Assembly: GCF_900114285.1 (NCBI RefSeq)
Contig: NZ_FOSN01000005.1
Coordinates: 62,001 to 126,000 of the forward strand
Direction of reading: 5' to 3'
DNA: 64,000 nt
From: Methylocapsa palsarum
GTDB taxonomy: Bacteria; Pseudomonadota; Alphaproteobacteria; Rhizobiales; Beijerinckiaceae
The notes beneath the pieces are model-generated. The model was not told the origin of the DNA, made no database searches, and saw nothing but the letters and a program-made list of their open reading frames with translations. A program made the position numbers and the translations under genes. This document shows, one piece after another, positions 1 to 64,000 of the stretch; the first letter of the stretch is position 1, and every line of letters starts with the position of its first letter.

Positions 1-209
1 GCAACGTCAACGGAGGAACGTTTCTTGGCCTTGACGGGATCGTGATCAAAAGTCACGGAAGTTCAGACGCGGTTGGAACCGCGAACGCAATCGAGATCGC
101 CTACAACATGGCGCGTCACGACCTCTTGAGCAAAATCAGGGAGTCGCTGGCTCTTTCGCACGCGGAAAACCTGTCCCCGCCGAAACTGCTGGCGGCCGAC
201 AAATCATAA
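1..209 (+). CDS. plsX: Phosphate acyltransferase PlsX, C-terminal fragment
   Basis: Only the last 68 codons are in the window; the frame opens at base 3 and ends in TAA at 207-209. The visible part carries the glycine-rich stretch [17 protein letters not shown] followed by a short helix and tail, which matches the end of PlsX. PlsX makes acyl-phosphate from acyl-ACP for phospholipid synthesis at the membrane. fabH follows 37 bp downstream on the same strand, the usual plsX-fabH pairing. The start lies outside the window. Confidence 0.85.
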
Positions 210-246
210 TCCGCGCCGCGCGATCCCAGACGCGCCCAATTCATTT

Positions 247-1251
247 ATGGACCGGTCCGTGAACAATTCAACGCCAGGCAAGCTTCGCTCCGTCGTCGTG
301 GGACTTGGGTCCTATTTACCGAAACGAATCGTCAGCAATGTCGATCTGGAAAAATCCCTCGACACGACCGACGAATGGATCGTGCAAAGGACCGGAATCA
401 AGCAGCGCCATGTCGCCGCCGAGGACGAACCGACCTCTGTCCTTGGCTTCAACGCCGCCCGGGCGGCGCTCGCCGACGCGGGTCTGACCGGATCCGATCT
501 CGATCTTGTCATCGTCGCCACGGCGACGCCCGACTACACTTTTCCGGCGGTCGCGACGCAAATCCAGGCGAGTCTCGGGATGTTTCATGGCGCCGCTTTC
601 GATATGCAGGCGGTCTGCTCCGGCTTCGTCTACGCCCTTGCGACGGCGGACAAGTTTTTGATCTCCGGTTCGCACAAGCGCGCCCTCGTGATCGGAGCGG
701 AGACGTTTTCGAGGCTTCTTGATTGGAAGGATCGGACGACCTGCGTCCTCTTCGGGGACGGGGCTGGCGCGATCGTCCTCGAGGCGCAACACTCAAGCGG
801 CTCCGCGGACGACCGGGGCGTGCTGACGTCGCACCTGCGGTCCGACGGCCGGCACCGCGAAAAGCTTTATGTCGACGGCGGCCCTTCCTCGACGAAAACG
901 ACCGGACATTTACGAATGGCGGGCAGGGAGGTCTTTCGTCACGCGGTAGGCATGGTCGCAGATGTCGTGACCGAGGCGTTCGCGGCGACCGGCACGACCG
1001 CGCAGCAACTCGACTGGTTTGTGCCGCATCAGGCCAACCGGCGCATCATCGACGCTTCGGCGGAAAAGCTTGGCATCGCGGCGGAAAAGGTCGTCGTCAC
1101 GGTTGATCTGCATGGCAACACGTCGGCCGCCTCTATCCCTCTCGCCCTCACGGTGGCCCGGGACGACGGGCGGATCAAAAAAGGCGACCTCGTCATGATC
1201 GAAGCCATGGGCGGCGGCTTTACCTGGGCGTCCGCGCTGATCCGCTGGTAG
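247..1251 (+). CDS. fabH: Beta-ketoacyl-ACP synthase III (FabH)
   Basis: This enzyme condenses acetyl-CoA with malonyl-ACP to start type II fatty-acid synthesis in the cytoplasm. The 334-residue protein has normal family length. The catalytic triad is visible: Cys124 in AVCSGF, His261 in VPHQANRR and Asn291 in HGNTSAAS. It starts with ATG 37 bp after plsX and is probably co-transcribed with it. A convergent membrane-protein gene ends 15 bp after its stop. Nothing is truncated. Confidence 0.95.
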
Positions 1252-1266
1252 GCGTCAGTTTAGATC

Positions 1267-1827
1267 TCAGTCTAGATCCATGACTGCTCGGTGACTGTCC
1301 GTCGCCGACAGATGATCCACATACGCGATCCCGATCGCCGATATGATAAAGACCGTGTGGATGATCGTCTGCCACATGACGCCGGTCTCCGTGACCGTCG
1401 CGTCGGGCGTCCCGAGGGCGCTCGCTTCGATGAAGGTCCGCAAGAGATGGATGGACGATATGCCGATGATCGCCATAGCGAGCTTGATCTTCAGAAGGTT
1501 GGCGTTGACGTGTCCGAGCCATTCGGGACGATCAGGATGGTCGCCGAGGCCGAGCCGCGAGACGAAAGTCTGATAGCCGCCGATGATCACCATCACCAGC
1601 AGATTCGAGATCATCACGACGTCGATCAATCCTAACGCCGCGAGCATGATCTGCTGTTCGCTGATCGAGGTCGCGTGCGAGACGAGGTGGGACAGTTCCC
1701 TGACGAAGCGAACCACGTAAACGCATTGCGCGACGATCAGGCCGAGATAGAGCGGCGCTTGAAGCCAGCGTGAGGCGAATATCACGCTTGGAAGCGGCCG
1801 GATTTGAGATCTTGATCTGTCTGACAT
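1267..1827 (-). CDS. UPF0114 (YqhA-like) inner-membrane protein
   Basis: The 186-residue protein resembles the UPF0114/YqhA family, whose function is unknown. It has about four hydrophobic segments: near residues 22-42, 62-88 (LAALGLIDVVMISNLLVMVI), 113-130 and 152-170. The second is followed by the family-like GGYQTF and a charged loop. It faces fabH tail to tail with only 15 bp between stops, so any terminator must lie inside the coding regions. No clear Shine-Dalgarno sequence precedes the ATG. Family assignment is fairly sure; no function is claimed. Confidence 0.75.
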   Translation of the reverse strand: MSDRSRSQIRPLPSVIFASRWLQAPLYLGLIVAQCVYVVRFVRELSHLVSHATSISEQQIMLAALGLIDVVMISNLLVMVIIGGYQTFVSRLGLGDHPDRPEWLGHVNANLLKIKLAMAIIGISSIHLLRTFIEASALGTPDATVTETGVMWQTIIHTVFIISAIGIAYVDHLSATDSHRAVMDLD

Positions 1828-2280
1828 TCAGGGAGGCGAAAAGAGTTAAGGGTGAGCGGGGCAGATGTTTGCGGCCAAAACGTCTTACGCCTTTGCTTTC
1901 TTAAATGCTCGTCGCTTTTTAGTAAAATCTTGCAAGTTTGACGTAGGTGAATGTTATTTTTCCAATCCACTGCTTCATGAAGTCCGGCGGCTGGCGTCCC
2001 ACATGGAAATCCTCGGCTGGTCCGCCGCGCAAAAGCGCAAGGCTGATTTCGGAATACGCCTTGATTTGAAACAACGAATGCTCCAAAGTTCCGGCCAATA
2101 TTAGGGGGATGACGCTTTCCGGCGGCCACAGCCGTAGTTAAAGTGGTATATTAAAAGAGTGCCGTATATTAAGATGGAATATCGTCCCCACTGACAAGAG
2201 TTTCATACCTAAAGGTCAGTTCGCAGGCCGGCGTCCTTGCCGTCCCGATTGCTGATGGGGCAGATCATCGAGATTGCGGA
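1828..2280. other. 453 bp intergenic region between the UPF0114 gene and ihfA
   Basis: This stretch separates two divergent genes, so it must hold both promoters. It is richer in A/T than its surroundings. A 79-codon open frame on the plus strand (1865-2104) and a longer one on the minus strand overlap each other, resemble nothing I know and lack good start signals, so I do not call them. The only clear structure is a 9 bp direct repeat close to ihfA, listed separately. Confidence 0.6.
2146..2172 (+). promoter_or_regulatory. Paired GTATATTAA direct repeat upstream of ihfA
   Basis: The sequence GTATATTAA occurs at 2146-2154 and again at 2164-2172, so the two copies start 18 bp apart and lie just over 100 bp before the ihfA start. 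The block is AT-rich within otherwise GC-rich DNA. It could be an operator for a dimeric regulator, or a promoter region autoregulated by IHF. This is a sequence observation only; no factor can be named. Confidence 0.35.
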
Positions 2281-2673
2281 ATGACCAAGTTTGGAACTGT
2301 GCCTGGCGCCGATACTAAAGTTTCGCCAGTGAGTCATGTTGTCGACGGTCTCGGAAGCCTGAGCCCGAGGACCGTCACGCGGATTGACCTTGCCGAAGCG
2401 GTGTACCGATGCGTCGGCCTGTCCCGCAAGGAATCGGCCTCGCTGGTTCAGACGGTTCTCAATGAACTGGCCGACACATTGGCGGGGGGCGAAGCCGTCA
2501 AACTCTCTTCATTCGGATCGTTTGTCGTGCGCGCCAAGTCGGAACGGATCGGCCGCAATCCGAAGACCGGCATCGAAGTTCCGATCACTCAACGCCGTGT
2601 TCTAGTGTTCAAACCCTCCAGCGTGCTGAAGGCGCGCGTCAACGGACAAGCGACGCCCGACGAGGATTGCTAG
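2281..2673 (+). CDS. ihfA: Integration host factor subunit alpha
   Basis: This is one half of the IHF heterodimer, which bends DNA at specific sites in transcription, replication and recombination. The DNABII fold spans about residues 34-122, from [12 protein letters not shown] through the arm motif GRNPKTG to the C-terminal helix. The 130-residue protein is about 25-30 residues longer at the N-terminus than usual IhfA. A later start, such as GTG at 2299 or 2329, is possible because no strong Shine-Dalgarno precedes the ATG. Its TAG stop at 2671-2673 is the first three bases of a 117 bp repeat. Confidence 0.9.
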
Positions 2674-2787
2674 AGCCTATTCCGATTGGAGTGAATCAAT
2701 CCAATCGAGAAGACTATGCTCAAGCTTTTGACTCTGGAGCGATTTCTGATCGATCGCATGACTTCATGCGATCGGAAAGAACTCTAG
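2671..2787 (+). repeat. 117 bp double-hairpin element, copy 1
   Basis: The element runs from TAGAGC to CTCTAG and consists of two adjacent inverted repeats joined by a short linker near AAGCTTTTGA. Its first three bases are the ihfA stop codon. It is the most diverged copy at both ends: CCTATTCC instead of CATATTCC at the left, GAACTC instead of GCGCTC at the right. Weak similarity to copy 2 seems to continue about 15 bp past the right end (GAATGCG in both). It lies between ihfA and the MerR gene and may fold in their shared transcript. Confidence 0.9.
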
Positions 2788-2913
2788 GCGCGGAATGCGG
2801 GTCTTTCGCGGAGCGTCCGCTGTTCGCTCAATTGCGGATCGTCCCGTCGCGGAGTCTCGAGAAGCAGCCACGGCTCTGTTTTGGAGCTAAGGTCGCTCAA
2901 AGGAGCCGATCCG

Positions 2914-3417
2914 ATGCAGAAGAGTCCTGATGCGTTTCGGACCATCAGCGAGGTCGCGGAAGAACTCGATCTTCCGCAGCACGTCCTTCGGTTCTGGGAG
3001 ACGCGGTTTCCACAGATCAAGCCGCTGAAACGGGCTGGAGGGCGCCGTTTCTACAGGCCGAATGATGTCGAATTTCTGCGTGGCGTCAAACACCTGCTTT
3101 ATGGTGAAGGCTATACGATCAGAGGCGTCCAGAAAATTCTGAAAGAGCAGGGCGTCCGCGTCGTCGCTTCCATAATTTCTGACGCGCCGGACGAGGGCGC
3201 CGGATTGAATTCTCCCGACATGGAAAGCGCGCCAGCGGTGCCCGACGAGCACGATCTGCCGCTCTTTCAATCGACTCTCCCCAGCCAGCCGTTTGCGGCC
3301 GATACGCCTCGGGGCGATGCGCCGGTCCTGAACTCTTCGGCGATCGAAAGCCTGCGACGCATTCTGATCGATCTCGACGAATGCGAGCAGATTTTGACCG
3401 GGGCGCGCCAGTCCTGA
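2914..3417 (+). CDS. MerR-family transcriptional regulator
   Basis: The 167-residue protein opens with a MerR-type winged helix-turn-helix at about residues 7-75, including [19 protein letters not shown] and the wing [11 protein letters not shown] variable proline- and acid-rich region follows, with a short C-terminal helix ending in cysteine-containing DECEQIL. I chose the ATG at 2914 because AAGGAG lies nine bases upstream; an upstream TTG at 2881 is less likely. A MerR gene after ihfA and before tRNA-Pro is a conserved arrangement in Hyphomicrobiales. The effector is unknown, and no metal-binding cysteine pattern is apparent. Confidence 0.85.
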
Positions 3418-3458
3418 AAGTCTTTGCGTCGTAAGTGGAGGAACTCGTCGGCGCGGCG

Positions 3459-3487
3459 TTGCGATTGCCGGAGGCTTTCTCTATAAG
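3459..3487 (+). promoter_or_regulatory. Sigma-70-type promoter for tRNA-Pro
   Basis: TTGCGA at 3459-3464 and TATAAG at 3482-3487 are separated by exactly 17 bp. The -10 element ends nine bases before the mature tRNA 5' end. This fits a housekeeping sigma-70 promoter driving the tRNA gene. Confidence 0.6.
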
Positions 3488-3496
3488 GCCATGAGT

Positions 3497-3574
3497 CGGA
3501 GTGTAGCGCAGCCCGGTTAGCGCACTAGTCTGGGGGACTAGGGGTCGTGGGTTCGAATCCCGCCACTCCGACCA
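3497..3574 (+). tRNA. tRNA-Pro (anticodon GGG)
   Basis: The acceptor stem CGGAGTG pairs with CACTCCG, followed by discriminator A and an encoded CCA. The anticodon arm is CTAGT-CTGGGGG-ACTAG, giving anticodon GGG, which reads CCC and CCU proline codons. The T arm contains GTTCGAATC. The 78 nt length and the D-arm GGTTAGCGC are normal. It has its own promoter and stands between the MerR gene and the second 117 bp repeat. Confidence 0.95.
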
Positions 3575-3710
3575 AACAAAACCGCCTCGTGACCGAGCGC
3601 GTTTGGCTCCGGCCTCGGGGCTCGCAAGAGCACTCGACTAGGAAGCCGTCCAAGCTCACAAGGCTACCTAGCTCGTAAAGCTTCCTCGCAAGACCGGCGG
3701 GCTTGCGAGC
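3575..3710. other. Non-coding spacer after tRNA-Pro
   Basis: Together with the following repeat, this makes about 300 bp without a gene. It contains several short GC-rich inverted segments, such as the CTCGCAAG/CTTGCGAG words around 3618 and 3700, which could fold downstream of the tRNA. No open frame with coding character is seen. Confidence 0.5.
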
Positions 3711-3827
3711 TAGAGCATATTCCGATCGGATTGAATCAATCCAATCGACAAGAATATGCTCAAGCTTTTCGCTCTGGAGCGGTTTCTGATCGATCGCATG
3801 ACTTCATGCGATCGGAAAGCGCTCCAG
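3711..3827 (+). repeat. 117 bp double-hairpin element, copy 2
   Basis: This copy looks closest to consensus. Hairpin 1 has outer arms GAGCATATTC and GAATATGCTC around inner arms CGATCGGATT and AATCCAATCG. Hairpin 2 has outer arms GGAGCGGTTTC and GAAAGCGCTCC around CGATCGCATG and CATGCGATCG. Unlike the other three copies it does not touch a stop codon; it lies 51 bp past the 3' end of erpA. It is in the same orientation as copies 1 and 4. Confidence 0.92.
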
Positions 3828-3878
3828 GGGCCGAATGCGACGGGCCAGCAGCAGCTGATTTGTCCGATGAACTAGAAC

Positions 3879-4223
3879 TCAGACCGCGAAGCTTGATCCA
3901 CATCCGCACGAAGCGGTGGCGGCGGGATTGCTGATCTTGAACATCCGACTCATCAGATCATCGACGAAATCGATCCGGCAGCCTTTCAGAAATTCCAGCG
4001 AGACCGGATCGACCAGCACGACCGCGCCGTCGCGATCGAGGATCAGATCATCCTCCTCACGGCTCGCGGTAATGTTGTAGGTGTAGGTGAACCCGGAACA
4101 CCCGCCGCCATCGACGCCAATCCTCAATGCCGAACCCCGGGGTTCGCTCTTCAGGATCTCGACGATGCGGCGCGCGGCTTTTTCCGTCAGTTCGACGGGT
4201 GATTCGACGGCCGTTTCGCTCAT
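3879..4223 (-). CDS. erpA: A-type iron-sulfur cluster insertion protein (ErpA/IscA family)
   Basis: The 114-residue protein belongs to the HesB/IscA family, which carries Fe-S clusters to apo-enzymes. The three conserved cluster cysteines are visible: Cys42 in GGGCSGFTY and Cys106 and Cys108 in the C-terminal CGCGSSF. The body matches the beta-strand core of the family. It is transcribed divergently from dgt across about 130 bp, as is common for erpA and dgt in alphaproteobacteria. The name erpA rather than iscA rests on that context. Confidence 0.9.
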   Translation of the reverse strand: MSETAVESPVELTEKAARRIVEILKSEPRGSALRIGVDGGGCSGFTYTYNITASREEDDLILDRDGAVVLVDPVSLEFLKGCRIDFVDDLMSRMFKISNPAATASCGCGSSFAV

Positions 4224-4357
4224 TTGAAACCTCGACTCGATATGCGGCGGTAGCCCGCCGTCAGCGGTCAGCGCCGCCGACTTGCCTCGTTCTCCTCAAA
4301 GGAACATATGTCGGACGGCTTGTCACGGCAATATAAGCTTAACCTGGAACGACTCTC

Positions 4358-5578
4358 ATGGGCGCACTGGACTTGCGGATGGCGCGCGCGCCCTATGCCG
4401 CCGATGCGGCGCGAAGTCGCGGACGAGTGTTCGCCGAGCCTCCATCGAGGTCGCGATCCGAGTTTCAGCGGGACCGCGACCGCATTATCCATTCCTCCGC
4501 GTTCCGCCGCCTCGCCCATAAGACGCAGGTCTTTGTTCCTTATGAAGGCGACCATTATCGCACGCGGCTCACCCATTCGCTGGAAGTTGGCCAGATCGCG
4601 CGCTCGATCGCCCGATCGCTCGGGCTGGACGACGATCTCGCCGAAGCTCTCGCCCTGGCGCACGACCTCGGGCACACACCCTTCGCACATGCCGGCGAGG
4701 ATGCGCTGGACGCGCTGATGGAGCCTTACGGCGGCTTTGACCATAATGCGCAGGCGCTGCGGATCGTCACGAGGCTCGAGCGCCGCTATGCTGGGTTCGA
4801 CGGTCTCAACCTGACCTTCGAATCCCTCGAAGGTCTTGTGAAGCACAACGGACCCTTGCTGCGCCCGGATGGCGCGCCGCTGCCTGTTCATGCGAAACGG
4901 GGTTTGCCGAGCGCTATTGTCGAGTTCAACGCGGCGGTCGATCTCGAACTCTCGAAATTCGCCAGCGCGGAGGCGCAAGTCGCGGCGCTGGCCGACGACA
5001 TCGCCTATAATGCGCATGACATCGACGACGGTCTTCGCGCCGGCCTCCTTGATCTAGAGCAGATCGGCGGCGGGGTGGAATTCCTGGCGGAGATCAAAGC
5101 GGAAATCCGCAGACTGAACCCGGATCTCGAGCCTGTCCGCGTCGTTCATGAACTTGTCCGGCGGCTTCTCACATCGTTCATCGAAGATGCGATCGATGAA
5201 AGCGGCCGCAGACTCGCCGCGAGCGGCGCCGCCAGCGCCGACGCCGTTCGCGCCATGGCGCGGCCTGTGATCGCATCCTCGGAGCCGATGGTTAACGTCG
5301 AGCGGACGATCAAGGAGTTTCTGTTTGAAAATCTTTATCGGCATCCGCGCCTCAATCGCGTTCGGACCGAGGCGAACGAGGTCATTTGCAACCTGTTTCA
5401 CCGGTTTATGAAAGCTCCGGACGAGATGCCGTCCAACTGGGCGCGGGCAGCGGCGGATTTCGAAATCGGTTCGAGGGGACGCGCGCGCGCGATTTGTGAT
5501 TACATTGCGGGGATGACCGACAGATACGCAATTCTCGAACATCGGAGACTTTTTGACGAGGCTCCGGATTTGCGTTAG
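4358..5578 (+). CDS. dgt: Deoxyguanosinetriphosphate triphosphohydrolase-like HD protein
   Basis: The 406-residue protein is a dGTPase-like HD-domain enzyme, expected to hydrolyse dNTPs to nucleoside and triphosphate. The metal-binding H...HD...D signature is present: His73 in RTRLTHSLE, His102-Asp103 in AHDLGHTPF, and a later Asp in DDIAYNAHDID. GGAACGA precedes the ATG; an alternative ATG lies seven codons downstream. Its TAG stop continues as TAGAGCGC, resembling the edge of the 117 bp repeat, though no full copy follows. argS begins 116 bp later. Confidence 0.9.
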   Translation: MGALDLRMARAPYAADAARSRGRVFAEPPSRSRSEFQRDRDRIIHSSAFRRLAHKTQVFVPYEGDHYRTRLTHSLEVGQIARSIARSLGLDDDLAEALALAHDLGHTPFAHAGEDALDALMEPYGGFDHNAQALRIVTRLERRYAGFDGLNLTFESLEGLVKHNGPLLRPDGAPLPVHAKRGLPSAIVEFNAAVDLELSKFASAEAQVAALADDIAYNAHDIDDGLRAGLLDLEQIGGGVEFLAEIKAEIRRLNPDLEPVRVVHELVRRLLTSFIEDAIDESGRRLAASGAASADAVRAMARPVIASSEPMVNVERTIKEFLFENLYRHPRLNRVRTEANEVICNLFHRFMKAPDEMPSNWARAAADFEIGSRGRARAICDYIAGMTDRYAILEHRRLFDEAPDLR

Positions 5579-5694
5579 AGCGCGCATTCCTCGCCCCTGT
5601 GGCGGCGGACTAAAACTTTGATTTCACGTGGTTTCTGAACCGGGAGAAAGGGCGTCCCGCCGCAGCGGAGGCCTTTTTCCCTGAGTAGGCCGGA

Positions 5695-7470
5695 ATGAAC
5701 CTGTTCGCCGAATTTCATGATCTCGTCGCTTCGATTCTGCAAACCATCGTCGCGAGCCAACGTCTTCCCGCCGATCTCGATCTTTCACGATTCGTGGTCG
5801 AGCCGCCGCGTGACCCTGCGCATGGCGACCTCGCCGTCAACGCGGCCATGGTCTATGCGAAGGAGGCGAAAGCGTTTTTTTCCAGTCCGCGGCAGCTCGC
5901 GGTGGAAATCGCGGTCGCCCTCGCGGAAGCGCCCGGCGTCGCCGAGGCGGAGGTCGCCGGAGCGGGCTTTATCAATATCCGTCTCAAGCCGGCGGTTTTT
6001 TCTCGCGTGTTGCAGGCCGCGCTGACCGAGGGGGCCGCGTTCGGACGGCCGCCGGAGCGCACTTCGAAGCTCAAGGTCAATGTCGAATATGTTTCGGCCA
6101 ATCCGACAGGCCCGATGCACGTTGGTCATGGCCGTGGGGCCGTCTTCGGCGACGCCCTCGCCAATCTTCTCGAATTCGCCGGCCAGAAAGTCACGCGCGA
6201 ATATTACATCAACGACGCCGGAGCGCAGGTGGATGTCCTCGCCAGGTCCGCTCATTTGCGTTACCGCGAGGCTTTGGGCGAGGACATCGGCGAGATCCCG
6301 GAGGGACTCTATCCCGGCGATTATCTGAAGGCGACCGGCGAAGCGCTCTCCAGAACTCATGGCGAGGCCCTCGTTGATCGCGCGGAAAGCGATTGGCTCG
6401 AGGACGTCCGCGCCGAAGCTGTCGACGGCATGATGGCGATGATCCGCGCCGATCTGGCGGCGTTGAACATCGAGCACGAGGTGTTTTTTTCGGAAAGATC
6501 GCTGACCCGCGGCGCCGAGGGCGATCAGATCGCGGCGGCGATCGCGGAACTGCGACGGCGGGGCCTTGTCTACGAGGGCCGGCTCGCGCCGCCAAAGGGC
6601 CAGGCGGCCGAAGACTGGGAAGATCGCGAACAAACATTGTTCAGATCGACCGATTTTGGCGACGACGTCGATCGGGCGCTGATGAAATCGGACGGCTCGT
6701 ACACGTATTTCGCGTCTGACATCGCCTATCATAAATTGAAGATTGACCGGGGCTATACGGTTCTGATCGACGTCTGGGGCGCTGATCACGGCGGCTATGT
6801 CAAACGCATGCGCGCCGCGGTCGAAGCTCTCTCGGACAAAAAGGCGATCCTCGACGTCAAGCTGTGTCAGATGGTCAAACTGATGCGCGACGGCGCGATC
6901 GTCAAAATGTCAAAACGCTCCGGAGACTTCGTCACGTTGCGGGAAGTCGTCGATGAGGTCGGCGTCGACGCCGTCCGCTTCATGATGCTTTTTCGCAAGA
7001 ATGACGCGCCTTTGGAGTTCGATCTTGCAAAGGTGATCGAACAGTCGAAAGAAAACCCGGTATTCTACGTCCAATATGCCCATGCAAGAGCAAAGTCTGT
7101 TATTCGCCAAGCACATACAGCAATGCCCGACATTGATACGTCAATTCCGTCCCTCGTCTCGGCGAACTTCGATCTTCTTGAAGATGCGGGGGAGCGCGAT
7201 CTTGTGCGGCTGATCGCTCAATTTCCGAGGGTCGTCGAATCGGCCGCTTTCGCGCACGAACCGCACCGTCTCGCATTCTACCTCTATGAACTGGCGTCGA
7301 CCCTGCATTCGCAATGGACCCGTGGCAAAGATCAGCCGCAATTACGATTTCTTAATGAAGACAAGCCATCTTTAACCATGGCGCGGCTGGCGTTGGTCGA
7401 AGGGGCGGCGGCGATTCTAGCCAGCGGTCTCGGCATTTTGGGTGTGAGCGCTCCCGCGGAAATGCGATAA
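5695..7470 (+). CDS. argS: Arginyl-tRNA synthetase
   Basis: This class I synthetase charges tRNA-Arg. The 591-residue protein has the N-terminal ArgRS-specific domain (about 1-110), the Rossmann fold with the HIGH-type motif HVGHGRG near residue 142, a KMSKR signature near residue 405, and a C-terminal anticodon-binding domain rich in HARAKSV-type helices. Length is normal. The Shine-Dalgarno is weak. It precedes a SPOR-domain gene on the same strand, a common pairing in Hyphomicrobiales. Confidence 0.95.
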
Positions 7471-7581
7471 TTCGCGGTTCGAAACCGCTCGGCAGGCGCT
7501 TATGACCGCCCTTGAGTTCGAGAAGTCTGCGGCTGTCGGGAATATTGCGTAAGCGTCCCCTGTGTCAGGAGTAAAGACAGT

Positions 7582-8970
7582 ATGGCCGAGCCAGTTGTAA
7601 AACGTCGACCGATGATCGATCTTGACGAATTCGAGCGGCGCCTGCGCCAGCCCGGCTCAGGCGAGCACAAGGACACCGATCCTCTCTCCGAGCTTGCCCG
7701 CCTTGTTGGTCCTCAGGAAGATCCCTACAAGGGCGTATTCGCCGCCCAGGGCCGCCGTCCAGTTCAATCATGGGACGAGCGTTCCCATGACGCCAACGGG
7801 CGCGACCCGTTGATGGGAGGCGATTTCGCCGCGATCGAAGCCGGGCTTCTGGGCGCTGCGGGACGCGATGCGGCGATGGGATATTCCGAACCTGGACGCG
7901 CGTCGGAGTATCATTCGCCGGATCTTCACGAACCGCACGAATTCCACGACACCGCCGACGAACCGGGGCATTGGGATTATGCGGACGCTCTGGAAGCGCC
8001 CCAGTTTCCGGCTGAAGGCCCTGACGAGGAAGAACGGTCGAGGCGCCCGCTCTATCTCATGGCGGCCATCATCGTCGCGGGAATTTCCGTCATCGCGGCC
8101 AGCTTCGTCATCAAGGGCGGCGTTACCGCGCCCACCGAGGTCGCCACGATCAAGGCGGCCAGCGGTCCGGCTAAAATTCAGCCTGAAGCGGCGCCGGGAG
8201 GAGAGGTTCCCGTTCAGGACGCCTCGATCATCGACAGAAGTTCTCAATCCTCGGCGGTCGCGCTCGTGAACAACGCCGAACAGCCAGTGGATTTGTCGCA
8301 GGCGCCGGAAAAAACCGCCCGGGTCATAACTTTGAATGGCGCAAAGGGTCAATACAACGCGCTCCCGCCCGGCGCGGCGGGCGTTCCTGTCGCCAATGCT
8401 CAGCCGCAATCGGCGCCCCGTTCCGACGGCGACCTCAGCATTGCCGGTCTGATCGAGCCCAAGAAGGTCAAGACCGTATCCGTTCGTCCAGACGGCACGC
8501 TGCTGCCGAACGCCCGTCCGGCGCCCATTCAGGCGACGCCGCCGGGCGCCGCGCATGCGCCCGCTCCTCCGGTCAAGGCCGCCACGCCGAAAACAACGGC
8601 GCGTGTGACGATGACGCCGAAGCCGGCCGAAGCCGAGGCCGCCCAGCCCGCTCAAAGGGCAAGGCCAGTCCAGGTGGCCGACGCTCAGGCTGAAGCCAAC
8701 CAAGCGCAATCCAGTCCGGTGGGCGCAGGAACCTATGCCGTGCAGCTGGCGGCCCCCGAATCCGAGCAGGAGGCCCGTGATGTCCAGATTCGCCTCATGA
8801 AGAAATTCGGCGGCGAACTCGCCGGCTTCCACCCCTCGATCCATAAGGCCGCAAGCGGCTCCAAGACAGTCTATCGGGTGCGCGTCGGAAATTTGTCGAA
8901 AGAGGGCGCGACTGCTCTGTGTCAAAAAATTCAAGGCGGCGGGGGAGCCTGTTTCGTCGCCAAGAACTGA
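7582..8970 (+). CDS. SPOR-domain membrane protein
   Basis: The 462-residue protein has a cytoplasmic region of about 150 residues, one membrane segment near residues 156-178 (LYLMAAIIVAGISVIAASFV), a long low-complexity Ala/Pro/Gln periplasmic linker, and a C-terminal SPOR domain from about residue 385 (GAGTYAVQLAAPESEQEA onward). SPOR domains bind denuded peptidoglycan at the septum, so a role in cell division is expected. In many relatives it lies between argS and nagZ-scpA; here nagZ is absent and scpA follows. A GC-rich hairpin sits just past its stop. Confidence 0.85.
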   Translation: MAEPVVKRRPMIDLDEFERRLRQPGSGEHKDTDPLSELARLVGPQEDPYKGVFAAQGRRPVQSWDERSHDANGRDPLMGGDFAAIEAGLLGAAGRDAAMGYSEPGRASEYHSPDLHEPHEFHDTADEPGHWDYADALEAPQFPAEGPDEEERSRRPLYLMAAIIVAGISVIAASFVIKGGVTAPTEVATIKAASGPAKIQPEAAPGGEVPVQDASIIDRSSQSSAVALVNNAEQPVDLSQAPEKTARVITLNGAKGQYNALPPGAAGVPVANAQPQSAPRSDGDLSIAGLIEPKKVKTVSVRPDGTLLPNARPAPIQATPPGAAHAPAPPVKAATPKTTARVTMTPKPAEAEAAQPAQRARPVQVADAQAEANQAQSSPVGAGTYAVQLAAPESEQEARDVQIRLMKKFGGELAGFHPSIHKAASGSKTVYRVRVGNLSKEGATALCQKIQGGGGACFVAKN

Positions 8971-8996
8971 ACGGGTCGATTTGTGAGTTGATGATC

Positions 8997-9026
8997 GCCG
9001 CCGCCTTCAATCCGTACGGCGGCGGC
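8997..9026 (+). terminator. Hairpin after the SPOR gene
   Basis: A perfect 9 bp stem, GCCGCCGCC (8997-9005) with GGCGGCGGC (9018-9026), encloses a 12-base loop 26 bp past the stop codon. There is no clean T-tract (TCTGGCTT follows), so it may be a weak terminator or an mRNA 3' stabiliser. Confidence 0.45.
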
Positions 9027-9185
9027 TCTGGCTTATGTCGAGAGATGTAAGCCCGACAGCGAGGCCGCAACGGCTTAGAACGCTGTGGATCTTCGCGCGA
9101 GACGCGAAAGCCGGCTTGCGATGAGCGCGAGATCCCGTCACTGTTTCGCGTGGCGCGGCGCTGGTTTCGCGAAGGAGGCCGTCTC

Positions 9186-10031
9186 GTGGAATTTGGTTTT
9201 GCGCAAGCGGCGCCCGAGGCCGAAGCGGAGACGTCCTTCGTCGTCGATGTCGAAGGCTTTGAGGGGCCGCTCGATCTTTTGCTGGATCTGGCGCGCAGAC
9301 AAAAAGTCGATCTACACAAGATTTCCGTTCTGGCCCTCGCCGAGCAATATCTAGACTTCGTCGAGGCCGCCCGGAGTTTGCGGCTTGAACTCGCGGCGGA
9401 CTATCTCGTGATGGCGGCTTGGCTCGCCTATCTCAAATCGCGGCTGCTTCTACCGCAGGAGAAGAAGGACGGCGAACCGGCCGCCGAGGAGCTTGCTGAA
9501 GCGCTGCAAATTCGTCTGCGCCACCTCGAGGCGATTCGCGCGGCCGCCGACATGCTGGTCAACCGGCCAAGAATCGGTCGCGATATTTTCCTGCGCGGCC
9601 AACCCGAACCGGTCAACGCCTCGGGCGCGGCGCTCTGGCGCGTCAGCCTTTTTGATCTTCTGTCCGCTTATTCGCAGCGCCGTCAGAAGCATGCGCTCGA
9701 ACGCGTCGTTATGAAACAGCGTTTCGTCTGGTCGCTTGCGAGGGCCCGCGACGAACTCGAGAAATTCACCGGATATGCACTCGACTGGCTCGACCTCGAT
9801 TCTTTTATCGCCGATTACGGCGCGACCCCGGAATTACGTCGATCGATCAGGGCGTCGACGCTCTCGGCTTCGCTGGAAATGGTGCGCGAAGGCGCGATCG
9901 CGATAAGGCAGGACGGACCCTTCGCGCCGCTGTGGATCAAACGGAACGGCCGGACCGACGAAGAAAGCGCGCCGGACAACGACTTCGGAAAGGAGACTTC
10001 GCTTGGCGGACCTCGCCAGATTATTTCCTGA
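9186..10031 (+). CDS. scpA: Segregation and condensation protein A
   Basis: ScpA is the kleisin that bridges the SMC heads and recruits ScpB, helping compact and segregate the chromosome. The N-terminal kleisin motif FEGPLDLLLDLARRQKVDL and the following LAADYLVMAAWLAYLKSRLL are clear. I chose the GTG at 9186 because AAGGAGG ends seven bases before it; the longer frame from 9150 begins upstream of this ribosome-binding site. This gives 281 residues. It overlaps scpB by 29 bp, suggesting translational coupling. Confidence 0.9.
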   Translation: MEFGFAQAAPEAEAETSFVVDVEGFEGPLDLLLDLARRQKVDLHKISVLALAEQYLDFVEAARSLRLELAADYLVMAAWLAYLKSRLLLPQEKKDGEPAAEELAEALQIRLRHLEAIRAAADMLVNRPRIGRDIFLRGQPEPVNASGAALWRVSLFDLLSAYSQRRQKHALERVVMKQRFVWSLARARDELEKFTGYALDWLDLDSFIADYGATPELRRSIRASTLSASLEMVREGAIAIRQDGPFAPLWIKRNGRTDEESAPDNDFGKETSLGGPRQIIS

Positions 10032-10734
10032 TCAGGAAAGCGATCGTTCCGTGGAAGACGCCCCGGCCGACGCCGGTGCGGTGCTGGCGGAATCCATGCG
10101 CATCGCCGAAGCGCTCCTTTTTGCGGCCTCGGAGCCTTTGAGCGAACAGGACATCGAGAAGCGGCTTCCGCGCGGCGCCGCCGCCTCCGCGGTGCTCGAA
10201 CACTTGAGGGCCGCGTATAGCGTGCGCGGCGTTAATCTCGTCCGGGCCGGCGGCAAATGGATGTTCCGGACGGCGGCGGACCTGTCGTGGCTGATGTCGA
10301 GCGGCGCGGGCGAACCGAAACGGCTTTCCCGCGCGGCGCTCGAAACATTGGCGATCGTCGCCTATCACCAGCCGGTGACCCGCGCGGAAATCGAGGATAT
10401 CCGCGGCGTCGCCATTTCCAAGGGAACCCTCGACGTCCTCGTCGAGGCTGGATGGGTGCGGCTGCGGGGGCGCCGGCGCGCCCCAGGGCGCCCGATCACC
10501 TATGGAACCAGCGAGGCGTTTCTGATCCATTTCGGGTTGGAGGCCATCGCCGATCTGCCCGGGCTCGATGAACTGAAAGCGGCCGGTCTCTTCGACGGCA
10601 GGCTTCCGCAGAGCTTTGGGATCCCGCAGCCCTCCGATGACGCCAGTCTCAGTCCCGACGAGGATCCGCTTGAGGAAACCGAAGCCGTGGAGCCGCTCTC
10701 GGCCGCCGACGATACGACAAGTCCTGACGACTGA
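10003..10734 (+). CDS. scpB: Segregation and condensation protein B
   Basis: ScpB dimers bind ScpA in the SMC complex. The 243-residue protein has two winged-helix domains, with the conserved LAIVAYHQPVTRAEIEDIRG near residues 118-137 and RGRRRAPGRPITYGT near 160-174, then an acidic disordered tail. The start is TTG at 10003, preceded by AAAGGAG at suitable distance inside scpA. In many relatives tatABC follow; here the next gene is a convergent cysteine synthase 17 bp away. Confidence 0.92.
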   Translation: MADLARLFPDQESDRSVEDAPADAGAVLAESMRIAEALLFAASEPLSEQDIEKRLPRGAAASAVLEHLRAAYSVRGVNLVRAGGKWMFRTAADLSWLMSSGAGEPKRLSRAALETLAIVAYHQPVTRAEIEDIRGVAISKGTLDVLVEAGWVRLRGRRRAPGRPITYGTSEAFLIHFGLEAIADLPGLDELKAAGLFDGRLPQSFGIPQPSDDASLSPDEDPLEETEAVEPLSAADDTTSPDD

Positions 10735-10751
10735 ACGTAAGGGGTCTGGCT

Positions 10752-11783
10752 TCAGGCGAACTCGGCGGAAACCGAAACCTTCCGTTGCAGCCATTCCGGC
10801 TGGGGAAGATTTTTCGAGCGCAGAAACTCGAGATTGAAGAGCTTCGACTGATAACGCGCGCCGGAATCGCACAAGATGGTCACGATCGTGTGCCCGGGCC
10901 CAAGATCTTTCGCGAGCCGGATGGCCCCGGCGACGTTAATGCCGGAGGAGCCTCCCAGCAGCAATCCTTCATGTTCGGCGAGATCGAAGACGATCGGCAA
11001 CGCCTCTTCGTCGCTGATCTGATAGGCGCAATCGACGGGCGCATCCTGGAGATTGGCGGTGATCCGCCCCTGGCCGATACCCTCGGTGATCGATGAGCCG
11101 GAGGAGGAAAGCTCTCCCTTGGTGTAAAACGAATAGAGCGCCGCGCCGAACGGGTCCGCGATCGCGATTTTGACGTTGCTGTTCCTGGCCTTCAAGGCCA
11201 TCCCGACGCCGGCGAGCGTGCCGCCAGTGCCGACGGCACAGACGAAGCCATCGATCGCGCCGTTCGTCTGATCCCAGATTTCAGGGCCGGTCGTGTCGAT
11301 GTGGCCCTGACGATTGGCGATATTGTCGAATTGATTGGCCCAGATCGCGCCCGCGGGATGTTGCTTGGCGAGTTTTTCCGCGAGACGTCCGGACAGTTTG
11401 ACGTAATTGTTCGGGTCTGAATAAGGAACCGCGGGAACCTCGATCAATTCGGCGCCCTGGAGGCGCAGGAGATCCTTTTTCTCCTGGCTTTGCGTGTCCG
11501 GGATCACGATGACGGTTCCGAATCCGAGAGCATTGGCGACGAGGGCGAGGCCTATCCCCGTGTTGCCTGCGGTGCCCTCGACGATAAGCCCGCCGGGCTT
11601 CAATGCGCCGCGCCGGATGGCGTCCTCAATGATGGAAAGCGCGGCGCGATCCTTAACGGACCCGCCGGGATTCATGAATTCCGCCTTGCCGTAAATGGCG
11701 CAGCCGGTCGCGTCAGACGCATGCTTGAGTTTGATAAGAGGCGTCTGTCCGATCGCCTCGATCACGTTGGCCCGCAGGTCCAT
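10752..11783 (-). CDS. cysK: Cysteine synthase A-like PLP enzyme
   Basis: The protein is a fold-type II PLP enzyme that would join O-acetylserine and sulfide to make cysteine. The PLP lysine is Lys44 in GGSVKDRAA. The substrate loop reads TAGNTG (about residues 71-76) instead of the common TSGNTG. The phosphate-binding loop GTGGTLAG and a later GGSSGINVAG are present. I chose ATG at 11783 (343 residues); a longer frame reaches 11843. The TAGNTG variant suggests a separate subfamily, so exact substrate preference is less certain than the fold. Confidence 0.85.
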   Translation of the reverse strand: MDLRANVIEAIGQTPLIKLKHASDATGCAIYGKAEFMNPGGSVKDRAALSIIEDAIRRGALKPGGLIVEGTAGNTGIGLALVANALGFGTVIVIPDTQSQEKKDLLRLQGAELIEVPAVPYSDPNNYVKLSGRLAEKLAKQHPAGAIWANQFDNIANRQGHIDTTGPEIWDQTNGAIDGFVCAVGTGGTLAGVGMALKARNSNVKIAIADPFGAALYSFYTKGELSSSGSSITEGIGQGRITANLQDAPVDCAYQISDEEALPIVFDLAEHEGLLLGGSSGINVAGAIRLAKDLGPGHTIVTILCDSGARYQSKLFNLEFLRSKNLPQPEWLQRKVSVSAEFA

Positions 11784-11860
11784 TTTCAAAGTCTCGTTTC
11801 CCGGTCGAGTAAGTATAATAAACTCGCGAGGCCTGTCGAGCATTCATCCAGCGAGGCCAA

Positions 11861-11902
11861 GCGGACTTTTTCTCCAATCCCGCAGACTTTTGCTTCAATC
11901 CC
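11861..11902. repeat. 21 bp tandem duplication upstream of cysK
   Basis: Two adjacent 21 bp units (11861-11881 and 11882-11902) match at 18 of 21 positions, with the core GACTTTT-CT-CAATCCC. They lie 78 bp upstream of the chosen cysK start, in its likely promoter region. A paired regulator site is possible but not shown. Confidence 0.6.
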
Positions 11903-11941
11903 TGGATAAGCAACGTAAAAAGCAGGAGCGATTTTCGGGCC

Positions 11942-11977
11942 AAAAGCTGAACACCGCAATGGCGATGTTCAGCCTTT
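11942..11977 (-). terminator. Rho-independent terminator of aqpZ
   Basis: On the minus strand GGCTGAACA pairs with TGTTCAGC around a 12-base loop and is followed by TTTT. The 8 bp core stem is 11946-11953 with 11966-11973. It sits about 30 bp past the aqpZ stop. Confidence 0.65.
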
Positions 11978-12001
11978 CAAAGAATACGGCGTCCAAAGCG
12001 G

Positions 12002-12697
12002 CTATTTCGGCGCCTTGTAGAGAGTGCGGCCGACAATGCCCGCGAGCCAGCCGCCTGCGATCGGCATGACCCAGAAGAACCAGAGTTGCTTGAGGTAAGC
12101 GCCGCCCACGATCAGCGCCGGGCCGGTGCTGCGAGCCGGATTGACCGAGGTGTTCGTCACCGGAATCGAAATGAGATGGATCAGCGTCAAAGCCAGGCCG
12201 ATCGCAAGTCCGGCGAAGCCAGCAGGCGCGCGCGGCGACGTCGCGCCCAGGATGATGATCAAGAAGAAGAATGTGAGCAAGATTTCCATGAACATGCCCG
12301 AGACGAATGAGTAATGCCCCGCGCTCAATTCACCGTACCCGTTCGCCGCAAAATTGCCGAGCTTGAATTCAGGGCTGCCCTTGGCGATGACGTAAAGGGC
12401 GACCGAGGCGGCGATGGCGCCAGCGACCTGTATGACAATATACGGCAGCACGTCGCTCGCGGAGAACCGCTTTCCCGCCCAAAGGCCGACAGTCACCGCC
12501 GGGTTGAAATGGCCGCCCGAAATATTTCCGAAGGCGTAAACGCCGGTCAGAACCGTGAGGCCGAACGCCAGCGCGACGCCGGCGAAACCGATCCCCAATT
12601 GCGGATACGCGGCGGACAGCACCGCGCTGCCGCACCCCCCGAACGTGAGCCAAAATGTGCCAAGAAATTCCGCGGTGAGGCGTTGTGAGAGATTCAT
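12002..12697 (-). CDS. aqpZ: Aquaporin Z
   Basis: This is a six-helix water channel of the inner membrane, 231 residues from the ATG at 12697. The two NPA boxes are at about 65-67 (HFNPAV) and 186-188 (SVNPARS). The narrow-filter residues typical of a water-specific channel (Phe45, His174, Thr183, Arg189) are in place, arguing against a glycerol facilitator. A TTG six codons upstream also opens the frame, but the ATG aligns with known AqpZ starts. It is followed by a terminator and preceded by a 430 bp region with a 17 bp tandem repeat. Confidence 0.93.
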
Positions 12698-13127
12698 GTC
12701 GGATTCCAATTTCAATTTAAGGAAGGGGATTTCGACCGGTGATCGGTCTTTCGGGGAAAGGCTACGGTGTTTTTCGCGGAAACGCTGTTTGAGGCGCTTT
12801 TGGGCGGGCCTGTCACACGCCGCTCTTCATTCGAGGAAACGTCTTCTCTTAGTCGAGGGGCGCCTTCTCTTAAGGAGTGCCTTCTTTTAAGGGGCGCCTT
12901 CTCTTAAGGGGCGTCTTCGCCTCCTCTTCGGGGATCATCCGAGTCTTGCAGCGCCCTCAACCGACTCAGTAGCGCTTACAAGCCACACTAAAACTGAAGC
13001 AAGGGTATTTTTTTGTCAATTGCGCTGCAGCAACATGAATGTTTCTCGACATCCGTTTTTGAAACGGACAGATGGAGGAATTCCTCCGCGGTTTCATTCC
13101 CCGGGGCCAAAACGGCCCGGAACGCCG
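12698..13127. other. 430 bp spacer between moeA and aqpZ
   Basis: No convincing gene lies here. The region holds a block of 17 bp tandem repeats (listed separately) and, around 12975-13020, an AT-rich stretch with TATTTTTTTG that could be part of the aqpZ promoter or the end of the moeA transcript. Confidence 0.5.
12857..12924. repeat. 17 bp tandem repeat, four units
   Basis: Units of the form GGGGCGCCTTCTCTTAA sit at 12857-12873, 12874-12890, 12891-12907 and 12908-12924; units 1 and 3 are identical and 2 and 4 are diverged. A further degenerate unit (about 12836-12852) precedes them. They lie 160-227 bp upstream of aqpZ. Such an array could vary in copy number. Confidence 0.8.
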
Positions 13128-14351
13128 TCACGGCGCCCTGAGGATCTGGCAGTGTTCGCCGGCCGCCGCTTCCAGCGCAAAGGGAGGACGAATGATGAGG
13201 CAATCGGCGCGGCCGAGCAGCCCCATCAGCGAGGAATCCTGCGCTTCAAACGGCGTTGCGACGGGGAGGGCGTCGGCGCTCACGGCGAGCGAGCCGCGCA
13301 GATAATCCTCGCGCGAATCATTGGCGCGGACAAAGGCGCCCAGCACCGCCGGTTCACATTGGCCGATCCGAGCTTTGGCGTCTCCGGCCAAAGCCCGCAC
13401 AAGCGGCGCGAGAAACAGCATGCTGGTGATGATGGCGGACACCGGATTGCCGGGCAGACCGAGAATCGCCATGGATCCAAGGCGTCCGTGGATCAAGGGT
13501 TTGCCCGGCCGCATCGCGACCCGCCAGAAGTCCAGCGCCATGCCTTCGCTGGCGAGCGCTTTCTTGACGAGATCGTGGTCTCCGACGGAAGCTCCGCCCA
13601 GCGTCACAAGAACATCGGCGCCGGCGTCGCGGGCGGCCCTGATCCCGGCCTCGACCGCTCCGGCCTCGTCGCGGGCAATGCCAAGATCGATCGGTTCTCC
13701 CCCTGCGGTGGCGACGATCGCGGCGACGGCGAAGGAGTTGCACGCTATGATCTGGCGCGAAGAAAGCTCCGTTCCGGGCGGCTCCAGTTCATCGCCCGTG
13801 GCGAGGATCGCGACCCGCGGACGGCGCGTCACCGGAATCTTCGGATGGTTCATCGCGGCCGCGAGCGCAATCTGCGACGGGCCCAGACGGGTCCCGGCCC
13901 GGAGCAAAACTTCCCCCTTGGTGAAATCAAGGCCCCTCGCGCGCACGAACTGGCCCCTGGCGACAGTTCGTAAAGGCGCAACGTCCGCGTCTTCAGCGGA
14001 GGCGTATTCCTGCATTAGGATCGCATCGGCGCCATCGGGAACCGGCGCGCCGGTAAAGATCCGCACTGTCTCGAGAGGCCCGACCCGCCCGTCGAATCCA
14101 TGCCCGGCGGCGCTCTCGCCGACGAGCTTAAGGCGCGCCGGGAGGCTGGCGAGATCGGCCGACCGTACGGCATAGCCGTCCATCGCCGACACGGCGCAAG
14201 GCGGCTGCGTGAGGTTCGCGGACAGGTCGCTGGCGAGAATCCGATGCAAGGCTTGCGTCAGACCGACCGATTCGGCCGGATGGAACGGAGCGGCGCCCGC
14301 GAGAATGCGTTCGCGCGCCTCAGCGACGGAGAGCAGCCCCTCGCGCTTCAT
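13128..14351 (-). CDS. moeA: Molybdopterin molybdenumtransferase
   Basis: MoeA inserts molybdate into adenylylated molybdopterin in the last step of Moco synthesis. The protein of about 407 residues shows MoeA hallmarks: AMDGYAVRS near residue 57, IFTGAPVPDGAD near 98, TGDEL near 190, TLGGASVGDHD near 254 and the substrate loop MRPGKPLIHG. The ATG at 14351 shares one base with the moaC stop (TGATG), so the two are translationally coupled. A TTG one codon earlier is possible. The gene ends the minus-strand block that contains moaC and trpC. Confidence 0.93.
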   Translation of the reverse strand: MKREGLLSVAEARERILAGAAPFHPAESVGLTQALHRILASDLSANLTQPPCAVSAMDGYAVRSADLASLPARLKLVGESAAGHGFDGRVGPLETVRIFTGAPVPDGADAILMQEYASAEDADVAPLRTVARGQFVRARGLDFTKGEVLLRAGTRLGPSQIALAAAMNHPKIPVTRRPRVAILATGDELEPPGTELSSRQIIACNSFAVAAIVATAGGEPIDLGIARDEAGAVEAGIRAARDAGADVLVTLGGASVGDHDLVKKALASEGMALDFWRVAMRPGKPLIHGRLGSMAILGLPGNPVSAIITSMLFLAPLVRALAGDAKARIGQCEPAVLGAFVRANDSREDYLRGSLAVSADALPVATPFEAQDSSLMGLLGRADCLIIRPPFALEAAAGEHCQILRAP

Positions 14352-14839
14352 CAACCCGACGCCTGGTCCCGCGTCCAGTCGCCCGACCGGCCGCCGCTCT
14401 TTGCGAGGACGGCGATCCCCTCGATGCGCATGTCCCGGTCGACCGCCTTCAACATGTCGTAAAGCGTGAGGCAGGCGACCGAAACACCTGTCAACGCTTC
14501 CATTTCGACGCCGGTCTGGCCCGCGACTTTCGCCATCGCCCGGACCCGAATGCCAGGCAGCGCCGCATCAGGCTCGAGATCAACCCGTACTTTGGTCAAA
14601 AGCAATGGGTGGCAAAGGGGAATCAATTCGTGGGTTTTTTTGGCGGCCATGATCCCCGCGATGCGAGCGGCGGCGAAAACGTCGCCCTTCTTGGCGTTTC
14701 CCGATAGTGCCAGTTCAAGTGTTTCCCGCCGCATGACGATCCGGCCCTCGGCGACGGCGACGCGCTCGGTCGCGGCTTTGCCGGACACGTCGACCATGTC
14801 GGCTTCGCCGGTGTTTGAAAGATGTGTGAGGTCCGGCAT
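14351..14839 (-). CDS. moaC: Cyclic pyranopterin monophosphate synthase
   Basis: MoaC forms cyclic pyranopterin monophosphate, the first pterin intermediate of the molybdenum cofactor. The 162-residue protein contains [28 protein letters not shown] and the C-terminal [17 protein letters not shown], all diagnostic of the family. Length is normal. It lies between trpC (21 bp upstream) and moeA (1 bp overlap). The trpC-moaC-moeA order is conserved in Hyphomicrobiales, where lexA often follows; here it does not. Confidence 0.95.
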
Positions 14840-14860
14840 GAGGACTTCTGTTCGAGCGGT

Positions 14861-15691
14861 TTACTGGGCGGCGTGGCCGCCGTGAGCGCGCGCTGGAGGC
14901 GGACCAAGGAGAAGATCCCGAGTCGCCGCCGCCACGTCGTCCTGACGCATCAGGCTTTCGCCGACAAGAAAGGTCGAAATCCCATGCGATTGCAATCGCA
15001 CACAGTCTTGATGCGTGTGGATGCCGCTTTCGCCGACGATGATCCGGTCCGCCGGAATTTTTTCAGCCAGCCTTTCGCAGACGTCGAGCGACGTCTTGAA
15101 AGTACGCAGATCACGATTGTTAACGCCGATGAGCCTTGATTCGAGGCGCAGCGCGCGCGCGAGTTCCGCCTCGTCGTGCACCTCGACAAGAAAATCGATG
15201 GAAAGATCGTGTGCGGCTCGCGTCAAGGCGCTCGCCTCGTCATCGGAGACGCACGCCATGATGATGAGGATGCAATCGGCGCCATGTGCGCGAGCCTCAT
15301 AAACCTGATAAGGATCGAAAAGGAAGTCTTTGCGTAGACAGGGTAAATGCGTCGCTTCACGGGCGGCGTCGAGATCGGGAAGATCGCCCTGGAACGAAGG
15401 TTTGTCGGTGAGCACGGAAAGGCAGGCCGCGCCGCCTTGTTCGTAGGCCCGCGCCAGCGCCGGCGGATCGAAATCCGCCCGGATGAGGCCTTTCGACGGA
15501 CTGGCTTTCTTGATTTCGGCGATCAGCGCGATATGCCCCGAATCCCGTTTGGCCTCGATCGCGCGCACAAAACCGCGCGGCGGATCGTGATCATGCGCCT
15601 TGCGCTCGAGGGTCTGAAACGGCATCCGGACTTTCGCCTGCGCGATTTCGCGGCGCTTATAAATTTCAATAGTCTTTAAAATATCGGTCAT
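14861..15691 (-). CDS. trpC: Indole-3-glycerol phosphate synthase
   Basis: This TIM-barrel enzyme closes the indole ring in tryptophan synthesis. The 276-residue protein shows [14 protein letters not shown] near residue 57, the lysine motif [13 protein letters not shown] near 117, [10 protein letters not shown] near 187 and GESGI near 218. The ATG at 15691 overlaps the trpD stop as ATGA. A longer frame to 15733 would extend into trpD and is not preferred. It is not fused to trpF. Confidence 0.95.
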
Positions 15692-16752
15692 GTAGAGCCT
15701 GCCGCAACGGACATCATCGCCGCCTCCTCGCATGCATGCGCGCTGTTCGAGACTTCCACAAGTTTCGCCAGAATCGCTGACGCGCGTCCATCGTCGATCG
15801 CCGTCGCCGCCAATACGGCGCCTTCCCGCAGGTCGGCGGCTTTCCCGGCGATGACCAGCGCCGCGGCCGCATTGAAGACTGCGATATCGCGGTAGGCCGA
15901 GGGCTGTCCGTCTAGGACCGATAGCAGGGCCTTCGCGTTGGCCGCCGGATCGCCGCCGATGAGATCAGCGAGCTTCGCCCGCGGCAGCCCTGCCGCCTCG
16001 GGGGTAATTTCAAAGGAGCGGATCACTCCGTTTTCCAGCGCGGTGACGAAGGTCGGACCCGTCGTCGTCGCCTCGTCGAGACCGTCCGAGCCATGGACAA
16101 GCCAGACTTTTTCGGCGCCGAGATTGCGGAGAACGCGCGCCAATGGGTCGAGCCAGCGCGCCGCGAACACGCCCAGCATCTGCCGCCTCACGTTCGCGGG
16201 ATTGGCGAGCGGACCCAGCATATTGAAAATCGTGCGCGTCCCGAGATCGGCGCGGACTGGCGCGACATGCCGCATGGCCGCGTGATGAGTCTGGGCAGTC
16301 ATGAAGCCGATGCCCGCCTCCCGGATACAGGCTTCGACATGCGCGGGCGAAAGGCCTGTGCGGACCCCCAGGGCGGCAAGCACATCGCTCGATCCCGATC
16401 TTGAGGACGCCGCGCGGTTGCCATGTTTGGCGACGGGAACGCCGCAGGCCGCGACAATCAACGCCGCCAGCGTCGAGACATTGTAGGTCGAATGGCCGTC
16501 GCCGCCGGTGCCGACGATGTCGATCGTCTCCGGTGGCGCGGCGACGGTCAGCGCCCGGGCCCGCAGCGCCGCGACGGCGCCGGTGATTTCCTCGACCGTT
16601 TCGCCGCGCACCCGCAGCGCCATGAGGAAGCCGCCGATCTGGGCCGGAGTGGGTTCGCCCGAAAAAATATGCTCGAACGCCGTCTTCGCCTCGGCCTCGG
16701 TCAGGCTGGCGCCTGTCGCGACTTTGCCGATGAGAGGTTTGAACGCGTCCAT
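15688..16752 (-). CDS. trpD: Anthranilate phosphoribosyltransferase
   Basis: TrpD transfers phosphoribose from PRPP to anthranilate. The 354-residue protein has the PRPP-binding [16 protein letters not shown] near residue 79-94, the [17 protein letters not shown] loop, and [10 protein letters not shown] near 170. I chose ATG at 16752; a TTG four codons earlier is possible. It starts 24 bp after trpG and overlaps trpC by 4 bp, so trpGDC look like one transcript. Confidence 0.95.
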
Positions 16753-16776
16753 ATCAGATCCCAATACCCGGGGAGT

Positions 16777-17382
16777 TCAATATCCCGCCTGGCGTGCGGT
16801 CTTGTTCCATTGCGCGGCCAGATCCAGAAAATTCGCGAAAATCCGGGACCCATGTTCTGACGCGATGCTTTCGGGGTGAAATTGAACGCCGTGCGCGGGA
16901 TAAGTCTTGTGCGAAAGCCCCATCACAAGTCCGTCGGTCGTCGCCGTCACGCACAGGACGTCTGGCATCGTCTCGGCGCGCACCACCAGCGAATGGTAGC
17001 GGACCGCGTGGAAGGGCCCGTTGAGACCGCGAAACACGCTCTGGCCCTGATGTTCGACAGATGCGATCTTGCCGTGAACGGGACTTGGCGCACGGACGAC
17101 TTCGCCGCCATAAGCCTCGCCGAGCGCCTGATGCCCAAGGCAAACTCCAAGGATCGGAATCGACGCTCCCGCGGCCTCGATCAGGTCGAGGCAGATTCCA
17201 GCGTCCTGCGGGCGGCACGGGCCAGGCGAGAGCACGATCGCATCAGGCTTCGCCGCCATCACCTCCGCCACGCTGACGCGATCATTGCGGTGCACGGCGA
17301 CATCCGCGCCAAGAGACCCCAGGCAATGCACCAGGTTCCAGGTGAAGCTATCGTAATTGTCGATGAATGTGATCGCGGTCAT
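16777..17382 (-). CDS. trpG: Anthranilate synthase component II (glutamine amidotransferase)
   Basis: TrpG supplies ammonia from glutamine to TrpE. The 201-residue class I amidotransferase has the FIDNYDSFTWNL opening, the nucleophile Cys in GVCLGHQALGEAYGG near residue 80, and the His-Glu pair in VQFHPESI near 167. It is a separate gene, not fused to trpE as in many rhizobia. A 365 bp gap with no gene separates it from trpE. Confidence 0.95.
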   Translation of the reverse strand: MTAITFIDNYDSFTWNLVHCLGSLGADVAVHRNDRVSVAEVMAAKPDAIVLSPGPCRPQDAGICLDLIEAAGASIPILGVCLGHQALGEAYGGEVVRAPSPVHGKIASVEHQGQSVFRGLNGPFHAVRYHSLVVRAETMPDVLCVTATTDGLVMGLSHKTYPAHGVQFHPESIASEHGSRIFANFLDLAAQWNKTARQAGY

Positions 17383-17747
17383 GGGCGCTTATGATCGTTG
17401 GTGCGCTGTTTTGGGCCCCGCGCGAGCCAAGGTCAAGAAAGATCAGCCGCCCCGGACCTGGGGAGCCAACCGGCTCTGTCGTATTTTTTTGCAAGGGAAT
17501 CGTAGAGGTTAAGGCGATCCCGCAAATGGGAAGGGGGCGCTATGACCGACCGCAGGCCAGTTGCTTGGATCGCCTTTGGCGCAGGAGGCCATCGAGGAGC
17601 TATACGGGCAACGCCGCGTTCATCAAACCCTGGGGTCCGGGCGAACCATCCTCCCCTATCTGGGCCGCGCGGCTGCCCCGCGATCTCGTTCCCGGGACAA
17701 CAACGATCTGGTGCTGGAGATCATTGGGTCCGCTTTGAGCAGCGCTA
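17383..17747. other. Gap of 365 bp between trpE and trpG
   Basis: Overlapping open frames on the plus strand (for example from 17542) show no family I recognise and run into trpE antisense, so I call no gene. The region has a T-run (TATTTTTTTGC near 17480) and an inverted word pair, AGGCGATCC near 17513 and GGATCGCCT near 17568. It could hold a promoter or leader for trpGDC. It may also be a remnant of a lost gene. Confidence 0.45.
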
Positions 17748-19265
17748 TTACTGCCCGCGCTTCGGTCTCGTCGCGAAGCGGACGGCTTCCTCGGCGGCGC
17801 GGAACAAAGCTTGCGCCTTGTTGACGCATTCGCGCTGCTCCGCGGCGGGGACTGAATCGTAGACGACGCCGGCGCCCGCCTGCACATGCATCATGCCGTC
17901 CTTGACGATCGAGGTGCGCAGAACGATGCAGGTGTCCATCTCGCCCGAGGCGCCGAAATAACCGATGCAGCCGCCATAAATTCCGCGTTTGTCGGTTTCG
18001 AGTTCGTCGATGATCTCCATCGCGCGCACTTTCGGCGCTCCCGACACCGTGCCCGCGGGAAACCCGGCGCAGAGCGCGTCGATCGCGTCATGCTCGGATT
18101 TGAGCCTGCCTTCAACGTTCGAGACGATGTGCATGACATGGCTGTAGCGCTCGATGGCGAATTTTTCCGTCACCTGAACTGATCCGATCTGCGCCACGCG
18201 TCCGACATCGTTGCGGCCGAGATCGAGCAACATCAGATGTTCGGCGCATTCCTTTTCGTCGCCGAGCAGATCCTTGGCGAGTTCTTCATCCTCGAGCCTT
18301 GTCTGACCGCGCCAGCGCGTCCCGGCGATTGGACGGATGGTGACTTTTCCGCCGCTCACCCGCACCAGAATTTCCGGACTGGAGCAGACGATCTGAAAGG
18401 CGCCGAAGTCGAGATAACAAAGAAATGGCGACGGGTTGATCCGCCGCAGCGCGCGGTAGAGGGCGAAGGCGGGCAGGGCGAAGGGCGCCGAAAAACGTTG
18501 CGACAGAACGACCTGCAAGATGTCTCCTGCGCGGATATAGTCCTTGGCGCTTCCGACCATCTCATGAAAGCGCGCCTCGGACGTGTTCGACACCGGCGCG
18601 GCGGCTTTAAGATAAGGGTCCGCGGGCAGGATTTGGGCGGCGAGGGGAGAGTCCAGAATCGCGGCGACGGCCTCTATGCGCTCGCAGGCGCTGTCATACG
18701 CGGCGGAAAACGTCGTCTCCGGCGACGGCCGCAGCGGGGTGACGACAACGATCTCGTCCCTGACCGCGTCGAAAACGACCATCACGGTCGGGCGCATCAT
18801 CATCGCGTCGGGGGCGCCGATCGGATCGGATTTTTCGGCGGGAAGGCGCTCCATCTGGCGCACCATGTCGTAGCCGAGGTAGCCGAAAACGCCCGCCGCC
18901 ATCGGCGGCAGGTCATCGCTCGCTCCGATCCGCGATTCCGCGATGAGCGCGCGCAATGCTTTCAGCGGAGGCTCGGCGCAAGGTGTGAAGTCATCGGGAT
19001 CAATCAGCGCGCGCCGATTGATTTCGCAGGCGCCGCCGAAGGCGCGCCAAATGATGTCCGGGTCGAGGCCGATCATGGAATAGCGGCCGCGCGCGGCTCC
19101 GCCCTCGACCGATTCCAGAAGGAAGAGACGTCCGTTCCGTCCGGCGGACAGTTTCAAAAAAGCCGAGACCGGCGTTTCGAGATCGGCGACGAGTCGCGTC
19201 GACAAAAGACGCGCCTCGCCAACTGCGTAGCTCTTAGCGAAGGACTCGCGCGAGAGGTGATCCAT
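17748..19265 (-). CDS. trpE: Anthranilate synthase component I
   Basis: TrpE converts chorismate to anthranilate. The 505-residue protein has the N-terminal domain with the tryptophan-feedback region near residue 35-65 (LLESVEGG) and the chorismate-binding domain with PIAGTRWRG, LLDLGRNDVGRV and AGFPAGTVSGAPKVRAMEII. I chose the ATG at 19265, five bases after the ppiD stop; a TTG at 19274 overlapping that stop is an alternative. Tight linkage to ppiD leaves no room for a leader peptide directly in front. Confidence 0.95.
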   Translation of the reverse strand: MDHLSRESFAKSYAVGEARLLSTRLVADLETPVSAFLKLSAGRNGRLFLLESVEGGAARGRYSMIGLDPDIIWRAFGGACEINRRALIDPDDFTPCAEPPLKALRALIAESRIGASDDLPPMAAGVFGYLGYDMVRQMERLPAEKSDPIGAPDAMMMRPTVMVVFDAVRDEIVVVTPLRPSPETTFSAAYDSACERIEAVAAILDSPLAAQILPADPYLKAAAPVSNTSEARFHEMVGSAKDYIRAGDILQVVLSQRFSAPFALPAFALYRALRRINPSPFLCYLDFGAFQIVCSSPEILVRVSGGKVTIRPIAGTRWRGQTRLEDEELAKDLLGDEKECAEHLMLLDLGRNDVGRVAQIGSVQVTEKFAIERYSHVMHIVSNVEGRLKSEHDAIDALCAGFPAGTVSGAPKVRAMEIIDELETDKRGIYGGCIGYFGASGEMDTCIVLRTSIVKDGMMHVQAGAGVVYDSVPAAEQRECVNKAQALFRAAEEAVRFATRPKRGQ

Positions 19266-19270
19266 AGCGC

Positions 19271-21196
19271 TCAATCGGCAAGATCGGCGGGCTCGTTCGA
19301 GCCGCCTCCGGCCGCCGCGAACGCCGCCGCATTGACCTTGACGCCGAGTTCATCCTCGAGCTTCGCCAGATATTCCGCCAGCACATCGTCGATGAGGCCG
19401 CCTTTCACCGTATCCTTGACCGCGACGAGATCCGCGCTCTCGTAATCGACCGGCGATACGACAGAATCGACGACTTGAAACAGGATGCGACCGCCGTCGT
19501 CGGTCCGGAACGACCCCGCTCCCCGAACGGGAGTGTCGAAAATACGCGGCGTTATGTTGACCGGAAGTCCCTCGGCTCCGGTCCGCTTGATGTTGGCGAC
19601 ATGCTTCACTTTGACATTGCCTTCGGCCGCGGCGACGGCCGCCAACGTTTCGCCGGCGTTTATCTTCTTGACCAATTCGTCGGCTTTCGCGGCCATCAGC
19701 TTCGCCGTTTCGTCGTCGCGCCACGCCTTTTCGACCTCAGGCTTCACTTCCTCAAGGGTCTTCTCGCGGGCCTTGTCGGTTTTCGCGACCTCGAACCATT
19801 GATAGCCTCCGGCCGGAACCCTCAATGTGTCGTTGTCGACGCCGACATCCGAGGCGAAGGCCGCTTTCAGAAGCGGAGCGCGATTCTCAAGACCGGACGC
19901 CGAATCGGCGCCCTTAGGGTTCAGCCCGGCCGCATCGACGGAGGCGACGATTCGCGGCTCGAGACCCGCGCCTTTTGCGGCTTCCGTCAAGGACTTGCCG
20001 GATGCGCGCTGATCCTCGATCGCATCATGGAGCCGATCAACCTCCGTCCGCGCCCGCTGCGCCGCAATTTCGCGCTTCAGCTCGGCCGAAACCTCCGGAA
20101 AAGGTTTGAGGCTGGCGGGAACGATGCTCGTAACCCGGACCAGCACCGTGCCGAACTGCGCCTTGACCGGCCCGCTGACCTCGCCTTGCGCGAGGGCGAA
20201 AGCTGCGTCGGCGACGTTCTTGTCGACCAGTCCGTCGCGGGCGACGGTTCCGAGACTGGCGTCCTTGGCGGTCAGATTTTTTTCTTTGAGGATTGCGTCG
20301 AAGCTCGTCCCGGCGCCGATTCTGGCGCGCGCCTGCGCAGCGGCGGCCTCGTCAGGGAATAAGATCTGCTCGACGGCGCGCTTTTCCGGGGATCCGAACT
20401 TCTCGTTCTTGACTTCGTCGTAGCGCTTTTGCGCGTCGGCGTCGCTTATCTGGTCGGGTTTTGCGATCAGGGCCGGAGTCAGCGTTAAAACAACGAGATC
20501 GCGATATTCGTGCGTCGCGAACGACGCGCGACGATCGTTGAAATAGCTCTGAAGCTGGTCCGGCGAGGGAGCGGGGACGGAGACGCCCGCAACCGGAAGT
20601 TCCATATAATCCGCGCTCCGGACTTCCGCCTGAAAGCGATGGATGGCGGCGAGCATCGCCTTGGGAATCTCAAGCCCATAGGTCAAGGCGTCGGCGATTT
20701 CGCTGCGCAACAAGGAACTGCGCTGTTCCCGCACAAAGGTTTTTTCAGTGAATCCGTTGTCGCGGAGAAGCTGTTCGAACTTCTGCTTGTCGAAGCGGCC
20801 GGTCGGACCTTTGAACGAGGGATCGTTCATGATCGCTTTCGTGATGTCCTTGTCGCTGACGGCGAGGCCGAGCTTTTGCGCCTGCTGGTCAAGCGCGGCC
20901 TCGCTGACGAGCCGGGACAGAAGCTGCCGGTCGAGGCCCAACTTGCGGGCTTCCGCAGGCGTAATATTGCGCCGGGCCCGCCTTTGCATGCGAAGCAGTT
21001 CGCTCTGGTAGGCGTCGCGGAACTCCGCCGCGGTGATTTCGACGGAGCCGACCTTCGCGAGGCCGCCGGCTCCAAATCCCCGGAAAATATCGCCGATGCC
21101 CCAGATGACGAAGCTCAAGATGATGAGCCCCATAACCATAGCCATCAGGCCGCGGCCGATCCAGCTTTGCGTCGCCGCGCGCATCGAGTCGAGCAT
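19271..21196 (-). CDS. ppiD: PpiD-type peptidyl-prolyl isomerase / periplasmic chaperone
   Basis: The 641-residue protein is anchored by one N-terminal membrane helix near residues 16-37 (GLMAMVMGLIILSFVIWGIG) and faces the periplasm. A SurA-like N-terminal chaperone region follows (about 40-200), then a parvulin-like region near 265-370 (VEQILFPDEAAAAQARARI onward) and a long C-terminal tail. PpiD proteins assist folding of secreted proteins near the Sec translocon. The gene is divergent from tpiA and secG lies nearby; ppiD-trpE linkage is conserved in the order. Confidence 0.9.
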   Translation of the reverse strand: MLDSMRAATQSWIGRGLMAMVMGLIILSFVIWGIGDIFRGFGAGGLAKVGSVEITAAEFRDAYQSELLRMQRRARRNITPAEARKLGLDRQLLSRLVSEAALDQQAQKLGLAVSDKDITKAIMNDPSFKGPTGRFDKQKFEQLLRDNGFTEKTFVREQRSSLLRSEIADALTYGLEIPKAMLAAIHRFQAEVRSADYMELPVAGVSVPAPSPDQLQSYFNDRRASFATHEYRDLVVLTLTPALIAKPDQISDADAQKRYDEVKNEKFGSPEKRAVEQILFPDEAAAAQARARIGAGTSFDAILKEKNLTAKDASLGTVARDGLVDKNVADAAFALAQGEVSGPVKAQFGTVLVRVTSIVPASLKPFPEVSAELKREIAAQRARTEVDRLHDAIEDQRASGKSLTEAAKGAGLEPRIVASVDAAGLNPKGADSASGLENRAPLLKAAFASDVGVDNDTLRVPAGGYQWFEVAKTDKAREKTLEEVKPEVEKAWRDDETAKLMAAKADELVKKINAGETLAAVAAAEGNVKVKHVANIKRTGAEGLPVNITPRIFDTPVRGAGSFRTDDGGRILFQVVDSVVSPVDYESADLVAVKDTVKGGLIDDVLAEYLAKLEDELGVKVNAAAFAAAGGGSNEPADLAD

Positions 21197-21317
21197 GTTT
21201 ACAGTTTCTCTCTAAATTCCGCAGCTTCGGCAGGCTTTCACAAATTTCGGCCGGACTATAAGAAGGTGCGCCTGCGCTTGCAACGCGGCGGCGATCGACT
21301 CAATCGGAAATTTCTCG

Positions 21318-22127
21318 ATGTCCTTTTATTCTCAGCCGCACCGGCCACGTCCTCTCGTCGCCGGAAACTGGAAGATGAACGGCCTGCGGCGAGACCTCGG
21401 CGAGATCGCGGCGATCTGCGCGGCCGTCGGCGCCGGAGACGCTGGGCAAGCCGAAATCGTGATTTGTCCTCCCGCGACGCTGCTGATGGCGGCGGCGCCC
21501 ATTTGCAAGGGATCTCCCGTGGCGTTGGGAGGACAGGACTGTCATATTGAGGCGAGCGGACCGTTCACGGGAGAGATTTCGGCCGAGATGCTGAAGGACG
21601 CCGGGGCCGAATTCGTGATTTTGGGCCATTCGGAACGAAGGCTCGACCATTACGAACACGATCATCTCATTCAGGAAAAGACCAAGGCCGCGTACCGGGC
21701 GGGCCTTTCGGCCATCGTCTGCATCGGGGAAACGAGGGCGGAGCGCGAAGCGGGCGAGGCTCTGCCGGTCATCGCCGCCCAGCTGGCGGGATCTCTTCCC
21801 GGGCTTTCGACGTCGGAGCGCCTCGTGATCGCCTATGAGCCCGTCTGGGCCATCGGCACTGGATTGACTCCGACCCTTGGTGAGATCGCCGAGATGCACC
21901 GGTTCATCCGGTTGCGCCTCGACCAGCTGCTGCCGCAGCAGGGCGTTAAAATACGGATCCTTTACGGGGGGTCGGTCAAGCCGGGCAATGCTGCGGAGCT
22001 GATGGCCGTGGACGGCGTCGACGGCGCCCTTGTCGGCGGCGCCAGCTTGACTTCGGCCGATTTCATGTCGATTGCTGCGGTCTATGGCGCCAAGGTCGAA
22101 ACCGGCTCGACGCCAAAAAGCGCCTGA
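21318..22127 (+). CDS. tpiA: Triose-phosphate isomerase
   Basis: TpiA interconverts dihydroxyacetone phosphate and glyceraldehyde 3-phosphate. The 269-residue TIM barrel shows GNWKMN near residue 17 (catalytic Lys), the catalytic His in LGHSERR near 103, the catalytic Glu in AYEPVWAIGTG near 177, and the phosphate loop GGSVKPGN near 221. It is slightly longer than average at the N-terminus. It starts the rightward tpiA-secG-pyrG run. Confidence 0.95.
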   Translation: MSFYSQPHRPRPLVAGNWKMNGLRRDLGEIAAICAAVGAGDAGQAEIVICPPATLLMAAAPICKGSPVALGGQDCHIEASGPFTGEISAEMLKDAGAEFVILGHSERRLDHYEHDHLIQEKTKAAYRAGLSAIVCIGETRAEREAGEALPVIAAQLAGSLPGLSTSERLVIAYEPVWAIGTGLTPTLGEIAEMHRFIRLRLDQLLPQQGVKIRILYGGSVKPGNAAELMAVDGVDGALVGGASLTSADFMSIAAVYGAKVETGSTPKSA

Positions 22128-22205
22128 CCATTTATTCGCTGGCCTTCGCTGGCGGGCGCGTTATAAACCGCGTTTCAGCATAAAGCCTGCGGAGCCGCAG
22201 CATCG

Positions 22206-22224
22206 GCCGCCCTCAAAGGGCGGC
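22206..22224 (+). promoter_or_regulatory. Hairpin in the secG leader
   Basis: GCCGCCCT and AGGGCGGC form a perfect 8 bp stem with a three-base loop, 23 bp before the secG start. No T-tract follows. It could be an attenuating hairpin or a processing structure between tpiA and secG. Confidence 0.4.
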
Positions 22225-22247
22225 TGAACAGGTAGAGAGTTCTTTTC

Positions 22248-22754
22248 ATGCAGTCGGTCCTAGTCGCCATTCATCTTATGGTCGTCGTCGCCCTTGTTGT
22301 GACCGTGCTCCTGCAGCGCTCCGAAGGCGGCGCCCTCGGGGTTGGCGGCGGCGGCGGGTTTATGTCCGGACGGGGTCAGGCGAACGTGCTGACGCGCGCA
22401 ACCGCGATCCTCGCCGCGCTTTTCTTTGCGACCAGCCTCGGCCTGACGGTCCTGGCCAGATGGAACCGCGCGCCCGACACAATCTTGCAAACCGAGGCGC
22501 CGTCCCCCGCCGGCCAAGCCCCGGCCGGGGCGAATACCGGAACCTTGTTCGATCAGCTGAAACAGCTGGAGGAGCAACAGCCGAAAGCGCCGGCTCCTTC
22601 TTCTCCGGCTCCCGCTCCTTCATCGGCTCCCGCTCCTTCGTCGGCGGCGGCTCCTTCTCCGGCTCCGGCGGCTTCTCCACCCAAGGCTCCGGTTAAAACC
22701 TGGGCGCCGCCGGCGGAGCTTTTAACCGCGCCAAAGCCGAATAAAGCGCAATAA
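22248..22754 (+). CDS. secG: Preprotein translocase subunit SecG
   Basis: SecG is a small accessory subunit of the SecYEG channel. Two membrane helices are visible, at about residues 3-22 (VLVAIHLMVVVALVVTVLL) and 52-71 (TAILAALFFATSLGLTVLA), separated by the typical glycine-rich loop GGGGGFMSGRG. The 168-residue length comes from a long C-terminal tail of Ala/Pro/Ser repeats (PAPSS-like, about residues 122-155), as often seen in alphaproteobacteria. The ATG is preceded by AGGTAGAGAG. Confidence 0.92.
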   Translation: MQSVLVAIHLMVVVALVVTVLLQRSEGGALGVGGGGGFMSGRGQANVLTRATAILAALFFATSLGLTVLARWNRAPDTILQTEAPSPAGQAPAGANTGTLFDQLKQLEEQQPKAPAPSSPAPAPSSAPAPSSAAAPSPAPAASPPKAPVKTWAPPAELLTAPKPNKAQ

Positions 22755-22908
22755 AAGCCCAGTAGGGGCCGGTTTGGCCTGGATCTTCTGACGAATCGGC
22801 TCGGTCTGCCTCTGTCGGGTCACGCACGAATCTGGTCGGAGCCCAGATTCGTGTGGATGACGCCCGCGATGCGCAAGTTACTTCCCTAAACTGGCTGAAA
22901 TAGGATAA

Positions 22909-24549
<1,641 letters not shown>

Positions 24550-24554
24550 GCGCG

Positions 24555-25013
24555 TCAGCCTCGCCCGCGATAGGGTGGCACGCCCTGGTCCGGCAACCAT
24601 GTCCCGGCCGGTAGCGCGCCTGCGGACCAGAACACGTCGATCGGAATCCCGCCACGCGGATACCAATAGCCGCCGATTCTGAACCAGACAGGATCGAGCG
24701 CCGCGACAAGATCCTTGCCGATGCGCAGGGTGCAATCCTCGTGGAAAGCGCCGTGATTGCGGAATGATCCCAGATAAAGCTTGAGCGATTTTGATTCGAC
24801 CAGCCATTCCCGGGGCGCGTAATCGATGACGAGGTGGGCGAAATCTGGCTGTCCCGTCACCGGGCAGAGCGAGGTGAATTCCGGCGCCGTGAAACGGGCG
24901 ATATAGGTTTCACCCGCATGCGGATTCGGCACGCGTTCGAGCGTCGCCTCGTCCGGAGAGTGCGCCGCCGCCTGCGCGCCCAGAAGAGTGGCTCCCGTAT
25001 GCGTCCTGACCAA
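24555..25013 (-). CDS. queF: NADPH-dependent 7-cyano-7-deazaguanine reductase
   Basis: QueF reduces preQ0 to preQ1 in queuosine synthesis. The catalytic Cys is in [15 protein letters not shown] near residue 50, and [18 protein letters not shown] carries the substrate-binding segment. The open frame runs far upstream (to 25262), but that part overlaps the lytic transglycosylase and lacks family similarity. I place the start at TTG 25013, preceded by GGAGAG, giving 152 residues, the usual unimodular QueF length. It faces pyrG tail to tail with 5 bp between stops. Confidence 0.88.
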
Positions 25014-25056
25014 TCCAGACTCTCCAAATTGGCGTCTGGCTTCTGCGCGTAAAATC

Positions 25057-25845
25057 TCAGCGCGCCGCCATCCGCCGCCATTTAGCCTCGACCCGCCGGG
25101 CCAGGGCCCGCACCCGCGCGTCATGCGCCGCCCAGAAGGCCGCGCTGACGGCCGCGGTCCTGATCCGCGGACCGCGCGGAACGACGGGAATTCTCGCCGG
25201 CGCCGGATCATAGGCGAACGGAGCCGATGCGCCAGCGGCAAAAGGAGACCCCAGCGCGGCAAGGTGAGCGCGCGCGCGTCCGCAATATGTAACCGAAAGC
25301 GGCGACATCGTTTCCTCGCCGTGTCCAGCCCGATACTTCATAAGGGCGCGGCAAAGATCGCCGTTGGCGAGCCGCCAGGCCTCCGCGAGATAGGTCACGC
25401 CATAGTGAATATTGACCTCGGGCCTGGCGAGTTCGCCCGCGTCGCCCTTGAAACCCAGCATCGCCGCCGTTTCCGGCCGGATCTGCATCAAACCAATTTC
25501 GCCGACGCCTCCGATGACGGTCGGATCATACCCGCTCTCGATCGCCGTGACTGCGTCGGCGATATCTAGGGGAAGGCCGCTCCGGTCGGCCTCCCGCTTC
25601 AAGATCAAGCGATAGGCGCTGCGCGCCGCCCGAGCTTCAGGCGGGCGCGTGTCGTTTTGCGGGTCGGCGGCAGACGAATTGGCCTCGCCTTGATCCGGTT
25701 TGGGCGCCGCGGGCAATCCGGCGATCTCCGGCGGCCTTCGCGGAGGCTGGGGAGCCTCGCCGAGCGCGTCAGCCGCACCCGCACCGACCGTCAGAAAACC
25801 AGCGCCGAGGCGAAAAGCCCAATTCGCGGCGGTTTTTCCCTGCAC
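25057..25845 (-). CDS. Lytic murein transglycosylase (SLT family)
   Basis: This is a secreted peptidoglycan-cleaving enzyme with a Slt70-type domain. The catalytic Glu lies in AIESGYDP, followed by [13 protein letters not shown] and later [11 protein letters not shown] and [10 protein letters not shown], in the expected order. I chose the GTG at 25845, preceded by GGAG at seven bases; it gives a 262-residue protein opening with a signal-peptide-like segment ([19 protein letters not shown]). A longer frame to 25989 would put a hydrophilic stretch in front of the signal. A C-terminal Arg-rich tail is unusual. Confidence 0.85.
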
Positions 25846-25967
25846 GCGCAATCTCCAAAACAGCCTGAAAACAACGAAATCGAATGAAATCGATGGTAGA
25901 GAAAAAATCTTAAGAGGTCCTGTCCGAAACAAGCGAAGGGCTTTTTTCCCGCCGAGGTTCAGCGTAG

Positions 25968-27340
<1,373 letters not shown>

Positions 27341-27468
27341 TGAACCGGCGCGCTGCGCGATCCGGTTCGCGAACCTCCACCGCGGCTTGAGAACTGGCGG
27401 GTCTTGCCGGGGAACCGATCCGCGCGTGGATGCTTTAGGTGAAGCCAACCCTGCTTCCCAGAGGACTG

Positions 27469-28701
27469 ATGCGCATCGAACGCTCCCTCGACGCCCTGAA
27501 CTTTTTTCTGGCAGATGTTCGTGACGGGCTTGGCCCCTATCTCGCGATCTATCTTTTGACCGAACAGCAGTGGACCGAGGACAAGATCGGCCTCGTCATG
27601 TCGATTGCCGCCGGAGCAGGGATTCTCGCGCAAACGCCCGCGGGGGCCTTGATCGACGCCACCCATGCAAAGCGCGCGCTCATGGTCGCGGCGGCGCTCG
27701 TCGTGACCTTCGCGTCCCTCGTCATCCCCTTTACGTCATCATTTGTCGTCGTCGCCGGCTCGCAGGCGGCGTCCGGAGCGGCCGCCGTGTTCTTCGCGCC
27801 GGCGATCGCCGCGATCACCCTGGGGATTATGGGACCGAAAGCATTTACGCGACGCATCGGCCGCAATGAATCGTTCAACCATGTCGGCAACGCTTTTTTG
27901 GCCGCGCTCGCCGGGATCTGCGCGATGAAGTGGGGGCCGATTGTCGTTTTCTATCTTCTTGCGGTCATGGCGCTTCTCTCGATCGCAAGTATTTTGACCG
28001 TCAACCCGACGTTGATCGACCACGACCGCGCGCGTGGTCTTCGCGACGGCGAATCGAAAGCGCACGACCGCCCCTCCGCGATCCGCACCTTGGCGACCAG
28101 CCGCGGCCTGATGATCTTCTGTCTCTGTTGCGTCGCGTTCCATCTCGCCAATGCCGCCATGCTGCCGCTGGTTGGTCAGAAGCTGGCCCTGCAGGATCGA
28201 AATCAGGGCACGGCCCTGATGTCGGCCTGCATCGTCGCCGCGCAGGTCGTGATGACTCCGATGGCGATCCTTGTCGGGCGCAAAGCCGACTCTTGGGGTC
28301 GAAAGCCCCTGTTCCTCGCGGCTTTTGCAATCTTGCCTCTGCGCGGCGTGCTTTATACCTTGTCGGACAATCCGTACTGGCTCGTCGGAGTGCAAAGCCT
28401 TGATGGAATCGGCGCGGGGCTTTACGGGGCGCTATTTCCGCTGATCGTCGGCGACCTCACGCGGGGCACTGGACATTTCAATCTCGCGCAGGGGGCAGTC
28501 ATCACGGCTCAGGGAATCGGAGCCGCGTTGAGCACCACTCTAGCGGGGTTCATTGTGGTCGGCTTTGGCTATTCAGCCGCCTTTCTTACCCTTGCAGGCA
28601 TCGCCTTCGCCGGCTTCGTGCTTTATCTCCTCGGCATGAAAGAAACCCGCGACGACGGCGAGCTCGTTCCGCCAGAGGCGGCTGCGATCGCGGCGCAATG
28701 A
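27469..28701 (+). CDS. Major facilitator superfamily permease
   Basis: The 410-residue protein has about twelve hydrophobic segments and the MFS layout, with a central charged loop near residues 190-215 and a loop-8/9 motif GRKADSWGRKPLF. The first loop between helices contains DATHAKRA. The substrate is not evident. I chose ATG 27469, preceded by AGAGGA, over a GTG ten codons upstream. It overlaps the next permease gene by 4 bp (ATGA), so the two form an operon placed between eno and ftsB, which are adjacent in many relatives. Confidence 0.8.
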   Translation: MRIERSLDALNFFLADVRDGLGPYLAIYLLTEQQWTEDKIGLVMSIAAGAGILAQTPAGALIDATHAKRALMVAAALVVTFASLVIPFTSSFVVVAGSQAASGAAAVFFAPAIAAITLGIMGPKAFTRRIGRNESFNHVGNAFLAALAGICAMKWGPIVVFYLLAVMALLSIASILTVNPTLIDHDRARGLRDGESKAHDRPSAIRTLATSRGLMIFCLCCVAFHLANAAMLPLVGQKLALQDRNQGTALMSACIVAAQVVMTPMAILVGRKADSWGRKPLFLAAFAILPLRGVLYTLSDNPYWLVGVQSLDGIGAGLYGALFPLIVGDLTRGTGHFNLAQGAVITAQGIGAALSTTLAGFIVVGFGYSAAFLTLAGIAFAGFVLYLLGMKETRDDGELVPPEAAAIAAQ

Positions 28702-29942
28702 CATCCGCCGCGCTCGACGGGCGTCAGATCGCGACCGCCATCATCTTCGTGGGCACACTCACCGGCGTGGCGCTAGGCCGAATTCCCGGCTTGCGCATAG
28801 ACCGGGCCGGCATAGCCCTCGTCGGGGCCAGCTTGATGCTCGTTTTCGGCAAGCTGAGCTTTGAAGAGGCTTTACGGACAATCGACCTCGACACCATCGC
28901 GCTGCTTCTGGGCACGATGATCATCGTTGCACAATTACGGATTTCAGGATTTTTCGATCTGGCGGGACACTTCGCCATCGATCGCGCGCGAGGGCCGATC
29001 ATGCTTCTGAGCGCGATCATCGCCATCACCGGTCTTTTCTCCGCGTTTCTCGTGAACGACGCGATCTGCCTTGTGATGGCCCCCCTCGTGGTCCACGTCA
29101 CGCAAGCGTTGCGGCGAAATCCGGTCCCTTACCTTCTGGCCGTAGCGATGGCGTCGAATGCCGGAAGCGTCGCGACCTTCACCGGCAATCCCCAGAACAT
29201 GATCATCGGCCTCGCCTCGAGGATCCCCTACGCTGCATTTACGGTCAAACTGGCTCCGACGGCCGCGGCCGCCCTTCTCTTGACGCTCATTCTGATCGCT
29301 CTTTTCTACCCACGCGAATTTTTCTCTCCCTTCACAAACGTCAAGGCTGAACCGGGCGGAAACCACGATCCCCGGCAATTGCGCAAGGGCGCGTTCGTCA
29401 CCGCCGGAGTCGTCGCCAGCTTTTTCGTCGGCGCCCCAGCCGCTAAAGCCGCGCTGATCGGCGGTTCGCTGCTGCTGATCTCGCGCTCGGTCAAGCCGCA
29501 ACGGATCTATGCGCTCGTCGACGGACAGCTTCTGCTGATGTTCGCGGGACTTTTCGTTGTGATCGCCGCCGCTCACGAAGCGTTTCTGGCAAGCTCCGCC
29601 ATGGCCGCAGCGCGACTTCACCTTGAGAATCCGTGGGCCCTTTCCGGGGTCACGGCGGCGCTTTCAAACCTCGTCAGCAATGTCCCCGCCGTCCTCATCT
29701 TGAAGCCCTGGATGGCCAATTTACCCGATCCGCGACAGGCCTGGCTCATAGTCGCCATGAGTTCGACCCTCGCCGGCAATCTCACTCTTCTGGGATCGGT
29801 GGCGAATCTGATCGTCGCGGAGAAAGCGCGAAAGGACGGCGTGCATCTTTCGTTTCTGGCCTATCTCGCGGTCGGCCTGCCGCTGACCCTGCTGAGCCTT
29901 TGCTTCGGGACCTGGTGGCTCGCCGGCTGGACGAAACTATAA
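28698..29942 (+). CDS. ArsB/NhaD-type anion permease
   Basis: The 414-residue membrane protein has around ten to eleven hydrophobic segments and matches the ArsB/NhaD (ion transporter) superfamily. Conserved-looking pieces include NDAICLVMAPLVVHV near residue 117, ASNAGSVATFTGNPQNMIIG near 150-170 and SNLVSNVPAVLILKP near 321-336. Such proteins export or exchange anions, for example arsenite, or sodium, but no arsenic genes are nearby, so the substrate is open. It starts inside the MFS gene stop and is probably co-translated. Confidence 0.8.
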   Translation: MTSAALDGRQIATAIIFVGTLTGVALGRIPGLRIDRAGIALVGASLMLVFGKLSFEEALRTIDLDTIALLLGTMIIVAQLRISGFFDLAGHFAIDRARGPIMLLSAIIAITGLFSAFLVNDAICLVMAPLVVHVTQALRRNPVPYLLAVAMASNAGSVATFTGNPQNMIIGLASRIPYAAFTVKLAPTAAAALLLTLILIALFYPREFFSPFTNVKAEPGGNHDPRQLRKGAFVTAGVVASFFVGAPAAKAALIGGSLLLISRSVKPQRIYALVDGQLLLMFAGLFVVIAAAHEAFLASSAMAAARLHLENPWALSGVTAALSNLVSNVPAVLILKPWMANLPDPRQAWLIVAMSSTLAGNLTLLGSVANLIVAEKARKDGVHLSFLAYLAVGLPLTLLSLCFGTWWLAGWTKL

Positions 29943-30005
29943 GAAATACGGCGAAGATCCGGCGCGGTTAATCTATCGCTAACCTTGATGCGGCAGTCTG
30001 GCGGC

Positions 30006-30329
30006 ATGGTCATTCGGCGGCGCTGGCGCGCAATTCTTTACCCGCTTTTCCTGTACTGCGTCTCGGGCGCAGCGGGCGGCTATTTTGTCTGGCACGCCGT
30101 CAATGGGCAGCGGGGCCTGAAAACCCAGGAAGAATACGAACACAAGATCGCCGCGCTGCGCGACCAGCTCAAAGGCCTCGACGCCGAGCTGGCGCAATGG
30201 AAGAACCGGATCGAGCTGATGAAGGGCGCCGCCGTCGATCGCGATCTGCTCGACGAGGAGACCCGTTCGGTTCTTGGCCGGATTGATGTCAAAGAGCTCG
30301 TCGTTTTCCTCCCTCCCTCCTCGAAATAA
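30006..30329 (+). CDS. ftsB: Septum formation initiator (FtsB/DivIC family)
   Basis: The 107-residue protein has a short basic N-terminus, one membrane helix near residues 8-28 (AILYPLFLYCVSGAAGGYF), and a coiled coil from about 38 to 75 (EYEHKIAALRDQLKGLDAEL). This is the topology of the FtsB/DivIC divisome proteins that join FtsL and FtsQ. The DLLDEETRSVLG end is also family-like. The start is uncertain: ATG at 29988 or 30006. Its place between eno and pdhA (here with two permeases inserted) is conserved. Confidence 0.85.
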   Translation: MVIRRRWRAILYPLFLYCVSGAAGGYFVWHAVNGQRGLKTQEEYEHKIAALRDQLKGLDAELAQWKNRIELMKGAAVDRDLLDEETRSVLGRIDVKELVVFLPPSSK

Positions 30330-30478
30330 AGTCCTCGCGTCACGCGCCGCTTTCGTATGTCCGGAGATCGGGCGATGAACGGCGGCGAGGCAAAAGGATC
30401 TCGCCGCGACGCCTGATATCGGCTAGTCTGCGGCGCAAGCTCGTTCGTTTCACGCTCCGCCCGCTTCGAGGCGCACCA

Positions 30479-31510
30479 ATGGCAAATTCATCGACCACGG
30501 ACGCTCCTTCGGTCCAAGAGGAGGCGCCTCACTATAGCCAGGACGTCCCTCCCTTCACAAAGGAAGAGGAGCTGCTGGCCTACCGCAAGATGCTGCTGAT
30601 CCGCCGTTTTGAGGAAAAGGCAGGGCAATTGTACGGCATGGGTCTGATCGGCGGATTTTGTCACCTCTACATCGGCCAGGAGGCGATCGTCACTGGCATC
30701 ATGATGGTTGCGCAAGAGGGCGATCAGACCATCACGAGCTATCGCGACCATGGCCATATGCTAGCCTGCGGCATGGACCCCAGTTTCGTCATGGCGGAAT
30801 TGACGGGACGGCGCAGCGGCCAGTCGAAAGGCAAGGGCGGCTCGATGCACATGTTCTCGAAAGAGAAGGGGTTTTTCGGCGGTCACGGCATCGTCGGGGC
30901 GCAGGTGCCGCTGGGAACGGGTCTCGCCTTCGCCAACCTCTACCGCGGTCAGCAGAATATCTGCTTTACTTATTTCGGCGACGGCGCGGCCAACCAGGGA
31001 CAGGTCTACGAGAGCTTCAACATGGCCGAGCTCTGGAAACTTCCCGTGGTCTACGTCGTCGAAAATAACCGCTACGCGATGGGAACGTCAGTCTCGAGAT
31101 CCTCGGCCTTGACCGACTTTTCCAAGCGCGGCCAATCCTTCAACATTCCGGGCGAACAGGTTGACGGCATGGACGTGCGCGCGGTCAGGGCCGCAGCGGG
31201 GCGGGCGGCGGCCTGGTGCCGCGCCGGCAATGGTCCGATGATTCTCGAGATGCAGACCTACCGCTATCGGGGCCATTCGATGTCGGACCCGGCGAAATAC
31301 CGCTCCAAGGAAGAAGTCCAGAAGATGCGCGAGGAGCACGATCCGATCGAACAGGTCCGCGCGCGTCTCCTCGCCAATGAATATGCAAGCGAGGCCGACC
31401 TCAAGGCCATTGACGCCGAAATCCGCGCTATTGTCTCGAAGGCTGTCGATTTCGCCTCTCACGATCCCGAGCCCGATCCGGCTGAATTGTGGACCGACGT
31501 TCTGCAATAA
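30479..31510 (+). CDS. pdhA: Pyruvate dehydrogenase E1 component, alpha subunit
   Basis: E1-alpha binds thiamine diphosphate and decarboxylates pyruvate together with E1-beta. The 343-residue protein shows the TPP motif GDGAANQGQVYESFNMAELW near residue 168 ending in NNRYAMGTS, and the phosphorylation-loop-like YRYRGHSMSDPAKYRSKEE near 262. It opens the five-gene set pdhA-pdhB-pdhC-lpd-lipA, 149 bp after ftsB, where the promoter probably lies. Confidence 0.96.
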   Translation: MANSSTTDAPSVQEEAPHYSQDVPPFTKEEELLAYRKMLLIRRFEEKAGQLYGMGLIGGFCHLYIGQEAIVTGIMMVAQEGDQTITSYRDHGHMLACGMDPSFVMAELTGRRSGQSKGKGGSMHMFSKEKGFFGGHGIVGAQVPLGTGLAFANLYRGQQNICFTYFGDGAANQGQVYESFNMAELWKLPVVYVVENNRYAMGTSVSRSSALTDFSKRGQSFNIPGEQVDGMDVRAVRAAAGRAAAWCRAGNGPMILEMQTYRYRGHSMSDPAKYRSKEEVQKMREEHDPIEQVRARLLANEYASEADLKAIDAEIRAIVSKAVDFASHDPEPDPAELWTDVLQ

Positions 31511-31549
31511 GGCGATCATACACGCGGCGGCGGCGGCCGAGGAGCACAG

Positions 31550-32962
31550 ATGACAACCAACGTTCTTATGCCCGCGCTTTCGCCGACGATGGAGCATGGC
31601 AAGCTCACGAAATGGCTGAAAAGCGAGGGCGACGCGGTGAAGTCGGGGGATATTCTCGCCGAGATCGAAACCGACAAGGCGACGATGGAGGTGGAGGCCG
31701 TAGATGAAGGCACGCTCGCAAAAATTCTCGTGCCGGGGGGTGCCGAAAACGTCGCGGTGAACACGCCGATCGCGATCATTGCGGCCGCCGGCGAATCCGC
31801 TTCCGCCGAGGCGTCGACGCCGGAAACCGCCGCTGTTCAAAAGATCGCCGCGCTCGACGCGAAAGAGGGCGAGGATCCGCAATCCGACGCCATAACAGCC
31901 GCGGACGCGCCGCTGCCGCCGGCGGACGCGTCAGGCAAGATGGAGATCGCTCCGGCCACGGAAGTTCCGGCGGGAACCGAAATGGTCGCGATGACCGTGC
32001 GTGAAGCGCTGCGCGAGGCCATGGCGGAGGAGATGCGCCGCGACGACAGTGTCTTCATCATGGGCGAGGAGGTCGCGGAATACCAGGGCGCGTACAAGAT
32101 CACGCAGGGACTGCTCGAAGAGTTCGGCGAAAGACGCGTCGTCGACACGCCGATCACGGAACACGCCTTCGCCGGCCTCGGAATCGGCGCGGCCATGGCG
32201 GGCCTGCGCCCGATCGTCGAATTCATGACCTTCAATTTCGCCATGCAGGCGATGGATCAGATCATCAATTCCGCCGCCAAGACTCGCTATATGTCTGGCG
32301 GGCAGATGAGTTGCCCGATCGTTTTTCGCGGACCCAACGGCGCGGCGGCGCGGGTGGCGGCCCAGCACAGCCAGGATTATTCCGCCTGGTTCTCCCACGT
32401 GCCCGGCCTCAAGGTTATCGCTCCCTATACGGCGGCCGACGCCAAGGGGCTTCTGAAAAGCGCGATACGCGATCCGAACCCGGTCATTTTCCTCGAGAAC
32501 GAGATCCTTTACGGACACACGTTCGAAGTTCCGAAGCTTGATGATTTTCTTGTCCCCATCGGCAAAGGCCGCATCGCGCGCGAAGGCCGAGACGTCACCA
32601 TCGTCTCGTTCAGCATCGGTATGGTTTACGCGCTCAAAGCCGCGGCCGAACTCGAAGCCGAAGGCGTCGACGCCGAGGTGATCGACCTGCGAACCCTCCG
32701 GCCGATGGACAGCGCGATCATCGTCGAATCCGTCAAGAAGACCGGGCGCTGCGTCACCGTGGAGGAAGGCTGGCCCCAGAGCGGCGTCGGCGCCGAAATA
32801 TCCGCCCGGATCATGGAGGACGCATTCGATTATCTCGACGCGCCGGTCGTGCGCATCGCCGGCAAGGATGTGCCGATGCCCTACGCCGCGAACCTCGAAA
32901 AGCTTGCGCTCCCCAATATCGGCGACATCGTCGCGGCGGCGAAGGCCGTGCTCTATCGTTGA
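31550..32962 (+). CDS. pdhB: Pyruvate dehydrogenase E1 component, beta subunit, with N-terminal lipoyl domain
   Basis: The 470-residue protein is about 140 residues longer than a plain E1-beta because it begins with a complete lipoyl domain; the lipoate Lys is in ETDKATMEV near residue 43. An Ala/Glu/Pro linker leads to the E1-beta transketolase-like domains from about residue 145 ([13 protein letters not shown]), with [16 protein letters not shown] near 171. The fused lipoyl domain is a known alphaproteobacterial trait. It starts 39 bp after pdhA and 69 bp before pdhC. Confidence 0.96.
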
Positions 32963-33031
32963 CCCGCCTAAGGGTCGTTGCGGCCAAATTTTTTGCTCGA
33001 CGAGACCCTTCGCCCGAAATGTGAGCCCCCC

Positions 33032-34366
33032 ATGCCGATCAACATCCTGATGCCCGCGCTGTCGCCAACGATGGAGAAAGGCAATCTCACCCGCTGGCTG
33101 AAGAAGGAAGGAGATCAGATCAAGTCGGGCGACGTGATCGCCGAAATCGAGACCGACAAGGCGACGATGGAGGTCGAGGCCGCCGACGACGGCGTTCTCG
33201 CCAGGATCGTCGTGCCAGATGGCGCCACCGACGTCCCCGTCAACGACGTGATCGGCGTCATTGCGAGCGAGGGAGAAGGCTCCGCCGCGCCGTCCGTGGA
33301 AGGACCATCCGCGGCGCCGGCGACGCAGCAGAGCGCTCCAGCAGCAAACACCGCCGCAGCCGCCCACGCTGGCGCGCCCGTCCAGCAAACGGGGGAGGGC
33401 GCCACGGCGCGTTCGCCGAAGGCGTTCAAGAACGGCGCACGACTCTTCGCCTCGCCGCTCGCGCGGCGCATCGCCAAACAGGGGAACATCGATCTCGCCA
33501 AGGTTTCCGGATCAGGGCCGCATGGGCGCATCATCGAGCGCGACGTGAAGGCCGCCCTGGCGAAATCGCCGCAGGCGCCCGCACGGCCCGCTCCGGCTCT
33601 CGCTGCGACCGCGACGCCCTCCGGGCCTTCCGATGAAACGATCAAAAAGTATTACGCGCCCGGCTCCTACGACGAGATCCCGCATCAAATGATGCGCAAG
33701 GCCATCGCCCGCCGTCTCGTCGAGGCGAGCCAGACCATCCCGCATTTCTACCTGACCGTGGATTGCCGCCTCGACGCCTTGCTCAGACTGCGCGCCGAGA
33801 TCAATGCCGCCGCGTCGAAGGACAAGGACGGGGAGCCCGCTTACAAGATTTCGGTCAACGATTTCATCATCAAGGCGCTCGCGCTCGCGCTCATCCGCGT
33901 GCCGGACGCGAACGTGACCTGGACCGAGGCGACGATGCTGAAACACAAGACCGCAGACGTCGGCGTCGCGGTCGCGATCCCGGACGGCCTGATCACCCCC
34001 ATCATCCGCGCCGCCGAGAGCAAGACGCTCTCCGTCATTTCGAACGAGATGAAGGATTTCGCCGCCCGCGCGCGCCTGCGCAAACTCCTTCCCAAGGATT
34101 ATGAAGGCGGCTCGTCGTCCGTCTCGAATTTGGGCATGTTCGGCATCCAACAATTCGCCGCCATCATCAACCCGCCGCAGGCCTCGATCCTCGCGGTCGG
34201 CGCCGGCGAGCAGCGCGTCGTCGTCAGGGACGGCGCGCCCGCCGTCGCGACGCTGATGAATGCCACGCTTTCGACCGACCATCGCGCGATCGACGGGGCG
34301 CTCGGCGCGCAATTGCTCGGGGCCTTCAGGGATTTGATCGAACATCCGGCTGGAATGCTGGCTTAA
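33032..34366 (+). CDS. pdhC: Pyruvate dehydrogenase E2 (dihydrolipoamide acetyltransferase)
   Basis: E2 forms the core of the complex and passes the acetyl group to CoA. The 444-residue protein has one lipoyl domain (Lys in ETDKATMEV near residue 43), an Ala/Pro linker, a peripheral subunit-binding domain near 137-172 (ASPLARRIAKQGNIDLAKV, GPHGRI), another linker, and the catalytic domain ending in the active-site STDHRAIDGA. The start is the ATG at 33032; the frame extends further upstream without family similarity. The lipoyl domain is nearly identical to that of pdhB. Confidence 0.95.
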   Translation: MPINILMPALSPTMEKGNLTRWLKKEGDQIKSGDVIAEIETDKATMEVEAADDGVLARIVVPDGATDVPVNDVIGVIASEGEGSAAPSVEGPSAAPATQQSAPAANTAAAAHAGAPVQQTGEGATARSPKAFKNGARLFASPLARRIAKQGNIDLAKVSGSGPHGRIIERDVKAALAKSPQAPARPAPALAATATPSGPSDETIKKYYAPGSYDEIPHQMMRKAIARRLVEASQTIPHFYLTVDCRLDALLRLRAEINAAASKDKDGEPAYKISVNDFIIKALALALIRVPDANVTWTEATMLKHKTADVGVAVAIPDGLITPIIRAAESKTLSVISNEMKDFAARARLRKLLPKDYEGGSSSVSNLGMFGIQQFAAIINPPQASILAVGAGEQRVVVRDGAPAVATLMNATLSTDHRAIDGALGAQLLGAFRDLIEHPAGMLA

Positions 34367-34393
34367 GTTCGACCTCTGGCATGAAAGACCGGC

Positions 34394-35836
34394 ATGGCTG
34401 ACACCTACGACATCCTCATCATCGGCGGCGGACCGGGCGGCTATGTCGCCGCCATCCGCGCGGCGCAGCTCGGCTTCAGGACCGCCGTCGTCGAGCGCGA
34501 GCATCTCGGCGGCATCTGCCTCAACTGGGGCTGTATTCCGACCAAGGCGTTGCTGCGCACGGCGGAGATCTATCATTACGCGATGAACGCGAAGGACTAC
34601 GGCCTCGTGATCGACGGCAAGGTCGGATACGACCCCGCGGCCGTCGTCAAGCGTTCCCGCAAGATCTCCGCGCAACTCAATGGCGGCGTTGGATTTTTGC
34701 TCAAGAAAAATAAGGTGGACGTGATCTGGGGCGAGGCCAGGATCACCGGCGCCGGCAAAGTCGCCGTCGAGGCGAGCAAGAAACCTCCGATGCAGCCGCA
34801 AAATCCGGTTCCCAAGGGCGTTCTGGGCGAGGGAGCCTATCAGGCGAAGCATATCATCATCGCGACCGGCGCGAGGCCGCGGGCGCTTCCCGGGATCGAG
34901 CCGGACGGCAAGCAGATCTGGACCTATTTCGACTCCATGATCCCGGACAAGATCCCCGAAAGCCTCATCGTCATGGGATCGGGCGCGATCGGGATCGAAT
35001 TCGCCTCGTTTTACCGGACGATGGGCGCCGAGGTGACACTCGTCGAGATCCTGCCGCAGATCCTTCCCGTCGAGGATGCGGAGATCGCCGCGCTGGCCCG
35101 CAAACGCTTCGAGAAACAAGGCGTTAAAATCCTGACCTCGACCAAAGTCGTCAAAGTCGAGAAGAACGTTAACGGACTCGTCGCCACGGTCGAGGACGCC
35201 ATGGGCGCGGCGCAGACGCTCCCTGCTGAAAAGCTGATTTCCGCCGTCGGCGTCACCGGAAATATCGAAAACCTTGGTCTTGAAGATTTAGGCGTCGCGA
35301 CGGAACGCGGGATCATCAAGGCGGACCCCTTCGGCCGCACCAATGTCGCCGGAATCTACGCCATCGGCGACGTCGCCGGGCCGCCGATGCTGGCGCACAA
35401 GGCCGAGCACGAGGGCGTCGTCTGCGTCGAGGCGATCAAAGGTCTCGATCCGCATCCGATCGACAAGGCGATGATCCCCGGCTGCACCTATTGCAATCCG
35501 CAGATCGCCTCGGTCGGCCTCACTGAAGCCAGGGCCAAAGAGGCTGGAGACGAGATCAGAATCGGCCGATTTCCGTTCATCGGCAACGGCAAGGCCATCG
35601 CGCTCGGCGAACCTGACGGCCTCGTCAAGACGATCTTCGAGGCCAAAACGGGAAAGCTGCTCGGCGCGCATATGGTGGGAGCCGAGGTCACCGAGTTGAT
35701 CCAGGGCTTTGTCATCGCCATGAACTGCGAGACGACCGAAGCGGAACTGATCCAGGCAATCTTCCCGCACCCGACTCTGTCCGAAATGATCCACGAAAGC
35801 GTGCTCGACGCCTACGGCCGCGTGATCCATATGTAG
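34394..35836 (+). CDS. lpd: Dihydrolipoyl dehydrogenase (E3)
   Basis: E3 reoxidises dihydrolipoamide and makes NADH. The 480-residue flavoprotein has the FAD-binding [15 protein letters not shown] at the start, the redox disulfide CLNWGC near residues 42-47, the NAD-binding [13 protein letters not shown] near 196, and the C-terminal His-Glu pair in [12 protein letters not shown] near 457. An insertion around residues 125-140 ([10 protein letters not shown]) is typical of the PDH-linked alphaproteobacterial type. It follows pdhC by 27 bp. Confidence 0.95.
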
Positions 35837-35880
35837 GAGAGGGCCGAGATCATTTGGAACGCGTAACCGTTCCAGGGATC

Positions 35881-36873
35881 ATGCCTCAGGAGATCAGGCC
35901 AGTGGCAGCGTTCGACGAAAGCGTGGTTCTCGGTAATGGCCAGGCGGCGCCGCGCCACCCCGAGAAAGCGCACCGGCCGGATCAGCCGGTGGCGCGCAAA
36001 CCCGACTGGATCAGGGTCAGGGCCCCCGGCTCGGCGGCGTTCAAGGCGACCCATGAGATCGTGCGGCGGCACAAGCTCGTCACGGTCTGCGAGGAGGCGG
36101 GCTGCCCCAATATCGGCGAATGCTGGGAAAAAAAGCACGCGACCTTCATGATCATGGGGGACACCTGCACAAGAGCCTGCGCCTTCTGCAATGTCAGGAC
36201 GGGCCTTCCGGGGGCGCTGGATTCAGGTGAGCCGGAACGGGTCGCGGACGCGGTCCAAAAGCTGGGGCTGGCGCATGTCGTGATCACCTCGGTCGATCGC
36301 GACGACCTGCCCGACGGCGGGGCCCAGCATTTTGCGCGGGTCATCGTCGCGATCCGGGCCTTGAGCCCCGCCACGACCATCGAGGTTTTGACCCCTGACT
36401 TTCTGCGCAAACCAGGAGCGCTCGAGAGTGTCATCGCGGCGAAGCCCGACGTCTTCAACCACAATCTCGAAACGGTGCCCTCCAGATACCTGAACGTGCG
36501 GCCGGGGGCGCGCTATTTCCATTCCGTGCGCCTGCTTCAGCGGGCCAAGGAGCTCGACTCCTCGATGTTCACCAAGTCCGGGATCATGGTGGGCCTCGGC
36601 GAGGAGCGCTGCGAGGTGCTCCAGCTGATGGACGACCTGCGCACGGCCGAGGTCGATTTTCTGACCATCGGGCAATATTTGCAGCCGACGAAAAAGCACC
36701 ACGCCGTCGAGCGCTTCGTGACGCCCGAGGAATTCCAGTCCTACGCCGAGACGGCGCGCGCCAAGGGCTTTCTCTTGGTTTCGGCCTCGCCGCTGACCCG
36801 CTCCTCTCATCATGCGGGAGAGGATTTCGCCAAACTGAAGGCGCAACGCGCGGCCTTGCGGCCTGGCCTTTGA
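35881..36873 (+). CDS. lipA: Lipoyl synthase
   Basis: LipA is a radical SAM enzyme that inserts two sulfurs into octanoyl groups on lipoyl domains, such as those of PdhB and PdhC just upstream. The auxiliary cluster motif [12 protein letters not shown] and the radical SAM motif CTRACAFC are both intact, and the conserved C-terminal Ser is in RSSHHAG. I chose the ATG at 35881 (330 residues); a TTG at 35854 and several GTGs downstream leave the start uncertain. Its position in the pdh cluster links cofactor synthesis to its main consumer. Confidence 0.94.
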
Positions 36874-36939
36874 AACGATAGAAATTTTCGAAATCGCCGC
36901 GCGAGACGCGCCGGTCGTCAATCCCATCCGTGACGAGAT

Positions 36940-37410
36940 ATGCCTTCGTTTCAGACCGCCCACAGGGTCCGCCACAGCGCCGCCGAAATGTTCGACCTCG
37001 TGGCCGACGTCGAGGCCTACCCGCAATTTGTCCCGCTCTGTCGGTCTTTACGCGTGCGCCGCCGGACCGAGGACAATGGCGTCGCGACTCTTATCGCCAA
37101 CATGGAAGTCGGCTACAAGGCGATCCACGAAACCTTCACGAGCCGCGTGACCTGCAACCGGGAGCGGCTTGTAATCCTTGTCGAATATATCGACGGCCCG
37201 TTCAAGCATTTGGAAAACCGCTGGGCTTTCCGCCAGCAAGGCGCGGGGCAGGGCGACGATCAGTCCTGCATCGTCGATTTCGGGATCAATTACGAATTCC
37301 GCAGCCGGGCTCTTAGTCTTCTCATGGGCGGGATGTTCGACGCGGCGTTCCGAAAGTTCGCGACGGCCTTCGAGCAGCGTGCCGATATCGTTTATGGCGC
37401 GGCGATCTGA
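36940..37410 (+). CDS. Coenzyme Q-binding protein COQ10-like / RatA (SRPBCC fold)
   Basis: The 156-residue protein belongs to the START-like COQ10/RatA group, opening with the typical SAAEMFDLVADVEAYPQFVPLC and later LENRWAFRQ and VDFGINYEFRS. Members in mitochondria and alphaproteobacteria help deliver or place ubiquinone; the RatA toxin role described in E. coli is a separate proposal. It closes the lipA end of the pdh cluster. Its last 19 bp overlap the end of pncC on the other strand. Confidence 0.85.
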   Translation: MPSFQTAHRVRHSAAEMFDLVADVEAYPQFVPLCRSLRVRRRTEDNGVATLIANMEVGYKAIHETFTSRVTCNRERLVILVEYIDGPFKHLENRWAFRQQGAGQGDDQSCIVDFGINYEFRSRALSLLMGGMFDAAFRKFATAFEQRADIVYGAAI

Positions 37411-37895
37411 CAGGCGTCGAACAAAAGTTCGATCGCGACGACGACCGCAGCCATCCTTATGGCGCACCGACCGCGATCGCCGAACAGATGTTTCCTTGTC
37501 ATCACGCCGCCGCCCTTCACCGCGCAGCCAAAATGAACGAGTCCGACGGGCTTGTCCGGCGAGCCGCCGCCGGGGCCAGCGATCCCTGTGATCGACACGG
37601 CGACTTGAGCGTTTGAATGGGCGAGGACGCCCGTCGCCATGGCGCCGGCGACCTCCGCGCTGACCGCGCCGAATGAATTCAAAAGGGCGAGGGGAACGTC
37701 CAGGTTTTCGGCCTTGGCGGCGTTGGAATAGGTGACGAAGCCGCGATCGAAAACATCGGACGAACCTGGGATTTCGGTGATCAGCGCCGCGACGAGGCCG
37801 CCGGTGCAGGATTCGGCGGTCCCCAGCATGAGGCTGCGCTCGCGCGCAAGGGAGATCAGCGCAGCGGAGCGGTGGGCGAGGGCGTCAGGGAACAT
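37392..37895 (-). CDS. pncC: Nicotinamide-nucleotide amidohydrolase (CinA C-terminal family)
   Basis: The 167-residue protein matches the stand-alone CinA C-terminal domain, which deamidates NMN to NaMN in pyridine nucleotide salvage. The family signature AESCTGGLVAALITEIPGSS lies near residue 27, followed by YSNAAKAENLDV and VSITGIAGPGGGSPDKPVG. I chose ATG 37895; a TTG one codon earlier exists. It overlaps the convergent COQ10-like gene by 19 bp and follows ispDF by 9 bp, so those two are one transcript. Confidence 0.9.
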   Translation of the reverse strand: MFPDALAHRSAALISLARERSLMLGTAESCTGGLVAALITEIPGSSDVFDRGFVTYSNAAKAENLDVPLALLNSFGAVSAEVAGAMATGVLAHSNAQVAVSITGIAGPGGGSPDKPVGLVHFGCAVKGGGVMTRKHLFGDRGRCAIRMAAVVVAIELLFDACQIAAP

Positions 37896-37904
37896 CAAGC
37901 TTCC

Positions 37905-39107
37905 CTACATCGGCAGCCGCACCGTCGCCAGCGCGAGGGCGGCCATGCCCTCTTCGCGGCCGGTGAAGCCGAGTTTCTCGCTGGTCGTCGCCTTGACCGC
38001 GACGCGCTCCGCCGGAACGCCGCAAATGGCGGCGAGGCTCTCGCGGATGGCGTCGCGATGCGGCCCGACCTTCGGCCGTTCGCAGATCAGCGTCGCGTCG
38101 ATATTGGCGATCATGCCGCCGCGCGCGCGCACTCTTTCGGCGGCGTGAGCGAGAAAGATCTTCGAGGCGGCGCCGCGCCATTGCGGATCGGACGGCGGAA
38201 AATGGCTGCCGATGTCGCCTTCCGCCAGGGCCCCGAGCAGCGCGTCGGTGATCGCGTGGCTCAAGACGTCGGCGTCGGAATGGCCGACCAGTCCGCGATC
38301 ATGCGGAACTTTGACGCCGCCGAGCCAGACATGATCGCCCGTCCCGAACGCATGGACGTCATAGCCCTGTCCGATGCGAATATCCGGCAATTCCCGGATG
38401 AAGCGCGCCTCGGCGAGGACGAGATCTTCGGCGCTGGTCACTTTCATGTTGCCTGGCTCCCCTTCAAAAACGTGGACGCGATGACCCGCCCATTCGGCGA
38501 TCGCGCCATCGTCGGTCAGTTCATCCTGCCCCGCCGCCGCGGCCTGCCGGTGCGCCTCAAGGATCAGATCGAACCGGAACGCCTGCGGCGTCTGCACCGC
38601 CCGCAGGTTCGAACGCGGAGGAGTCGCGACGACCCCCGCGCTCGAATCGATCTCCTTGATCGTGTCGGTCACGGCGATTCCCGGAATGGCAGCGCCATGG
38701 GCGATGGCCGCGTCCAGCGCTCTCGACAGAAGGGCCTCGCCGGAGAACATCCGCGCGGCGTCATGAATGAGGACGATTTCGGGGGCGGCGGAAGGGCCGG
38801 ACGCGAGCGCTTCCAGTCCGGCGCGTACGCTCGCCTGACGCGTCGCCCCGCCGAAGACCGGCTCGCGCAGCCGGGCCGCATAGGACCGATCGAGCGCCGC
38901 GACGCTTTGTGAATAAAGCCCGAGATCGTCACTGTGAATGACGGGCAAGATCGAGGCGTCCGGCGCGGCGCGGCAAAGCGCTTCCAGACTATGAGCGAGC
39001 AGAGGACGCCCGGCGACAGGCCTGTATTGCTTCGGCAGTCCGCCGCCCGCGCGCGAACCGCGTCCCGCCGCGACGACAAGAATGGAAATGTGCGGCCTTG
39101 CGGTCAT
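37905..39107 (-). CDS. ispDF: Bifunctional IspD/IspF enzyme of the MEP isoprenoid pathway
   Basis: This 400-residue fusion carries two non-consecutive MEP-pathway steps. The N-terminal half (about 1-230) is a CTP transferase with [16 protein letters not shown] and VLIHDAARM. The C-terminal half (about 240-400) is the cyclodiphosphate synthase, with the metal-binding [23 protein letters not shown] and [15 protein letters not shown]. The fusion is common in alphaproteobacteria. I chose ATG 39107; the frame continues 26 codons upstream without similarity. It is divergent from dusB, in the usual genomic neighbourhood. Confidence 0.95.
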
Positions 39108-39243
39108 CAAGAACTCGATCCAGTTGAAGGAGGCGATATGAGCGTTTTCCTCCCTTTTTTCCGTGGTTGCGTCAATTTTTCTCACAGGCTGGCGCTGTTA
39201 TAGTCATTTTATCGATTGCCGCGCCGCACAAAGTGACTATCAT

Positions 39244-40278
39244 ATGAGCATGAGCATTTTTGCCGAAGATTTAGGCACACAAAAACCGGCGCGCCTCCAA
39301 GTAGGCAGCCTTAGCTTGGCTGGCCGGGCTTTTCTAGCCCCGATGTCCGGCGTGACGGACATCGGCATGCGGCGTCTGTCGCGCCGCTTCGGCGCTTCGC
39401 TCGTGATTAGCGAAATGGTCGCCGCCGACCGGTACGGCAGCGGCGATTCCGAGGCGATGCTGCGCGCAGAAGGCGCCGGAATCGATATCCATGCCGTTCA
39501 GATCGCGGGTTGCGTTCCGTCCGAGATGGCGCGGGCGGCGCAGCTCGCCGAAGCGTCGGGCGCGGCGATGATCGACATCAACATGGGTTGCCCCGCGAGG
39601 AAGGTGACCGCGGGCTACGCCGGATCGCATCTCATGCGGGATCTGGTTCTCGCGCTGGCCTTGATCAGGGCGACGGTCGGCGCCGTCTCGATTCCGGTGA
39701 CGTTGAAAATGCGGCTCGGATGGGACGACCAGTCGATCAACGCCGCTGAGCTCGGCCGCCTCGCCGAACTCGAGGGGATTGCGATGCTCACGGTCCACGG
39801 CCGGACCCGTTGCCAGTTCTACAAAGGCAAGGCCGACTGGGTCGCCATCCGGCGCGTGAAAGACGCCGTTTCCATTCCTGTCGTCGCCAATGGCGATTGC
39901 TCGAACCCCGAGGACGCCGCTGAGATGCTGGCTCGGTCTGGCGCCGACGCCGTCATGATCGGCCGGGCGGCGATTGGCCGACCCTGGTTGGTCGGGCAGG
40001 CGGCGCATTATCTGGCGACGGGCCTCAAGCGGCCGCGTCCCTCGGCGCGGGACCGCAAAGACGCCGCGCTTGAACATTACGAGACCATTCTCGAGACTCT
40101 AGGGATCGAACAGGGGCTTCGCCACGCCCGCAAGCATCTCGCCGCCTATGCGCAGGAGACCAGCGCCTCCGGCGCGGCGGCGTTGCGGCGCAGTCTCGTC
40201 ACCTGTGATCGTCCGGATCAGGTCAAGAAAATGCTATCGGACATGTTCGATCATTCAGAACTGGGAGCGGCGGCATGA
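39244..40278 (+). CDS. dusB: tRNA-dihydrouridine synthase (DusB/NifR3)
   Basis: DusB reduces uridines in the tRNA D-loop with FMN. The 344-residue protein shows [15 protein letters not shown] near residue 34, the catalytic Cys in [10 protein letters not shown] near 115, VKMRLGWDD-type and [12 protein letters not shown] segments, and [16 protein letters not shown] near 238. I chose ATG 39244 inside a longer frame, as it aligns with family starts. It overlaps ntrB by 4 bp (ATGA), the classical nifR3-ntrB-ntrC arrangement. Confidence 0.95.
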
Positions 40279-41423
40279 AAACCTTGAGCTGGACTCCAAA
40301 CCGGACCCCCGCCGCGACGCCGACGGGTCCGTATACCGATACCGCCAACCTTCTGAACGCGCTGCCGCATCCGGTTTTCGCAGTCCTCCCGGATGGCCGT
40401 ATGGCCGAAGCGAACGCCGCCGCCGAGACATTTTTCGGCGTCAGCCGGAACATTCTGCGCCGGCAGAAGCTGGTCGATCTTGTCGCGCCGGGTTCTCCCC
40501 TGATCGGGCTCGTCGAACTGGTGAACGCCCGTGGCGCGGCGATCAATGAATATCGGGTGGATCTCGCCCTTTCGAAGATGGAAGGAGACCGAATTGTCGA
40601 TATTTTCGTGACGCCGCTGCCAGACGCTGAAGACGGCGTCGTCATAACGTTGCAGGAGCGTTCCCTCACCGACAAGATGGACCGCCAGCTCACCAGTCGC
40701 GGCGGCGCGAAATCGGCCGCGGCGATGGCCTCTATGCTGGCGCATGAAATCAAAAATCCGCTTTCCGGGATCAGGGGGGCCGCCCAGCTGCTCGAAGCCG
40801 AGGCGAGCGATTCGGATCGGGCGTTGACCCAACTCATCTGTGAAGAAACCGATCGGATCGTGAAGCTGGTCGACCGGATGAGCGCATTTTACGACGGCCA
40901 GCCGATCGAACGTGAAAGCGTCAATATCCACGCGGTCCTCGACCATGTGAAAAAAGTGTCCGAAGTCGGGTTCGCCCGCCACATCCGCTTTCACGAAAAC
41001 TATGATCCCTCATTACCGCTGGTGCACGGCAACAAGGATCAGCTCACGCAGATCTTTCTCAATCTCGTGAAAAACGCGGCTGAAGCCATTGGCGAAAATC
41101 GCACCGACGGCGATATCGAACTGACCACGGCGTTCAGGCCGGGCGTCAGGATGCCGGTTCCGGGATCAAAGTCGCCCGTCAGTCTGCCGCTGGAGTTTTG
41201 CGTTCGCGACAACGGATGCGGCGTCGCCGACGAGGTCTTGCCGTACCTTTTTGACCCTTTCGTCACGACAAAGCCGAACGGAACTGGCCTTGGACTTGCA
41301 TTGGTCGCAAAGATTATTGGCGATCACGGGGGCGCTATTGAATGCGAGTCTGTTGCCAGAAGGACGACATTTCGGGTTCTTATGCCGGTTTATAATTCTC
41401 GCAAAGCCTTGGTCGAGTCATGA
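40275..41423 (+). CDS. ntrB: Nitrogen regulation sensor histidine kinase NtrB
   Basis: NtrB is a soluble kinase/phosphatase that senses nitrogen status through PII and phosphorylates NtrC. The 382-residue protein has an N-terminal PAS domain (about 25-130), the phospho-acceptor His157 in [12 protein letters not shown], and an ATPase domain with [17 protein letters not shown] and [12 protein letters not shown]. It has no membrane segment, as expected. It overlaps dusB and lies 204 bp before ntrC, so ntrC may also have its own promoter. Confidence 0.94.
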
Positions 41424-41627
41424 TCTGACCTTGACCCCACGCCGACGATTCAACGCAGGCGCGCACCGTCCTTGATAAGATGATCTCGCAAGCCGCGACA
41501 TACCCAAGGCACCGGCGTCGCCGCTCATGATCGTTTCGACGCCGCCGCTGACCTCGAAAGACCGTCTTTGGCGCACTTGCCAAAAGTCCGGTTCGCGCCG
41601 TTGTCCGGCGACAGGAGAAGTTTCGTA

Positions 41628-43100
41628 ATGGCCACTGGAAATATCCTCATCGCCGATGACGATTCAGCAATTCGCACGGTTCTGAGCCAGGCTTTGTCCC
41701 GGGCCGGATATGACGTCCGCACGACGGGGACCGCCGCGACGCTCTGGCGCTGGGTTCAATCCGGCGACGGCGATCTCGTCATCACGGATGTCGTCATGCC
41801 GGACGAGAACGCATTCGAACTTCTCCCCAAAATGAAGAAATTGCGTCCGGACCTTCCCATCATCGTCATGAGCGCGCAGAACACTTTCATGACGGCGATC
41901 AAGGCGTCCGAGCGGGGCGCCTACGATTATCTGCCCAAACCATTCGATCTCAGGGAACTGGTTTCCATCGTCGGCCGCGCGATGAGCGAGCCGAAGAACC
42001 GCGTCAGGCCCGAACGTCCCGAAGACCTCGAAGGGATGCCTCTTGTCGGTCGTTCGCCGGCGATGCAGGAAATCTACCGCTCTCTGGCGCGTCTGATGCA
42101 GACCGACCTCACCGTTATGATCACGGGCGAATCTGGAACCGGGAAAGAACTCGTCGCCCGCGCCCTGCATGACTACGGCAAGCGGAAAAAGGGGCCTTTT
42201 GTCGCCATCAACATGGCCGCGATCCCGCGCGACCTCATTGAAAGCGAATTGTTCGGCCACGAAAAAGGAGCCTTCACGGGCGCGAGTCAGCGCTCGGCCG
42301 GACGTTTTGAGCAGGCCGAGGGAGGAACGCTCTTCCTGGACGAGATCGGCGACATGCCGATGGAAGCCCAGACCCGGCTTTTGCGGGTTCTCCAGCAAAG
42401 CGAATATACGACCGTGGGCGGGCGCACCCCGATCAAGACCAATGTCAGAATCATCGCCGCGACGAACAAGGACCTGCGCATCCTGATCCAGCAGGGTCTG
42501 TTCCGGGAGGATTTGTTTTTCCGCCTGAACGTCGTTCCCTTGAGGCTGCCGCCGCTGCGCGAGCGCACGGAAGACATCGGCGACCTCGCCCAGCATTTTT
42601 TCGCTCAGGCGGCGAGCGAGGGATTGCCGTTGAAGCATATTGAGGCCGACGCGCTGGAGCGCCTCAAACGTTACCGCTGGCCGGGTAATATCCGGGAGCT
42701 TGAAAACCTCAGCCGGCGCCTCGCCGCGCTTTATCCGCAGGAATCGGTGACGGTCCAGTTGATCGACGCCGAACTTGCCTCCGACCCGCCGGCGACGACG
42801 AGCGGAATAGCCTCCTCGCTCAATTCCGGACGGGCGCGCGAGCCGGAGCGCGCGATGACGCTGTCCGGCGCAATGGACCGGCATCTCGCCGATCTTTTTC
42901 GGGAGCATGGCGACAGCTTGCCGCCTCCCGGCCTCTATCATCGGATCCTGCGCGAACTGGAATATCCGCTTATTTCCGCCGCTCTCACCGCCACAAGAGG
43001 CAATCAGATCAAGGCGGCCGAGCTGCTCGGACTGAATCGCAATACGCTGCGCAAGAAGGTCCGAGATCTCGACATCAGGCTCATGCGCTCTCCGCGCTGA
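41628..43100 (+). CDS. ntrC: Nitrogen regulation response regulator NtrC
   Basis: NtrC activates sigma-54 promoters of nitrogen-assimilation genes. The 490-residue protein has a receiver domain with phospho-acceptor Asp54 ([10 protein letters not shown]), an AAA+ domain with Walker A GESGTGKE and an intact sigma-54 contact loop GAFTGA near residue 214, and a C-terminal Fis-type helix-turn-helix ([20 protein letters not shown]). The ATG at 41628 follows a GGAGAAG. It contrasts with the neighbouring ntrX, which lacks the GAFTGA loop. Confidence 0.95.
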
Positions 43101-43231
43101 ACGCGGAGTCGCCGCTCCACCGGCTTCCGGCCCCGGAAATGCCCGATTTAAGCTACACTCATACTTGAAATTCGATTCGAATGCTCATCATCTGATTTTG
43201 CGCCCGAACAAAGTTGTTTTACCGACGGCCG

Positions 43232-45490
43232 ATGAGCGACAAAACACTCTCAAAAAAGGCTAAGGCCGCGGCGAATGGCGAACGCCGTTTTGCGATCAGA
43301 TTCGGACCCGTCGCGGTCGTTCTGGCGCTGCTCATCGGTCTCGCCAGCTTCCTGATCTTCGCAAATTACACGCCGATCCCGCCGACAGACACGGTGGTGC
43401 TGGTCCTTTTTGTCATCAATGTGATTGGCATATGCGTTATCTTCGGCCTCGTCGTCGCCGAGGCCTTTTCGCTCTACAAGGCGCGGCGGGCAGGGGTAGC
43501 CGGAGCGCAGCTTCACGTCCGGATCGTGGGACTGTTTTCGATTATCGCCGCAGCGCCCGCCTTATTGATGGCGTGGGTTGGTCTTGTCGCGATGGAGAGA
43601 AGCTTGAACCCGGCCTTTATGCAGGACGGGCGAACGTTTGTTCAAAATACAATCGAGGCGGCGCAATTGTTCCGGGACGCGCAATGCAAGTCCCTCTTGA
43701 GGGACGCGGCGGTGACCGCATCTGATCTCGATCATTTCAAACAATTATTTGATTACGACAGGCATTATTTCGACGGTTTTTTTGCCTCTCGCGTCAAATT
43801 TCTCGGCTTTGCGACCGGCGCGATTATCAAGGCCGACGGAACAATCATCCAAAAGATCGAAAACGACCCGGCGGCCAACGCTCTCGTGCAGCCCGACAAG
43901 GACGAGTTCGCCGACGCAAGAAAAGAGGATATGTACTGTATTATCCTCAACTCCGGGCAGACTTTCGCCGTCTTGCGTCTGCTGCCGTCGTTTGACGACA
44001 CTTTTCTCTACGTCGCGCGCCCGGTCGACCCTTTCACGGTGGAGTTTCCCCGTCAGGCGCAGAAGCTAGTGGCGCTTTACGACCTCTTTGACAGCCACCG
44101 GCGCGGCATTCAGATCGCTTTCGCCGTGATGTTCGTCCTGATCGCCTTCATCATGCTCCTCTCCGCGACCTGGCTCGGCCTTTCGTTCGCCAATAGCCTC
44201 GTCGCTCCGATCAGGCGGCTCATCGCGGCGACCGACCAGGTGTCGTCGGGCAATCTCAACGTCCAGGTCGCGGTTCGAAAATCGGAGGGCGATCTGGCGC
44301 ATCTGAGCGAAACCTTCAACAAAATGACCTCGGAGCTGCAGTTGCAGCAGAACCGGCTGATCGCAGCGAGTAATTTGATCGACGAACGGCGCGTTTTTAC
44401 CGAGGCTGTCCTTTCGGGCGTGCCGGTCGCTGTCGTCGGCGTCGGATCAAGAGGCGAAATCACCGTCCTCAATCCCTCGGCGCAAAGGCTTGTTCCCAAA
44501 AGCGGAGAAGGGGCGGCCGACATCGTGGGGCAGGCGGCCGACATCGTCCTTCCCGAAATCAAGCAGGCGCTCGCCGAGGCGCGGTCGGGCCCTTCGCGTC
44601 CGGTGCAAGATCAGATCTCGCTGTCCCGCGGCGGCCTCGACCGCCTCTTCAACGTCACCATCACGAGCGAACCGACAGAGCGCGCCGACAAGAGCTACAT
44701 TGTGACGCTCGACGACATCACCGATCTCGTCGGCGCGCAGAGAACCGCCGCATGGGCCGACGTCGCCCGCCGCATCGCGCATGAAATCAAGAACCCTTTG
44801 ACCCCGATCCAGCTTTCGGCGGAGCGTCTGAAGCGCAAATACGGCTGGGCGATCACACAGGACCGAGATATTTTCGATCAATGCACCGACACGATCATTC
44901 GCCAGGTTGACGACATCAAGCGGATGGTGGACGAGTTTTCCTCCTTCGCCCGGATGCCGAAGGCAAGCCTCGAAAACGACGACCTGTCGGAATGCATCCG
45001 CCGCGTTCTGTTCTTGATGCGCGTCGCCCATCCCGACATTGTTATCGAAGATCAGCTGCCCGATCGCCCGGCGCTGGGACGGTTCGACCGCCGCCTGCTT
45101 TCGCAGGCCTTGACCAACATCATCAAGAACGCCGCCGAAAGCGTCTCCGCGCAGACCTCGGAGACGGGCTCGGAGGGACGCATCGCCGTGCGGCTTTCTT
45201 TCGTCGCAAAGGACGTTGTGATCGACGTTATCGACAACGGCAAGGGTTTCCCCAAGGAAAACCGGCAAAGGCTGCTTGAGCCTTATATGACGACCCGCGA
45301 GGAAGGGACCGGCCTCGGACTTCCGATCGTCGCCAAGATCCTCGCCGATCACGGCGGCGGCCTCGAATTGCGCGATGCGCCAGAAGGCCGGGGCGCATGG
45401 GTCAGGCTCTATTTCCCTTGGAGCGAAGGAACGCATAGTTTGGCGGGGATGCCGGACAGAACCGCGGCGGCCGCGCGACGAGGAGCGTAA
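43232..45490 (+). CDS. ntrY: Membrane sensor histidine kinase NtrY
   Basis: NtrY pairs with NtrX in nitrogen, redox and envelope signalling in alphaproteobacteria. The 752-residue protein has membrane helices near residues 25-50, 60-82, 95-118 and 290-315, a periplasmic sensing region between the last two, then a HAMP segment (about 315-370), a PAS-like region, the phospho-acceptor His517 in HEIKNPLTPIQ, and the ATPase domain (NIIKNAAESV, DNGKGF, GTGLGLPIVAKI). I chose ATG 43232; a TTG six codons upstream is possible. ntrX follows by 7 bp. Confidence 0.93.
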   Translation: MSDKTLSKKAKAAANGERRFAIRFGPVAVVLALLIGLASFLIFANYTPIPPTDTVVLVLFVINVIGICVIFGLVVAEAFSLYKARRAGVAGAQLHVRIVGLFSIIAAAPALLMAWVGLVAMERSLNPAFMQDGRTFVQNTIEAAQLFRDAQCKSLLRDAAVTASDLDHFKQLFDYDRHYFDGFFASRVKFLGFATGAIIKADGTIIQKIENDPAANALVQPDKDEFADARKEDMYCIILNSGQTFAVLRLLPSFDDTFLYVARPVDPFTVEFPRQAQKLVALYDLFDSHRRGIQIAFAVMFVLIAFIMLLSATWLGLSFANSLVAPIRRLIAATDQVSSGNLNVQVAVRKSEGDLAHLSETFNKMTSELQLQQNRLIAASNLIDERRVFTEAVLSGVPVAVVGVGSRGEITVLNPSAQRLVPKSGEGAADIVGQAADIVLPEIKQALAEARSGPSRPVQDQISLSRGGLDRLFNVTITSEPTERADKSYIVTLDDITDLVGAQRTAAWADVARRIAHEIKNPLTPIQLSAERLKRKYGWAITQDRDIFDQCTDTIIRQVDDIKRMVDEFSSFARMPKASLENDDLSECIRRVLFLMRVAHPDIVIEDQLPDRPALGRFDRRLLSQALTNIIKNAAESVSAQTSETGSEGRIAVRLSFVAKDVVIDVIDNGKGFPKENRQRLLEPYMTTREEGTGLGLPIVAKILADHGGGLELRDAPEGRGAWVRLYFPWSEGTHSLAGMPDRTAAAARRGA

Positions 45491-45497
45491 ATCACCG

Positions 45498-46865
45498 ATG
45501 GCGAGCGATATTCTGGTCGTAGACGACGAAGCCGATATCCGCGAGATCGTTTCCGGGATCCTGGCTGACGAAGGCCATGGCACGCGCACTGCGAAGAATT
45601 CGGACGAAGCCCTTGCCGTTATCGAGGCGAGGCGGCCGAACCTCGTCTTCCTCGACATCTGGCTGCAGGGTTCGCGCCTCGATGGCCTGCAGCTTCTGAA
45701 GATCATCAAGGAGCAAAATCCGAAACTGCCTGTCGTCATGATCTCGGGACACGGCAATATCGAAACCGCCGTTTCCGCCATCAAACTCGGCGCTTACGAT
45801 TTCATCGAGAAGCCATTCAAGGCTGACCGGCTCGTGCTCGTCGCCGAACGCGCCCTCGAGGCGTCCCGTCTGCAGCGGGAGGTGAGCGAGCTGCGCGCCC
45901 GAGCGGGAGCGGTCAACCAAATGGTCGGCCGCTCGACGACGCTGAACCAGCTCCGCCAGATTATCGAGCGGGTCGGACCGGCGAATTCTCGGGTGCTCAT
46001 TACCGGCGCGCCGGGCAGCGGCAAGGAACTCGCGGCGCGGACCATCCATGAGACCTCGGCGCGCGCCGGAGGTCCGTTCGTCGTCATCAATTCAGCGGCG
46101 ATCGAGCCTGAAACGATGGAGGTCGAGCTTTTTGGCGTCGAAGGCAAGGACGGCGGAGCCCGCAAAATCGGGGCGCTCGAAGAGGCCCACGGCGGCACGC
46201 TTTATCTCGATGAAATCACCGACATGCCGAAGGAAACCCAGGGCAAGATCCTTCGCGTTCTGGTCGAACAGAATTTCCAGCGCGTCGGCGGTTCGGTCCG
46301 CGTGCATGTCGATGTCCGGATCCTATCGTCGACCTCGCGCGACGTCGCCGCCCTGATCGCGGAGGGAGCGTTTCGCGAGGATCTGTTTCACCGCCTCGCC
46401 GTGGTTCCCGTGCGGGTTCCCTCGCTGAGCGAGCGCCGCGAGGATATTTCGGAGCTGATCACTTTCTTTATGGATCAGGTCTCGGCGACGAGCGGGATGC
46501 CGCGGCGCATCATTGCCGACGACGCGATGGCGGTGCTGCAATCCCATGATTGGCCCGGAAATATCCGGCAGCTGCGCAACAATGTCGAGCGTCTGATGAT
46601 TCTCGCCGCCGGCGATCCGGAGGCTGCGATCACCGCCGACATGCTGCCCTCGGAAATCGGCGCGCTGGTGCCATCGACGCCGAATGGCTCGGGCGGCGAA
46701 CGGCTGATGAACCTGCCCCTGCGTGACGCCCGCGAGGTTTTCGAGCGGGAATATCTCGTGGCTCAGATCAACCGTTTTGGCGGCAACATCTCCCGGACGG
46801 CCGAGTTCATCGGAATGGAGCGCTCGGCCCTTCATCGCAAACTGAAATCGCTACGGGTTGATTGA
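45498..46865 (+). CDS. ntrX: Response regulator NtrX
   Basis: The 455-residue protein has a receiver domain with Asp53 (FLDIWLQG), an AAA+ domain and a C-terminal Fis-type helix-turn-helix. The Walker A reads GAPGSGKE near residue 170. Where NtrC has [11 protein letters not shown], this protein has FGVEGKDGGARKIGA, so the sigma-54 contact loop is missing. It may therefore regulate without acting as a standard sigma-54 activator. I chose ATG 45498, preceded by GAGGAG, seven bases after ntrY. Such degenerate NtrX proteins are, as I recall, common in Hyphomicrobiales. Confidence 0.93.
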   Translation: MASDILVVDDEADIREIVSGILADEGHGTRTAKNSDEALAVIEARRPNLVFLDIWLQGSRLDGLQLLKIIKEQNPKLPVVMISGHGNIETAVSAIKLGAYDFIEKPFKADRLVLVAERALEASRLQREVSELRARAGAVNQMVGRSTTLNQLRQIIERVGPANSRVLITGAPGSGKELAARTIHETSARAGGPFVVINSAAIEPETMEVELFGVEGKDGGARKIGALEEAHGGTLYLDEITDMPKETQGKILRVLVEQNFQRVGGSVRVHVDVRILSSTSRDVAALIAEGAFREDLFHRLAVVPVRVPSLSERREDISELITFFMDQVSATSGMPRRIIADDAMAVLQSHDWPGNIRQLRNNVERLMILAAGDPEAAITADMLPSEIGALVPSTPNGSGGERLMNLPLRDAREVFEREYLVAQINRFGGNISRTAEFIGMERSALHRKLKSLRVD

Positions 46866-47030
46866 TTCCGCGCCAGAACTGAAAAGGTCTTGCGCGGCGA
46901 TCAGCTTGACGATCCCCCCGGCGCCCGGCATGACCCTTCAAGTCGGGACTCTCAAGAAAGGCCGTAACGCCCGCACTGACGGCCGAATGGTCTCAGCTGT
47001 TTCCCTTAAAGCCGCCTGGAAGGAGCGCGT

Positions 47031-47891
47031 GTGAGCAGAATCGCCTATGTCAACGGTCGATATGTCGAGGGCCGCCACGCCATGGTCCATATTGATGATC
47101 GCGGCTATACATTCTCGGACGGGGTCTATGAGGTTTGCGAAGTTTTTCGGGGAGCCTTGATCGACGAGCAAAGACATTACGACAGACTCGCCCGCTCGCT
47201 CCGCGAATTGCGCATCGACCCGCCGGTGGGGCAGGGCGCGCTTGAATTCATCCTCCGGGAAGTCCTCTCGAGAAACAAGGTCTCGAACGGGTTTGTGTAC
47301 CTCCAGGCGACAAGGGGCGTGTCGCCGCGCGATCATGCGTTTCCGCAGACGCCTGTGCGCGCGAGCCTGATCGTGACCGCGCGCTCCGTCGATCCGAAAA
47401 AGGGCGAAACCGCAGCGCTCAAGGGAATCAGCGTAGTGTCGACCCCGGACCTCCGATGGAAGCGGGTCGACATCAAGACTATCTCCCTGCTGCCGAATGT
47501 CCTGGCGCGTCAAGCGGCGAAGGAAAGCGGCGCGTACGAGGCGTGGCTGATTGACGCGGACGGGATGGTGACGGAGGGCGCCGCGTCGAACGCCTGGATC
47601 GTCGATCGATCCGGAACGATCATCACGCGGGAAGCCGATCAGTCTATCTTGCGAGGAATCACGCGGACGGCCCTGGTTGAAATTATCGCCGCGCAAGGCC
47701 TCCGCCTCGAAGAACGTAAATTCAGCTTGACGGAAGCGTTCGGCGCGCGTGAAGCCTTCATCACAGGAGCCACGACGCTCGTGACGCCGGTCGTCATGAT
47801 CGACGGCCGACCTATCGGCGAGGGTCTGCCCGGACCCATCGCACAGAAATTACGGGCTGTTTTCCACGAGCATGCGGCAAGATCCCACTAG
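47031..47891 (+). CDS. dat: D-amino acid aminotransferase (class IV PLP enzyme)
   Basis: The 286-residue protein is a fold-type IV transaminase, likely making D-alanine or D-glutamate from keto acids. It shows IAYVNGRYV, DRGYTFSDGVYEV near residues 22-34, the PLP lysine in DIKTISLLPNVLA near 147, and EGAASNAWIV near 180. The start is GTG at 47031, preceded by GGAAGGAG. The gene sits between ntrX and hfq as in relatives. Its stop TAG is the first three bases of repeat copy 3. A branched-chain substrate cannot be fully excluded. Confidence 0.88.
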   Translation: MSRIAYVNGRYVEGRHAMVHIDDRGYTFSDGVYEVCEVFRGALIDEQRHYDRLARSLRELRIDPPVGQGALEFILREVLSRNKVSNGFVYLQATRGVSPRDHAFPQTPVRASLIVTARSVDPKKGETAALKGISVVSTPDLRWKRVDIKTISLLPNVLARQAAKESGAYEAWLIDADGMVTEGAASNAWIVDRSGTIITREADQSILRGITRTALVEIIAAQGLRLEERKFSLTEAFGAREAFITGATTLVTPVVMIDGRPIGEGLPGPIAQKLRAVFHEHAARSH

Positions 47892-48005
47892 AGCGCTTTC
47901 CGATCGCATGGAATCATGCGATCGATCAGAAATCGCTTCAGATTCAAAGGCTAGAGCATATTCTTCTAGATGGGATTGATTTAATCCGATCGGAATATGC
48001 TCTAG
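47889..48005 (-). repeat. 117 bp double-hairpin element, copy 3 (inverted)
   Basis: This copy lies in the opposite orientation to the others, so the GATCGCATG hairpin comes first and the CATATTC hairpin second. It again begins with TAG, which here is the stop codon of the D-amino acid transaminase, and ends in CTCTAG at 48005. Both hairpins remain foldable despite substitutions. It lies upstream of the hfq promoter region (48006-48198). Confidence 0.9.
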
Positions 48006-48198
48006 CGCGGAGTTTGCGTTAATTTGTCTTCCGATGCGAAACAGAATTTGCAATCCCCTTGAGCAGCCTTTTTAATGCGCTAGTTTTGAGGGCTTCTGTA
48101 TATCATTAGTGGGAAGGCGACTTTTTTTAAGGGAACTGGACTCGGCACTCGCGCCAGACAAGCGCCCGATAAACAAACCAAACAACGGGAACTAGAAG

Positions 48199-48456
48199 AT
48201 GGCGGCAGAACGCCCACAAAATCTACAGGACACGTTCCTCAACTTCGTCCGAAAAAACAAGGTTCCGCTTACGATCTTCCTGGTCAATGGCGTCAAACTA
48301 CAAGGCGTGGTCACGTGGTTCGACAATTTTTGCGTGCTGCTGAGACGGGACGGTCATTCTCAGCTCGTCTATAAGCATGCGATCTCGACGATCATGCCTG
48401 GACAACCCATCCAGATGTTTGAGGCCGGAGACGACGGCGGAGCGCCAGGCGGCTAG
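48199..48456 (+). CDS. hfq: RNA chaperone Hfq
   Basis: Hfq is the Sm-like hexamer that pairs small RNAs with mRNAs. The 85-residue protein carries the Sm1 and Sm2 regions, including [20 protein letters not shown] and the diagnostic YKHAIST at residues 58-64, and has the short C-terminal tail typical of alphaproteobacteria. It starts at ATG after GGGAAC-type sequence. hflX follows with an unusual start, and the pair is conserved across proteobacteria. Confidence 0.97.
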
Positions 48457-48562
48457 CGCGAACGATTGCAGTTGGCATCGGAAGCGGACTCCCCATATGG
48501 AGGGTGTCCGGGCGTATCGATCCTGTCCCGCTGCGCGCTCGATTGAATTGTGAGGAACCAGC

Positions 48563-49963
48563 ATCGAAGCATCGAGCGTCAGCCAGACCCCGAATCCCGA
48601 AACGGAACGACTCATCGCCGGGCGAACCCGCGCGCTTGTCGTCGGCCCTTATCTGGAACGTGTCCAAAAAAGCAACGACCAGGCAGCTGGAAGCCGCTCT
48701 CAGGAGGCGAAGATCGCCGAGGCGAAGGGTCTCGCCTGCGCTATCGACCTCAATCTGATCGACGCCAGGATTGTCAATCTTGCTCAGATCCGTCCGGCCA
48801 GTTTTCTCGGTAAAGGCAAAGTCGAGGAATTGGCCGAGTTCGTGCGCAACGAGGACATCGACCTTGTCATCATGGATTGCGCGCTCTCTCCCGTCCAGCA
48901 ACGCAACCTTGAGAAGGCGTTCTTCGCCAAAGTCATCGATCGGACAGGGTTGATCCTTGAAATCTTCGGGCGCCGGGCGCGCACGCGAGAGGGCACGCTT
49001 CAAGTCGAACTCGCTCATCTTGCTTATCAGAAGTCCCGGCTCGTCCGCTCGTGGACCCATCTAGAGCGTCAACGCGGCGGCTTTGGCTTCCTCGGCGGCC
49101 CCGGCGAAACCCAGATCGAGACCGACCGGCGGCTGATTGAAGTCCGCATGAAACGGATCGAGCTTGAGCTTGCCAGCGTCAAGCGCACGCGCGGCCTGCA
49201 TCGAAAGAGCCGCCGCACGGTGCCTTATCCGATCGTCGCGCTGGTCGGTTACACAAATGCGGGAAAGTCCACGCTGTTCAATGATTTGACCCAGTCGAAG
49301 GTGCTTGCCGAGGACATGCTGTTTGCGACTCTCGACCCAACCTTGCGTCGGGTTTCCTTGCCGCACGGCGGTGAAATCATTTTGTCTGACACCGTCGGCT
49401 TCATTTCCGACCTGCCGACGATGCTGGTCAGCGCCTTCCGCGCGACGCTCGAGGAGGTTCTCGAGGCGGACGTGATCCTTCATGTCCGGGACATCGCGCA
49501 TGAAGACGCCGAAGCGCAGCTCGCCGACGTCGAAACCGTTCTCTCGCAGCTGGGTGTGGATCCCTCCGGGGACCGCCGGTTGCTGGAAGTCTGGAACAAG
49601 GCCGACCTGCTCGATCCCGACGCCCTGACGGCGGCGCAGAACAGCGCCCAGAGGCGATCTGCCGCGGCGCGGCCTGTCATCATCGTTTCAGCGCTGACGG
49701 GGCAGGGCATGGCCGGGCTTCGCGAGGCGATCGAACATCGCCTCGCCCAAGGCCGCGTCACCTTCGACGTCTCGCTCGAACCCGAAAATGGGTCAGGCCT
49801 TGGATGGCTTTACGAAAACACGGAAGTCTTGCAGAGAACGACGGCGGCTGACGGCTCCACGCTTTTGACCATTCGCGTCGCGCCGGAGCGTGCGGAACGC
49901 GTGCGGCGGAAGTTTTTCGCCGACGGCCGCGAAGGGCAGGCGTCGCTGGATCGTGCCAGCTAG
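48563..49963 (+). CDS. hflX: GTPase HflX with apparent ATC start codon
   Basis: HflX is a ribosome-associated GTPase that splits stalled ribosomes. The protein of about 466 residues has the N-terminal HflX domain (RALVVGPYL, LIDARIVNLAQIRPASFLGKGK in short pieces), a GGPGETQIETDRR linker, and the G domain with G1 GYTNAGKST, G3 DTVGF and G4 NKAD. In this frame a TGA lies at 48551-48553, and no ATG, GTG or TTG follows until TTG 48830, which would delete most of the N-terminal domain. GAGGA at 48552-48556 is six bases before ATC 48563, which I take as the start. The TAG stop is the edge of repeat copy 4. Confidence 0.88.
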   Translation: MEASSVSQTPNPETERLIAGRTRALVVGPYLERVQKSNDQAAGSRSQEAKIAEAKGLACAIDLNLIDARIVNLAQIRPASFLGKGKVEELAEFVRNEDIDLVIMDCALSPVQQRNLEKAFFAKVIDRTGLILEIFGRRARTREGTLQVELAHLAYQKSRLVRSWTHLERQRGGFGFLGGPGETQIETDRRLIEVRMKRIELELASVKRTRGLHRKSRRTVPYPIVALVGYTNAGKSTLFNDLTQSKVLAEDMLFATLDPTLRRVSLPHGGEIILSDTVGFISDLPTMLVSAFRATLEEVLEADVILHVRDIAHEDAEAQLADVETVLSQLGVDPSGDRRLLEVWNKADLLDPDALTAAQNSAQRRSAAARPVIIVSALTGQGMAGLREAIEHRLAQGRVTFDVSLEPENGSGLGWLYENTEVLQRTTAADGSTLLTIRVAPERAERVRRKFFADGREGQASLDRAS

Positions 49964-50077
49964 AGCATATTCCGATCGGATTGAATCTATCCAATCGATG
50001 AGACTATGCTCAAGCCTTTGTAACTGGAGCGATTTCTGATCGACCGAATGATCACATTCGGCCGGAAAGCGCTCTAG
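49961..50077 (+). repeat. 117 bp double-hairpin element, copy 4, shared by two convergent genes
   Basis: The left TAG (49961-49963) is the hflX stop. On the other strand the TAG complementary to CTA at 50074-50076 is the mazG stop. The element therefore fills the whole space between the two genes. In its second hairpin, two pairs differ from copy 2 on both sides (T-A to C-G and C-G to A-T), keeping the stem; three further changes are in the loop. It may act as a two-way terminator. Confidence 0.93.
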
Positions 50078-50889
50078 CTGGATTTGGAGCGCTTTTCCTG
50101 GGCCTTGGCGGAATTCCAAAGGTCTTCCATCTGCTCAAGGGTGGCGGTCCCGGGCGAGACGCGCTGTCGGGCCAGTTCAGTTTCAATGAAGCGGAAACGC
50201 CGTTCAAATTTGGCGTTCGAGCCCCGGATTGCGTCTTCGGGATCGACCGAGACGTGCCGGGCGAGATTGGCGACGGCGCAGAGCAAATCGCCGATCTCCT
50301 CTCGAATGGCGTCTGATTCGCCCAGGTCGAGCGCCTCCTCGACCTCCGCAGTTTCTTCCCGAATCTTATCGAGAACGAGGCGCGCGTCATCCCAATCGAA
50401 GCCGATTGTCGCAGCCTGCCTTTGCAGCTTCACGGCGCGAGTCAGGCCGGGCAGGGCAAGCGGCACGTCGCCCATCAGACCGCCGGAGTCGGGCGCATCC
50501 TCCCGCGCCAGCTTTTCCGCGGCCTTGATCGCCGCCCAGGAGGCTTTCGCCTGCGCCGGCGAAAGCTCGCGGTTTTCGTCAAAGACATGCGGATGGCGGC
50601 GGATCATTTTCTGCGTAATCGATTGAACGACCCCGCCAAAGTCGAAGTGGCCGGCTTCTTCGGCGATTTGTGAATGAAAGACCACCTGAAGCAGCAGGTC
50701 GCCCAGTTCGTCCTTAAGATCAGCCATATCCCTCCGGCCAATCGCGTCGGCGACCTCGTAAGCTTCCTCGATCGTAAACGGGCTAATGGTTTCGAACGTC
50801 TGTTGGACGTCCCAACCGCAGCCGGTTTTCGGGTGGCGCAGCGCGGCCATGATCTCAAGCAAACGGGAAATATCGCGCGAGGACTGCAT
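50074..50889 (-). CDS. mazG: Nucleoside triphosphate pyrophosphohydrolase MazG
   Basis: MazG hydrolyses (d)NTPs to monophosphates and pyrophosphate and is linked to nucleotide-pool cleaning and stress. The 271-residue protein has two MazG domains. The first has CGWDVQQTFETI, EEAYEVADAI and DELGDLLLQVVFHS; the second has EETAEVEEAL and EEIGDLLCAVANLARH. The EExxE and ExxD metal motifs are intact. The ATG is clear. The last three bases of the gene belong to repeat copy 4. hfq-hflX-mazG proximity is conserved. Confidence 0.94.
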   Translation of the reverse strand: MQSSRDISRLLEIMAALRHPKTGCGWDVQQTFETISPFTIEEAYEVADAIGRRDMADLKDELGDLLLQVVFHSQIAEEAGHFDFGGVVQSITQKMIRRHPHVFDENRELSPAQAKASWAAIKAAEKLAREDAPDSGGLMGDVPLALPGLTRAVKLQRQAATIGFDWDDARLVLDKIREETAEVEEALDLGESDAIREEIGDLLCAVANLARHVSVDPEDAIRGSNAKFERRFRFIETELARQRVSPGTATLEQMEDLWNSAKAQEKRSKSS

Positions 50890-50986
50890 GGATCAAGACC
50901 GGCGGCGTAGCGGAGGAAGGACGCGCGAACGCAGGCGCCCCGATCAGTCGCCGAACGACGGCGCCATTGTCGCGCCGCCGTAAGGC

Positions 50987-51008
50987 CCGTCGGAAAGCCT
51001 TCCGACGG
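50987..51008 (-). terminator. Hairpin downstream of the cold-shock-domain gene
   Basis: A perfect 9 bp stem (50987-50995 with 51000-51008, CCGTCGGAA/TTCCGACGG) with a four-base loop lies 26 bp past the stop of the cold-shock gene. No strong T-run follows on either strand. It also sits upstream of mazG. Confidence 0.5.
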
Positions 51009-51034
51009 AGCCGTGCGACTATGGGCGAGCGCTG

Positions 51035-51694
51035 CTACTCGACCGAAATCGACAAAGCTTCGCGCCCTTTCGGAGTATCGACAACCCGCATCGTGACAGG
51101 CTGACCTTCAGCCAGGCCCTGTACGCCGGACGGCCCAAGGATCGAGATATGGACGAAGACATCCTTCCCGCCATCGTTCGATTGAACGAAACCGAAGCCC
51201 TTGTTGTCGTCGAACCATTTGACGGTCCCTGTGACGGAGATCGCCGTGGACGGATCAGGCGCGCGGCGCGCCGGACGCGGCGAATCGCCAAAAGAACGCG
51301 GCTGCGGCGCTCTTTCAACAGCGCCTGCCGTATCGACTTCGAGAACCCGCGTTACCTGAGCGCCTTTGACGCCATTGCTAACGTTCACTTTCAGCTTTGC
51401 GCCCGGAGGGACCGTTTCATAACCGGCGGCCTGGAGCGCACCAATGTGAAGGAACGCGTCTCCCGATCCATTGCTCAGTTCGACGAAACCGAATCCCTTG
51501 TCCCCCTTGAACCATTTCACAATCGCGTCGACGCTGGGACCGCTCGGCGGAGCCACCATCTCCGGCCCGCCGCCAGGAGCGCCGCCGAAACTTGCGCGCG
51601 GAGCCCGGCTCTGCCGCGGCGGATCGTAGGGTGAGGGGCCATCGTCATCGAAGCCGCGCTTCTTTGGTCCCCGGAAATCTCTACCTTTGCTCAT
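51035..51694 (-). CDS. Protein with two cold-shock domains
   Basis: The 219-residue protein has a basic, Gly/Pro-rich N-terminus (about 1-53) and two CspA-like domains, near residues 54-118 (IVKWFKGDKGFGFVE, DAFLHIGAL) and 152-217 (GTVKWFDDNKGFGFVQ, DVFVHISIL). Both keep the RNP-1 and RNP-2 aromatic residues for binding single-stranded nucleic acid. Double-CSD proteins of this type are common in Hyphomicrobiales and act as RNA chaperones. I chose ATG 51694; the frame extends 33 codons upstream without similarity. Confidence 0.9.
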   Translation of the reverse strand: MSKGRDFRGPKKRGFDDDGPSPYDPPRQSRAPRASFGGAPGGGPEMVAPPSGPSVDAIVKWFKGDKGFGFVELSNGSGDAFLHIGALQAAGYETVPPGAKLKVNVSNGVKGAQVTRVLEVDTAGAVERAPQPRSFGDSPRPARRAPDPSTAISVTGTVKWFDDNKGFGFVQSNDGGKDVFVHISILGPSGVQGLAEGQPVTMRVVDTPKGREALSISVE

Positions 51695-52110
51695 GATGTG
51701 CCCGCTTATATCCGCCTGTAACTGCCATTTGACTTCGACGTCGGCCTCTTGCCGATCCCTCGTCCACGCAACCCAATCCCACCCCGGAATCAACCAGCGC
51801 TATTCAACAACTGAACCAGCGCAAAAAGGCCGGCCGCCCACGGGCGCCAGCCAAAAGTATTGCCGTTGGTATTCGTTCTGAATGCCGATAGTCCCGTGAT
51901 CTCCAAATCATAACAACACTCAGAGCTTTTGGCTACTCCCAATTGGCTTTGTTCCACGCGAATGCTTTGCGGATTTCGGGGCTTTCAAGCGCTGGGAGTG
52001 GGAGAAGCCGATCTCAAGATATCTGATTCGCATAATCAATATTATGGAACCATATGGCATGGCGCTTCACTTTAACCATTAAATCAATGTGTTATAAAAA
52101 CCCGTTTGCG
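51695..52110. other. 416 bp region upstream of the cold-shock gene
   Basis: No gene is apparent. The segment from about 52015 to 52110 is AT-rich for this genome and contains CATAATCAATATTATG, a short palindrome. The region is likely to hold the promoter and a long 5' leader of the cold-shock gene; long structured leaders are typical of cold-shock mRNAs, but that is inference here. Confidence 0.45.
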
Positions 52111-52920
52111 TTAAGCTAAAACTTCAGACGAGAGCGTCATGCCGTCGAACGCCGGCTCGACATTCGGCGGAAGCTCGGCCCTCAATCTTTCGAAATCGAG
52201 GTCGGTGTGAAGATTGGTGAGGACGGCGCGTAGCGGCTTTAACCGATCAATCCACTCGAGTGTTTCAGGCAGCGAAAAATGGCTCGGATGCGGCGTGTGC
52301 CGCAAGGCGTCGACGATCCATAGGTCGAGGCCTTCAAGCGCCGGGACGCTCTCGTGCGGGATGGCGTTGAGATCGGGAGAATAAGCGATCCCGCCAAAGC
52401 GGAAGCCAAGCGCCCCGATTTCGCCGTGAGTCAGCTGCAACGGCAAGGCTTCGACTGGCCCGCCGGGTCCTCGAATCGTCACTGGCGAACCAGCATAAAG
52501 GCGGCGCTCATTGAGAAGCGCCGGGTATTGGCTTCCTGGCGGAGTTTCGAAAATATAGCTGAAGGTTGCGCGCGCGACCTCCGATGTCTCGGCGTCCATG
52601 TAAAGATCGATCTTATGTCTCGCGAGGATCACCAGGGGCCTGACATCATCGATGCCATGAGTATGGTCGGCATGCGCATGCGTCAGCAAAATCCCGTCGA
52701 GGCGCGACACGCCTGCGGCCAGCAATTGCTCGCGAAGGTCGGGCGACGTGTCGACGAGGATTTGAGTTCTGCCGCCGTCCGCGCCTATCCGCTCGACCAG
52801 AATCGAACAGCGCCGGCGCCGGTTCTTCGGATTTCCAGGATCGCACGCGCCCCAGCCTTGGCCGACGCGCGGAACGCCGCCCGAAGATCCGCAGCCGAGG
52901 ATTGTGATTTTGAGGTTCAT
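52111..52920 (-). CDS. PhnP-like MBL-fold metal hydrolase
   Basis: The 269-residue protein is a metallo-beta-lactamase-fold hydrolase. It opens with ILGCGSSGGVPRVG, has a Cys-containing GWGACDPGNPKNRRRRCS segment like PhnP, and the metal motif THAHADHTHG near residue 80. Further metal ligands are likely in LTHGE, YSPDL and LHTDLD. PhnP acts on cyclic phosphodiesters, but no phn genes are present and the true substrate is unknown. It overlaps tatD by 4 bp and is part of the metG-tatD-MBL run. Confidence 0.85.
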   Translation of the reverse strand: MNLKITILGCGSSGGVPRVGQGWGACDPGNPKNRRRRCSILVERIGADGGRTQILVDTSPDLREQLLAAGVSRLDGILLTHAHADHTHGIDDVRPLVILARHKIDLYMDAETSEVARATFSYIFETPPGSQYPALLNERRLYAGSPVTIRGPGGPVEALPLQLTHGEIGALGFRFGGIAYSPDLNAIPHESVPALEGLDLWIVDALRHTPHPSHFSLPETLEWIDRLKPLRAVLTNLHTDLDFERLRAELPPNVEPAFDGMTLSSEVLA

Positions 52921-53705
52921 GCGGCCGGAACGCCGGGCATTCTGGCGAACAGCCGAAACGCGTTGGCGCTTGTCGCCGCCGCCAGCCGGTCGGGTTCAAT
53001 CCCCTTGACCTCCGCGAGAACCTTCGCGGTGTCGGCGACAAAGGCCGGCTCGTTCCGCTTGCCGCGGTGGGGAACCGGAGCGAGAAAAGGCGCGTCGGTT
53101 TCAACAAGAATACGGTCTACCGGCGCAAATTCTGCGATCCGGCGCAGTTCCTCCGCATTCTTGAACGTCAAAACCCCCGAAAAGGAAATATAAAGCCCGA
53201 GCTCCAAGGCGGCTTCGGCCAGCGCGGCGGAGGAGGTGAAGCAATGCATCACGGCCGCGAACGCCCCCTTCCCTATTTCATCACGCAAGATCGCCGCCAT
53301 CTCTTCATCGGCCTGCCGGGAATGGATCACCAGAGGAAGCCCACTCTCGCGGGCGGCGGCGATATGGGTGCGGAACACCCGTTCGGCGAGCGCCCGGGGC
53401 GCGCGATCATGGTGGAAATCGAGCCCGGCTTCGCCGATGGCGACGCATTTGGGATGGCGCGCCAAGTCGAGCAATTGTTCGACGCTCGCCTCAGCGCCCT
53501 CATGAACATGGTCCGGATGATCGCCGACCGTGCAAAAGACATCCGGATAAGCGTCGGCGATGGCGCTGATTTCCCCGAACCGTTCAATTCTGGTTGAAAT
53601 CGTGATCATTCGCCCGACTCCCGCGGCGCGGGCGCGAGTCACCACGGCGTCGCGCTCGGCGGCGAAATCGGGAAAATCGAGATGGCAATGTGAGTCGATC
53701 AGCAT
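52917..53705 (-). CDS. TatD-family metal-dependent hydrolase
   Basis: The 262-residue TIM-barrel protein begins MLIDSHCHLDFPDF, with the metal-binding HxH, and continues with GEAGLDFHHDRAP near residue 93, VIHSRQADEEM near 128, VMHCFTSS near 151 and ETDAPFLAP near 203. TatD proteins act as 3'-5' DNA exonucleases or D-aminoacyl-tRNA deacylases; which applies here is not clear. I chose the ATG at 53705; a TTG lies two codons earlier. It follows metG by 143 bp. Confidence 0.9.
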   Translation of the reverse strand: MLIDSHCHLDFPDFAAERDAVVTRARAAGVGRMITISTRIERFGEISAIADAYPDVFCTVGDHPDHVHEGAEASVEQLLDLARHPKCVAIGEAGLDFHHDRAPRALAERVFRTHIAAARESGLPLVIHSRQADEEMAAILRDEIGKGAFAAVMHCFTSSAALAEAALELGLYISFSGVLTFKNAEELRRIAEFAPVDRILVETDAPFLAPVPHRGKRNEPAFVADTAKVLAEVKGIEPDRLAAATSANAFRLFARMPGVPAA

Positions 53706-53848
53706 GAGCAAGCTCGATGAATGAAACCTGACCTCTTTTCAAGCCTCGCGAACACGGCCCTCGCGCGAACGACGCAGGACCTTGAGCCGAAGAGGGTATT
53801 CTCAAGCTCGAGTTTTCTCAAAGTTTCCTTGGGGGATGGCTCATCAAA

Positions 53849-55444
53849 TTATACAGGTTCTCGATCCGACGGCGCATCCGCCTCCAGGTAACGCGGAAAA
53901 ATCGGCGCGGGCGGCGGCAATGCCGCGCCCGGCGTCAAACCCGCCTCCCCCTCGGCCCGGGCGAAAGTCCGCGCGTCCGGCGCAACGTCGAGCAGATCCA
54001 GCAGCTTCCCCGCCCCTTGGGGGATATAGGGCTGCGCCATGATCGCAACGATGCGCAGAACCTCGGCCGTAACATAGAGGATTGTCTCCATCCGGGCCGG
54101 GTCCGTCTTGCGTTTGACCCACGGCTCTTCACTGGCGAAATAGCGGTTTGCGTCGGCGACGACCCGCCAGATGTCGGCGAGGATCAAATGCAAGGCGAAG
54201 TCGCGCATCGCGGTCCGGGACTTTCCCGCCAGGTCTTTGGCCGCCGACAAAAGCGCCGCATCCGCCTCGCTGAACGCGCCAGGAACAGGCGTGCGACCGT
54301 CGCAGTTCTTTTGAATCATTGAAAGAGAGCGTTGCGCTAAGTTGCCGAGATCATTGGCAAGATCCGCATTGACTCGATTGACGATCGCCTCATGGGAATA
54401 ATTGCCGTCCTGCCCGAACGGCACTTCGCGCAGCAGGAAATAGCGGAACTGATCGACCCCGTAATGCTCGGCGAGCGCGAAAGGATCGATCACATTGCCG
54501 ACGGATTTCGACATTTTCTCGCCGCGGTTGAACAGGAACCCGTGCACGACGATCTGCCTGGGCAAGGGCAGGTTCGCGGACATCAAAAACGCCGGCCAAT
54601 AGATCGCGTGAAAGCGCGTGATGTCCTTTCCGATCACATGGACGTCGGCCGGCCAGAAGTGCGCCCGCGGAGCGGCGACGTCCGGGAATCCGGTGGCGGT
54701 GAGGTAATTGGTCAGCGCGTCGACCCAGACATACATCACGTGGTCGGGGTCGCCCGGCACCGGAACGCCCCAGTCGAAGGTCGAGCGGCTGATCGAGAGA
54801 TCGGTCAAACCGCGTTCGACAAAGGCGATGATTTCATTGCGATATTTTTCGGGGGTCACAAAATCCGGCTGCGTCCGGTAAAGATCGAGCAGACGGTCCG
54901 CATAGGCCGAAAGCGTGAAATAATAGCTGTCCTCCTCGACCCATTCGACCGGCGCGCCGGTCGGGGCGAGGCGCGCGCCGTTCGGGCCTTCGGAGAGTTC
55001 GGATTCGTCGAAAAACGCCTCGTCGCGCACTGAATACCAGCCGGGATATTTCGAGCGGAAGATATCTCCGGATGCGGCCATCCGGTTCCAGATTTCCTGG
55101 GCGGCGGCATGATGACGCGGCTGCGTCGTGCGCACGATGTCGTCGGCCGGCGCAAGCAGCGCCTGCCCCATCGCGGCGAATTGCGCCGCCGTCCTGTCCG
55201 CAAGTTCGATCGGCGTCAGCCCCTCGCGCGCCGCCGTCTGCTGCATCTTCTGCCCGTGCTCGTCCATGCCCGTGACGAACAGAACGTCATGCCCGTCGAG
55301 ACGCTTGAAGCGGGCGATCGCGTCCGTCGCGATCCGTTCGTAGGCATGTCCGATGTGAGGCGCGCCGTTGGCGTAGGGAATTGCGGTCGTGATGTAGAAT
55401 TTCGGCCTGGCCGAAGCCTGTTCGGCGGACGTCGATGCGGGCAT
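53849..55444 (-). CDS. metG: Methionyl-tRNA synthetase
   Basis: This class I synthetase charges initiator and elongator tRNA-Met. The 531-residue protein shows the HIGH motif in [10 protein letters not shown] near residue 31 and [12 protein letters not shown] near 312. The knuckle region ([16 protein letters not shown]) lacks the cysteines of zinc-binding types, and there is no C-terminal tRNA-binding domain, both normal in this order. It lies 42 bp after holB on the same strand. Confidence 0.96.
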
Positions 55445-55486
55445 GGACAGTAAATCCAGACAGGTGCGCTACGCCCCGGCGAAGCT

Positions 55487-56596
55487 TTACGGTGACGCGG
55501 AAGTCCGGGAAGCAGCCGCCAGGCCGGAGAAAATGGACATGACCAGCGGACGTTTGTCGAGATTGAACGTTTCGGTCTCGCGCACCGCCTCGTTCACTCT
55601 TTCCCACACCTCCGCGTAGGGCGCAAGCCGACGGACTTGCCCGCCCTCGCCCGAACTGGCGCTGTCGCGCACCCGGCCCTGCAACCAGTCGAAGACGGAT
55701 CCGAGCATCGATTCGAAATCGTCGTCGGAACCCGGAAGCGCAATCCGGTCGGCCAGGGCGTGAACCTCACGCCAGTCGATTTCTGGAAGCAGGTCGAGCA
55801 TGCGCAACACTTGCGTGTCGAAGGCGAGGCCCTGCCCGCTGAACCGCCGCAAGACAGTGTGCAGCGAGCCATGCCCGAGCGTGATCGCTCGCGAAAGATC
55901 GCCGTCGTCGGCCAGCGACCAGGGCGGCCCGAGAGACCTGACGATTCGAGCCAAATCGTCGGGGCCGGGAGGCGCCAGGACGATCTTGCGGCAGCGCGAA
56001 CGGATGGTGGCGATGACGCGGCCGGGCCTGTGCGCGACGATCAGGAAAATAGAACGCGGCGGCGGCTCCTCGATCAGCTTCAGCAGCGCATTGGCGCAGG
56101 AGAGATTGAGGTCCTCGGCGCTGTCCACGATGCAAATCCGAAAACCGTCTCGCCCGGCAGCCCGGTGAAACATGTGACTGGCGCGGCGGACGTCGTCGAC
56201 GCGGATTTCGCTGAAGAGTTTTTTTGATTTTTCGTTCCAGGCGCGGCGGAGCAAAAACAGATCCGGATGCGAGAGCGAGGCGGTCTGGCGCGCGGCGGGA
56301 TGGTCTTCCGGAACGAACAGCCCGGCGCGGGCGTCAGCGTCAAATTGCGCGGGGTCTGGATATGCAAGCAGGTAACGGGCGAGGCGCCACGCGAGAGTCG
56401 CCTTGCCGGCGCCTTCTGGGCCGCCGATGAGAAAGGCCTGCGGCATGCGTCCCGACGCATAAAGCTGAAACAGCTCCCTTTCAGCGTCGTCGTGGCCGAA
56501 AAACTGAAGGGTTTGGCGCGGGTGCGGCGCGGCGTCGAAACGATCGGATTCCGGCAGCTCATCCGAAGCGCCGGCCGCAGATGATTTAGCCGCCAT
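55487..56596 (-). CDS. holB: DNA polymerase III delta-prime subunit
   Basis: Delta-prime is the stator of the clamp loader. The 369-residue AAA+ protein has a P-loop GGPEGAGKATLAWRLA near residue 58, and a sensor-like IVDSAEDLNLSCANALLKLIEEPP near 150-174, which includes the SRC-like arginine region further on (SRCRKIVL). It lacks the zinc-binding Cys cluster found in DnaX and some delta-prime proteins. The start overlaps the end of tmk by 11 bp, and the tmk-holB pair is widely conserved. Confidence 0.93.
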   Translation of the reverse strand: MAAKSSAAGASDELPESDRFDAAPHPRQTLQFFGHDDAERELFQLYASGRMPQAFLIGGPEGAGKATLAWRLARYLLAYPDPAQFDADARAGLFVPEDHPAARQTASLSHPDLFLLRRAWNEKSKKLFSEIRVDDVRRASHMFHRAAGRDGFRICIVDSAEDLNLSCANALLKLIEEPPPRSIFLIVAHRPGRVIATIRSRCRKIVLAPPGPDDLARIVRSLGPPWSLADDGDLSRAITLGHGSLHTVLRRFSGQGLAFDTQVLRMLDLLPEIDWREVHALADRIALPGSDDDFESMLGSVFDWLQGRVRDSASSGEGGQVRRLAPYAEVWERVNEAVRETETFNLDKRPLVMSIFSGLAAASRTSASP

Positions 56597-57380
56597 GGAC
56601 TGGAGCGCCTTCGGCGCAGTCGCCGAGCGCGGACGCGGTTTGGGAAAATATCCCGTGAACCGACGAATCGGCTGATTCTTGAACGCGTCCTTTAAGAAGG
56701 CGCAGAGAAATCGCGTCCCAGATCGCCCGCGTCACGGCGGCCTCGGGCTGCCCGGCGTCGATCACGACGCAGCGCTCCGGCTCCGCCGTCGCAATCTCTA
56801 GAAAAGCGGCGCGCAGGCTTTCGTGGAACCGAAGGCTTTCGCCCTCGAACCGATCGCTCGCCTCTTCGGGTCCGCGCCGCCGCGCGGCCCTCGCCAGACC
56901 CGTCTGCGCGGGCAAATCCAGAACAAGCGTCAGGTCCGGGCGCAGAGAGCCCAATGTGATCCGTTCCAGCGCGCGCAGGAAGCGTGGATCGAGGCTCCCG
57001 AGCGCTCCCTGATAGGCGCGCGTCGAATCCGAGAACCTGTCCGACACGACAAAGACGCCCGCGGCCAGGGCTGGTTCTATGGTGACGTCGATATGGTCGA
57101 TGCGCGCCGCCGCAAAAAGCAGCGCTTCGGCCGCGGATCCGAGCGGCTTCAGAACTCCTGAAAGGAGGGTTTGACGCAAAATTTCGGCGCCTGGCGACCC
57201 GCCCGGCTCGCGAGTCGCGATCGCCTCGAACCCCGCCCGCCTGAGTTGATCGACAATCAGGCGAAGCTGCGTCGATTTGCCCACGCCTTCGCCGCCCTCC
57301 AGAGTGATGAGCGCGCCCCGCCGCGACTGCAAGGCGTCTTTCGATTGAGGCAACGCGAACTCCGGAGCTTCCGGGATCAT
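56586..57380 (-). CDS. tmk: Thymidylate kinase
   Basis: Tmk phosphorylates dTMP to dTDP. The 264-residue protein has the P-loop LEGGEGVGKSTQLRL near residue 30, the REPGGSPGAE segment near 57, the DR(F) motif VVSDRFSDSTRAYQG near 112, and a lid region with RRRGPEEASDRFE. It is about 40-50 residues longer than usual: extra residues at both ends, with an odd C-terminal tail after RLLKGR. It overlaps both dac (4 bp) and holB (11 bp). Confidence 0.94.
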   Translation of the reverse strand: MIPEAPEFALPQSKDALQSRRGALITLEGGEGVGKSTQLRLIVDQLRRAGFEAIATREPGGSPGAEILRQTLLSGVLKPLGSAAEALLFAAARIDHIDVTIEPALAAGVFVVSDRFSDSTRAYQGALGSLDPRFLRALERITLGSLRPDLTLVLDLPAQTGLARAARRRGPEEASDRFEGESLRFHESLRAAFLEIATAEPERCVVIDAGQPEAAVTRAIWDAISLRLLKGRVQESADSSVHGIFSQTASALGDCAEGAPVHGG

Positions 57381-58546
57381 TGCTTCTTGATCAACTTGCG
57401 AAAAAGGTCGCCGCCATATTCGAGCCCCGCGTCCATCGCCCGGCGCGGCAGCGACCCGACGGCGACGGCGGCGGCGGTTTGGAGAGGCAGATCAAGAACT
57501 TGCGTCGCCCCCCGGAATACCTGAAGCCGCGCGACGTCGCTTCCGCTCGCGACTGGCGCGATCAACGGTCCCTTGTAAACCACTTTCGCGGTGAGTTTTT
57601 CGCCGGGAGTCCGGGGAACGAGGACCTTCACGGCCCCCTGCGCGACCAGCGGAACGCTCGACTCCTCGCCGCCAAAGACCTTGGCGTTTCCAATCGTTTC
57701 GCCCGGCTCGAAAATCGTCTTCGCCTCAAAGGAGCGGAACCCCCAAAGGAATAGTTTACGCGCCTCCTCCGCTCGCGACTTGGCGTCGGGCGCCCCATAG
57801 AGCGCCAGAACGAGGCGCTGCCCGTTTTGCACCGCCGAGCCGATCAAACCGTAGCCGCTGGCGTTGATATTTCCTGTTTTCAGCCCGTCGGCGCCGATGC
57901 TCATGGCGAGAAGCGGATTGCGGTTGGTCTGCTTGATTTTGTTGAAGGTGAATTCTTTTTCGCCAAAGTATTTGTAGAAATCGGGATATGTCTGGATGAC
58001 GTGATTGGCGAGAGTGGTCATATCGCGCGGACTGACTTTCTGTTCCGGATCGTCGCGGCCCCACGGATTGGTGAAGGTCGAATGCGTCAGGCCAAGTTCG
58101 GAGCCCCGCTTCATCATCAGGGTGGCGAACGCGCCTTCCGATCCGGCGACGCCTTCGGCAAGAGCGATCGCGGCGTCATTGCCCGAGACGATCACCAGCC
58201 CACGGATCAGATCCTCCACCCTCGCCTTGCTGTTCAAGGGAGCGAACATGCTGGAACCGCGCGAAGGCGCGCCGCCGTAACGCCACGCGTTCTCGCTGAT
58301 CGGAAGTTCATCGTCCAGCTTGATGCGGCCCGCCGTGATTTCGTGAAAGACGATTTCCGCCGTCATCACCTTGACCGTGGACGCAGGCACGACAGGTTCG
58401 TCGGCGTTCTTTTCGAAAAGAACGCTGCGCGTGTCCGAATCGATCAGGATGGCGTGAGGAATGTTGGTCTGGACCGCCTGAGCGCGCGCGCCGCTCCATG
58501 CGGCTGACAACCCAACGACGATCAGCGCGATCCCGATCCGACTCAT
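57377..58546 (-). CDS. dac: D-alanyl-D-alanine carboxypeptidase (penicillin-binding protein 5/6 family)
   Basis: This periplasmic enzyme trims the terminal D-Ala of peptidoglycan stem peptides. The 389-residue protein begins with a signal peptide (about 1-22, ending SGARAQA). The three active-site motifs are present: Ser56-xx-Lys59 in ASTVKVM, SGN near 118 (IVSGNDAAI) and KTG near 214 (GLKTGNINASG). A C-terminal beta domain and a likely amphipathic anchor (YGGDLFRKLIKK) follow. I chose ATG 58546 so that the signal peptide is N-terminal. Confidence 0.93.
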   Translation of the reverse strand: MSRIGIALIVVGLSAAWSGARAQAVQTNIPHAILIDSDTRSVLFEKNADEPVVPASTVKVMTAEIVFHEITAGRIKLDDELPISENAWRYGGAPSRGSSMFAPLNSKARVEDLIRGLVIVSGNDAAIALAEGVAGSEGAFATLMMKRGSELGLTHSTFTNPWGRDDPEQKVSPRDMTTLANHVIQTYPDFYKYFGEKEFTFNKIKQTNRNPLLAMSIGADGLKTGNINASGYGLIGSAVQNGQRLVLALYGAPDAKSRAEEARKLFLWGFRSFEAKTIFEPGETIGNAKVFGGEESSVPLVAQGAVKVLVPRTPGEKLTAKVVYKGPLIAPVASGSDVARLQVFRGATQVLDLPLQTAAAVAVGSLPRRAMDAGLEYGGDLFRKLIKKQ

Positions 58547-58781
58547 CACGGACTGAACCGCGAGGGTTGAATCCGCAGACGTTGAACACCCGGCGAGTAC
58601 GGCCGGGCTCATCCGTCCCACGCCGTCAGATCCGCGCCTTTTGGTTTCAGATCCCGCTGCAGCTAAAATCGTCTGACCTCATGTTTGCCCGCCCGGCGAT
58701 ATTGGCGCGGCGCGCATCGAGGTTCAAGGCAAACATTCGAAAAGGGTAAAGACAGCGACGTCGGCGTGGTTCTTGAAACGC

Positions 58782-59729
58782 TCAACGCGATCCGGTCTGC
58801 CGCATGCGCGCAGCGATTTTCACGCCCGCTCCGGGAATTGTGCCAAGATCGAACGGACGGGCGGGCGGCGTCGGTATGGCGCCGGCGTAAAAGCGCCGGC
58901 TGGAGCCTGATGAAGCGGCGGCGGGCGCGTCGTCATCGGCGGCGGATACGGCTTCTTCCAGGCTGGCTTTTACGGGAGCGGGCTCAGCGGCGGCCGTCCG
59001 CTGCGGCCTGGCTTCGGCCACCATGGTCGCGCCGTCAACGTTGTCGAGCGAGGCCGGGCCGTCGTTCCGCAAGGTCGCCAGTAATTGGCGGTCGTCCGAG
59101 CCGGCGAGACTGGCGGCGCCGACATATTCGATCTTGACCTTCGCAGTGCCATATCTACGGAAGTCGAGCGCGTCGGCCGTGGCCCGCGACACATCCATGA
59201 TCCGATTGGACGCAAACGGACCGCGGTCATTGACGCGGACGATCATGGAATAATTGTTTCTGAGGTTGGTGACGCGGGCGTAGCTCGGCAGAGGCATCGT
59301 CGGGTGGGCCGCCGTAATGCCCTCGCAATCGTAGACTTCGCCATTTGCGGTGCGGCGACCGTGGAAAGCGTCGCCATACCAGGAGGCGTTTCCGACAGCC
59401 GCGTATTTCTTTTCGCTGGGATAATAGGTCTGGCCCGCGACCGAATAGGGATGGCCGACGAGGTAGACGCCGCCCCCGCGCGGCGCAGGCTCTCCGATGG
59501 CGACGACGCGCTCGCTGGCCCGGCCATAGATCGAGGAGGGAAAATATTCCTTGGAATGTGCGGTGCGCTGAAGCGCCGGCTGCTGGGCGCATCCGCCAAG
59601 GCTCAGGGCCAGGAAACCGGACGCGCCGGCCACGAAGAGGCTGCGTTGCGGCGCCTTGTCTACGAAAGAACGGATGATCAGATTGGTAAAGCGATGCGAT
59701 GAGAAACAAGAAAACAGTTTCGCCCGCAT
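58782..59729 (-). CDS. rlpA: RlpA-family septal lipoprotein
   Basis: RlpA proteins are outer-membrane lipoproteins; some cleave denuded glycan at the septum. From the ATG at 59729 the protein has 315 residues: a rather long N-terminus, a lipobox LGGCAQQ near residues 47-53, and a double-psi beta-barrel near 105-205 (ASWYGDAFHGRRTANGEVYD, AHPTMPLPSYARV, VNDRGPF, DVSRATADAL). The tail is Ala/Pro-rich with no clear SPOR domain. The frame opens 30 codons further upstream without similarity. It leads the rlpA-dac-tmk-holB-metG series. Confidence 0.9.
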   Translation of the reverse strand: MRAKLFSCFSSHRFTNLIIRSFVDKAPQRSLFVAGASGFLALSLGGCAQQPALQRTAHSKEYFPSSIYGRASERVVAIGEPAPRGGGVYLVGHPYSVAGQTYYPSEKKYAAVGNASWYGDAFHGRRTANGEVYDCEGITAAHPTMPLPSYARVTNLRNNYSMIVRVNDRGPFASNRIMDVSRATADALDFRRYGTAKVKIEYVGAASLAGSDDRQLLATLRNDGPASLDNVDGATMVAEARPQRTAAAEPAPVKASLEEAVSAADDDAPAAASSGSSRRFYAGAIPTPPARPFDLGTIPGAGVKIAARMRQTGSR

Positions 59730-60050
59730 AACCGATTCCTTCGCTTCAGCGCGCCTCACCAAAGGTGCGGCGCCGGATAGGTTTAAGACCCGAAGCCCGT
59801 CCAACGGACAGTTTGGCATCTCTTGGTTGCCTAAGCCTTAAGGCTGCGGCGACGCTTGAACTATGCATGGAAACAAACCGGGAGCCGACTGGAATTTGGC
59901 GGATCCATAGCGCTCAAAGCGACGAAAACGACTATTGAAACGCAATAATAATGTTAAATTTCAATGTGATGTGCAATTTTACAACAGATCCCTGGAATTC
60001 GACTCCAGATTGCCCGAACGGGGCGACTGGGCCTAAATGTCAAGCGAATT
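59730..60050. other. 321 bp region between rlpA and vsr
   Basis: No gene is called. A sharply AT-rich part around 59930-59985 (AATAATAATGTTAAATTTC) probably holds the rlpA promoter. An 87-codon plus-strand frame from 59951 runs into vsr antisense and shows no known similarity. This region is where the conserved core block stops and accessory DNA begins. Confidence 0.5.
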
Positions 60051-60467
60051 TCAAGAAAGAAAGCTTAAGAGCCGAGTTCGCAAGGTCTCCAGACTGCGCG
60101 TCTCGCATTCCCAGACAGTCAGAACGGCCCAGCCCGCGGCCGCAAGATCAGCCTGCGCGGCGGCGTCCCGCCGGCGGTTGTTGGCGATCTTCGTCCGCCA
60201 GTAGACGACGTTAGTTTTCGGTGTCCGGGCCCCGCGCCGGCAGTCATGCCCGTGCCAGAAGCAGCCGTTGACGAAAATCGCCTTGCGGCGCGCGGCGAAC
60301 ACCAGATCCGGACAGCCCCGGAGCGCCTTGCAGTGAAGCCTGAAACGGAACCCGAGGCGATGCGCCAGCGAGCGCACGATCATTTCCGGTTTCGTATTGG
60401 CTGATTTCACCGCGCGCATCGTGGCGCTGCGGATCGCATCTGGAATTTGGATGATCTTCGGTTTCAA
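60051..60467 (-). CDS. vsr: Very short patch repair endonuclease (Vsr)
   Basis: Vsr nicks next to T:G mismatches produced by deamination of 5-methylcytosine. With the TTG start at 60467, preceded by AGGA at seven bases, it has 138 residues, close to the family norm. The catalytic Asp54 lies in RGCPDLVF; the zinc and active-site residues Cys69, His72, His74, Cys76 are in NGCFWHGHDC and a last Cys121 is in WECE. The NTKPE motif is near residue 24. A C5-methyltransferase gene lies 1.4 kb upstream on the same strand, separated by an AT-rich gene. Confidence 0.9.
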   Translation of the reverse strand: MKPKIIQIPDAIRSATMRAVKSANTKPEMIVRSLAHRLGFRFRLHCKALRGCPDLVFAARRKAIFVNGCFWHGHDCRRGARTPKTNVVYWRTKIANNRRRDAAAQADLAAAGWAVLTVWECETRSLETLRTRLLSFLS

Positions 60468-60569
60468 CAAGAGTTCCTGCCCAGAAGTCGCGCCGATCCG
60501 CGACAAACTCACGCGCGCTGGATAAGGGCGCAAACATTGCTAGGAACCAACACAACCTATGCTTGTTAT

Positions 60570-60642
60570 AACAAACAGGCCCAACTTTTAACAAACAGGC
60601 CCGGCTTCAAACAGACCTGGCTTTTAACAAATAGGCTTGGCG
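60570..60642. repeat. Degenerate tandem repeat of about 20 bp
   Basis: Four imperfect units with core AACAAACAGGCCCNNCTTTT start at about 60570, 60590, 60607 and 60626 (units of 17-20 bp). They lie between vsr and the divergent VirK/YbjX-family gene, in the likely promoter region of both. Confidence 0.65.
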
Positions 60643-60714
60643 AGGTGTTTTCACGCGGAGATGGGGATTGATGCTGCGATCGGCGGAATCTGGGTCCATC
60701 TGGGGGCGGTATCG

Positions 60715-61680
60715 ATGAATTGCCCAACGATTCGACTACAAACGGTAGAGTCGGCGTACCTAGCTTTAATTTTAATCTTAAGATCAATTTTGACAGTATG
60801 CGCAAACCCCAGACATAAACAACGTCATCTGTATTGCTTATTAAGAGCCCTACACGCTTTACGTGTTATCGCCTTCCCAGCAAAACTATTAAAATATTCT
60901 ACAATGGAAACTATCATTGAAATATCCAGAAAGCACAATGATTTTGATCCATTGTATTTTTTCACGCATAACTATTATCTTTCAAAAAAACTTACATTAT
61001 CACAGAGACTTAATACCGCGCTCCGACATTATCAATTCGAGAGGAGTAATTTTAATTCTATTTATATTAGAGACGCTTATCTCTTGGGCGGGGTGACACT
61101 TTGGGATCATATCACGCCAAACAACCGCTTTACAATTGTTCTAATAGCAACGGATGATAATCTTTATGAAGGTGAATTGAGTGTTATTTTGTCTGTAAAT
61201 GGCGTCAGACTTTGCCGAATGTCATTTTGCTATGTAAATACAACTCTCTTCAGATTACAGCCGCAAGAAACGCTCCTTATATCAAGAAATCAAACGGACC
61301 AAGTCCCAGAGCGGACCATATTCGACTCTGGTTTCAAACATAATGCGCCACATTTGTTTTGCCTCTCTGCAATTTGTGGGATCGCAATGGCAAACGGATT
61401 CGAAAATGTGTTTGGGATAGCCCACGATTCTCAGATAGCTTATCATGAAAACTATGATACGAGCTTTCGAAACTCCTATACGGCGTTGTGGGAAAAGTTC
61501 GACGCCGCCGAATGCGATGATCATGTCTACAGGCTCAACGTGCCGCTCAAACTACGGCCTGTTGAAACAGTCAAACGCGATCACCGCAGGCGCGCACGTA
61601 ATCGACGCCAAAACTGGGATGACATTGCGCAGAGCGCACGATCCCGCATGCTTACTTATCGCGCAGCCGCCGCCTCCTGA
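60715..61680 (+). CDS. VirK/YbjX-family (DUF535) protein, AT-rich
   Basis: The 321-residue protein resembles the DUF535 family (YbjX of E. coli, VirK of enteric pathogens), whose biochemical role is unsettled. Matching landmarks in order are LTLSQRLNTALRHYQ, the region LSVNGVRLCRMSFCYV, APHLFCLSAICGIAMANG, NVFGIAHDSQIAYH, SYTALWE and a basic end HRRRARNRRQNWDD. The usual mid-protein glycine-rich motif is poorly kept. Base composition is far lower in GC than all neighbours, with A/T-ending codons, except for the last 60 codons or so. This indicates recent transfer. I chose ATG 60715. Confidence 0.75.
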   Translation: MNCPTIRLQTVESAYLALILILRSILTVCANPRHKQRHLYCLLRALHALRVIAFPAKLLKYSTMETIIEISRKHNDFDPLYFFTHNYYLSKKLTLSQRLNTALRHYQFERSNFNSIYIRDAYLLGGVTLWDHITPNNRFTIVLIATDDNLYEGELSVILSVNGVRLCRMSFCYVNTTLFRLQPQETLLISRNQTDQVPERTIFDSGFKHNAPHLFCLSAICGIAMANGFENVFGIAHDSQIAYHENYDTSFRNSYTALWEKFDAAECDDHVYRLNVPLKLRPVETVKRDHRRRARNRRQNWDDIAQSARSRMLTYRAAAAS

Positions 61681-61830
61681 ACGAACGCCCTCCCCTTCGG
61701 CTCAACGGGAATTTGGCTGCCAGCGCTTGAATCAAGGCGCTTCAAAAGGTCAGAACGCGAATCTTCCATCTTAATAATCGTCCGGCCTTAAACATCGCCC
61801 GGCGGCTTTTCTCCCATCATCGAATGTCCG

Positions 61831-63054
61831 CTATGTCGCCGGAGTTAGACCTTTCGAAGCCTTATTGAGATGCGCCACCGGCGATGCGGATGACGTCTTC
61901 GCCTCCAAAATCGCTTCCAAAATCGGCTCCAGCAGGTGCTCCGCGAGGTGCCGCACAACGGGAACGACGACGCCGTCGCCGGTCAAATGATAGGCCTCGT
62001 TATAGGTTCCGGGCAGAATGTAATCGTCCGGCAGCCCCATCAGCCGGGCTGTTTCACGCGCGGACATAAGACGCGAGCGCACATTATCGGCCTCGACGAT
62101 GATGATCGATTGCCGGCTCGATCCTCCCGCCGGAGTTCGGAGACAGCCGGCGATGTCGTCGAAGCGGACCTCGGCGCGCTGGATTTTTGCGCCGCCCGGA
62201 TCAACGCGGGTGCGTTTGTAGACGCAACCGGCGACACGGTGCCCCGCCCGCCTGGACTCCGCTTTCGCCATCTCGACTTTTTGTAAATTGACCGCGCTCA
62301 TGAGGGACAGCAGCTGGACGGTTTCAGCCTCGCTCCGCCATCGGACCCCCAGAGGCTCCTCCTCGATCAGATCGGCGAGGATGGAATTACGGCGCGGAGG
62401 AGCCGGCGGCGACCACCAGATCCATGAGCCCTTCAATCGCTCGGGCAGTCCGCAATAAGCCTTTTGCAGATTGGCCGGATGCCAGATCGACGGCGCGGCC
62501 ATGAGGCCACGGGACATTATGAGGCCCTGCGGCGCGCCGAGGCCTTTGCGGACGCAGACGAAAAAAAGACGCGGCCGGGATTGCGGCACGAAAAGCGCGG
62601 CGTCGACAATCAGCGCGCCGTAGGAATAGCCTCCGGCGTTCAAGCGGTCGCAAATGATCGTGAAATCGCGGCCGCCATGCGACGTCAATGCGCCGCCGAC
62701 ATTTTCCAGCACAATGATATCAGGCGCGCGGCCCTCCGCGATCAGGGATTCCATCAAGGCCCAGAAAGCGTAGAAGGTCCCGCTTCGCTCGCCCTTTAAT
62801 CCGGCTCCGGCGCCCGCGAGGGAGAGATCCTGGCAGGGGAACGACGCCCATGCGAGCTGCGCCGGATCGGCCGGGAGGTCCGACGTTTTGATCTCGGCGA
62901 TGTCTTTTGTGTGGAGTTCCCGCGCTCCCCAGTTCAGGCGATAGGCGACACCCTTCCTGGCGTCGAAATCATTGGCGAAAAGGCAGGTCCAGCGCGGTCC
63001 GAGCCCAGCCCGCGCCATGCCACCGCCGGCGAAAAATTCGTAAAAGCCCCTCAA
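61831..63054 (-). CDS. DNA (cytosine-5-)-methyltransferase
   Basis: This enzyme methylates cytosine in a specific DNA sequence. From TTG 63054 it has 407 residues: motif I FYEFFAGGGMARAG, motif IV with catalytic Cys74 in ASFPCQDLSLAG, motif VI VLENVGG near 117, motif VIII QSRPRL near 158, then a variable target-recognition region and motifs IX-X near the end (ARLMGLPDDY, HLTGDGV). The open frame runs on to 63192, but that extra part translates the tRNA-Arg fragment and is rejected. No restriction endonuclease is seen beside it; Vsr is nearby. Confidence 0.9.
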   Translation of the reverse strand: MRGFYEFFAGGGMARAGLGPRWTCLFANDFDARKGVAYRLNWGARELHTKDIAEIKTSDLPADPAQLAWASFPCQDLSLAGAGAGLKGERSGTFYAFWALMESLIAEGRAPDIIVLENVGGALTSHGGRDFTIICDRLNAGGYSYGALIVDAALFVPQSRPRLFFVCVRKGLGAPQGLIMSRGLMAAPSIWHPANLQKAYCGLPERLKGSWIWWSPPAPPRRNSILADLIEEEPLGVRWRSEAETVQLLSLMSAVNLQKVEMAKAESRRAGHRVAGCVYKRTRVDPGGAKIQRAEVRFDDIAGCLRTPAGGSSRQSIIIVEADNVRSRLMSARETARLMGLPDDYILPGTYNEAYHLTGDGVVVPVVRHLAEHLLEPILEAILEAKTSSASPVAHLNKASKGLTPAT

Positions 63055-63126
63055 TTTGCCTGTTCGCTTCCTGCGACGAAAAAGCCCGGCGCGAGGCGAA
63101 ATCGCCCGAAACGCTTTTCGGGAGGA

Positions 63127-63171
63127 TGGCGACCCCGGCAGGGTTCGAACCTGCGGCCTGCCGCTTAGAAG
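63127..63171 (-). mobile_element. 3' half of tRNA-Arg(UCU): integration site remnant
   Basis: On the minus strand this 45 bp reads as anticodon loop CTTCTAA, 3' anticodon stem GCGGC, variable AGGCC, T arm GCAGG-TTCGAAC-CCTGC, acceptor CGGGGTC, G and CCA. The 5' half (acceptor GACCCCG and D arm) is absent, and the sequence 5' of the loop cannot pair with GCGGC. This is the usual mark of an att site left where an element integrated into a tRNA gene. The integrase starts 164 bp to the right, so the element extends rightwards. Confidence 0.8.
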
Positions 63172-63277
63172 TCTGAAATTATAGCCAGACATACCAGGAC
63201 AATCGGGACGTCTTGTGCGCGTAATCTCATCTTCGCCCCCTTGTAAATGCGTAAAAGTCCGGCCATGTCTCGGACGC

Positions 63278-63324
63278 GGGGTAACAAGTTAAGACAGGTT
63301 TGATTCGTTACCCCATATTACCCC
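63278..63324 (+). promoter_or_regulatory. Inverted repeat in front of the integrase gene
   Basis: GGGGTAAC (63278-63285) and GTTACCCC (63307-63314) form an inverted repeat, and a further TTACCCC occurs at 63318-63324, ending 11 bp before the integrase start. It could be an operator or an arm-type integrase site. Confidence 0.4.
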
Positions 63325-63334
63325 GGGGCATTCC

Positions 63335-64000
63335 ATGGCGAAACCGCTCACTGTTCGAACCCTCGAAACGATAAGACCCGGCGAAGCCCGAAAGGAAGTC
63401 CCTGACGGTCTCGTTCGTGGCCTTTATTACATATTGCAGCCGTCCGGCAAGGCCGGTTGGGCGGTCCGGTACCGCGTGAGCGGCGTAAGCCGCAAGATGA
63501 CGCTTGGGACTTACCCAGCACTTAGCCTTAAGGCCGCTCGCGATTTGGCGGCCAAGGCTCTCGTTAAGGTCGCGGGAGGCGAAGATCCTGCGGCCGCGAA
63601 GCAGTTTGCAAAAGCAGCCAAGCAAAGTCCCCTCGATCATGATCTCGTAGAAAAAGTCGCAGAGCAATTTATTGCGCGGCATATCAAAGCAAGCATGCGT
63701 CCAAGCTGGGCTCGCGAGGCTGAGCGCATGATGCGAAAGGAAGTCATTGCCTCCTGGAGGGGACGGAAGCTTTCGGAAATCCGCAAGGCCGACATTCACG
63801 AACTTTTGGATTCCATCGTGGACCGCCCTGCCCCGATCGTTGCCAATCGCGTGCTGGCAATCTTTCGCCGGATGTGCGGCTGGGCCGTCGAGCGCGGCAT
63901 AATCGAAGCATCGCCCTGTTTGGGGATACGCTCCCCGTCGCCCGAGCGAAGCCGTGACCGGGTGCTTGACGATGTGGAACTTCGGGCCGTGTGGCTGGCC
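63335..64000 (+). CDS. Tyrosine recombinase/integrase, N-terminal part (cut by window end)
   Basis: The 222 visible codons run open to the window end. The N-terminal arm-binding domain typical of P4-type integrases (about residues 1-90) includes LYYILQPSGKAGWAVRYR and MTLGTYPALSLKAARDLA. A core-binding SAM-like domain follows from about 105 to 205 (KVAEQFIARHIKASMRPSW, LSEIRKADIHELLDSI). The catalytic domain with its R-H-R-Y residues lies outside the window. The ATG at 63335 has only a weak GGGG upstream. It is next to the tRNA-Arg fragment and belongs to that element. Confidence 0.92.
   Translation, partial: MAKPLTVRTLETIRPGEARKEVPDGLVRGLYYILQPSGKAGWAVRYRVSGVSRKMTLGTYPALSLKAARDLAAKALVKVAGGEDPAAAKQFAKAAKQSPLDHDLVEKVAEQFIARHIKASMRPSWAREAERMMRKEVIASWRGRKLSEIRKADIHELLDSIVDRPAPIVANRVLAIFRRMCGWAVERGIIEASPCLGIRSPSPERSRDRVLDDVELRAVWLA

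Follow-up and report, generated by a model that had tools for sequence, protein, structure and literature searches.

The stretch of DNA analysed here, referred to as the window, comprises 64,000 nucleotides of Methylocapsa palsarum (assembly GCF_900114285.1, contig NZ_FOSN01000005.1, positions 62,001 to 126,000), and all positions are given in the numbering of the window itself. It carries hfq followed by hflX, a gene order that is also found in Escherichia coli and Sinorhizobium, and the features that bear on the start of hflX are the following.

48199 to 48456, forward strand: hfq, the upstream gene, with an ATG start and ending 106 nt before the ATC (TIGR02383, 110.3 bits)
48551 to 48553, forward strand: in-frame TGA, upstream end of the hflX frame (from translation)
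48552 to 48556, forward strand: GAGGA, putative Shine-Dalgarno (SD) sequence of hflX, overlapping the frame-closing TGA (from the sequence)
48563 to 48565, forward strand: ATC, putative start codon of hflX (position behind the frame-closing TGA, suitably spaced SD sequence, ATC/ATA equivalents in the genus)
48563 to 49963, forward strand: hflX coding sequence from ATC to TAG, 466 amino acids (TIGR03156, Pfam)
48830 to 48832, forward strand: TTG, first canonical codon in the hflX frame, within the N-terminal domain; rejected as a start (frame reading, domain coverage)

As an earlier note on this DNA had stated, the TGA shuts the hflX frame and no ATG, GTG or TTG follows before position 48830; the codons between the stop and the ATC read GGA ACC AGC. 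The GAGGA, whose placement six bases ahead of the ATC (spacer 48557 to 48562) had also been given correctly, forms with an anti-SD string a duplex of -6.6 kcal/mol. When translated from the ATC, the product exceeds the TIGR03156 cut-off of 216.75 bits with a score of 444.5, which places it in the HflX GTPase family, and contains the Pfam domains GTP-bdg_N (PF13167), GTP-bdg_M (PF16360), MMR_HSR1 (PF01926) and HflX_C (PF19275). GTP-bdg_N spans residues 49-135 of this protein and begins before the TTG, in agreement with the homology to HflX that the note had traced upstream of that codon; initiation at TTG 48830 would retain only model positions 44-88 of 89 and lose about half of the N-terminal domain. 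The gene in the window has a noncanonical start with no canonical alternative, as expected of a gene of the infC type. With regard to other signals, no RNA structure above chance was found between hfq and the ATC (z -0.21), a terminator scan returned three sites against 2.7 in shuffled sequences, and a promoter scan found no promoter.

Comparison with close relatives, the check that had been proposed, supports the ATC as the best start. hflX was found in 14 of 15 genomes of the genus, the remaining one (77% complete) giving weak matches of the kind that other GTPases give. In ten of the 14 genes, that of the window included (L001, L006-L012, L017 and L028), a GGAG-like SD sequence is followed by ATC (nine cases) or ATA (one), so that the same arrangement recurs in nine other genomes of the genus. 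In four of these genes (L001, L007, L012 and L017), the frame is devoid of canonical codons from its last stop up to the first conserved block, and in eight of the ten no such codon precedes the ATH codon (ATT, ATC or ATA); L009 and L010 have in-frame TTG and GTG codons just upstream of the ATC. The remaining four of the 14 (L014, L015, L016 and L020) start canonically at ATG, which indicates that the noncanonical codon is not indispensable to hflX. Two members of other genera of the same family (L019 and L023) combine an SD sequence with ATA, L019 having also two TTG codons further upstream, and overall the ATH codon is kept in 12 of the 16 sequences of the window's clade. In eleven of these twelve (L010 being set aside as a near twin of L009), the SD sequence at -10 to -7, the AT of the codon and the G that follows it are conserved; the SD part of this comparison is partly circular, since the ATH codons were picked partly by their SD sequences. 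It could be argued that a sequencing or assembly error conceals an ATG in what is, after all, a single draft genome in 78 contigs. Yet the arrangement shared by nine further genomes of the genus, and separately by a clade of Rhizobiaceae, makes such an error very unlikely indeed, to the point of being negligible.

The Rhizobiaceae clade consists of 54 sequences, with Rhizobium, Agrobacterium, Neorhizobium, Sinorhizobium and Martelella among its members, and was delimited by more than 74.5% identity to L092 over the aligned segment, a cut chosen after a preliminary look at the start column. Unlike the codons picked with the help of the SD sequence in the window's clade, the start column was here taken from the protein alignment. 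It holds ATT in 41, ATC in eight and ATA in four sequences, i.e. ATH in 53 of 54; the 54 of 54 returned by a script is partly so by construction, as the script sought an isoleucine codon near the expected place. The 54th sequence, L197, has a gap in the column, and its ATC is directly followed by ATG, so that it may have reverted to a canonical start. The next sequences by identity, outside the set, are canonical, with GTG in L221 and L222, and TTG straight after a stop codon, then ATC ATC, in L224 and L225. Within the clade, the tree implies some ten substitutions at the third base of the ATH codon, all of them exchanges among T, C and A and none to G (L197 being scored as ATC).

The information content changes abruptly at this codon in the 48 Rhizobiaceae sequences that have it at equal distance: about 0.3 bit per base upstream, 2.0 bits for the invariant A and T of the codon, and 1.35, 1.36 and 0.65 bit by codon phase downstream. 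A peak attributable to the SD sequence lies at -12 to -10, the G at -11 reaching 1.30 bit; under a loose rule, an SD-like word (one of ten) is found 4-13 nt upstream in 49 of 54 sequences, and the mean SD pairing is -5.0 kcal/mol at the ATH codon versus -2.3 at other in-frame positions. Pairwise mismatch by phase is flat upstream (0.67/0.66/0.66) and takes on a coding pattern in the 20 codons after the ATH (0.26/0.27/0.56), for which median dN is 0.30 and median dS 1.37 (210 of 300 sampled pairs). The contrast is less marked over codons 22-60, which were compared without alignment gaps (0.53/0.49/0.65; dN 0.97, dS 1.42), an effect that we attribute to sequences falling out of register in a variable linker. 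Taken together, the phase mismatch, the dN and dS values and the jump in information among these 48 sequences argue that coding selection starts at, or very near, the ATH codon.

These observations also bear on where else translation might begin. HflX could be made from a downstream canonical codon, i.e. from TTG 48830 in the window and, in the Rhizobiaceae, from an ATG that, in 47 of 54 sequences, stands some 21 codons after the ATH and immediately ahead of the conserved block. Such codons do exist, and the ATG is a possible second or main start in that clade. As an account of the start in both clades this is nevertheless quite improbable, given that the TTG would remove half of a domain, that the 20 codons before the Rhizobiaceae ATG are under the purifying coding selection just described, that mean SD pairing at the ATG is -3.0 kcal/mol versus -5.0 at the ATH, and that five of the 54 sequences have no canonical codon on either side up to the conserved block.

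Alternatively, the ATH could be an internal isoleucine codon, with initiation at variable upstream codons or by way of a frameshift. A canonical codon is present upstream in the open frame in 14 of 54 Rhizobiaceae sequences, and the annotation of hflX in S. meliloti Ak57 (CP090106.1), the one annotated Sinorhizobium record found, starts at a GTG that precedes the ATT by three codons; two other records carry no annotation at this place. That GTG is replaced by GTT or GTA in the relatives L200-L202, in which the ATT stays, and is GTG again in L114; moreover, 40 of the 54 sequences have no such upstream codon, and in 22 of the 23 with an in-frame stop 2-6 codons upstream there is no canonical codon between stop and ATH. 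Coding conservation is absent upstream of the ATH, and the codon usage of the start column runs against that of ordinary isoleucines: from the first conserved block to the G1 motif of the same genes ATC is used 610 times, ATT 107 and ATA nine, and the 11 other conserved isoleucine columns of the aligned segment have an ATC majority, which makes the ATT-rich start column an outlier on the same tree. An internal isoleucine is hard to credit on this evidence, and the reading of ATC 48563 as the start codon of hflX is, by comparison of sequences, well supported.

Two other genes served as controls. The earlier note had likened the ATC to the AUU of infC, and indeed infC of the window's own genome (L276) starts ATT CGC CGT CCG after AGGAG. 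In a first search, infC started with ATT at 21 of 29 loci, with ATC at one and with GTT at one, six being unparsed; in the Rhizobium family (41 genomes matched), it started with ATT at all 30 loci read. The range of codons that could appear in these infC counts was limited by the parser, which accepted only I, V, L or M at the first residue. An ATG is present four codons inside infC in many relatives of the window's genome. It is thus probable that an essential gene of these bacteria begins at a codon of this type. As for hfq in the same loci, 193 of 204 cases have an ATG at the expected place or a few codons from it, with GTG in two, TTG in one and no start found in eight, these 11 being sequences that are short upstream.

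The distribution of start codons was then read on a FastTree phylogeny of HflX, built with the start region omitted. The loci are a non-random sample (the best 80 of 570, up to 30 per other search, and 100 stretches picked from match lists); 240 loci gave 231 distinct ones, and 230 were used, L040 beginning inside the gene. Start states were assigned to 224 of them, and six loci with neither a canonical codon nor a convincing ATH (L055, L106, L128, L140, L164 and L174) were left unlabelled; other starts, frameshifts or errors are possible there. Eight state changes suffice, or nine if L197 is taken as canonical: the ATH was gained once in the 54-sequence Rhizobiaceae clade (support 88) and once in the 16-sequence clade of the window (support 98), which also shows three losses to canonical starts, and it appears in three single sequences beyond the two clades (L056, L227 and L237). 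None of these three has a canonical start; L227 and L237 have ATT and ATA, respectively, shortly after a stop codon, and L056, from Roseiarcus fermentans, has ATT after a strong SD sequence. In all, frames without any canonical codon are uncommon: 18 of the 230 loci have no ATG, GTG or TTG from the last in-frame stop to the first conserved block, and of these 12 fit the ATH pattern and six are left unexplained.

Outside the ATH set, 161 sequences, mainly of the same order, were read, of which 91 have one canonical candidate, 64 several and six none. The single candidate is TTG in 73, GTG in 13 and ATG in five, and in 54 of the 161 a TTG stands straight after a stop codon. Among 27 distant loci (L291-L317) from a 240-genome search of the class, kept separate from the 230 and scored with an approximate automatic rule, 12 have TTG, three GTG, two ATG, eight several candidates, one none and one is incomplete; hflX of E. 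coli K-12 starts with TTG (L318:1173-1175). With TTG thus prevailing, and E. coli using it as well, weak starts seem to be usual for hflX, the ATH being their extreme form.

The same prevalence of TTG lends itself to another interpretation, namely that the ATC is indeed the start, that it has no regulatory meaning, and that in a weakly expressed gene tolerant of near-cognate starts the codon simply drifted. Besides the TTG starts, it is favoured by the dispensability of HflX for normal growth of E. coli (PMC9067457) and by three or more returns to canonical starts in the window's clade, to which L197 may add one in the Rhizobiaceae. Against it speaks the Rhizobiaceae column, which was held in 53 of 54 sequences through some ten third-base changes with none to G, and we regard drift as unlikely, while deserving to be kept in mind. 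That AUG has been avoided at this start in 53 of 54 genomes points to selection for weak initiation.

What such selection might serve can be outlined from what is known of initiation factor 3 (IF3). Under stress, HflX takes 70S ribosomes apart, and IF3 prevents the subunits from rejoining (PMC9067457), and noncanonical starts are repressed by IF3, a means by which infC controls itself (PMC5472188). In the mechanism that we propose, hflX would be translated from ATC 48563 by SD-dependent initiation; given that IF3 destabilizes initiation unless the codon is AUG, GUG or UUG, HflX would be made at a low, IF3-limited rate, by analogy with infC and sigR. As HflX splits the 70S ribosome and IF3 then keeps the subunits apart, the codon would couple the amount of the splitter to that of free IF3, and a shortage of IF3 would derepress infC and hflX together. 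Fixation of the arrangement would have happened twice, once in the ancestor of one Rhizobiaceae clade and once, separately, in the clade of the window. This joint explanation (ATC start, IF3-limited HflX, coupling to free IF3 and two separate fixations) is, in our judgement, the likely one. hflX would, by analogy, join infC among the genes with start codons discriminated by IF3. More tentatively, and with somewhat less than even confidence, it may be proposed that the AUU, AUC and AUA starts of infC and hflX define a small IF3 regulon for ribosome dissociation, in which less free IF3 would raise both products, and which would have arisen at least twice in the Hyphomicrobiales, building on the weak hflX starts that are UUG elsewhere. 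Given the conservation of the ATH start, control of a ribosome-splitting factor by IF3 can be tested directly.

Four known systems can be set beside this one. With infC, hflX would share the noncanonical start (ATT, ATC or ATA), a strong SD sequence, conservation in relatives and a product that keeps ribosomal subunits apart; infC differs in being regulated by its own product, whereas hflX would be regulated in trans, and in its more uniform context (AGGAG...ATT CGC). The product of pcnB is poly(A) polymerase. In E. coli this gene has an AUU start, named as such in PMC1780047, that limits expression, but there the start was demonstrated by experiment. The gene lepA, whose product is also a translational GTPase, in Borrelia burgdorferi and Bacillus licheniformis needs an AUU start to be full length, as deduced, like that of hflX, from comparison; the passage of PMC1780047 concerned deals with single species and mentions no conservation across a clade. 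In Streptomyces, IF3 represses sigR at a GTC start, an arrangement present in 32 of 34 species (PMC5472188). Here, sigR is likewise a gene other than infC placed under IF3 by a noncanonical codon, genus-wide, and annotated from an upstream GTG, but the codon is GTC rather than ATH, the product is a sigma factor rather than a ribosome factor, and N-terminal sequence, mutants and IF3 alleles prove its start, while that of hflX derives from sequence comparison.

Well-characterized noncanonical starts in bacteria are few (PMC5472188). Among the matches listed in a search of titles and abstracts of the open-licence literature, no report of hflX with such a start was found, and the main text of a ribosome-profiling paper on S. 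meliloti (PMC10117765) does not name hflX. As start prediction leans on ATG, GTG and TTG, hflX may be misannotated in part of the Rhizobiaceae.

Two minor features of the window's genome may be added. The hfq-hflX pair is flanked by two inverted copies (47882-48006 and 49959-50083; 84% complementary) of a palindromic dispersed repeat of about 125 nt, which occurs dozens of times in the genome, at about 90% identity and in part head to tail (40 of 286 candidate places were scored). Elsewhere in the same genome (L002, G000:C51:15445-15600), a short HflX-like stretch, with 54% identity over 52 residues and an in-frame TAG, is perhaps a remnant.
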